The notes under the pieces: model-generated | Seen by the model: the letters and a program-made list of their open reading frames with translations, nothing else | Databases searched by the model: none | Told to the model about the DNA's origin: nothing | Program-made: the position numbers and the translations under genes | Assembly (NCBI GenBank): GCA_001002135.1 | Contig: LCLP01000004.1 | Coordinates: 1 to 38,330, forward strand | Direction: 5' to 3' | DNA from: Candidatus Pacebacteria bacterium GW2011_GWA1_46_10 | GTDB lineage: Bacteria > Patescibacteriota > Microgenomatia > UBA1400 > PJMF01 | Length of the DNA: 38,330 bases | Part shown: positions 1 to 38,330 of the stretch, piece after piece | How the letters are laid out: every line of letters starts with the position of its first letter | How positions within the stretch are numbered: the first letter of the stretch is position 1

Positions 1-2773
1 GGCGCGGCCTCAACTGCCGGAACCACTGGTGCCGATGGTGGTAGTGGAGCCGGACCCGACGGAGCTGGTGGGACGGCCGAGGGTACGGCCGGATCAGCCG
101 ACTCTGCCAGAGGCAACAACACTCTTTCGACTCTCTTCATGGGTGGAGGAGGAGGAGGCGGTGGTGGTGGAGGCGGTGGTGGTGAAAGTGCCTGCGCCTC
201 AATCAGTGCTAGCGCTAACACCGCTGCTGGTGGTGCCGGATCTAATGGAGGAGACGGCGGTATTGGCGGCGGCATTGTAGTTATTTCCGCAAACACTCTC
301 ACTAATAACAGCACAATTAGAGCTAATGGAGGAACTCCTTCAGATCCCTCAACTGCCACTGCTGGAACTGATGGGTCAGTCGGCGCGTCCGGTGATCGTG
401 CTTCTGGAGGTGGAGGAGGAGGTGGTGGAGGTGGTGGTGGCGGCGGTGGAGCCGGAGGAACAGTTTGGCTTATCAGTAGCAATCTCACCGAGGGCACTTA
501 CCAGGCTACTACAGGAAGTGGAGCTACAGGCGCCACAGGTGGAAACGGCGGCAGTTGTGCGGATGTCGGAGCTTTGGATGCTGGCGGGGGCGGGGGCGGA
601 GGTAAAAACGGTACCGGAGGAGGTTCTGGAGCCTGCAACCTCGGAGCAGGAGCAAGCGGCGGTGCCGACACCGGCAACCACCAACGCCGACGTAGCCGAG
701 TACTATGTTTCCGGCGACCCCTCAATCGGCGCGGCCGATGTGGTAGTGATCGGTGAAATCGGCACCACCGACATCACCGAACCCGACGGCACTCAAAAAG
801 TTGTCACTGAAGCCGTTTTACATAAAGCAGACAAACCTTATGATCCCCAGTTACTTGGCATCGTCTCAACCGAGCCTGGTTTTATTCTGGGTTCAAGCGA
901 TACTGCCTCCAACTCGGCCAAACGCGCTGTGGCCTTGACTGGCCGGGTGCCGGTCAAAATCTCCCGCGATTCGGCCCCGATCATGATTGGTGACGCCCTG
1001 ACTTCATCAGCCGAACCCGGCAAAGCCATGAAAGCGACCGAAGCGGGTCAAATCATCGGCAAGGCCCTCGAACCCTGGGACCCGCTAAACGGCGGCGACC
1101 GGATTATGGTCTTTGTCTCTTTGGGTTGGTACGACCCTCTCATTCGTCTCACCGATACCGGAGACTTAGAAATTACTCCCGTTGACAATACCGCCACCGA
1201 CTCAGGCACGCCGACCACAACCAGCCAATACCAAATAATTGACGGCGCCGGGAAAATTATCCAACGAGTGGCCGCTTACGCTTCCGCCGCCATCGCCAAT
1301 CTCAAAACAGGCTACATCGAAACCAAAACATTGGTCGCCGACAGCATTGTCTTGGCCGGCCAAAACCTGCAAGACTACATCCAAAGTGTCGTTGACCAAA
1401 CCATTGCCGCTCTGCCGGAAAATGCACTCGGTGGTAATACCAATCTCATCTCACCTATACCAGGCGAAGATCTGACTATCAAACTCAAAGAAACTGAAGG
1501 CGGTGATTCCAGCAAGCTACAGGTTGTCAACGAAAGTGACGAGGTTGTATTGACCGTCGACGATAAAGGCAACCTCACCACTCTTGGCCAAATCACCGCT
1601 GAGAGTATTGAAGCGACTGGTAGCTCCGAACTCGGCGAACTACTCGTAACCGGTGATGCCACTGTTTCCGGCACGTTGACAGCGGGTGATATTGACGCCA
1701 CCTCATCTCGACTCGCCTACCTTGAGAGCCAAATCGCCCAATTTGAAGAAGTCAAGGCTCGCACCTTGGAAGTGACCGAAGCCACAGTCTCCGGCACGCT
1801 TTATGCTGACACCATCAATAACTTTGACCAAATGCTCGCCAATGCCTTCACTCAGCCGTCACTGATCAATACCATCCTCGGCAATGTTCAGGAAGTGAAT
1901 CCGTTTGACGGCTTTGACCTCAATACCGCCAACGCCGAAGACCTTAACCTCGAGTTGTCTGACCTAAGCCTAGATGTTGAAGACATCGCTATCAACGCCT
2001 CCGCCATCTTTATCAACGACTACTTTAAAGTGAATGGCGCGGGATACGTGGCTGGCTCACTTGGCGTCGGCCAAAACTTGGTGGTCGGTGATGGTATCCA
2101 GATCGGCAACGGCGCCATCGCCTACCGACCCAGCGTCATCGACGAAAGTACCGTTTTGTACATCCAACCGGAACGCATCGGCACCCTGTCGTTCCTTGGC
2201 AACTTGATGACGCTGAGCGCTGATGGCACCGTCAGTATCAACGGTGACCTCCGGGTGGCCGGCGACGTTGACATTGCTGGTGAAACCAAGGTCGGGACAT
2301 CGCTCCTGACCAACTTGATCAAACCATTGAATGACGGGCCAATCCAAGTCCAACTGGGTAGTGAAGCCAGCGGCTCCGGCCAGCTCAGTAATTCACGGTT
2401 TGAAATCGTTGACGAACTAGGGACACCAGTCGCCACCATCTCTGCCTCAGGTGAAGCCAACTTCTCTGGTGGCGTGGGGGTAGGCACTGGCACAGTGGAG
2501 ACCTCAGAACCTGGTGTCTTTCTGACCACCAACACCGCCGGCAAAGCTTACTTGCCTACTGGCTCCACTGAGGTCATCATCAAATCAGACAAGCTTACCG
2601 CCGATACGCTCATCTATGTCACTCCACTTGGCAGTACTAATAATCAAGTCCTGTACGTCAAGCAACAGGTGCCAGAAAACCCTGATACCTTGACCAAAGA
2701 AGGGAAATTCGTCGTTGGTCTCGACTTTGCCCTCACCCAAAACGTGGAATTCAACTGGTGGATTATTCAGTAG
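1..2773 (+). CDS. Large Gly-rich surface/adhesin-like protein (5'-truncated at window edge), apparently frameshifted near 650-690
   Basis: Frame 1 is open from base 1 (GAASTAGTTGADGG...MGGGGGGG...GAGASGGADTGN) and stops at 754-756. The protein continues in frame 2 (...TTNADVAEYYVSGDPSIGAADVVVIGEIG...) to TAG at 2771-2773. The 'ADVAEYYVSGD...GIVSTEPGFILG...VALTGRVPVKIS' segment resembles the autoprocessing/chaperone-like (Peptidase_G2-like) modules of large surface proteins. Confidence 0.7.
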
Positions 2774-3244
2774 CTACTCACACGCATAATATGCGCCTGT
2801 GACTGGCGAACTAATACCACAATGAGCCGCACTTTCATCAATCTCTTGGTCGGAGGCGTTTTCTAAAATTGTATAGAGAGTGTAGTCTTGACCACTGTCA
2901 GTTTGGGTATAACTAAACTCATCCGGCAGGTCTTTCATATACGTCACTCCATCCCCACCCGCCGTCATAAAACTACTGGTACAAGCACTCGTTTCCGGTG
3001 TAGCCACCGGACCACAACCCAAAATGGCGCTATTCACATCGCTTTGTGGGTAAGATTGGTAGTCGTTATAAAACAAGCGCAGGGCGTTGCGTAACTGCCC
3101 AAGACTGGCCTTGGCCCGAGTATCTCTGGCCCGCTCACGCATCCCCAGCAGGTTAGGCAACAGAATACCAGCCAAAACGCCAATGATGGAAATCACCACC
3201 AGTAGTTCAACTAAGGTAAAACCAGTTTTAAGTTTAGAGTTCAT
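2774..3244 (-). CDS. Type IV pilin-like / pseudopilin (prepilin N-methylation motif)
   Basis: [67 protein letters not shown]. The ORF track extends to 3289 only through a TTG inside repeat DNA; ATG at 3244 is preferred. Confidence 0.92.
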
Positions 3245-3286
3245 AGTTATAAGTTTAGAGTTAATAGTAGAGAGAGAACTTTCTAT

Positions 3287-3310
3287 CAACTATTAACTAT
3301 AAACTATTCA
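3287..3310. repeat. TATWAAC heptamer array (copy 1)
   Basis: caacTATTAACTATAAACTATTCA. Confidence 0.7.
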
Positions 3311-3877
3311 CTACTCCGTCACCAACGTATGCCCGGTAGTGGGATAGGTATTCGTACTGGCGATGCCGTAATTACAAGTGCCAATCACACAATCAGTACC
3401 GGAGTAAACCATGACCACGTCGTTAACATCCTTCGTCAGTTCTCCATCCTGTTCATTTTCCAAATAGGCGTATAACTGAAAGTAAGTGCCATCCGAAGAA
3501 TCATAGTAATAATTGTAGCCGCTCGGATCAGTGGGTAAAACGTTCATATACAAGGCCCCGTCGGTCGGATTATCCGGATCAGTAAAAGGATTACTCCAAG
3601 TCTGACCGGCAATGCCAGTGTTACCGGTGCCAGTCGGATACTCCCCATGGTCGTTGTAATAGGCCTCTAGTGCTTTGGTAATGTTCAAAAGGTCTGCTTT
3701 TCGGCGAGCATCACGGGACTTTAGCTGCGAGGTCCCAAAACTGGTAATGCCAAGCACTGTCAGGACCCCCAAAATCGCGATGACGATCAATAGCTCAATC
3801 ATCGTAAAACCCCGCTTGTCGCCCATCCGCCGGACGAACAAAGCAGACAAGCTACGCCAACCAAATCTTCTTACCAT
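3311..3877 (-). CDS. Type IV pilin-like / pseudopilin
   Basis: MGDKRGFTMIELLIVIAILGVLTVLGITSFGTSQLKSRDARRKADLLNITKALEAYYNDHGEYPTG. Confidence 0.92.
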   Translation of the reverse strand: MVRRFGWRSLSALFVRRMGDKRGFTMIELLIVIAILGVLTVLGITSFGTSQLKSRDARRKADLLNITKALEAYYNDHGEYPTGTGNTGIAGQTWSNPFTDPDNPTDGALYMNVLPTDPSGYNYYYDSSDGTYFQLYAYLENEQDGELTKDVNDVVMVYSGTDCVIGTCNYGIASTNTYPTTGHTLVTE

Positions 3878-3907
3878 ACTATTAACTATAAACTATTAAC
3901 TATCTAC
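3878..3907. repeat. TATWAAC heptamer array (copy 2)
   Basis: acTATTAACTATAAACTATTAACTATCTAC. Confidence 0.75.
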
Positions 3908-4636
3908 TTACCTTTCACAGCGTAAATACAACGGCACTTCTTCCTCTGTACAACCGCCGGTGCACCCACTGACCGCAAAACACGCTGCATAAGACTGGTA
4001 TTCAGTAGGACAATCACCATCCAGTAAAAGAGCTTCCGTGTAAAACACACACACCCCATCCACGCCAATCACCCACGCCCCCTCCTCGTCCCAGTCACCG
4101 GCAGCCACCGACCCGCCCATGGCAATGCCGTAGTTGTAACTGGGGTCATCGTAATAACAACCGTTGGTTTTGTCACAACCAGAACTGGCAATGTTCGGGT
4201 CATTCGTATTCTCCAACTGCACCAGCACCCGGTATCCCCGACACGCATCGCCGCCGAAAGTAAAATACCTGTAGGGTTGATCATCGTACGGATCACAGGG
4301 AATTTCCCGCAAGTACGGTAGCATCACACTACTCCCACACTGGGTAAAAAGGTTAAAGTCAGGGTAACAAGCGTTGTCGTTATAGTAGTCCTCAAACGCT
4401 ACTTTCAGTTTTTCCAAATCGTCTTTGCGCTGTGCATCCCGCGCACGACTGAGCTGGCGAGCATAACCAGCGTAGACTGCGACACTCAGTAAAGCGATCA
4501 AGGCAATCACCATCAGAACCTCAATCAAGGTAAAACCTTGTTTGACGGCAGACAGACCACTATACCATTTTCTCAAGTAAAATCCACTTTTCTTCGGGTT
4601 TTGATTGCCTCTCATAGTTTTTCCTAGAGAATTCAC
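3908..4636 (-). CDS. Type IV pilin-like / pseudopilin with Cys-rich C-terminus
   Basis: KQGFTLIEVLMVIALIALLSVAVYAGYARQLSRARDAQRKDDLEKLKVAFEDYYNDNACYPD. Alternative ATG start at 4615, preceded by AGGA. Confidence 0.9.
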   Translation of the reverse strand: MNSLGKTMRGNQNPKKSGFYLRKWYSGLSAVKQGFTLIEVLMVIALIALLSVAVYAGYARQLSRARDAQRKDDLEKLKVAFEDYYNDNACYPDFNLFTQCGSSVMLPYLREIPCDPYDDQPYRYFTFGGDACRGYRVLVQLENTNDPNIASSGCDKTNGCYYDDPSYNYGIAMGGSVAAGDWDEEGAWVIGVDGVCVFYTEALLLDGDCPTEYQSYAACFAVSGCTGGCTEEEVPLYLRCER

Positions 4637-4686
4637 CCTTGACTGTTAGACATTAGCTGTTCACCATAAAATTACTGACTATTTTC

Positions 4687-4720
4687 ACTATAAACTATTA
4701 ACTGTAAACTATTAACTACC
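4687..4720. repeat. TATWAAC heptamer array (copy 3)
   Basis: acTATAAACTATTAACTGTAAACTATTAACTACC, ending at ATG 4721. Confidence 0.75.
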
Positions 4721-6736
4721 ATGAAAAACCTCGCCGCTCTTTTTACTCGCCTCACCAACTGGACACTTTACGGTTTACTGCTCCTCTCGCCGCTTTTGGT
4801 CCTGCCGTTTACCCGCAACCTGATCGTTGATACCAAACTGCTCTTGATTTTCGTTGCTTTATTTATCGTACTGATCACCTTTGCGATCAAAACTCTTTCT
4901 GAAGAACGTTGGGAGCTGGCAGTCTCTCCGCTCACCTTTCCACTGGTGATGTTTGGCCTGGCCGTTTTACTGTCTACACTTTTAACGAATAAGTACCCAG
5001 TTGAAGCTTTTATGAGTCAGGGCGGGGCGCTGCTCGTACTCGTTTTCGTGGCCCTTTTCGCCGGCTCACTTGTTAAAGGCGACCACACCCAACCAGTAGT
5101 CAGAGTACTCGGTTTTTCCGGCGCGCTGCTCAGTCTGTCAATGCTGCTACAATACTCTGGTTGGGGACCAACGCGGTTGATCAACAGCACTTCTTCATTT
5201 GAACTACCCCATACCTTGCTTTTTAATCTCAGTGGCTCATCTTTTGTAGCCATTCAAGTTATTGTCTTGGCGCTGATCGGCTCGATCGCGTGGAGTGTTT
5301 CACGTAAAACTTGGGCTTGGCCGGAAATTTTACTAGGAGTCATCAACCTGGTTGGGCTCACAATCGGCGTGTGGTCAATGCTGCCGGGTCGAATAGCTCA
5401 AGTCGTCATCCCTTCACTGCAAGCCAGCTGGACTGTACTGCTGAGAAGCCTGGAATCTTGGCAAAGCGCCCTGATTGGCCAGGGCCCAGCCGCCTATGCC
5501 AACGCTTACGCCCAGTTCAAGCCGCTCTGGACTAATGGTCAAGTTTATTGGCAAACCAATTTTGGCACCGGCACCAGCGGGCTGTTCACCCTCCCGGTAA
5601 CCCTTGGTCTGCTTGGTTTACTAACCTGGATTTTCCTTCTCACTCAAGTCATTAAACAAGCTCGAGTCGGCCAGAAAAGTGCTCGCCCACTCTGGTGGCT
5701 ACTGACTGCCTCTTTTGTCATGCAGATCTTGCTGCCGCTCAACTTAGTGGTCATTAGTATTCAAATGGCGTTACTCGTCTTTTGGGTAGCAGCCAACCAA
5801 AGCCATTTTTCCCTCCTGCAATTTAAATCTGTTCGGCTCAGCACCTATCCGGCTAGACTCGAGTTCATTAAACGCTTCACCAGCAAAAACAACTGGTTTA
5901 TCAGTATCTCAGCCATCATCTTACTGTTAGCGGCGATCGGGTTGGGGTACGGCGTTGGTCGTGCTTACGCGGCCTACCACTTTATGTACCGAGCCAATCA
6001 GGCATTGACCGCTCAAGACGCTATCGCCACCTACGACAACCAACGTCGAGCTGTGGCTCTCAACCCCTACATTGACAGCCTCCGACGTGACTATGCTCTC
6101 ACTAACTTGCAAATAGCCCTAGCGCTCGCCAACAACGCCGAGCTCACCGAAGAACAACAACAGCAAGCGGTCCAGTTAATCAGCCAGTCCATCAGAGAAG
6201 GCCGCGCCGCGACCATCTTGGATCCACGCGACGTCAACAACTGGCTCGCCTTAGCACAAATCTACCGCACTCTGATCGGCGCGGCCAACGAGGCCGACAC
6301 TTGGGCCATCAACAGCTTGGCCAACGCCGTTCAAGTCAATCCAATCAATCCGATCACTCGTTTGGAAATCGGTCAACTCGCGCTCGGTGCTGGCAATGCC
6401 CAGGAAGCAGCTCGCTACTTTTTGCAGGCGGTCCAGCTCAAACCCGATTTACCAATTGCCTATTATCAACTCGGGCTGGCTTATCAAGCTCTCAACCAAC
6501 TGGAAAGTGCTCAAGCAGCCTGGCAGCGCGCGCTCGAACTCCTGCCCTCCACCAGCGACGACTACCTGACTTTAAGTCAACAGTTGGATGAACTGGCGGA
6601 AACTATTGAGGCCTCCAAAGGTGCCGGTGTGACCGAGGAAGCAACAACACCCGACAACACTCCGAACGTCACTGAACAAAACGTCCAACAACAAGAAAGT
6701 GATATCGTCACCCCTGGTGAGGATGCTTCACTTTAA
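4721..6736 (+). CDS. Polytopic membrane protein with C-terminal TPR repeats, O-antigen ligase/polymerase-like
   Basis: Multiple hydrophobic helices, then TPR-like repeats (AQEAARYFLQAVQLKPDLPIAYYQLGLAYQALNQLESAQAAWQRALELLP). Confidence 0.65.
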   Translation: MKNLAALFTRLTNWTLYGLLLLSPLLVLPFTRNLIVDTKLLLIFVALFIVLITFAIKTLSEERWELAVSPLTFPLVMFGLAVLLSTLLTNKYPVEAFMSQGGALLVLVFVALFAGSLVKGDHTQPVVRVLGFSGALLSLSMLLQYSGWGPTRLINSTSSFELPHTLLFNLSGSSFVAIQVIVLALIGSIAWSVSRKTWAWPEILLGVINLVGLTIGVWSMLPGRIAQVVIPSLQASWTVLLRSLESWQSALIGQGPAAYANAYAQFKPLWTNGQVYWQTNFGTGTSGLFTLPVTLGLLGLLTWIFLLTQVIKQARVGQKSARPLWWLLTASFVMQILLPLNLVVISIQMALLVFWVAANQSHFSLLQFKSVRLSTYPARLEFIKRFTSKNNWFISISAIILLLAAIGLGYGVGRAYAAYHFMYRANQALTAQDAIATYDNQRRAVALNPYIDSLRRDYALTNLQIALALANNAELTEEQQQQAVQLISQSIREGRAATILDPRDVNNWLALAQIYRTLIGAANEADTWAINSLANAVQVNPINPITRLEIGQLALGAGNAQEAARYFLQAVQLKPDLPIAYYQLGLAYQALNQLESAQAAWQRALELLPSTSDDYLTLSQQLDELAETIEASKGAGVTEEATTPDNTPNVTEQNVQQQESDIVTPGEDASL

Positions 6737-6798
6737 AACTTTCGACTAAAACTTTCAACGCGCTCTTCACTCACTCGCGGCATTATTCCGTAAAAATG

Positions 6799-6820
6799 AA
6801 TATATCAGTTTTGATATACC
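6799..6820. promoter_or_regulatory. Palindromic operator-like site, copy 1 (AATATATCA-GTTT-TGATATACC)
   Basis: Near-perfect inverted repeat; shares ATATATCAGTTTTGATATA with the copy at 6963-6984. Confidence 0.6.
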
Positions 6821-6962
6821 GCAAAAATAATAGGTTTGAAAATTAACTCGAAAATTGATTGAAAGAAATAACTAATCATCAAATTGCACGTTTGTTGTCA
6901 GAATAATCTTCTACTCTGTAATTGAAGAGTTTTTTGTAACATTAATTAATAGTCAAAAAAAT

Positions 6963-6984
6963 GATATATCAGTTTTGATATATC
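6963..6984. promoter_or_regulatory. Palindromic operator-like site, copy 2 (GATATATCA-GTTT-TGATATATC)
   Basis: Perfect 9-bp inverted repeat with a 4-nt spacer, 16 bp upstream of the XRE-family ORF. Confidence 0.7.
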
Positions 6985-7000
6985 GACTTTTTAAATATAT

Positions 7001-7297
7001 ATGCCTGGAAGTAAATTCAGCGACCCATTTTCAGGCTACAGCGGGAGAACAACCTCAGGGGAAAATTCACTGGAGATCGACATTGCTATTTCGATCGACA
7101 CGATGAGATTCTCTCGCAATTGGAGTCAAAAAGAACTTGCCAAGAAGCTTGGCACGAGTCAATCAGCCATTTCTCGCCTGGAAAGCGGCTGGAGCACGCC
7201 GTCCATAGCTTTTCTTAAAAAAGTGGCCACGGTTTTTGACAAAACCTTACGGGTGTCTTTCCACGAGAAACCCCAAATTCCTCGTGAGGGTTTTTAA
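7001..7297 (+). CDS. XRE/HigA-type helix-turn-helix regulator
   Basis: MRFSRNWSQKELAKKLGTSQSAISRLESGWSTPSIAFLKKVATVFDKTLRVSFHEK is a classic HTH_3 pattern. The 3' end overlaps convergent obg by 51 bp. Confidence 0.85.
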   Translation: MPGSKFSDPFSGYSGRTTSGENSLEIDIAISIDTMRFSRNWSQKELAKKLGTSQSAISRLESGWSTPSIAFLKKVATVFDKTLRVSFHEKPQIPREGF

Positions 7298-8422
7298 CCC
7301 TTTACCGGTAAAGCAACTAAAGGGAAGGATCGACAGTTCACCCTTTTTAAATCTTCTCGTAACAGCCGCAATTAGTGCCGGCGAGTAAAGATCAATTTTA
7401 TTTAAGGCAATCAGTGATGGTTTTTGTAACATTTCCGCGCTGTATGCTTTCAGTTCTGCTCTCAATTGCTGACACTGCTGCCACACCAGCTCTGCCTTTT
7501 GACTATCACTCAAACTGGCGTCCGACACTATGTTATCCTCGAGGAAAAGCACAAAAATGAGCTCCTGGCAGTGCTCAATATGCCGCAAAAAATCGTGACC
7601 CAACCCTTTACCCTCGCTCGCGCCCTCGATCAAACCCGGAATATCCGCCACTACCACATCACCACCGCCAGGTAAGGCCAACACACCAAGGTTTGGCTCC
7701 AAAGTAGTAAACGGATAATCGGCAATTTTGGGGTGAGCGCGGGTTACCTTGGATAAGAGGGTGGACTTGCCGGCGTTGGGGTATCCCACCAAACCGACAT
7801 CAGCCAACAACTTCAACTCCAGCGTAACTTGTTTCTGCTCGCCAAACGTGCCGTACTCTGCCTCTAAAGGCGTTCGATTGGTCGAGCCTTTGAAGGCCAC
7901 ATTGCCTCTCCCACCAAAACCTCCTTGGCAAAGGACAACCCGCTGACCTTCTTTGGTAATCTCCAAAAGCTTGACGCGCTCCGACAAGGCTTGGACTTTG
8001 TCTTCGGCACGCTGCGGCGCGTTTTCTGTCGGTTTTTGAACACGATATTCCTTAAACTCCACTTCACCTCGAGTTAAAACGTGTTCAATGGCGTATTTTT
8101 CGCGCCGTTTCCGACTGGCAGCGTTCTCCGCGGTCAACCACACCGCCGTCCCCAACGGCACTGCCATCACAGTATCAATTCCATCAGCGCCATGTTTCTT
8201 AACCCGTCCACCTCTTTCTCCAGGTGTTGCAGTGATTTCCTTTTTGCCAGCAAAGTGCCGGAGGGTATTAAAATGCGTACTGCCAACCAGGATCACATCT
8301 CCGCCGTCACCACCATGTCCTCCATCCGGACCACCTTTGGGCACATATTTTTCGCGGCGAAAAGAGACTTTGCCGTTGCCACCATTACCGGCACGCACCA
8401 ACAAGGAAACGAGGTCAATCAT
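7247..8422 (-). CDS. obg: GTPase Obg/CgtA
   Basis: N-terminal Gly-rich Obg fold (VRAGNGGNGKVSFRREKYVPKGGPDGGHGGDGG), G1 GYPNAGKST, DIPGLIEGASEGKGLGHDFLRHIEHC. Confidence 0.97.
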   Translation of the reverse strand: MIDLVSLLVRAGNGGNGKVSFRREKYVPKGGPDGGHGGDGGDVILVGSTHFNTLRHFAGKKEITATPGERGGRVKKHGADGIDTVMAVPLGTAVWLTAENAASRKRREKYAIEHVLTRGEVEFKEYRVQKPTENAPQRAEDKVQALSERVKLLEITKEGQRVVLCQGGFGGRGNVAFKGSTNRTPLEAEYGTFGEQKQVTLELKLLADVGLVGYPNAGKSTLLSKVTRAHPKIADYPFTTLEPNLGVLALPGGGDVVVADIPGLIEGASEGKGLGHDFLRHIEHCQELIFVLFLEDNIVSDASLSDSQKAELVWQQCQQLRAELKAYSAEMLQKPSLIALNKIDLYSPALIAAVTRRFKKGELSILPFSCFTGKGLKTLTRNLGFLVERHP

Positions 8423-8630
8423 GGCGGTATTATCTCACGCTTACGCGACTCTCTTATCATTCAAAACACGTCGGCGCCTCCTCCGACTCATGAAAAATCT
8501 ATCCAATCTGGTTTACCAACCACACTTAACCAATAACGATTTTTCAATGGTTTTTCATGACAAGAGGAAATCGCTTCAGATGTAACGATTTTTCAAGAGA
8601 TCTTTCACAGTAAGAAAAGTGCTTCGAGAG

Positions 8631-9572
8631 TTACTTCACACCAAGTTTCACCCGCAGTTTCTCCAACATCGTGGTAGTTAGTCGCGGTAAATCATATTCG
8701 TGACGCCAACCCCAATCTTTCCGAGCCACCGAATCATCAATCGAGTTAGGCCAAGAGTCAGCGATGGCCTGGCGTGAATCTGATTTGTAACTGACTTTAA
8801 GTGGCAAGTGTTGCTGAATCTCCGAAACCAACTCTGCCGGAGTGAAACTCACTCCAGCCAAGTTGTAACTGGTGCGGATAGTGAGCTGTTGAGGATCGGC
8901 CTCCATCAGTTGGATAGTCGCCCGCATCGCATCAGCCATATAAATCATTGGCAGCATTGAATCAGGTTTAAGGTAGCATTCGTACTGGCCGGTTTTCAGA
9001 ACCTCGTAAAAAATGGCCACCGCGTAGTCAGTTGTCCCTCCACCAGGCAGCGCTTCAGCACTAATCACCCCGGGGTAACGAACGCTCCTCACGTCGACTC
9101 CATATTTCAAAAAGTAATACTGACACAAGAGCTCACCAGCCGCCTTTGTCACCCCATACATCGTCGTTGGCGCTAAGACAGTGTGTTGTGGTGTCTGATC
9201 ATGCGGTGTGGTGGGACCAAAAGCGGCGATGGAACTAGGCCAGAAAATTTTTAGTTTGTGCTCTACCGCCAAGTCCAAGACATCTTTAAGACTCTGAACA
9301 TTCAGGTACCAGGTGTAGCTAGGATCTTTTTCACCCGTGGCCGAAAGGAGTGATACCAGATGATAGACCGTGTCAATCCGGTGTTTTTTGATTACCCTGG
9401 CTAAAACAGCTTTAGCTGGAAGTTTGGCAACTTCATGTCTTGCCGCAAATCCAGCCGGCTGAGACTTCATATCCAGCGTCACCACATTCTCTCGGCCGTA
9501 TTGTGCTTGTAGCGCCGGGACCAACTCACTGCCGATTTGACCTAAAGCGCCAGTTACCAGGATGTGTGCCAT
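8631..9572 (-). CDS. SDR-family L-threonine 3-dehydrogenase-like NAD-dependent epimerase/dehydratase
   Basis: ILVTGALGQIGSEL Rossmann motif, YGVTK catalytic motif, and PGGGTTDYAVAIFYEVLKTGQYECYL...DSRQAIADSWPNSIDDSVARKDWGW typical of SDR-type TDH. ATG at 9572 is preferred over TTG at 9587. Confidence 0.85.
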   Translation of the reverse strand: MAHILVTGALGQIGSELVPALQAQYGRENVVTLDMKSQPAGFAARHEVAKLPAKAVLARVIKKHRIDTVYHLVSLLSATGEKDPSYTWYLNVQSLKDVLDLAVEHKLKIFWPSSIAAFGPTTPHDQTPQHTVLAPTTMYGVTKAAGELLCQYYFLKYGVDVRSVRYPGVISAEALPGGGTTDYAVAIFYEVLKTGQYECYLKPDSMLPMIYMADAMRATIQLMEADPQQLTIRTSYNLAGVSFTPAELVSEIQQHLPLKVSYKSDSRQAIADSWPNSIDDSVARKDWGWRHEYDLPRLTTTMLEKLRVKLGVK

Positions 9573-9611
9573 ACATTTGCCTTCCAAAACCTCTCTTACA
9601 GTACCCTCACT

Positions 9612-10760
9612 TTAGCGTAAAAACGAGCTGGGATCCAACAGTGCTCCCCCTTGGCGAATCTCAAAGTGCAAGTGTACACCAGTCGAACGGCCAGTTGAGC
9701 CCATCTGACCAATCACATCACCGCGGTTGACCCGTTGACCAACCTGAACCTGAACTACACTCATGTGGGCGTAAAGCGTCACATACCCGTTGCCATGATC
9801 AATGATCACACGGTTGCCGTAACCCGAACCATCAGGCCAACCAGCCACCGTCACTACTCCCGCATCAGCGGCCAAGATTGCGCCGCCGGCGCGGTTACTG
9901 ATATCAAGAGCCTTGTGATAAAACCGATAGCCCTGGCTGATTTGACCAGCGGTCGGCCAAATAAAGGCACCAGTCGCCGAGACCGTGCCGGCATCCGGCG
10001 TCAAGACCCCTCTGCGAGTAGGTCCTGCCACAGCCGTCACCGCCGGCGGCACGCCATCCGGCACCATCACATACTGACCCACCGCTAACTCAAATGTTTC
10101 ATCATTTAAAAACTCATTAAACGGATAGTCGACAATCACCTGGGCCTGCGAAGCCTCCGTCAAACCATAGCGTTTGGCGATTGAGTAAATCGTTTCACCA
10201 CGCGCCACTTTGTGCCGCACCCCGTCAACCGGCAAGATCCGCAACTCCTGCCCAGGTTTAATGGCTGATTTTTCGGTTAAATTGTTCTCCCACAGAATTG
10301 TTTCCACCCGCAGACCATAACGAGCCGCGATGCTCGATAAAGTCTCACCTTCCTCCACCACGTGAGTGATGATTTCACCTCCCCGATATTGGGCGACTTC
10401 TTCGGCTTGCAAGGTGTAAAAGTCTGGCGCGTAGGCAGTGGCGGCGTTGAGGATAGGCCCAACCCCACCGGTGCCGCCCTCACTCTCCTGGCGAAAAACC
10501 AACGGCCCGATCGTAATTAGTAAAAACACCAAGGCGAGCGTGCCAAAATGCAAAAACGGCCTGGCATAGCGACCGCGCTTTTTGTACAAGAGATCAACGA
10601 GGAAGTCCTTCCCCACTTCAAAGCGGGAAAACCAACCATACCCACGATTTTTGATGTACGTGCCCAAAAAGCTGGCATATTCCCGCAAGTCACGCTGGAG
10701 TTGTGATTGTTTCTGAAGAGAAAAGCGATTAAGCATAAGCGCAAGATACAGAAACTTCAT
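9612..10760 (-). CDS. Membrane-anchored LysM-LysM-M23 peptidoglycan endopeptidase
   Basis: One TM segment; two LysM motifs (THVVEEGETLSSIAARYGLRVETILWENNL; HKVARGETIYSIAKRYGL); M23 motifs HKALDISNRAGG...LYAHMS...GVHLHFEIR. Confidence 0.93.
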   Translation of the reverse strand: MKFLYLALMLNRFSLQKQSQLQRDLREYASFLGTYIKNRGYGWFSRFEVGKDFLVDLLYKKRGRYARPFLHFGTLALVFLLITIGPLVFRQESEGGTGGVGPILNAATAYAPDFYTLQAEEVAQYRGGEIITHVVEEGETLSSIAARYGLRVETILWENNLTEKSAIKPGQELRILPVDGVRHKVARGETIYSIAKRYGLTEASQAQVIVDYPFNEFLNDETFELAVGQYVMVPDGVPPAVTAVAGPTRRGVLTPDAGTVSATGAFIWPTAGQISQGYRFYHKALDISNRAGGAILAADAGVVTVAGWPDGSGYGNRVIIDHGNGYVTLYAHMSVVQVQVGQRVNRGDVIGQMGSTGRSTGVHLHFEIRQGGALLDPSSFLR

Positions 10761-10810
10761 TGTATCAACCGCTCGGACGACTCTCAACCAAACTTCAGCA
10801 AAATTACTTC

Positions 10811-12118
10811 TTAACCCGCCTTGAGGCTAGCTAAAAACGCCTTGTTAGAATCAGCGCGCTTGAGTTTCTCAAGTAATGTCTCAGTCCGCTCATCTTTATT
10901 AAGCATGTCGAGCATCCGATGCAAGGTAATGATCGATTGGTACGTTACCGCGTCCATCATCAGGTCATCGCGTCTGGTACCGGAGCGCTGAACATCGATG
11001 GCCGGATGAATACGGCGCTCAGCTAACTCTCGGTTGAGATGCACTTCTTGGTTGCCGGTTCCCTTAAACTCTTCATACACCAAGTCGTCCATGCGCGAGC
11101 CGGTGTCAACCAGCGCCGTGCCCACGATCGTCAGCGAACCAGGTACTTCAAAGTTGCGCGCCGCCCCAAAAAAGCGCTTCGGTGGGAATAAAGCCGCCGG
11201 ATCAAAGCCGCCGGACAAGGTTCTCCCAGAAGTCGGCATGGCTAAGTTGTAAGCTCGGGCCAGACGGGTAATCGAGTCAAGGAGAATCATCACGTCTTTG
11301 CCACCCTCCACCAGGCGTTTGGCTCGCTCAAGTGCCAACTCGGCCACTCGAACCTGGTCCTGCGCCGATTCGTCAAAGTTACTAGCCGCCACCTCACCCT
11401 GGCCCTTCGTAATCTGCTCAATGTGACGACGAATGTCTGTCACCTCCTCCGGCCGCTCACCGACCAGCACTGCCATGACGTGAATTTTCGGCTCATTTTG
11501 AGCGACACCAGTGGCAATATGCTTGAGTAAAGTGGTTTTCCCTGCCTTGGGTGGTGACACAATCAAACTACGCTGACCTTTGCCAATCGGCGCAACCATG
11601 TCGATGATGCGCAGTGAAAGCGGTTCTTTACCGATCTCCAGCTTAATCTGTTCATCCGGATAAACCGGTGTTAGATTGCCGAATTTCGGCCGGTCAGTTT
11701 TCATAAAGTCCCCAACCGACAGGTCATTGACCTTGTCAACTTGCAACAATCCCCAGTAGCGCTCATTTTCTTTCGGCCGTCTGGCGGGACCTTCGATGGT
11801 ATCGCCTGGGCGGAGTCGAAAACGGCGGATCTGAGAGTTGGAAATGTACGTGTCTTTGTCATGCTCGGCGAACGCCACGCGCAAGATACCGTGTCCTTCA
11901 CGAGAGTTATCCAAGATCCCACGAATCACCTCTGTATCCGCTGACGGCGCACTTCTTATTGGGTGCGGCGCGCTGGTGCGAGGAAACGAAGTGGTTGGCT
12001 TTGAAACTGTTTTCGTATCTGCGGAAGGAGTTTGGGGGGTTGCTGGGGTTGATTCTTCCGCTGACTCAACCGGTTTACCGACCAACTCGTCGGCAGAGAG
12101 TTTAGTTTTGGTTGGCAT
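10811..12118 (-). CDS. rho: Transcription termination factor Rho
   Basis: SPPKAGKTTLLKHIA Walker A, VLVGERPEEVTDI, MILLDSITRLARAYN, SGGFDPAALFPPKRFFGAARN, ELAERRIHPAIDVQRSGTRRDDL. Confidence 0.98.
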   Translation of the reverse strand: MPTKTKLSADELVGKPVESAEESTPATPQTPSADTKTVSKPTTSFPRTSAPHPIRSAPSADTEVIRGILDNSREGHGILRVAFAEHDKDTYISNSQIRRFRLRPGDTIEGPARRPKENERYWGLLQVDKVNDLSVGDFMKTDRPKFGNLTPVYPDEQIKLEIGKEPLSLRIIDMVAPIGKGQRSLIVSPPKAGKTTLLKHIATGVAQNEPKIHVMAVLVGERPEEVTDIRRHIEQITKGQGEVAASNFDESAQDQVRVAELALERAKRLVEGGKDVMILLDSITRLARAYNLAMPTSGRTLSGGFDPAALFPPKRFFGAARNFEVPGSLTIVGTALVDTGSRMDDLVYEEFKGTGNQEVHLNRELAERRIHPAIDVQRSGTRRDDLMMDAVTYQSIITLHRMLDMLNKDERTETLLEKLKRADSNKAFLASLKAG

Positions 12119-12259
12119 AAAAGCCTACTTTCCTTTCGTTTTTATAATTTTTCCAAAAATCATTCCTTCACAACATTTCACAAGTGAATACACAAAAATG
12201 GTTTGGGAAACTTTTTGTCAAATCTTAGCCAGAGAATTCTTAAATTGAAGAACGGGCGT

Positions 12260-12288
12260 ATTATGACAAACGACCTCCTGTTTGTCAA
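12260..12288 (-). promoter_or_regulatory. Sigma70-type promoter for rho with a palindrome inside the spacer
   Basis: Minus strand TTGACA-N17-CATAAT. The perfect palindrome TGACAAAC-GACCTCCT-GTTTGTCA (12264-12287) fills the spacer. Confidence 0.65.
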
Positions 12289-12298
12289 AGCGCGTCTG

Positions 12299-13144
12299 TT
12301 ACAACACACTCAGAGGCGTATCACCCGCCGGCGGCAATAGCTTGGCGTAACGAAAAATCCGGATGGGCGAATCAAGGTATTTGCAGGTATAGAGAATCAA
12401 ATCAGCCGTGTAATCGGTAATTTCCATCCCCTCTTCGCCGGCATAAATCTCATAGATGTACTTGCGTTTGGCTGAAATGACCTCGACCGTATCCCCTGGC
12501 TCTAAGTCTGGCAGTAAATAAAATGAGTGATATTTCCAATAGTCATCTTGCCACCACCACTTAAACCCAAACCGATGGCCGGCCACAATCATTGGTGTGT
12601 CTTCGTCACCCGGCTTACCAAAGTTCGGCGCCAGCCACAAACCAGTTTTCAGGGCGTCTTCGTAGTTCTCCGTTGGTTGTAAAACCGATCGCACCCCGAT
12701 GCGCGGAATAATCAGCCAATCTCCCTCTGGTAAATTTTCGTTATACGGTGGTTTGGAAAGCTCTGAAATCCGCTGTCGCTGTTCTTTTTCCAACTTCTCC
12801 CGATCGATCTGTAGTTGAAAATTGCCACTCAACTCTTCAGTCTGCACTTGGTTATCAGATGGAAAAACGGCATAAAAAACCCTGGGGCCGAGCCACGCCA
12901 AGCTCACAACTGTAGTTAAGATAATCACCGTATTCAAGGTGAATCTAATCACTTTCTGTGCCGCACTGTCAGCCTGTCGTTGCACCCGTTTGAATCTTTT
13001 CCCTAAAGACTGAAAAAGCATTTTACGACGCTTATACGCCCGCCGTTTCTTGGGAGGTATATGACCAAGCCAACCAGCTCGAATACCGGTAAAACGGGTG
13101 AGCACTGGGGAGGCTCGAAAAACAGTCACTTCTTTTTTTGTCAT
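12299..13144 (-). CDS. Sortase-family transpeptidase (membrane-anchored)
   Basis: N-terminal TM; WLIIPRIGV...MIVAGHRFG (catalytic His)...LILYTCKYLDSPIRIFRYAKLL (TLxTC-like Cys and Arg). ATG at 13144 is preferred because a TTGAAG-N17-TAGAAT promoter lies at 13186-13158. Confidence 0.88.
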   Translation of the reverse strand: MTKKEVTVFRASPVLTRFTGIRAGWLGHIPPKKRRAYKRRKMLFQSLGKRFKRVQRQADSAAQKVIRFTLNTVIILTTVVSLAWLGPRVFYAVFPSDNQVQTEELSGNFQLQIDREKLEKEQRQRISELSKPPYNENLPEGDWLIIPRIGVRSVLQPTENYEDALKTGLWLAPNFGKPGDEDTPMIVAGHRFGFKWWWQDDYWKYHSFYLLPDLEPGDTVEVISAKRKYIYEIYAGEEGMEITDYTADLILYTCKYLDSPIRIFRYAKLLPPAGDTPLSVL

Positions 13145-13157
13145 ACAGTGAAAAAGT

Positions 13158-13186
13158 ATTCTAGCCGAAAGAGCTTTAAACTTCAA
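13158..13186 (-). promoter_or_regulatory. Sigma70-type promoter for the sortase gene
   Basis: Minus strand TTGAAG-N17-TAGAAT, -10 box 13 nt upstream of ATG 13144. Confidence 0.6.
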
Positions 13187-13239
13187 TATTATGGGATTTT
13201 ACCAGAGGAAAATTTATGAGTAAAATGAGAAAGCACCAA

Positions 13240-13348
13240 GTAAAAAGCGCTGAGCAGAAGTTCGGCAGCCTGCCCAACCGACCGAACTTCAACCCAACGC
13301 TTCAGTCTTTGACCTACTATTATACACCCATTTATAGCTATTAGTAAA
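13240..13348 (-). ncRNA. Candidate small RNA with its own promoter and intrinsic terminator
   Basis: Minus strand: TTTACT (13348-13343)-N18-TATAAT (13324-13319), then a stem GAAGTTCGG/CCGAACTTC (13290-13282/13265-13257) with outer CGCTT pairing, followed by TTTTT. Confidence 0.4.
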
Positions 13349-13380
13349 TAGAAAGCTACAGTAATATCATATTTACTCGA

Positions 13381-13538
13381 ACCGCTGGAAGTGATATGTT
13401 TACTGCAATCTTGTTGGGCTAGTCCCAACCGGAAGTAGCAATATTATTCGTGGTTTACCAGCGGTAATGTTGCACCTTAATCCACTCTGTTTGTAGTCTG
13501 CCTACCATGTTCAGACGCTATAAGCAGGTGGATTTTTT
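13381..13538 (+). ncRNA. Candidate structured RNA ending in a terminator-like hairpin
   Basis: Perfect 8-bp closing stem ACCGCTGG (13381-13388)/CCAGCGGT (13458-13465) enclosing GTTGGG-CTAGT-CCCAAC, then AATCCAC...GTGGATT (13479-13485/13528-13534) with nested GTCTG/CAGAC and a T-run. Confidence 0.45.
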
Positions 13539-13752
13539 AGCTTACTCCACTATAACTCCCTTTTTTTTACTTTGTCAACCTATAATTTATGACAGCTAAT
13601 TTATATAATGTCTTATATAATTAATTTTTGATACTTTATAGAGGAGAAATAAAAGTTTTTAACATCACTACCCTAGAAAGCGTTCACTCAGGAAAACTTG
13701 GGAAAACTATGCTTTTGCCTGGTTTCCTCTCCTTAGGGTATACTATTAAGCA

Positions 13753-15930
13753 ATGACTCCACACACCCTGCTCGAGTTGAAGACCGGCCGTGACGCCGAG
13801 CACACTCCAGAAACTGCTGTCCAGCTCTTTTCAACTCTGCCCAAACTCTACGACAACCTGCTGTATCGACTGATTGGCCGCAAAGAGCGCTTGAGCTTTG
13901 AGATCTATGTCCGGAATCAAACAATCCGGTTTCTCGTGTTTTTGCCAACAAGACTGACTGAATACATGCGCGGCACTATCTTGGCCAGTTATCCAGAGGT
14001 CATGATCTCCGAGTTACTGACCGATCCCCTAACTGATTTCTTTGATGACCAAGGCAAACTAACTTCACCTGAAAAGGTCAAGACTGGTCGGCTGAGACTG
14101 CAAAACGCCGAGTACTTACCACTAAAAACCTATTTAGATTTTAAGGAAGTTGATCCTTTGGCTTCACTGCTTGCCTTCCTATCCAAGAGTCAACTCGGAG
14201 ATCTTGTCCACATTCAATACGCCTTAAGTGACGATGGTGAGTGGTGGAAACAGCGCGGCTGGCGCCAGATTAGTGGTAAGTCAAGCGATGATGCTTCGGC
14301 CAACTATCACCGTCAAAAATCACTCATTCAAGAAAAACTAGACAACAAAGCTTTACGTGTCTCGATCAAAATCGCAGTGGCCAGTGACACTAAAGAACGC
14401 AGTGAGCTGATGCTGGAAACACTGGCCGCGACCTACAACTCCATCTCCAAAAGTGAGGGTAATTCACTTATCTTACGCCGTCACTACATTATGCCTGAGT
14501 ACTTTTTAAGACAGATGATGGTTCGCGTCCGCAGCTGGTGGGGCAAAATGCATCTTTCTTTGACTGAATTGGCCACTTTGTACCATTTGCCTAATAAACA
14601 ACTCGAGGTCATTCCAAATATCGCCTGGGGCAAGAATCTCTTGGGCGAACCGCCGGAAAACTTGCCGATTGTGACCCGTGACAGCCCACCGGAAATTAAA
14701 GACAACACCAACGTTTTCGCACAGACAACCTACAAAAATCAGCTCGTGAAGTATGGCCTGAAGCGCACTGATCGGCGCCGGCACATGTACGTGATTGGTA
14801 AAACCGGCACCGGCAAGTCGACGCTCCTGGCCAACATGGCGATCAATGACCTCAAGAACAACGAGGGTTTGTGCGTGATCGATCCTCATGGCGACTTGGT
14901 TGAAACATTACTCAATTACATTCCGGCCCACCGTATTAATGACGTCATTTACTTTGACCCGGCTGACCCCGAGCGCACAGTGCAGATTAACTTGTTTGAG
15001 GGTGAAAACTTAGTCCATCGTGAATTGATTGCTTCCGGTATTATCTCGATTTTCCATAAGCTCTATGAGTATTCCTGGGGTCCCCGTCTCGAGTATATTT
15101 TGCGTAACGCCTTGCTCACCTTACTAAAAAGTGATGGCGCGCGACTATCGGACATCCTTGAATTACTGACCAATCGTAAATTCCGCGACAAATATGTTGA
15201 GAAATTGGACGACCCGATTTTGAGAAGTTTTTGGGTCGATGAATTTAATAAAATGCAGGAGCGGCTACGCACGGAGTCAATCGCCCCAATTCTCAATAAA
15301 GTCGGCCAATTTGTCTCTTCGCCGCTAATTCGCAATGTGGTCAACGCCCAGAAAAGCTCGTTTAGTGTTGAGGAAATCATGGCGCAGGGGAAAATTCTCT
15401 TAGTCAATCTTTCCCAGGGGAAACTGGGTGAGGATAACGCCACGCTGTTGGGCGCAATGATGATTACTAAGATTCAGCTGGCGGCCATGGGTCGGGTACA
15501 CAGCGCTGAAGAATCACGGCGTGACTTCTTCTTGTATGTCGATGAATTCCAGAACTTTGCGACAGAAGCTTTTATTAAAATTCTCTCTGAGGCACGTAAA
15601 TATCGCCTCAATCTAACGCTGGCTAATCAATACATTGCCCAGATCCCCGAAGAGGTCCAAAAGGCCATTTTCGGCAACTGCGGCAGTATGGCCAGTTTCG
15701 TGATGGGGGCCGAGGACGCCGCACTCTTCACTAAAGAATACGGCGAACACTACACGTCGGAAGAACTCGTTTCCCTCGAGAGGTACCAGATTATTAACAA
15801 GCTCTCAATTGATAATTTGGTGAGCTTGCCATTTCCAGCCTTCACTCTACCACTGGCCAAAAGCAGTAACCTCAATCGGGAAAAAGTGATTCGCGTCAGC
15901 CGCGAGCGGTATTCCAAAAAGCGACAGTAA
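13753..15930 (+). CDS. TraG/VirD4-like (type IV coupling protein / DUF87-type) ATPase
   Basis: YVIGKTGTGKSTLLANMAINDL Walker A, GLCVIDPHGDLVETLL, KILLVNLSQGKLGEDNATLLGAMMITKI, FFLYVDEFQNFATEAFIKILSEARKYRLNLTLANQYIAQI. Confidence 0.9.
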   Translation: MTPHTLLELKTGRDAEHTPETAVQLFSTLPKLYDNLLYRLIGRKERLSFEIYVRNQTIRFLVFLPTRLTEYMRGTILASYPEVMISELLTDPLTDFFDDQGKLTSPEKVKTGRLRLQNAEYLPLKTYLDFKEVDPLASLLAFLSKSQLGDLVHIQYALSDDGEWWKQRGWRQISGKSSDDASANYHRQKSLIQEKLDNKALRVSIKIAVASDTKERSELMLETLAATYNSISKSEGNSLILRRHYIMPEYFLRQMMVRVRSWWGKMHLSLTELATLYHLPNKQLEVIPNIAWGKNLLGEPPENLPIVTRDSPPEIKDNTNVFAQTTYKNQLVKYGLKRTDRRRHMYVIGKTGTGKSTLLANMAINDLKNNEGLCVIDPHGDLVETLLNYIPAHRINDVIYFDPADPERTVQINLFEGENLVHRELIASGIISIFHKLYEYSWGPRLEYILRNALLTLLKSDGARLSDILELLTNRKFRDKYVEKLDDPILRSFWVDEFNKMQERLRTESIAPILNKVGQFVSSPLIRNVVNAQKSSFSVEEIMAQGKILLVNLSQGKLGEDNATLLGAMMITKIQLAAMGRVHSAEESRRDFFLYVDEFQNFATEAFIKILSEARKYRLNLTLANQYIAQIPEEVQKAIFGNCGSMASFVMGAEDAALFTKEYGEHYTSEELVSLERYQIINKLSIDNLVSLPFPAFTLPLAKSSNLNREKVIRVSRERYSKKRQ

Positions 15931-16038
15931 ATTAAGCTTTGCAAGTTTATCTCTTCGTCAAAGTGACTCCTTATTTTTATAGTTCTTTAGTATCCCTCAA
16001 CTTGAACAGTCATTGCTTGAGACACCTATCTCTCTCCA

Positions 16039-16093
16039 AAAATGACTCTGAATTTTTGTAATACAATGTAATACAAATTTGAGGAGTCATTTT
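16039..16093. terminator. Bidirectional terminator-like stem-loop between convergent genes
   Basis: AAAATGACTC (16039-16048)/GAGTCATTTT (16084-16093), A/T-flanked perfect 10-bp inverted repeat. Confidence 0.45.
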
Positions 16094-16124
16094 CAGCAAG
16101 ATTGGTATTGTGCGCGACAAAGAA

Positions 16125-17516
16125 TTAGAGCAAAGCGAGTGTTTTTAGTACCTCCCTGACCGTCCGAGCATTCTCGCGGGAGATGATTTTGGTAAAACCC
16201 AACCGGCGAGCTTCTTTGATGCGGCGCTCGAGGTAGTTAACCTTGCGAATCTCCCCGAGCAAGCCAACTTCACCAATAAAAATGGTTTTCTGCGGTACTT
16301 TGACACCCCTCATCGAGCTGGCAATGGCCACTGCCAAACCAAGATCAACCGCTGGCTCCGTCACTCTAAAGCCACCGGCGGCACTCAAGAAAACGTCGTT
16401 GCTGCCCAGCGGTAAGCCGGCGTGCTTCTGCAGTACGGCACACAGCACTTGAATCCGCGAAAGTTCAATTCCCCGCCCCACCCGGCGCGGCATCGCCAAC
16501 TGCGAATTGGTCACCAATGCCTGCACTTCAATCAACAGCGGCCGTGTTCCTTCCATCACACAGACCGTAGCGCTGCCTGGTACACCGCCCTCTTGATGTT
16601 CTAAAAACAGTTCGCTCGGGTTAGGCACTTCCTCCAAACCATACTCCACGTGCTGAAAAACACCCACTTCATCAGTGGCGCCGAAGCGATTTTTGAGAGC
16701 TCTGACTAATCGTAATTGGTCTGACCGTTCCCCACTAATCTCAACGACCGCATCCACAATGTGTTCAAGTACTTTGGGGCCGGCAATCGCACCCTCTTTC
16801 GTCACGTGCCCAATTAAAAAGACGGGAATATGTAACGCCTTGGCCAACTGGGCAATTCGTTCAGTCGACTCACGCAGTTGCCCCACACTGCCGCTCGCCC
16901 CAGTCAACTCTCGCGTGCTCATAGCCTGGATACTGTCCACTACCACCAGTCGCGGTTGTTCGGTCCGCATCGCTTGTAGTAGTTCATCCACGTCGGTGGA
17001 AGTGATAAAAACTAAGTCTTTGAGTTTTTTCTGCGCCGTGAGCGCCGTCATTTTCTTTGTGGACTTTTTGTGCTCGCTATTTAAGAAACGGTTGATTCGT
17101 AATGAAATTTGCCGCGGGCTCTCCTCACCAGCCACATACAAGATCGGCCAACGATCCTTCTTAGCCGGAGAATCAACCAATAGATTGACCGCCACTTGCG
17201 TCATCAGTGTGGACTTGCCAATGCCCGGCTCGCCGCCCAACAAAATAACCCCACCCGGTACCATCCCCCCACCCAACACCCGATCCAACTCCGTCAAAGA
17301 GGTGGAAAACCGCTTTTCGCGGCCTTCCAGCGCCTTCACATCTGGAAAAGCAGTCAAGATTTCACTGCTCGGCCGCAGTGGTGACTTAGCTGCTATGGTT
17401 TCAACCGTTTCCTCAACCAGCGTGTTCCACTGCCCACACTCTGTGCACTGACCCTGCCAGCGAGGATAGGTGACACCACACTGCTGACAAACAAATTGAG
17501 TTTTGGTTTTTGCCAT
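16125..17516 (-). CDS. radA: DNA repair protein RadA (Sms)
   Basis: Zn finger CQQCGVTYPRWQGQCTECGQW, GGEPGIGKSTL Walker A, LKNRFGATDEVGVF (KNRFG motif), Lon-like C-terminal domain. Confidence 0.98.
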   Translation of the reverse strand: MAKTKTQFVCQQCGVTYPRWQGQCTECGQWNTLVEETVETIAAKSPLRPSSEILTAFPDVKALEGREKRFSTSLTELDRVLGGGMVPGGVILLGGEPGIGKSTLMTQVAVNLLVDSPAKKDRWPILYVAGEESPRQISLRINRFLNSEHKKSTKKMTALTAQKKLKDLVFITSTDVDELLQAMRTEQPRLVVVDSIQAMSTRELTGASGSVGQLRESTERIAQLAKALHIPVFLIGHVTKEGAIAGPKVLEHIVDAVVEISGERSDQLRLVRALKNRFGATDEVGVFQHVEYGLEEVPNPSELFLEHQEGGVPGSATVCVMEGTRPLLIEVQALVTNSQLAMPRRVGRGIELSRIQVLCAVLQKHAGLPLGSNDVFLSAAGGFRVTEPAVDLGLAVAIASSMRGVKVPQKTIFIGEVGLLGEIRKVNYLERRIKEARRLGFTKIISRENARTVREVLKTLALL

Positions 17517-17537
17517 AGGAACAACCAGTCGCCCAAA

Positions 17538-17578
17538 AAACTATTAACTACCAACTATTAACTCTCAACTAACTAACA
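17538..17578. repeat. TATWAAC heptamer array (copy 4, degenerate)
   Basis: aaacTATTAACTACCAACTATTAACTCTCAACTAACTAACA. Confidence 0.65.
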
Positions 17579-18936
17579 CTCAGTGTATCACCCTCGATTT
17601 TTTGCTTGATCAAACGAGTCGACGACACTCCCTTGCGGTGCTGATACACCACTTTGACCATCCCACCAAACTTCTTTAGCACCCGTCGTTTTTCTGCCAA
17701 ATGAGGACTATGACTGGAAACAGCCAGAATATGCGGGCGGAACTGACCAATCAACTGCTCACGTACCACCGAGTCACCAAAGTTCTCCGGTAAAACAAAC
17801 ACCTCGTCGGCGAGCCGCCATTGCTTTACATTCGCTAACCGAGTGAGTTGATTGTTCACAGGACGAGCGGGTCCCTTTATGGTTCTCACTCGCTGATCTG
17901 ACTCCAAACCAACAATCAACACATCGCCCACTTTTTTCGCCGCTTTGAGAAAGTTTTGGTGTTCCTGATGCAAGACATCAAACACACCAGTCACCAACAC
18001 TATTTTTTTACCCAGCGACCGCCAGTAGAGGCTTTTCCAGGCAGAAAAAAGGTGTTGACGAGTATTGCTCGGGTGAAAAAAGGCACTGTGAAGGTCAGCT
18101 CTCTGCCGTCCGTGACGCAGAGTCCGGTACCCAATCTCGATCATAAACGCCAGCCAGTTGCCCACTGCCAGTAAATCAAATTTTTTGAATTGGTAAGACA
18201 GCCGCTGATTTTTCGGCATCGACCAACTCACCAACAACTTACCTACCCAAGGATTGACCAATAAAAACCGCTGACGAGCGTGATAACGGTTAAACACCCA
18301 GCGCATTTGTAAAATCTCATATGCCTCGTACACCGTTTGTTTGGGCGGCGGCAGTGCCAAGCGGGTCTCATCCAACCAAAAGTTAAGGTCCCAACTGTGG
18401 CTCATATCCCCATCAGGCAAAGGCAGTCTGTGGCCCATTTTCCAGGCGTAAAACAGCATCAACAGTCGCGCTAGCCACATCCGATTTCTTTGTGTCACCA
18501 CCAGAAAATCAATGTCATCCTTTTCCGTGGCTCCACCGGCCGCGTGTGAGCCAGTAATAGCGACTGCTTCTATCCACGGGATTCGCCGAACCACTGAAAC
18601 CAATTCCAAAATGACTGGCTTTTTCTGTCGCTGATCAACTCCTGCCTGCCAACGCCTGGCAAACGACTGTTCTCTCCCGAAAAGAGCATAGTACTGATGA
18701 CTGTGAATGAGTATTTTTTTCTTCACCAGACTGCGCAAAGTTTTGGCCAACTGCTCCTTTCTGGCCAAAGGCGTTGACTGCCAAAGGGTTTTACTCAGAG
18801 AAAAACTCGCATCCACGGTACGCAAACCTTGGTTGGTTAACAGTCGTTCATAGATTTCCGAAAAATGGAGGGGGTGATCAAACTGAGCGCTGTACGTCAC
18901 TGTCGCCAAAACGGCTTTCTCTGCCTTGTTAAGCAT
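17569..18936 (-). CDS. Fusion: Pol-beta-type nucleotidyltransferase + HxGH-superfamily cytidylyltransferase
   Basis: N-terminal half: ITGSHAAGGATEKDDIDFLVV (NTase GS...DxD). C-terminal half: VTGVFDVLHQEHQNFLKAAKKVGDVLIVGLESD...VSSTRLIKQK (cytidylyltransferase HxxH and SST motif). Confidence 0.8.
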   Translation of the reverse strand: MLNKAEKAVLATVTYSAQFDHPLHFSEIYERLLTNQGLRTVDASFSLSKTLWQSTPLARKEQLAKTLRSLVKKKILIHSHQYYALFGREQSFARRWQAGVDQRQKKPVILELVSVVRRIPWIEAVAITGSHAAGGATEKDDIDFLVVTQRNRMWLARLLMLFYAWKMGHRLPLPDGDMSHSWDLNFWLDETRLALPPPKQTVYEAYEILQMRWVFNRYHARQRFLLVNPWVGKLLVSWSMPKNQRLSYQFKKFDLLAVGNWLAFMIEIGYRTLRHGRQRADLHSAFFHPSNTRQHLFSAWKSLYWRSLGKKIVLVTGVFDVLHQEHQNFLKAAKKVGDVLIVGLESDQRVRTIKGPARPVNNQLTRLANVKQWRLADEVFVLPENFGDSVVREQLIGQFRPHILAVSSHSPHLAEKRRVLKKFGGMVKVVYQHRKGVSSTRLIKQKIEGDTLSVS

Positions 18937-18992
18937 GGTCGTATTCTAAATGAGGGTAGGCGCATGAGAAAGAGCGGCTATAATCTCCTCAT

Positions 18993-20021
18993 ATGGCAAA
19001 CATCGTCGCTGTCGGCGGCGGGACTGGTACACCAGTCGTTCTCAGAGGTTTTAAGCAAAACCCCGCCCACCATCTTACTGCCATCGTGGCGGTCACTGAT
19101 TCCGGCGGCTCCACCGGCCGATTGCGCCAAGAATTTGGCTTTCTACCAGTCGGCGATCTGCGACAGTGTCTGGCGGCACTGGCCGAAGAAAATATCTCAG
19201 ACGAAATGTTTAATCTGCTTTTCTACCGTTTCAGTGGAAATGGAGGGTTGAAGGGTCATAATCTTGGAAACCTGATCTTGACTGCTTTTGAAGACATAAA
19301 ACAATCACCAGGTAAAGCAGTGGAGACAGTCGCCAAACTCTTCCACGCCCAAGGCAACATCTACCCTGTTACCGAAACCGTAGCTGACCTGGTTGTTGAT
19401 TACGAAGACGGCAGCCAGCAAACCGGTGAGCATCTCTTGGATGATCACACTCGCGGCGGGAAAAAAATCGTTAAACTTACCCTCACCAGACCCAGCCAAA
19501 TCTATAGCAAAGCCAAGCTCGCCCTAGAAGAGGCTGACCTCATCGTGCTCGGCCCCGGCGACCTATATGGCAGCCTCGTCCCTCATGCCCTGGTTAATGG
19601 CTTTAATGAGGCGCTCAAACAATCATCAGCGCCATTCGTTTACATCGTCAACTTAATGACTCACTACTCTCAAACCCACCACATGACTGCCAAGGATCAT
19701 TTAGACACTGTCGCGGCCTACTTCCAGCGAACTCCAGATGTAGTAGTAGTCAATAACGGCCCAATCTCCGATGAGTTACTCAAAGCCTACGCCGCCCAAA
19801 AAGAGTACCCGGTGAAAGATGATTTGCCAGTTAATGGCACCACTAAAATCATTCACGGCGACTTTGTGTCACAAGTCAAAATCCAGCTCAACTCCAACGA
19901 CGAAGTGAAACGCAGCCTCCTGCGGCATGATGAGAATAAGTTGGTGGCGAGCCTGGAGAAAATTATTTCACCTCACCGTACTGCCGCAACACCTGCGTCA
20001 CCCCTTGATCCAGCGTCGTGA
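18993..20021 (+). CDS. yvcK: YvcK/CofD-like family protein
   Basis: VAVGGGTGTPVVLRGFK...VAVTDSGGSTGRLRQEFGFLPVGDLRQCLAAL...NGGLKGHNLGNLIL. TATAAT at 18979-18984. Confidence 0.93.
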   Translation: MANIVAVGGGTGTPVVLRGFKQNPAHHLTAIVAVTDSGGSTGRLRQEFGFLPVGDLRQCLAALAEENISDEMFNLLFYRFSGNGGLKGHNLGNLILTAFEDIKQSPGKAVETVAKLFHAQGNIYPVTETVADLVVDYEDGSQQTGEHLLDDHTRGGKKIVKLTLTRPSQIYSKAKLALEEADLIVLGPGDLYGSLVPHALVNGFNEALKQSSAPFVYIVNLMTHYSQTHHMTAKDHLDTVAAYFQRTPDVVVVNNGPISDELLKAYAAQKEYPVKDDLPVNGTTKIIHGDFVSQVKIQLNSNDEVKRSLLRHDENKLVASLEKIISPHRTAATPASPLDPAS

Positions 20022-21840
20022 GCACCTTCTCCATCTCCTCACCCGTCAAGACTGCCTCCACCGCCACCCGATAGTAATCAATGATGTTGTCATTAATACC
20101 ATTATCGTGCGTGGCTGAACTCAAATACCACCCCTGGGCGTGAGGGGCGTCTTTCAAGACTGCGCCCACATAGGGGTCGCCTTGTAAATCAGCAACCAAG
20201 TCAGTTCTGGAGTATGGTTCGCCAAAAGCCCGCACTTGACTTTGAGCTGAATATAATTTTTTCATCACTTCAGCGCTGGTCAAATATTTCAAGAAACTCC
20301 ACGCCTCCGGTTTGTAGGCACTTTTTTCATTCACCCCCTCTGCCCAATAACTTCCCCATGTCACTACCTCTTCCGACAACTGCGGCAAGGGAGCAGTCGC
20401 AAAATTGAGGCTAGGATTAAGCTCCAGAATCTCGTGAGCGCGCCAAGAAGGGGCAAACATCATCGCTGCATCACCTCTGGCGAAAGCGACCGTAGAGTTC
20501 GGTAACGCGCTGCTCCAAACACTGTCCTCTGCCACAAAGTTGGTATAGAAAGTGAGCGCATCTCTCACCTCAGTAAAGGCTGGTTCGGCTGGGTCGCCAC
20601 CATTTTGCAAAATCAGCAGTGCCAAAATATCGGCAAAGTGATCGACGTTGCTGGTATTGCCGATCGCCAACCCCGCTCGTTGAATACCACTGCTGCGGCG
20701 CTCCGCTTTATCAGCCGGCACCGTCAGTTCATTGGCCAACTGTTTGAGTTCTGCCCAAGTGGCCGGCGGTTCTACCCCCGCCGTTTGCAAAATATCTTTG
20801 TTGTAATAGAGCACCAGGCCGTCATACATAATCGGCAAACCAACCAGTTTGCCATCCACTTGCAGTTGCACCGCAGCAATCGGGTAAAACGTACTTTGAA
20901 ACTCATTGGCATTCATCACACTTGAAGGCAAAACCGCTAAATCAGCTTTGAGCATCGGCACCCATGAGGCGTGGTAACGGAAAATATCCGGACCGTTACC
21001 AGAGGCGATCGCGGTTTGCAGCCGCTCGCGATAGTCTTTATGCGATTGAACACGATAATCAATCTTCACTCCAGGATTAGCCGCTTCATAATCGGCAATC
21101 ACCTCTTCCAATACAGAGGACGGTTCCCACAGTCCCCAATACGTCAGCACTTTTTGTTGAGCTGGGGTAGGAGTAGCACCCCCACCTTGTTGTACCGGCG
21201 TTCCCGAGCGACCAAAAATACGTGTCAATAAGAGAATAATCAAACCAAGACCTAAGATCGCACCCAAAATAATCGTAATCCACTTTTTGGGATTGGCTTG
21301 AATTTGGGCAAAAATCGGTTGCTTTACCCCTGGCTGAGTCGGAGTTTGAGGGATTCTCGGGGGTTTGGGTGGTTGACTACCAGCGGCCGCGGGCGGCGTG
21401 GCACTCGTCAGTGACGATTGAGCCGGTTTGGGGGCCAGAGCCGGATTAACACCCAAGGCTTTGTCGGTCGGTTTATCTTGAGGTGACATATTACCGGCTT
21501 GCGGCAAGGGAGCGGTTGGTTGTTTCACTTCGATCGGTTTGACTGGCGGTTTGGCAGTTGGCGATGGTGAAGAAAGTGCTGATGATTGGCCTGGCCTACT
21601 ACCAGGTAATGGGATGTCTCGACCACCCAGTTGCACCGGCCGTTTGGGCAGCTGCGGCGAAGAGGGGGATGTTTGAGCGGCAGGCGTGACTGGTGTAGTA
21701 GATCCCAAAGAGGGAACCGACGCCGATGCACCGGGTTTGAGTGAAGCCGGCGGAGTTTGAAACACGGTCTTATCTCCACCACTTTTTACAGGCTGTGACG
21801 AGGATTGTGGAGGAGTCGGTTTTGGTAAAGTAGCGTTCAT
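19963..21840 (-). CDS. Membrane-anchored extracellular solute-binding protein (family 1) with long Pro/Ser-rich N-terminal tail
   Basis: About 190 aa of Pro/Ser/Gln-rich sequence, one TM (WITIILGAILGLGLIILLLTRIF), then LTYWGLWEPSSVLEEVIADYEAANPGVKIDYRVQSHKDYRERLQTAIASGNGPDIFRYHASW. Confidence 0.85.
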   Translation of the reverse strand: MNATLPKPTPPQSSSQPVKSGGDKTVFQTPPASLKPGASASVPSLGSTTPVTPAAQTSPSSPQLPKRPVQLGGRDIPLPGSRPGQSSALSSPSPTAKPPVKPIEVKQPTAPLPQAGNMSPQDKPTDKALGVNPALAPKPAQSSLTSATPPAAAGSQPPKPPRIPQTPTQPGVKQPIFAQIQANPKKWITIILGAILGLGLIILLLTRIFGRSGTPVQQGGGATPTPAQQKVLTYWGLWEPSSVLEEVIADYEAANPGVKIDYRVQSHKDYRERLQTAIASGNGPDIFRYHASWVPMLKADLAVLPSSVMNANEFQSTFYPIAAVQLQVDGKLVGLPIMYDGLVLYYNKDILQTAGVEPPATWAELKQLANELTVPADKAERRSSGIQRAGLAIGNTSNVDHFADILALLILQNGGDPAEPAFTEVRDALTFYTNFVAEDSVWSSALPNSTVAFARGDAAMMFAPSWRAHEILELNPSLNFATAPLPQLSEEVVTWGSYWAEGVNEKSAYKPEAWSFLKYLTSAEVMKKLYSAQSQVRAFGEPYSRTDLVADLQGDPYVGAVLKDAPHAQGWYLSSATHDNGINDNIIDYYRVAVEAVLTGEEMEKVLTTLDQGVTQVLRQYGEVK

Positions 21841-21900
21841 ATAAGGCAGTTAAAAGTCGTCTCTTTCCTTCATTTACTCTGGTCAGTTACAATGGTCATT

Positions 21901-23757
21901 ATGGAGGGTTTTTTCACGCCTAGCAAGGGAGTTTTTTTTGGTATTCACTTCGCCGACGTTCACTTTGATGAGTCAACCGAGGTTGACATTGTTAATCTTA
22001 ACTCGCCAACGCCCAAACAAATCGTACGAATCGTCGGCGTTATTCTTTCACTGATCCTCCTGACTACTTTTACTGGTTTTGTGGTCGATGCCAGACGACA
22101 GTTCCTGCCCGGTACCACCTTAGAGCGGGTCGCGATCGGCAGCTTGACGCCGGCAGAGGCCTTGACCAAAGTCCGGCACGTCGACCTGCAACCAATCAAC
22201 CACACGATTGAGCTCACCGCACTTGACCAAACAGTGGCTTCTTCTTCGGCACAACTGGAAGCAAGCTATCACTACGACCAGACACTCACCGCCATTTTAC
22301 AAAGCCAGCAAGCTGACTTTTTTGGGTGGCTACGACAGCTTCTCTCTAATAACCAAGCTGAATTGGCCTACCCGCTGCCGGTCACCTACAACCAAGATAA
22401 GTTGAAACTGCTGATCCAAGCCCTCAAAGCACAGGTCGATGCTCCGCCCCATTTCCCCAGCGCCAAACTCAACACCTCTGGTTTGACTGAAAGTCTGGTC
22501 ATCGACACTGGCGAAGATATTTTCACACTTAATGAGTCAGCAACCCTCCAACAACTGACTGAAAAACTAAGTCAAGTCACCAATCAAACCTTGGCTCAAA
22601 ACAGCGACCAACCAATTAGCGCGGCAGCGGTACTTGATCCAGTCAGCCAACAACTGACTCCCGAACAGATAACTCAAGCGCATGAGCGCGCGGGCCGACT
22701 AGTGGGCGAAAAACTGGTCTTTGAAAAAGATCATTTAAAAAGAACACTCAATGACACTCAACTGGTGTCATTACTCACTTTCCCCGATGGCTACCAAACT
22801 GAAGCGATCAACGAGGTGCTTTACCAGTGGGCGCAAGAAATCAACCGTGTCCCTCAGAACGCCGAGTTTGTCTATGACCCAGAAACACTAGTCGTTTCTG
22901 TCTTTGTCCCAGATCGCAAAGGCTTGGAACTAAACACGGCCATGATGGCGCAGTCAGTGGTTGATGGGCTGAAAGAGCTCGAGGGGACTGATACCCAAAA
23001 CTTGAACGACGCTACGCTAACCAAAGAATTAGCATTGATTGAAACCGAAGCCGAAAAAACTCTGGCGGAAACCAACAACCTGGGGATTAAAGAGCGGATT
23101 GGCTTTGGCGAAAGTTACTACTATCACTCCATCCCCAGCCGCGTGCACAATGTCTCGCTGACCACCAATAGAATTAGCCTCACTCTGGTCGCACCCGGCG
23201 AAGAGTTCTCGTTTAACAAAACGCTGGGCGAGGTCTCGGCTGCCACTGGTTTCCAACCGGCTTATGTCATCATGAGTGGGCGAACAGTGTTGGGTGATGG
23301 CGGTGGCGTCTGCCAAGTCAGTAGCACCCTATTCAGGGCGCTCTTGGATTCTGGACTGAATATTACCCGCCGGCTCCAACACAGCTACCGGGTGAGTTAC
23401 TACGAGCTGGACCGCCAACCGGGCTTTGACGCTACGGTCTACGCGGGCAACGTTGATTTACGCTTCATCAATGACACTGACGACTATGTACTCGTTTACG
23501 GTCAAGCCGATCCTGACGGGCGAACGACGGAGATTAAAGACTATCAATCGTGGGACCCTCGCCCCCCACTGCCGACACAATATATTCCTGACTCAACTTT
23601 AGCGCCGGGGCAACTGAAACAAGTAGATTGGTCTGCGGCCGGCATTAAGGCCAAATTCACCCACATTGTCCGTGATAAAGACGGCAAGATTATGCGCGAG
23701 AACGAATACTACTCTAATTACCGCCCATGGGCGGCTAAGTTCTTGCAAGGGGTATAA
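21901..23757 (+). CDS. VanW family protein with YoaR-like peptidoglycan-binding region
   Basis: LVAPGEEFSFNKTLGEVSAATGFQPAYVIMSGRTVLGDGGGVCQVSSTLFRALLDSGLNITRRLQHSYRVSYY. ATG at 21901 is preferred because a TACAAT -10 overlaps the track start at 21892. Confidence 0.92.
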   Translation: MEGFFTPSKGVFFGIHFADVHFDESTEVDIVNLNSPTPKQIVRIVGVILSLILLTTFTGFVVDARRQFLPGTTLERVAIGSLTPAEALTKVRHVDLQPINHTIELTALDQTVASSSAQLEASYHYDQTLTAILQSQQADFFGWLRQLLSNNQAELAYPLPVTYNQDKLKLLIQALKAQVDAPPHFPSAKLNTSGLTESLVIDTGEDIFTLNESATLQQLTEKLSQVTNQTLAQNSDQPISAAAVLDPVSQQLTPEQITQAHERAGRLVGEKLVFEKDHLKRTLNDTQLVSLLTFPDGYQTEAINEVLYQWAQEINRVPQNAEFVYDPETLVVSVFVPDRKGLELNTAMMAQSVVDGLKELEGTDTQNLNDATLTKELALIETEAEKTLAETNNLGIKERIGFGESYYYHSIPSRVHNVSLTTNRISLTLVAPGEEFSFNKTLGEVSAATGFQPAYVIMSGRTVLGDGGGVCQVSSTLFRALLDSGLNITRRLQHSYRVSYYELDRQPGFDATVYAGNVDLRFINDTDDYVLVYGQADPDGRTTEIKDYQSWDPRPPLPTQYIPDSTLAPGQLKQVDWSAAGIKAKFTHIVRDKDGKIMRENEYYSNYRPWAAKFLQGV

Positions 23758-23811
23758 AAGTCTGATTAAAGTATTGTATTTTTACTACATTTATACTAAA
23801 ATTAGTTCATT

Positions 23812-24066
23812 ATGAATAAAGTTCAACTCACGCTCACTGATGAGGAGGCGTCTATTTTGTCTGAATATGGTGGTCGATTCGGTTATAGCTTGCCAAAAAC
23901 GATCAGATTTCTTATTGGCAAAGCCGTAGAAACCCATTTAGAATCAAAAACTCCTGTCTATCGCTTGAGTGACAGCGGTGAAGCGAAAGGTCTCAAGGCT
24001 TTAGAGGAAGATCGACAGGGTAAAACTATTAAAGTTACTAATTTCAAGAAATTTTTTAGTCAATGA
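23812..24066 (+). CDS. Putative antitoxin of a type II TA pair
   Basis: 84-aa protein (MNKVQLTLTDEEASILSEYGGRFGYSLPKTIRFLIGKAVE...), overlapping the downstream toxin-like ORF by ATGA. Confidence 0.65.
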   Translation: MNKVQLTLTDEEASILSEYGGRFGYSLPKTIRFLIGKAVETHLESKTPVYRLSDSGEAKGLKALEEDRQGKTIKVTNFKKFFSQ

Positions 24067-24332
24067 TCGAGGTCAAATTCACCCGATCTTTTAAGAAAAG
24101 ATCACTCAAACTCAGTAGAAGAAACCAGCAACTCCAAAAAAATCTGGCCAAACAATTAACTTTATTTGAACAAGATCCTTTTCATCCGTCATTAAAAACT
24201 CACTATTTAGAGGGTAAACGAACCCACCAGCTTTCTATTTGGATTCAAAATAACTTAAGGGCACTGTGTGTTAAAAGGGATGATTATTATATTTTCTTTG
24301 ACCTCATCAATCACGATCAATATTATCACTAA
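24063..24332 (+). CDS. RelE/ParE-superfamily (YafQ/HigB-like) toxin
   Basis: MIEVKFTRSFKKRSLKLSRRNQQLQKNLAKQLTLFEQDPFHPSLKTHYLEGKRTHQLSIWIQNNLRALCVKRDDYYIFFDLINHDQYY. Confidence 0.8.
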   Translation: MIEVKFTRSFKKRSLKLSRRNQQLQKNLAKQLTLFEQDPFHPSLKTHYLEGKRTHQLSIWIQNNLRALCVKRDDYYIFFDLINHDQYYH

Positions 24333-24342
24333 ACTCATACAA

Positions 24343-24377
24343 AACCCGAAAAATAGATTACTTCGGGTTGACTTTTC
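24343..24377 (+). terminator. Rho-independent terminator after the TA operon
   Basis: AACCCGAA-N11-TTCGGGTT perfect 8-bp stem followed by GACTTTT. Confidence 0.7.
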
Positions 24378-24403
24378 CTAAAAATCCTCTGTAAACTTAC
24401 CCT

Positions 24404-24796
24404 ATGAAAATCATCTCAATGAAACAATTGCGTCAAAAGTTTGACCCTATTCGTAAGGGTTTGGAGCGCGGAGAGACCTACTTATTAATGTATCGGTCCA
24501 AACCACTGGGTGTGATGCGCCCTTACTCTCCCGCCACTGATGCCCAGCATTTGGGGGCGGGCGATGAGACACCCACATTGGCAGCTGCGCCGAAGCTTCA
24601 GGGCTTGCCTAACCCAAAAACCATTTCGTTTGGTTCCACTTTTTCACCTACTTTGCCAACGGAAAAAACGCCAACCAGTCCAGCCACTGCCCCAACACCA
24701 GCCGCCACTCCCTTCACTCGCCAACCTGATGCCCAACCGACCGAACACCCAACCAAGCCGCTGGACCGCCTCGGCATGCGTAAAGCGTTTATTTGA
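24404..24796 (+). CDS. Phd/YefM-like N-terminal domain with Pro/Thr-rich low-complexity tail
   Basis: MKIISMKQLRQKFDPIRKGLERGETYLLMYRSKPLGVMRPY followed by TPTSPATAPTPAATPFTRQPDAQPTEHP. Confidence 0.6.
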   Translation: MKIISMKQLRQKFDPIRKGLERGETYLLMYRSKPLGVMRPYSPATDAQHLGAGDETPTLAAAPKLQGLPNPKTISFGSTFSPTLPTEKTPTSPATAPTPAATPFTRQPDAQPTEHPTKPLDRLGMRKAFI

Positions 24797-24799
24797 GTC

Positions 24800-26476
24800 T
24801 TATTTCTTCTCCACGTTATACAGTGGACCAACAATCTGAATATTGGCTGGCGCCCGCAAGTTAAACCAGTCTTTAAACTCCGAACCGCTAAACGAGTGAC
24901 CGCCAACCGTCACTTGGTTGGTAATGCCCGCGCCCCAGTCAACACTACTGATGCCGACACTGGAAACATTGGTTAAAGGTGAAATGCCGCGGTTCTGCAG
25001 TTCTTGTCTCACTCGTGCCTCATCCCAAATCTCGCCGCCGTAAGGGTGGGGTTTATCGGTTTGGTACAAATGTTCTTTCGTACCATCATCAGCCCGAGCC
25101 AGTAAAATAACGTTCACGATATCTGCCACTTCTTCGCCTTTCAGCCAAGCCGATTTGTTGTATTGACTCCGATACCCTTGTGCTGAATACATGCAGGGCG
25201 AATCTTTGTCGTAGGCTTTACTTTGTAAATCACCAAAACTGCCAACATCACCGTTTGTGTCACGCAGGCGTTTGGTCCACAGGCGCGCTGAGCCGCCCCA
25301 AACATCAGCATTGGTAAAAGTGTACCCACCCGCCGTGGAAGCATACCAAGCCGTAATTGGCTGACCACTAGACACCATCGTCTTACCAGCTGTTTCTTTG
25401 ACTGCTTGTTCCCACGCGCCGCCTTTATTGCCTCCTTTATATACCTGACAAGCTTGAGTGGTGCAAATTTCTTTCTCGCCGTTGTTGGTATAAGCCAACG
25501 CATAAGAGCGAGCCGCAATTGCCTGAGCTTTCAAAGCCTCAAGGTGAAAAGAGTTTGGCATTTCATAAATACCCAGTAGATATTGTTCCAGGTCCATGGT
25601 GTCGTACCCCTGAACCTTAATCTGAGCGCTCCGATTCTCAAATGAAAAATTGGCAAAATATGCTTGTAAAATCTGCTCGTGACTCTGACCAGTCTTCGCC
25701 CGGCCGTCAGCGCCATACTGGCTCATCCCCACTCGGTGCGGAATACCGGCAGTAAAAAAGGCATACGCATTGCCAAAACCAGGATCAATATTGCGATCGT
25801 CAACGCAATACAACGGCCCAGCACCAAGGCTTGAAGGGAGGTTCAAACTCCCCAGTTTTTGGGCAATTAACTGTTGCTGACGAGCACTTAATGTAGCAAT
25901 CTTGCTCGCCAAACTTTGCTGGTACTCTTTCGCTTCATCAATCTCTCCCTCGAAAAATGCCGCTTGCTCACCAAGCTGCTTTTCTAAGGCAGCTAACTTC
26001 ACTTGGTCATCTTCCAACTTCACAATTTCTTCCGAGAAATTACGAATCATTCGGTTGTCTTGTTCTTGCACTGAGCTGCTATACGCCAGTTTTTTGGTCA
26101 AATCACTGGCCGACGAACTGGTGAGTAATAACATTAAGGGCGAGAAAATGCGGGAGCGCTTATACTGCTGAGCCACCCGACCAGAAAGCAGGGCATATTG
26201 CACCGCTACATCCTGCTCGCGCTGTGCTATTTGCTTTTTAGCGGCGGCAATACTATTGCGCGCACTCTGGATGCGATTCTCTAGACCCTCTAATTCCTTC
26301 TCTAGCGGTTCGGTGGCTGCTTCAGACATCTCTTTGAGACGTTGGAGTTCTTCAATTTGTTTCCCGATATCATCAATTTCATCCGCTCGTACCTGTAAAA
26401 AACCAAGTTGGGTAACACTGAAAATGGTTCCGAGTAGGATTAAAAAAGCAGCTAGAAAAAACATCCCGCGCTTCAT
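24800..26476 (-). CDS. SpoIID/LytB-domain protein with N-terminal coiled coil
   Basis: Signal/TM (FFLAAFLILLGTIFSVTQLGF), long coiled coil, then GIPHRVGMSQYGADGRAKTGQSHEQILQAYF...LEQYLLGIYEMPNSFHLEALKAQAIAARSYAL...YASTAGGYTFTNADVWGG. ATG 26476 follows TATAAT by 6 nt. Confidence 0.9.
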   Translation of the reverse strand: MKRGMFFLAAFLILLGTIFSVTQLGFLQVRADEIDDIGKQIEELQRLKEMSEAATEPLEKELEGLENRIQSARNSIAAAKKQIAQREQDVAVQYALLSGRVAQQYKRSRIFSPLMLLLTSSSASDLTKKLAYSSSVQEQDNRMIRNFSEEIVKLEDDQVKLAALEKQLGEQAAFFEGEIDEAKEYQQSLASKIATLSARQQQLIAQKLGSLNLPSSLGAGPLYCVDDRNIDPGFGNAYAFFTAGIPHRVGMSQYGADGRAKTGQSHEQILQAYFANFSFENRSAQIKVQGYDTMDLEQYLLGIYEMPNSFHLEALKAQAIAARSYALAYTNNGEKEICTTQACQVYKGGNKGGAWEQAVKETAGKTMVSSGQPITAWYASTAGGYTFTNADVWGGSARLWTKRLRDTNGDVGSFGDLQSKAYDKDSPCMYSAQGYRSQYNKSAWLKGEEVADIVNVILLARADDGTKEHLYQTDKPHPYGGEIWDEARVRQELQNRGISPLTNVSSVGISSVDWGAGITNQVTVGGHSFSGSEFKDWFNLRAPANIQIVGPLYNVEKK

Positions 26477-26570
26477 AACCTCATTATAGCGGGGCTCCCA
26501 GAGCTTCCAACCCCGAATACACCCCAATTCTTCTCTTTTTTTCCAGAGCAGGCCTATGTAAAATAACCAC

Positions 26571-27791
26571 ATGCGAAAAATCGCGATTCTGGTGTTAGCT
26601 CTCTTTGTGTTTTTATCTTTACTGCCCACCCAAGTCTTGGCGGCGGACAGCTGTTCTCTGATCGGTGAGCCAAGTGGTTTTGATATTGAACTGGACAACC
26701 GTTCTCCATCACACACCGTCAGTTTTAACCTTGGTAACTACGCCAACGACAGCTACACCTTAATAGCTGGCAAAGCCTCAGGAGCACTCTTCAATACTGC
26801 TCTTGACGCCAGAACACCAAAATTCACCTTGGGTCAAAACGGTACATACTCCAACAATGATGGGACTTTGACCGTCCAAGACACCACTGTCACTTGGAAA
26901 ATTACTGATGAAGCCACGCTCTATAACGCCGGACTATTTGGCGACAAAGTCGTTTACGTTAAACTCTTTGACGATGGCGGCTTGGTCTCTTGGGGGTATA
27001 AATGTACGATTGGCTCTTTCACCGTCACTGAAGAAAGTACTGGTGAAGTGGCAACCTCCTGCGAACTCAAGGTGTGGCAAGAAAGAGGCGGGGAAGAGTG
27101 CGGGGTTGAGACCTGTATGGAGAACGGTGGTATCAAGACCTACTACGAAGCCACCAATATGAAGACCTCAGACGGATCGCTGTGGGGTGGCTGGGTGACT
27201 GCAGTTCTCGGTGGCCCAGGCGGCATTTATCCTGACCAGACTAAGCAAGCCACTAACGGCGCCGTCAGCGGCGAATTCGAGGCCGAGGGAGTGGGAGAGT
27301 ACAATATTGCCGTTGCCATGGGCACCGGCGTCCCATACGTAGAGTACCTCTGTCCCAAAAGAACCTTTGAAGCGGTCGACGACTGCAATGATTCCTGTAC
27401 ACCACCTGGTGACCTTTATAACCCAGGCACATCAGGCCCAATAAGCTTTGAACTGTGTGAGCAAGTGACAGAAGAAACTAAAGACAAATGTACGGATTGT
27501 TTTGGTGATAATGGCATCTGGACCGCCATCGGCTGTATCCCCATCGAACCAACCAGTATCATTCAAACTATCATCACCCTTGGTCTCAGTTTGGGGGGCG
27601 GCATCACTCTGCTGCTTATTCTCGCTGGCGCTTTCAGGCTTTCAGTCTCGGCAGGCGACCCAAAGCAAGCCGAGGAAGCCAAAGAACAAATTACTTCGGC
27701 TGTCATCGGTCTGCTTTTTATCATTTTCTCGATCGTCATGTTACGATTTATTGGCGTCCAAGTGCTGCAACTGCCGGGATTTGGAGGGTAA
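26571..27791 (+). CDS. Secreted ectodomain protein with C-terminal VirB2/TrbC-like two-TM region
   Basis: Signal peptide; Cys-containing ectodomain; IIQTIITLGLSLGGGITLLLILAGAFRLSVSAGDPKQAEEAKEQITSAVIGLLFIIFSIVMLRFIGVQVL. Confidence 0.7.
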   Translation: MRKIAILVLALFVFLSLLPTQVLAADSCSLIGEPSGFDIELDNRSPSHTVSFNLGNYANDSYTLIAGKASGALFNTALDARTPKFTLGQNGTYSNNDGTLTVQDTTVTWKITDEATLYNAGLFGDKVVYVKLFDDGGLVSWGYKCTIGSFTVTEESTGEVATSCELKVWQERGGEECGVETCMENGGIKTYYEATNMKTSDGSLWGGWVTAVLGGPGGIYPDQTKQATNGAVSGEFEAEGVGEYNIAVAMGTGVPYVEYLCPKRTFEAVDDCNDSCTPPGDLYNPGTSGPISFELCEQVTEETKDKCTDCFGDNGIWTAIGCIPIEPTSIIQTIITLGLSLGGGITLLLILAGAFRLSVSAGDPKQAEEAKEQITSAVIGLLFIIFSIVMLRFIGVQVLQLPGFGG

Positions 27792-27813
27792 AACGGGCTT
27801 TGGAGGGTAAACC

Positions 27814-28380
27814 ATGAAAAAATTGACTTTTTTACTGACTATCGGGGTAACCATCGGTCTGTTTACTCTTTCCTCGAGTTCAACCGCAGTTAACCCCGTG
27901 TTTGCCCAAACTGGTGACTGTGATCAAATAGACTGCCCGGACGGTTCATACCGCGCTCCGCTGCCAGGCAGTCCCGGCCGCTGTGAATGCGTGCCGGATG
28001 TGGGTGGGAGTGATGAAACACTGGGCGGCGGGAGTAGCGGCTTTGGTTGTTCACTCGACGCTGACCTCTCAGTGACCGACGCCGTCTTGGACTGCTTTAA
28101 TCCTTTAAAAATTAGCAACTCAGAGCTGGAAGAAGAACTTTCTACCCCAGCCGGGGTGATCAGTCGAGTCTTGAGTTTCGCTTTCCCGCTGGCCGGCATC
28201 ATTCTCTTTCTGATGCTGGTGGTCAGTGGCTTCCAAATCTTGATGGCCGCCGGCAACGACAAAAAAATGCAAGCCGGTATGCAACGAGCCACTTACGCGG
28301 TCATCGGCTTCATGTTGTTGTTTGCCAGTTACTGGATTGCAGTACTCCTTGGTCAAATTCTGAACGTGAAACTTGTTTAG
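27814..28380 (+). CDS. VirB2/TrbC-like two-TM protein (T4SS pilin-like)
   Basis: Signal peptide; VISRVLSFAFPLAGIILFLMLVVSGFQILMAAGNDKKMQAGMQRATYAVIGFMLLFASYWIAVLLGQIL. SD GGAGGG upstream. Confidence 0.75.
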   Translation: MKKLTFLLTIGVTIGLFTLSSSSTAVNPVFAQTGDCDQIDCPDGSYRAPLPGSPGRCECVPDVGGSDETLGGGSSGFGCSLDADLSVTDAVLDCFNPLKISNSELEEELSTPAGVISRVLSFAFPLAGIILFLMLVVSGFQILMAAGNDKKMQAGMQRATYAVIGFMLLFASYWIAVLLGQILNVKLV

Positions 28381-28419
28381 CTAAACTTTGAAATTTTTTT
28401 CAAAAAAGAACCAGTTATA

Positions 28420-30981
28420 ATGATGATCGTGAAACAAGCTCTCTGGAGTCTAGTCTTTCTGTTTCTGGCGGGGTGGTTGATGCACCCCTCGCTCATTTCC
28501 GCCGCCACCAGCGACGATGACACCGGTAACTACGTCAGAAGAGATCCGGAAGATTACAACTTCCTGCCGTTGGTCCTTGATCCAGGCAGCTCAACCGGTA
28601 ATACCGGCACCCTGCGAGATACAATTTCCTTCAACATGGTCTACGACCAAGGGTATGAAGTGCAGTGCGCCAAACCACAGTGGTATATCACGCCGCAAGT
28701 TTTTGGTGCGATCAAAGAGTATTTCGAGCTTTACAGCGACCCTGTCCTTTTGAGCGGCCCCGCCTCTTACAATATCGATTTTTCTCAAGGTACTATTCCC
28801 TTGTACCGGGGCGATGAGGATTTGCTGGACACCCAGAAAAACTCTTCGTTCGAGGGCTATTTTGGCGCCAACTACCTCAAAGATTCCCCACCAAAGCTCA
28901 ACTCCTCTGGAGTCACTAACTTACTTTTAAATCAAGACGGCCAATGCGTGGTGAAATACGCCAACCTCGACAGCTTATTTGGAGTCGACGGTGGTCTGTG
29001 TTCCAAACTGAAAGATCCTGACCAGTGTGCACTCGACCGAGAGATCGACGGCACCAGCTACACCACCGAAACGCTTTATAACGCGCTGACTGAGTTATTC
29101 TCTATTACCAACGACGATGGCACAAAAAATGTCACCTGTGCTGACATCACCGGCCAATGGCGACCAGAGCTGGAACAAGAGTTCGACATCACTCCTGAGC
29201 AGTTCAACAACGAAATCACCCCGGCCGTCGACGCTCTGCGGCGCATGCCATTTAACCTAGACGTGCTCTACCGCCTAGCATTTCTGGTCATTTCACCACA
29301 ACAAAACCCCACCAACGACGGCGGCGTTTTTAGTTTTCTGCAAACCCAAGCCCCACAACCAGTTCCTAGTTCCACCATAGTTGACGATGACACCCACGCC
29401 CCAATCGTGATCGGTTTTAAAGTACCATTTTTGGCTACCAACTCCCTTTTTAGTTTGCCGGCACTGCGTGACTCGGCGCTGGTAACCGCCCTTTCCATGA
29501 GGACAATCGAGTCGCTCCAGCGCGAACAAGCAACTGTTTTGGAAGAAAGAACCGACTTTATCGAAAAAATCATTGCCAACAAACAAACCAAGCCGGTCAT
29601 CAACTGTGACGGCATGCCTCAGTGCACTGGGAATGGTGATAGTCAACAGTTGTTTGCCGCCCTGATTGACATTATTAATGGCAGTGAACAAACCTGCAGC
29701 GGGTTTAAGGGTCCCTACGAAAACGCCGGTGACCTGGGATCACCGGCCGCCGCCAGCGAAGAAAAAGAGTTCCAAAAACCCTACTTCTCAGAAGTTTTAC
29801 CCCAAGTTAACTCAGCCGGTTTTGAGTGGACACTGCTGGTAGCCGATCCCAACGTCCAAAGTATAGCTAGTCAAGAAAAAGTGCCGGTCACCGCTCACCT
29901 GATTACCCCTTACGGCAGTAACTTGGAATACATCACTCAAACTCTCCAATCATATTTCGATAACGAACAGTTTCAAAAAATAGTCGAAAATAACTGTATC
30001 GAGGACTTTAACGGTGAATGTGGCCTCATGCCAGAATACTTTACTTTTAGCGGTATTACGGCCGACCTAGACAGTGAAGCTGACAGCTACAGTTTTGTCA
30101 CCAATCCAGAAGAATGTGAAGAAATCGAAGACCAGGCCGAAAAAGAGCAGTGTCAAACCAAGTCGTTTGGTGCCAATCTGACCGAACAACCACGCGAGCC
30201 TTTGAGGATTATCGGCGCCCAACTAGGCTGGATGATCTGGAAACTGCAACAAGACATTCGCGGCATCGGTTCCAAAGCCTATGAGTACATCAAGGAATGC
30301 AAACGCACTGAGGACCTTTTCCTTGGCCGTTGTATCGGGTATCAGGGTCAACCAGGTGGCAGTGACTCGGAAGCCGCCAACTCCTGCAACGACTACCAAG
30401 GAATCACGGTGGATCTGCCCACCATGCCAGAATTGGAACAAAAAGTCTGTAGTATCGCTAGAGGGAACGACCTGGATGCTCAATTACTTTGGGGAATGAT
30501 GCAAGTGGATGGCAGTCCTTTCTTGCGACAGATTCTCGCTGGGGAGACCAGCATGAGTTGCGGTGACCTGATTACCAATAGCTGTGGCGCTTCACAAATC
30601 GTCGGCATCATCGTCCCACAGTGCATTGATCCAGTAGCGTGCCCACAAGCAGCAGCCTGGGCACTGGATGAAGGACCGGCCGGCCAACAGTACCGCGAGG
30701 AAATTACCCCTGAGGTAGCTTGTAGTGTAGACGGCTCTTTAACCTATATTCTTCAAAAGCGGAAAAGCGAGATTGCCTTCCTTAAGGCGGAGTACCAAAA
30801 GGCTAACGGCAGCGAACCTTCAACCAAACAAATTTATTACATGATGGCGGGCCGAAACTATGGTTTACCGGTCGAAACACTGGTCAAACCGGCTTGTGAA
30901 GGCGCTCCACCCGTCCAAGGGTGCGGCGGCGCCAATTACTGCCAATGCGTCATGGATACTTTCCCGTTCAGTTGTCCATAA
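28420..30981 (+). CDS. Large secreted Cys-rich protein; C-terminus possibly a lysozyme-like (VirB1/SLT-like) domain
   Basis: Signal peptide (LWSLVFLFLAGWLMHPSLISA). C-terminus LDAQLLWGMMQVDGSPFLRQILAGE...CGASQIVGIIVPQ is weakly SLT-like. Possible GTG start at 28429. Confidence 0.6.
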   Translation: MMIVKQALWSLVFLFLAGWLMHPSLISAATSDDDTGNYVRRDPEDYNFLPLVLDPGSSTGNTGTLRDTISFNMVYDQGYEVQCAKPQWYITPQVFGAIKEYFELYSDPVLLSGPASYNIDFSQGTIPLYRGDEDLLDTQKNSSFEGYFGANYLKDSPPKLNSSGVTNLLLNQDGQCVVKYANLDSLFGVDGGLCSKLKDPDQCALDREIDGTSYTTETLYNALTELFSITNDDGTKNVTCADITGQWRPELEQEFDITPEQFNNEITPAVDALRRMPFNLDVLYRLAFLVISPQQNPTNDGGVFSFLQTQAPQPVPSSTIVDDDTHAPIVIGFKVPFLATNSLFSLPALRDSALVTALSMRTIESLQREQATVLEERTDFIEKIIANKQTKPVINCDGMPQCTGNGDSQQLFAALIDIINGSEQTCSGFKGPYENAGDLGSPAAASEEKEFQKPYFSEVLPQVNSAGFEWTLLVADPNVQSIASQEKVPVTAHLITPYGSNLEYITQTLQSYFDNEQFQKIVENNCIEDFNGECGLMPEYFTFSGITADLDSEADSYSFVTNPEECEEIEDQAEKEQCQTKSFGANLTEQPREPLRIIGAQLGWMIWKLQQDIRGIGSKAYEYIKECKRTEDLFLGRCIGYQGQPGGSDSEAANSCNDYQGITVDLPTMPELEQKVCSIARGNDLDAQLLWGMMQVDGSPFLRQILAGETSMSCGDLITNSCGASQIVGIIVPQCIDPVACPQAAAWALDEGPAGQQYREEITPEVACSVDGSLTYILQKRKSEIAFLKAEYQKANGSEPSTKQIYYMMAGRNYGLPVETLVKPACEGAPPVQGCGGANYCQCVMDTFPFSCP

Positions 30982-31003
30982 ACTTAGTTCGTGATGAAGG
31001 TAT

Positions 31004-31897
31004 TTATTTACCAGAGCGACCGGCGCGTTTACCGGCTTTGCCGACTTTATAAGCTCTTTCCGGCATAGCGGGGCGTGGCTTTTTAACCACTGGGTGTTGA
31101 CGTGGTGAGTGAGGTTTATTTGCTGACGGACTGACTAGTTGAGGCTGGTCAACCCGCGGCTGTTCTAGATGATTGACTCTTCTGGCACCCAGCTGCAAGA
31201 GCTTGGCAATCACTGTAAAAGTCTCGGCAGTGGCTGTGCGAGACTGGAGGTTGTGAGTCATCGACTCAATGCCAGCTAAAAGGTCAGTGGCTATGTCAGC
31301 GTTCAGAGGAATCTCTAAGCCCTCCAAAATATCCACCACTGATTCGCTCATACTACTGGTGCCAGACAGGTCAAACTGGACGTTCCCTAATTCTGGTTTA
31401 AACGTGTGCAATGTCACTATAAAGGCTGATGAATACAAATTTTCATAGCCAAAATAGAGCTGATTCAAACTCTCCAAGTCATAAACGCCAACCAGAAAAA
31501 CTAGCTCGGCATCCGCGCCGGCGTAGGAAAAATTGATGGTCGACTTATCCAACGGTTGGTAACCTTTTTTGGGTTTGATCGTGAGGTAAAACTTGCCGCT
31601 TTCCTCACCAATGTGGTAACTGACCTTATCGACAGCGTTTTCGTTGTAATCAAAATCAATCACTAAGTTTTGTTTGCCAAGCTTGGTACTGACATTTTTA
31701 ATCGCTGTGAAGTGACGATTTAACAGATCCTTGGGCGCATACAGACCAACCTCTTTCCCTAATGCCGCTACGCCCTGGTATAAAGCGCTGGCTACAGCCA
31801 GTTGATCGTCAGTTGGTTTGGGTCCCACTATCACCGCGACTGTTTCCGCGGTTTTGAGGTAGTCTTTCAGCGAAGAAAGTTGTTCCAGTGCAATCAT
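31004..31897 (-). CDS. DHH-family phosphoesterase-like protein with apparently degenerate catalytic motifs
   Basis: TAETVAVIVGPKPTDDQLAVASALYQGVAALGKEVGLY...SSMSESVVDILEGLEIPLNADIATDLLAGIESMTHNLQSRTATAETFTVIAKLLQLGA. TTCAAA-N17-TATACT promoter directly upstream. Confidence 0.65.
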   Translation of the reverse strand: MIALEQLSSLKDYLKTAETVAVIVGPKPTDDQLAVASALYQGVAALGKEVGLYAPKDLLNRHFTAIKNVSTKLGKQNLVIDFDYNENAVDKVSYHIGEESGKFYLTIKPKKGYQPLDKSTINFSYAGADAELVFLVGVYDLESLNQLYFGYENLYSSAFIVTLHTFKPELGNVQFDLSGTSSMSESVVDILEGLEIPLNADIATDLLAGIESMTHNLQSRTATAETFTVIAKLLQLGARRVNHLEQPRVDQPQLVSPSANKPHSPRQHPVVKKPRPAMPERAYKVGKAGKRAGRSGK

Positions 31898-32126
31898 TGC
31901 GAGCAGTATAGACCAACTTTGATTTGTTTTGAAGTAGTTTACTCAAATCAGCCATACTTTTGTTTTTGCTGTGAATCACTAAGAAAATCTGGTTACCTGG
32001 ACAACATAAACTGTACGGATATTTTCGAGATTTGAGAACAAGAAAAATAAAAGTCTGGCTGATGAAAAATCTAGCCAAAATAAATCGTAGTTTTTTTCAA
32101 GAATCTCGCTTACAATAAGAAATCAA

Positions 32127-33782
32127 ATGAAACTCACCAGGACACTTGCCCGGGTTTTTTGTGTTTCCCTCCTTTTCTTGGGATCGGCCAGCCGCGCCCA
32201 GGCTGCGTTCTGGGACCTCTTCTTTAATAACACCAGTGTTGAAGAAAACGTTGATGATACCATCGACGCCGTTACTCAATCTGAAACTGAGGGCATTCCC
32301 TCTCACGAAAGTTTTGTTGATAACAACTTACTCAATGTCCAAACGTCGTCGTTGATTTTTGTGGCCGGGCCGCCTGAATCTGCCACTGGTGAAGAGTCAA
32401 CCCTCACTGAAGAACAAAAACGGATTGTTTACAAACGATATGGCGGTGGAGCGATTGGTGCGGTCGGCAACGGTATCGCCGCTCTATACACTCCACCCGC
32501 TTCATCGACTACCTATGTCGCTGATCTGCTTCGCTCGGCTCACATTGTGCCTCAAGCTCAAGCCCAGGGTTTGGGTTTTGCATCATTGGATCCGATCCTG
32601 GGTACCTGGAAAATTTTCCGGAATGTAGCCTACCTTTTCTTCGTGGTGATCTTTCTTATTATTGGTTTCATGATTATGTTCCGCCAAAAAATTAATGGCC
32701 AAACGGTGGTCACTGCTCAACAAGCTATTCCTGGGATTATTGTCTCGCTCATTTTCGTGACGTTTTCCTATGCCATCGCCGGCTTTATGATCGATCTGAT
32801 GTATTTACTGATGTATCTGATGATTGTTTTGTTTAACCCACCAGAAGGGACAGCGATTTTGGACAACAATATTTTCGACGCCATCTGGTATATTCTGATC
32901 GGCAAAGGTGAGGGGGTCTCTCTCTTTAGTAGTGTGAGCGGCGCCGTGGAAAACTTCACCAAGGCGTTCACTGGTAATTTAGGTGCCGCCAGTGGAGCAC
33001 TCGGGTGGCTGGCGGGTATCACTGCGGCGCTGGTGGTCGCGGTCGCTATCTTAATTGCCGCTTTCAAGATTCTCTTTGAACTGCTGAAAACCTATGTCTC
33101 AATTGTTCTCTCCATCGCTCTGGCCCCCATCACTTTGATGTTTGGGGCTATTCCGGGTCAAAATAGTTTCTTTAAATGGTTAAAGAGACTAGTTGGTAAT
33201 TTACTGGCCTTCCCAGTGGTACTGATGACTTTTATCATTTACCACCTCTTCACCCAAAGCGCCGTTGAGGCAGGTGGCGCCGCGACGGGCGGGTTTATCC
33301 CACCCTTCTTACCCGGCCGCGGCGTTTCCGGTGCCATTGTGACCCTGGTAGGCATCGGTATTTTGCTCATCATTCCGGAAATCATTCAGCAAGTCAAAAA
33401 AGCCTTCGGCGCCGAGGGTGGAATAGTTGAAACACTTGGTGGACAGATGATCCAACGCACTCGCGAAGCAGGGAGAGATACTCTTCAGTATGGTTGGCCT
33501 ACTGCAAGAGTTACGGGCGGCCTGGGTTTAGATGCCTATCGTGCATACCAACAAAGAAGCTCTAGAGGACCTAAAGCAGTGTTGTCGGGTTTTTGGGATC
33601 TAGCAAGAGTTAATACTCCAATCAGAGCTGGAGAAGCATACGATCAGACCCAAGGACTTCTTAATATAAAGCAATCTTTAAAACCTTCAAATTTTGAGCA
33701 TTTATTAGACAGTGAACGCAGAGAAAGACGCAAAGAAAAACGAGGAAAAATCGTAAAGAATCTATCGGATATTACAAATTAA
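32127..33782 (+). CDS. VirB6/TrbL-like polytopic T4SS membrane protein
   Basis: Signal peptide, several TM helices (FFVVIFLIIGFMIMFRQKING...; ALVVAVAILIAAFKILFELLKTYVSIVLSIALAPITLMFGAIPGQNSFFKWLKRLVGNLLAFPVV), charged C-terminal tail. Confidence 0.75.
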   Translation: MKLTRTLARVFCVSLLFLGSASRAQAAFWDLFFNNTSVEENVDDTIDAVTQSETEGIPSHESFVDNNLLNVQTSSLIFVAGPPESATGEESTLTEEQKRIVYKRYGGGAIGAVGNGIAALYTPPASSTTYVADLLRSAHIVPQAQAQGLGFASLDPILGTWKIFRNVAYLFFVVIFLIIGFMIMFRQKINGQTVVTAQQAIPGIIVSLIFVTFSYAIAGFMIDLMYLLMYLMIVLFNPPEGTAILDNNIFDAIWYILIGKGEGVSLFSSVSGAVENFTKAFTGNLGAASGALGWLAGITAALVVAVAILIAAFKILFELLKTYVSIVLSIALAPITLMFGAIPGQNSFFKWLKRLVGNLLAFPVVLMTFIIYHLFTQSAVEAGGAATGGFIPPFLPGRGVSGAIVTLVGIGILLIIPEIIQQVKKAFGAEGGIVETLGGQMIQRTREAGRDTLQYGWPTARVTGGLGLDAYRAYQQRSSRGPKAVLSGFWDLARVNTPIRAGEAYDQTQGLLNIKQSLKPSNFEHLLDSERRERRKEKRGKIVKNLSDITN

Positions 33783-33808
33783 CCCCATCTTAAGGTTAAT
33801 AAAAATTA

Positions 33809-36526
33809 CTAGTGTCCTGATGCTTTTGATTTATCCTCGGTAGTGCTCTCACTAATTTTATCCCAATTCCAAGGAGCCACTGTTCTCATTTTTTCTCCAT
33901 GTTCATCCCTTTTACCAACATCCCAAGGAAGTGACGTCGCCACTTGCTTTTCCCAACTCACTGGGTGTTCATTATGAAAGCGCCACAATTCACCCCGATA
34001 ACGTTTTTCCTCATCAATAATATCAGCTCTTAACAATGTTCTAAGTTTCCTCTCGCGCTCTCTCCTAGTATGTGCTTCAAGATAGTTTCTAACATAATCT
34101 TCCGCATACCATGGTAATCCATCAGCTCCGCCAATATTTTTAAGTATCACTTCCTCTACTACGTGCCATACTTCTCGTTGGTCGTGCCTTCCCTCAAATT
34201 GATTAAGTAGCCTGTGAATATACCGCATTGTAAACGGCCCAAAAATGAGATGGTGTTTCCCAGGAATAAGCTTTGCTTTACCTATTATATCTTGGCTAAA
34301 GTGTACTATCTTGTCTTTAATGTCTTGTATGCTGAGAGGCTCAGACGCAGGCGCGCGGAACTCTTCGTACATATCCTGCAATCTGGCGAATGCCAATGTT
34401 ATATAATCATCGGGTTTGTAGCCGCCATGCTCGAGATTAAACCTACCAATAACGTCCAAGGAGTCCCCGTACCCTAGTTTGCTGTAAGTGAGAACAAATT
34501 TCTCTATGTCTGCTTCTACATTCTCGACCCCGGCCGATCTTAATTCCCTTCTTATCAAATCAAGTTTTTCAGAAATTAAATCATAAATTCTTTCTAGTTC
34601 CGTCAGCTGCAATGTTAAATCATTCTTTTCATTGGTAAGGTCACTAATTCTCGCTGCATCAGTAGCAGGATTAAGTCCTGCTATTTCTGTGTCAATATCT
34701 CCAATTCTAGTTTGAACATTTAATAAATCTTCAGCGTATTCATGAGCCTTATCTCTCAGTTTTTCCTCTGGCTTTTCTAATCTTTTCTTTATTTTACGAC
34801 GGGCCAGCAAAGCCTCTTTTTCTTGGTCAACCCTTAAGATATTTATAAGCAGCTCGCCGGGCATCGGTAACAAGCTGTCATTAAGATCAATTTCACCCGG
34901 AGCTAATTTTCTAAACTCTACAGTTCCATCATGGCGAATAACCTTTGGGATAGGATTCCCGTCAGCGTCAGCGCGGTACTTCTTGGGGTCGTCAGGGTCA
35001 TAGTCATATTGAACAATCACCATTTTTTCCCTAAGGTAGTGCACCCACTCCGGAATCTCTCCCCATACCGTTTTTCTGAAAAGATTTATTATATTCCACA
35101 ATCTCTCTGCTTCTTTTGGTCTAGCTACTGCATTTCTCAAGGTTCTTTGGGCTCTTTTGTATTCTGGTTCGGAGATTTTTTCTCCGTTGGGTTTTCTCCC
35201 TCCTGATTCATAAAGAGAGACGTTCTCTTCTGCCTCTTTAACAGCCCAATCTTCTTTATGCATATAAGACAATAGTGCTTTTGGTATATAAAGCAATTCT
35301 TCAGAGGTCGCATCAGCCAAACTGAGAGCGTAGCGGTTTCTGCTGTACATACCAGCCGCCCATGGTGCAACAACAAACAGTTCATCTACATATGGTTCGC
35401 CCCGTACCTGAGCGAGAGCCAAGCCGTGTTGGCGAGTGGTTCTATGCATAAGGTGTGGGATAAAAGCATGAGATTTTGAAGATTGTGCCCATGCATATTT
35501 AACGAGCTTATCAACCAGTTTTTTTGGCAATTTCGCATAAAACTTTGCTTCCAGGTGTTTATAAAATTGTCCAACCTTATCGTCTTTTAATCGCAAGTAG
35601 CTGAAGTCACCATCATGGTCACTTCCCTCAGGATCACGATCCAATCCTCCAAACTCTGGATAATGCTTAATTCTTTTCACAATGTATTCATATACTTCCA
35701 AGGCATCATAATTAATCCCTGACTTATTCAAATCCTCTGCAGTAATATCGCTGTCCTTCCCCATACTTGTTTTTTCGGGCTTTTTTATAAATAGAGCACG
35801 AGCCATTCTTACGTAAGGTGCTGTTTTTTGTAACATTTCCTCTGAAATAGCACTCCACCACACATCAAAACCAACTAACCCAGAGTCACCTGTCCCGGTA
35901 ATAGCTGCCAAAACCCGAATCATCCTCAGCCAAGAGACTCTCCATTCATCTACTTCTTTTGTAATCTTTTGCAGAAACTCGCTATTAAGCTGTCGGGCTC
36001 TATCTTCCGCAAAATCTTGTGTAACATCAAGTTCCTCTGCAATTTCATCGATGATCATTTGTTTAGGAGATTTTTCATCCTTTCTGCCGGCAATAAATCC
36101 CATCGCCGCCAATTCATCAGGGTTGAGCTTTCCTTTGATTTTGTTTTTGTAAGACTCAATCAATCCATCTAAAACGCTCATGGAAAAATCAAAGTCTGCT
36201 TTATCTGTAACAAGCACACCGGCTATCGTCGCCCCAGGCTTAAAACGCAGGGCAGGGTACTCTTTTTTAAGAATATCTATTTCTTTCTCAATATCCAAAA
36301 TTCTTCTAACCGCTGCATGCCTTACATACTGATCGTCAAGATTTTCCTCTTTCAAAGTTGAGTTTTCTGGGTTGGCAGTATCAACATTGAAGAGTAAATC
36401 TTCAAGCTGCTCAAATAGATACTCCATCGCAACAGAAGAGCCCTCTACATCAACCATTAGCTGGGATAAGTCGAGTCTTCCAGTTACTTCAGTTTTAGCC
36501 GTTTCGTACGGGAAGTGCTCAGTCAT
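33809..36526 (-). CDS. Large (905 aa) soluble protein of unknown function, coiled-coil segments
   Basis: Single long ORF without signal peptide or TM; TAAAAT box 7 nt before the ATG (-35 TTGCTT, N18). Confidence 0.8.
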   Translation of the reverse strand: MTEHFPYETAKTEVTGRLDLSQLMVDVEGSSVAMEYLFEQLEDLLFNVDTANPENSTLKEENLDDQYVRHAAVRRILDIEKEIDILKKEYPALRFKPGATIAGVLVTDKADFDFSMSVLDGLIESYKNKIKGKLNPDELAAMGFIAGRKDEKSPKQMIIDEIAEELDVTQDFAEDRARQLNSEFLQKITKEVDEWRVSWLRMIRVLAAITGTGDSGLVGFDVWWSAISEEMLQKTAPYVRMARALFIKKPEKTSMGKDSDITAEDLNKSGINYDALEVYEYIVKRIKHYPEFGGLDRDPEGSDHDGDFSYLRLKDDKVGQFYKHLEAKFYAKLPKKLVDKLVKYAWAQSSKSHAFIPHLMHRTTRQHGLALAQVRGEPYVDELFVVAPWAAGMYSRNRYALSLADATSEELLYIPKALLSYMHKEDWAVKEAEENVSLYESGGRKPNGEKISEPEYKRAQRTLRNAVARPKEAERLWNIINLFRKTVWGEIPEWVHYLREKMVIVQYDYDPDDPKKYRADADGNPIPKVIRHDGTVEFRKLAPGEIDLNDSLLPMPGELLINILRVDQEKEALLARRKIKKRLEKPEEKLRDKAHEYAEDLLNVQTRIGDIDTEIAGLNPATDAARISDLTNEKNDLTLQLTELERIYDLISEKLDLIRRELRSAGVENVEADIEKFVLTYSKLGYGDSLDVIGRFNLEHGGYKPDDYITLAFARLQDMYEEFRAPASEPLSIQDIKDKIVHFSQDIIGKAKLIPGKHHLIFGPFTMRYIHRLLNQFEGRHDQREVWHVVEEVILKNIGGADGLPWYAEDYVRNYLEAHTRRERERKLRTLLRADIIDEEKRYRGELWRFHNEHPVSWEKQVATSLPWDVGKRDEHGEKMRTVAPWNWDKISESTTEDKSKASGH

Positions 36527-36595
36527 AAAGGCTATTTTAGCACCGCCTTCCTTCTGGAAGCAATGTTTCTTTCCACTTGATTCCTTAAAAAATGT

Positions 36596-37303
36596 CTACA
36601 TTACTAAATCAGGGTTTGGCGCACCGATATCGGTATGAGTCTCGATGAGTTTAGTAGCTTTAAGTTGTTCTGCTATATCAGAAACAAAATCAAACACTCC
36701 ATATTGGGAAGCTTGAAAAGCCGCTATCTCTTTTTCAATACTGGCCAGTCTTTCTGCCAATACTGTTGCCATCCCGCCAGTTTTTTCTTCAGCAGTCGGT
36801 CCTTCTGCTTGAATGGAGTCAATGTTTTGGATTGCTTCAAGCGTATTTTTCCTTTTCTTTTCAAGCTCATTAAGTCTTACAACAAACAGCGTCAGCAACT
36901 TTCTTTCAACTTCTCTTATAAATTCAAGCAATGAATCTTGCGTTTGATACACTTTCTCAAGAGTAATATCATGGGCTGTTGAAAGCTTATTGAGAAGATC
37001 TATGTACACCGGCGTGGATAATTCAACGATTTCTGGATTTGGTAAACCGAAACTGTCATACAAAAACCGCCAAGCATCTTCTTCTTTTAGCGCGGGGACA
37101 AGTTGCTCCACTAAAAACTCAATATTATCAGTTAAAACTCGAAACCAAACTCTTTCACTCTCTGGTAAACTCGTAATTAAAGCATCAGCGTTTCGGATTT
37201 TCCTCTTTTTTTCTAAAGGAAACAAGCCATCACCTAGTCTAGTTTGGTCAAGTCGGGCATTAAATATGTCCTCCGTGGTCACTGCTTTTGTTATTTCTGA
37301 CAT
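36596..37303 (-). CDS. Unknown 235-aa coiled-coil protein, first gene downstream of the cobalamin riboswitch
   Basis: ORF MSEITKAVTTEDIFNARLDQTRLGDGLFPLEKKRKIRNADALI...; AAGAAAGG upstream of the ATG. Confidence 0.8.
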   Translation of the reverse strand: MSEITKAVTTEDIFNARLDQTRLGDGLFPLEKKRKIRNADALITSLPESERVWFRVLTDNIEFLVEQLVPALKEEDAWRFLYDSFGLPNPEIVELSTPVYIDLLNKLSTAHDITLEKVYQTQDSLLEFIREVERKLLTLFVVRLNELEKKRKNTLEAIQNIDSIQAEGPTAEEKTGGMATVLAERLASIEKEIAAFQASQYGVFDFVSDIAEQLKATKLIETHTDIGAPNPDLVM

Positions 37304-37382
37304 CGCCAGCCTTTCTTAATACAAAATTACTACTAGCTGTAGTGTTTACAGCAAGCTTTTTCTTTGTTGGTGTTGGGGAAAT

Positions 37383-37577
37383 AAAAAACTCCCCCTCTGG
37401 GGAGCATCAGTTGGGGTTAACCTTCCCAAGGTTGATGCTCGTCAAAGATTACTTGCTGAAGACCGGACTTTTCTTATGGCTTTTAGCCAAAGAGCTCACC
37501 GTTGCGGCACAGTGGCGGATTTTCACCGCCTTCCACAGCAGAAACTAAAGTAACAAACTTTTGGTGGCCGCGCAAGT
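37383..37577 (-). promoter_or_regulatory. Cobalamin (B12) riboswitch: aptamer about 37451-37577 plus terminator expression platform 37383-37440
   Basis: Minus strand core GGAAGGCGGTGAAAATCCGCCACTGTGCCGCAACGGTGAGC matches the GGAA..GGUGaAAaUCC..CUG..CCGCAAC.GU consensus. Variable hairpin TCTT-GGCTAAAAGCC-AAGA, B12-box-like AAGTCCGGTCTTCAGC, P1 ACTTGC (37577-37572)/GCAAGT (37456-37451). Terminator CTCCCC-AGAG-GGGGAG-TTTTTT (37404-37383) overlaps the hairpin 37440-37402. Confidence 0.87.
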
Positions 37578-37614
37578 TACAGTTGTTGTTCAAAAAGGGG
37601 TGAATACTAAATAT

Positions 37615-37824
37615 GTGAAAAGAAAACATTCATTTGCCCTCCAATACAAAACAAGAAAAGAGCTGGCAGTGGCCGTATTTTCTCTTGGCAATTTTGTTGG
37701 CGGATCATTGGCTATCGGCCAAGTATTTGGTGGCGGAGCCTTTTATCTGGCCTATTTTATAGTTGGTATTTTTTTAATTTTTGTGTTGTATACTGCTGCA
37801 GTATTTCTTATGGAAACAAAATGA
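37615..37824 (+). CDS. Small membrane protein, possibly 2 TM
   Basis: VKRKHSFALQYKTRKELAVAVFSLGNFVGGSLAIGQVFGGGAFYLAYFIVGIFLIFVLYTAAVFLMETK. The track start at 37561 is a TTG inside the riboswitch footprint. Confidence 0.6.
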   Translation: MKRKHSFALQYKTRKELAVAVFSLGNFVGGSLAIGQVFGGGAFYLAYFIVGIFLIFVLYTAAVFLMETK

Positions 37825-37940
37825 AAGAAGCTATCATTAATTTCCTCGAGACACCAGGAACTGCTCTGCTCGTTGTTGGTGCGGCAGTTGCTCTTTACGC
37901 CTTGTTTATTATCTTATTTACCGGCACCAAAAAAGATTAG
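37821..37940 (+). CDS. 39-aa single-TM small protein
   Basis: MKEAIINFLETPGTALLVVGAAVALYALFIILFTGTKKD; ATGA overlap with the upstream ORF; absent from the supplied ORF track. Confidence 0.55.
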   Translation: MKEAIINFLETPGTALLVVGAAVALYALFIILFTGTKKD

Positions 37941-37981
37941 CCCCTGTGGTTCAGTTCAGCCTGACTATATAATCTAGGTCA

Positions 37982-38330
37982 ATGGCCGATACTGATACTC
38001 AACCAGAACTCCAGACAGACCAGGAGCAGGCCCAAAATCCGCTCAACAGTCCTATAGGATCATACGTCCTCAAACGCCTAAATCCTGATGCTGATCCAGC
38101 CGAAGTTCGTCAGTTTTTTGCCCAGCTTGACGGCATCAAGGAAAACGAGGTTATCTCTGCTAATTTTAATTCTTTGTTTCAAAATACTCCTGGTTTTAAC
38201 CTCCGCTACACCAAGAGCTCATACTTCGACGGCGAGCACCCAGGGGAAATGTACTTGTTCAGGAGCGACCTGGCACTCATTATGTATGATTGGCTCTCCC
38301 GCCAACCAGAGTTAAAACAAAACCTCAGTA
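37982..38330 (+). CDS. Unknown protein, 3'-truncated at window edge
   Basis: Open to the window end: MADTDTQPELQTDQEQAQNPLNSPIGSYVLKRLNPDADPAEVRQFFAQLDGIKENEVISANFNSLFQNTPGFNLRYTKSSYFDGEHPGEMYLFRSDLALIMYDWLSRQPELKQNLS. TATAAT at 37968-37973, 8 nt before the ATG. Missed by the ORF track. Confidence 0.8.
   Translation, partial: MADTDTQPELQTDQEQAQNPLNSPIGSYVLKRLNPDADPAEVRQFFAQLDGIKENEVISANFNSLFQNTPGFNLRYTKSSYFDGEHPGEMYLFRSDLALIMYDWLSRQPELKQNLS

What the first reader, a model, noticed from the sequence alone, without database searches (positions are those of the whole stretch)
33809..37303. Two-gene unknown operon (235 aa + 905 aa) as candidate novel B12-linked or T4SS-linked system
Both proteins lack obvious signal peptides, TM segments or motifs I recognise. 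They run opposite to the flanking secretion genes and lie downstream of the riboswitch. The 905-aa gene also has its own promoter-like box (TTGCTT-N18-TAAAAT, 7 nt from the ATG), so riboswitch control may apply strictly only to the first gene. Assignment as effector, scaffold or B12-related protein is inference.
Basis: inference. Interest (0 to 1): 0.7.

Follow-up and report, generated by a model that had tools for sequence, protein, structure and literature searches.

The report
B12 riboswitch beside a secretion system
In a group of tiny, probably host-dependent bacteria, a vitamin-B12-sensing RNA switch sits in front of an unknown protein that repeatedly lies beside, or heads the operon of, their type IV secretion machinery, which suggests that B12 supply controls a machine whose job is unknown.

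Summary
A 235-aa and a 905-aa gene lie on the minus strand behind an AdoCbl riboswitch, inside a patescibacterial (Ca. Pacebacteria-like) T4SS locus.

They are not a conserved pair. The 235-aa protein belongs to an orphan family found only as the first gene after an AdoCbl riboswitch. A pattern built from the RNA alone found 10 loci among ~85,000 species, and all 10 are followed by this gene. The leader is an attenuator: antiterminator and terminator share 4 nt in all 17 leaders tested, which predicts that AdoCbl switches the gene off.

The 905-aa protein belongs to a different orphan family. It sits tail-to-tail with a VirB6-like gene in every relative, usually outside riboswitch control.

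The wider finding concerns the riboswitch. There is usually one per genome. In seven genomes it heads a packed operon: orphan gene, M23 peptidase, small gene, PrgI, VirB4. Across the class 29 of 79 riboswitch loci (12 of 20 families) have T4SS genes within 6 kb, and 36 have B12 genes (NrdJ, adenosyltransferase, uptake). The window genome's only ribonucleotide reductase found is B12-dependent. The best reading is that AdoCbl shortage derepresses a T4SS-linked protein. Its biochemical role, perhaps host nucleotide or B12 acquisition, is inference.

The parts
37400..37559 (-). AdoCbl (class I cobalamin) riboswitch aptamer, containing CTGTGCCGCAACGGTG
   Evidence: RF01482, 50.2 bits, GA 50, E 1.9e-6; the only cobalamin-type match in the 920-kb genome
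37432..37445 (-). P13/L13 hairpin TTGA-CGAGCA-TCAA
   Evidence: Loop conserved and stem covarying (A-T/C-G, G-C/C-G, T-A/C-G) in 30 order members
37434..37440 (-). 5' strand of the antiterminator (GAGCATC: part of L13 plus the P13 3' arm)
   Evidence: Complementary to 37402-37408; same arrangement in 17 leaders
37402..37408 (-). 3' strand of the antiterminator (GATGCTC), sharing 4 nt with the terminator stem
   Evidence: folding of the isolated leader end picks this helix (z -4.8)
37382..37405 (-). Intrinsic terminator GCTCCCC-AGAG-GGGGAGT + T run
   Evidence: -12.2 kcal/mol
37310..37316 (-). Ribosome-binding site AGAAAGG of the 235-aa gene
   Evidence: Read from sequence; AAGAAAGG recurs before the ATG of many homologues
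36596..37303 (-). 235-aa gene, riboswitch-first protein (family C0)
   Evidence: predicted all-helical, pLDDT 67.6
33809..36526 (-). 905-aa gene, T4SS-locus protein convergent with the VirB6-like gene (family C53)
32127..33782 (+). VirB6-like polytopic membrane protein (551 aa)
   Evidence: Conserved neighbour in four genera; no Pfam match, so named on topology and context
37982..38330 (+). Start of the divergent T4SS operon: M23-peptidase protein, continuing on the contig to a small gene, PrgI and a VirB4 N-terminal-like ORF
   Evidence: PF01551 3.8e-14, PF12666 6.2e-8; gene order in L011
26571..28380 (+). Two T4SS pilin-domain genes
   Evidence: PF18895 8.1e-8 and 8.6e-10
13753..15930 (+). 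VirD4/TraG-like coupling ATPase
   Evidence: PF10412 3.3e-11

Best explanation
The 235-aa gene is the first gene of a transcription unit that adenosylcobalamin switches off. Without AdoCbl, the L13/P13 segment GAGCATC pairs with GATGCTC, the terminator cannot form, and the 235-aa gene (and in this genome probably the 905-aa gene behind it) is transcribed. With AdoCbl, L13 is held by the folded aptamer, the terminator forms and transcription stops. The 235-aa protein is a helical, apparently cytoplasmic accessory of the patescibacterial T4SS made when B12 is short; the 905-aa protein is another T4SS-locus component. The cell makes dNTPs only with a B12-dependent ribonucleotide reductase, so low AdoCbl means low dNTPs. 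The most likely purpose is to adjust the T4SS so that the cell obtains deoxynucleotides/DNA, or B12 itself, from its host. Shown: the riboswitch, the mutually exclusive attenuator, the gene-riboswitch link, recurrent T4SS and B12-gene neighbourhoods, and class II RNR as the only RNR found. Inferred: ligand response in the cell, T4SS accessory function, and the nucleotide/B12 purpose.
For: Riboswitch above the Rfam gathering score, one per genome. Attenuator: antiterminator and terminator share 4 nt in 17 of 17 leaders and the ligand-free state is the more stable in 16 of 17; P13 stem covaries. RNA-only pattern over ~85,000 species: 10 hits, 10 of 10 followed by a 235-aa homologue. Profile search of 281 class genomes: all 8 strong hits lie at their riboswitch. 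Riboswitch heads the operon C0/C4 - M23 protein - C36/C19 - PrgI - VirB4 with gaps of -29 to 141 nt in 7 genomes; in G036 the first gene is the 235-aa family. RS-PrgI distance is 5-7.1 kb in 9 genomes of 8 genera, with PrgI usually single-copy. T4SS core genes within 6 kb at 29 of 79 loci, 12 of 20 families. B12 side: 36 of 79 loci with NrdJ, ATR, DUF4430 or ECF-S-like genes; G063 has RS - C0 - DUF4430 - ECF-S. Window genome: RTPR-type class II RNR and PduO ATR, no NrdD or NrdB.
Against: Most C0 loci (genus g13, G033, G041, G062) are not beside T4SS genes, so the T4SS link of this family could be positional. 16 of 42 genomes of the family show no riboswitch match. In genomes where RNR genes follow the riboswitch-first gene, repression by AdoCbl of a B12-dependent enzyme would be odd unless it has its own promoter. 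No fold or motif identifies a biochemical activity. No expression data exist. Phylogenetic non-independence inflates the raw counts.
Confidence: 0.55

Rival explanations
1. The 235-aa protein is a B12-acquisition or B12-handling protein; its neighbourhood with T4SS genes is incidental.
For: G063: RS - C0 - DUF4430 - ECF-S-like genes in one operon. G006: RS drives DUF4430, an alpha-toroid protein and an ECF-S-like gene, the usual B12-uptake logic. Many C0 loci lack T4SS neighbours. An OFF switch fits uptake genes.
Against: The protein has no recognisable signal peptide or membrane span and no corrinoid-binding family match. The window genome's DUF4430 gene is elsewhere, not with C0. The T4SS link recurs in 12 families, including operons headed by the switch.
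Confidence: 0.25
2. The riboswitch-first proteins (C0 and the SPPG/C4 family) are accessory or stabilising factors of the class II ribonucleotide reductase, or dNTP-stress proteins, rather than T4SS parts.
For: Class-wide, 28 of 79 riboswitches lie within 6 kb of NrdJ, often NrdR-NrdJ-RS-ATR-gene.
Against: In the window family the RNR gene is far from the riboswitch (C1:86277 against C4:37400). The gene-riboswitch unit stays together when it moves from RNR loci to T4SS loci.
Confidence: 0.1
3. The 235-aa protein is a T4SS-secreted effector made under B12 limitation, possibly acting on the host cell; its predicted long-helix bundle resembles alpha-pore-forming proteins.
For: T4SS neighbourhood; fast divergence (12-23% identity); best Foldseek matches are AhlC/ClyA-type bundles.
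Against: Best E-value 0.03, TM-scores 0.3-0.54, model pLDDT 67.6: long helices match each other easily. No hydrophobic head segment seen by eye.
Confidence: 0.08

Closest known systems
AdoCbl (class I cobalamin) riboswitch, Rfam RF01482/CL00101
   Same: Aptamer above the gathering score, B12-box core CTGTGCCGCAACGGTG, P13/L13 element, attenuator-type expression platform
   Different: The controlled genes are orphan families and T4SS operons rather than B12 synthesis, transport or isozyme genes
Patescibacterial MPF_FATA-related T4SS (PMC12102498)
   Same: PrgI, VirB4-type ATPase, VirB6-like, pilins and a coupling ATPase are present in the window or on its contig or in the related loci
   Different: That survey does not mention a riboswitch or cobalamin; the orphan 235-, 905- and M23-family genes and the riboswitch at the operon head are additional here
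AdoCbl-riboswitch control of ribonucleotide reductase (known from Streptomyces class Ia RNR; my own knowledge)
   Same: Couples B12 level to dNTP supply; class-wide the switch is often next to NrdR-NrdJ
   Different: In the window genome the RNR is unlinked, and the controlled genes are not an alternative RNR (none was found)

Membership tests
AdoCbl riboswitch (RF01482) | Covariance-model score at or above the gathering threshold | tested here: met
   50.2 bits against 50, full-length 1-149, E 1.9e-6
AdoCbl riboswitch (RF01482) | Conserved core and P13/L13 peripheral element with covarying stem | tested here: met
AdoCbl riboswitch (RF01482) | Expression platform with mutually exclusive terminator/antiterminator | tested here: met
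   17 leaders share the 4-nt overlap; window states -22.4 against -17.6 kcal/mol
AdoCbl riboswitch (RF01482) | Binds AdoCbl and changes expression | not testable with these tools
   Needs in-line probing and in vitro transcription
Patescibacterial T4SS locus | PrgI/VirB3 and VirB4-type ATPase close by | tested here: met
   PrgI PF12666 on the same contig; VirB4 P-loop verified by Pfam in relatives G036 and G223; in the window's contig only the N-terminal-like ORF is reached before the contig end
Patescibacterial T4SS locus | VirB6-like polytopic membrane protein | tested here: inconclusive
   No Pfam match for the 551-aa gene; conserved by position and sequence across genera
235- and 905-aa proteins as T4SS structural components | Homology to a known VirB/Prg component | tested here: not met
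   No Pfam, NCBIfam, PHROG or PDB relative; the claim is linkage, not membership
B12 uptake/handling proteins | Homology to BtuF/DUF4430/ECF-S/ATR families | tested here: not met
   No Pfam match for the 235-aa protein
ClyA/AhlC-type alpha-pore-forming proteins | Significant fold match | tested here: not met
   Best E 0.03, TM at most 0.54
Two-gene system (235 + 905 aa) | Conserved adjacency | tested here: not met
   Adjacent only in the window genome; separated or unlinked in G047, G031 and G043

The most novel reading that the evidence does not exclude
In Patescibacteria an adenosylcobalamin riboswitch controls the type IV secretion apparatus itself, together with two new protein families (C0 and SPPG/C4). 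Because their only RNR needs AdoCbl, the switch senses failing dNTP synthesis and turns on T4SS-dependent take-up of nucleotides or DNA (or B12) from the host bacterium.
Probability: 0.22. Interest if true: 0.92.

Novelty: new variant of a known kind. Interest (0 to 1): 0.68.

Why it matters
The job of the T4SS in Patescibacteria is described as completely unknown for Saccharibacteria (PMC11665869), and no regulator turned up in the library searched here. A cobalamin riboswitch at the head of T4SS operons gives a concrete, testable input signal (B12, hence dNTP supply) and names two orphan families to test. It also predicts B12-dependence of episymbiosis in these uncultured bacteria.

Tried and rejected
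1) Known-family annotation of the two proteins (Pfam, NCBIfam, PHROGs, PADLOC, PDB): only coiled-coil noise. 2) The 905-aa gene's own promoter: below threshold, chance level. 3) 235 + 905 as a conserved pair: not conserved. 4) Homology between the 235-aa family and the alternative riboswitch-first family C4: none (hhalign below 1%). An iterated HMM at first seemed to join C4 with the class-wide proteins into one family, but a run without self-inclusion gave only weak support (C4 and f12 groups joined at 86% over 116 columns; G032, G073 and G074 marginal), so I treat them as a probable, not proven, superfamily held together by a hhWhSPPG motif. 5) The 905-aa protein as a paralogue of the large M23 protein family (C35/C49/C54): none. 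6) Structure of the 905-aa protein: pLDDT 40, uninformative. 7) Fold match of the 235-aa model to alpha-pore-forming toxins: not significant. 8) An ON switch for B12-dependent genes: considered because NrdJ is often nearby, but the terminator overlaps the strand that pairs with L13, which fits OFF. 9) Laying the whole genome in the Python box was not available.

Full report
WHAT IS THERE. The two ORFs are exactly as described: 905 aa at 33809-36526 (-) and 235 aa at 36596-37303 (-). An AdoCbl riboswitch (RF01482, 50.2 bits, gathering score 50) lies at 37400-37559 (-), followed by an intrinsic terminator at 37405-37388 and then the 235-aa gene with an AGAAAGG ribosome-binding site. The window is bases 1-38330 of a 44.7-kb contig of a 920-kb genome, 98.8% complete. 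The claimed private promoter of the 905-aa gene is a string whose -35 half matches 3 of 6; it fails the scan and such sites are under-represented here.

THE 905-AA GENE. It has clear relatives in G047, G031 and G043 and a weaker one in G032 (E 1.8e-4). In all five genomes it runs tail-to-tail into the VirB6-like membrane gene, with synteny of pilins, an ~850-1200-aa secreted-type protein, a 280-320-aa gene and the VirB6-like gene. Conserved blocks include VGKAKLIPGKHHLIFGPFTM and RTTRQHG. It is under the riboswitch only in the window genome: metK separates it from the 235-aa homologue in G047, in G031 it is antisense to the riboswitch, and in G043 the riboswitch is on another contig. AlphaFold2 with two sequences gave pLDDT 40 and says nothing.

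THE 235-AA GENE. It belongs to an orphan family (here C0). In +-9 kb around every riboswitch of the order (39 genomes, 525 ORFs) BLAST finds 11 members, and a profile of those 11 ranks three further riboswitch-first genes at E 2.6e-20, 4.2e-12 and 5.6e-5, then another at 0.005; the four best non-seed hits among 525 ORFs all sit at a riboswitch. A profile search of 281 genomes of the class finds 8 strong hits, each at its riboswitch, and two fragmentary weak hits elsewhere that I did not resolve. A pattern made only of RNA features (B12 box, P13/L13, antiterminator) scanned over one genome for each of 84,980 species gives 10 loci, all Patescibacteria apart from one record titled TM6 that is the same contig as a family member here (G049), and in 10 of 10 the first downstream gene is a C0 homologue. 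Most of these genomes overlap the first set, so this shows specificity rather than new sampling. The other genomes of the same family carry an unrelated gene (C4) in the same slot; it occurs in 9 genomes, always at the riboswitch, never together with C0 (G032 is assigned to C4 by position and weak similarity only, so 8 are secure). C0 is predicted to be three long helices (48-85, 90-165, 169-222; pLDDT 67.6). The best PDB match, AhlC/ClyA-type bundles, has E 0.03 and TM at most 0.54 and is not evidence of homology.

HOW THE SWITCH SHOULD WORK. In most of the family the leader reads stem-CGAGCA-stem (P13/L13), then a spacer, then GATGCTCCC...GGGAGC-TTTTTT. The stem covaries. GAGCATC of L13/P13 can pair with GATGCTC, whose last four bases begin the terminator stem, so the two are mutually exclusive in 17 of 17 leaders. 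The antiterminated state is the more stable in 16 of 17; in the window -22.4 against -17.6 kcal/mol (one search gives z -4.8 for the isolated leader end). From established knowledge of class I cobalamin riboswitches, ligand binding holds L13 in a kissing loop with L5. That frees GATGCTC for the terminator, so AdoCbl should turn the gene OFF. A few members (for example G040 and G039) have the start codon at the aptamer end, suggesting translational control.

WHAT THE SWITCH SITS BESIDE. RF01482 is found in 39 of 88 order genomes and 95 of 374 class genomes, nearly always once per genome. In seven genomes (G031, G032, G036, G039, G040, G067 of the window's family and G074 of another) it heads a same-strand operon: C4 or C0 (or an unassigned first gene in G032 and G074), then a large protein of one family (C35/C49/C54; Pfam M23 peptidase in the window's member), then C36/C19, PrgI, VirB4, with gaps of -29 to 141 nt. 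In G036 the first gene is C0. The distance from riboswitch to PrgI, usually a single-copy gene, is 5-7.1 kb in nine genomes of eight genera, while it is 67-389 kb in others such as G079, G006 and G049. Class-wide, 29 of 79 riboswitch loci in 12 of 20 families have PrgI, VirB4, VirB6-like or VirD4-like genes within 6 kb; if a random site had a 5-10% chance, binomial probabilities would be 5e-18 to 2e-10, though genomes are not independent. VirB4 and VirD4 assignments were checked by Pfam on representatives; VirB6 has no Pfam match and is named on topology and context. 36 of 79 loci have NrdJ, cobalamin adenosyltransferase, DUF4430 or ECF-S-like genes, confirming that the RNA belongs to B12 biology in this class. 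In G063 the switch heads C0-DUF4430-ECF-S. Outside the window family the riboswitch-first gene often carries a hhWhSPPG-type motif (25 of 60 against 15 of 545 other ORFs, Fisher p 6e-18; the motif was chosen after seeing some of the sequences).

PHYSIOLOGY. The window genome has an NrdR-RTPR pair (RTPR-like, TIGR02505 E 8e-73 but below the curated cut-off) and a PduO adenosyltransferase, and no NrdD or NrdB. DNA precursors therefore appear to depend on AdoCbl. T4SS genes are essential for epibiotic growth of a Saccharibacterium, and authors have speculated that the T4SS may take up nucleotides or deliver effectors (PMC11665869; PMC12102498). Linking these, low AdoCbl would mean low dNTPs, and a B12-repressed T4SS accessory would respond to it. 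This purpose is inference. A B12-uptake role and an RNR-accessory role remain open rivals.

NOVELTY. The riboswitch is a standard class. Its regulon is not standard: no paper in the library combines a cobalamin riboswitch with CPR/Patescibacteria, and the dedicated survey of patescibacterial T4SS neighbourhoods mentions neither riboswitch nor cobalamin. Only open-licence papers were searched.

LIMITS. Genomes are metagenome-assembled. Base rates are estimated, not measured. Sixteen of 42 family genomes show no riboswitch match, from loss or low sensitivity. No experiment supports ligand response or T4SS function.

Noticed in passing
L119, L120, L124, L127, L138, L147 and others: Class-wide conserved block NrdR - NrdJ - AdoCbl riboswitch - PduO adenosyltransferase - SPPG-motif orphan - ~150-aa gene - VirD4/TraG-like coupling ATPase, tying B12-dependent RNR, B12 activation and a T4SS ATPase into one neighbourhood.
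   Followed up: partly
L051, L054, L059, L081 (families f12, f3): Two or three tandem NrdJ-type class II RNR genes, some over 1000 aa with what looks like an intein (for example L051 NrdJ with LVATPSGYKPVSEIKKGEEINTVLG), behind NrdR.
   Followed up: no
L012:11207-12313 (G047): An S-adenosylmethionine synthetase gene (metK) sits between the 235- and 905-aa homologues on the opposite strand in the same-genus relative.
   Followed up: no
window 37618-37824 and 37821-37940 (+): Two tiny membrane-protein-like ORFs (about 68 and 39 aa) between the riboswitch and the divergent T4SS operon; no Pfam match for the first.
   Followed up: no
window 23812-24332 (+): Small gene pair; the second (89 aa) weakly matches YafQ/ParE-like toxins (E 4e-4, below cut-off), a likely toxin-antitoxin pair.
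   Followed up: partly
L061:3-2231 (-) (G036): The VirB4 region is read as two abutting ORFs, a 404-aa N-terminal-like part and a P-loop ATPase part.
   Followed up: partly
L077:9215-11751 (G006): Riboswitch followed by a DUF4430 protein, an alpha-alpha-toroid protein (transcobalamin-like pairing) and a DUF6580 ECF-S-like gene: a likely minimal B12 uptake operon in Patescibacteria.
   Followed up: partly
L093 and L094 (G148, G167): Weak, fragmentary matches to the 235-aa profile (E 6e-5, 3e-4) inside 561-aa open frames in another family; not resolved.
   Followed up: no
L154 (CP011212.1, GW2011_GWF2_28_16): This complete genome is titled 'candidate division TM6' in its record, yet its 853-kb contig matches G049, a member of the window's patescibacterial family; the record title looks like a mislabel.
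   Followed up: no
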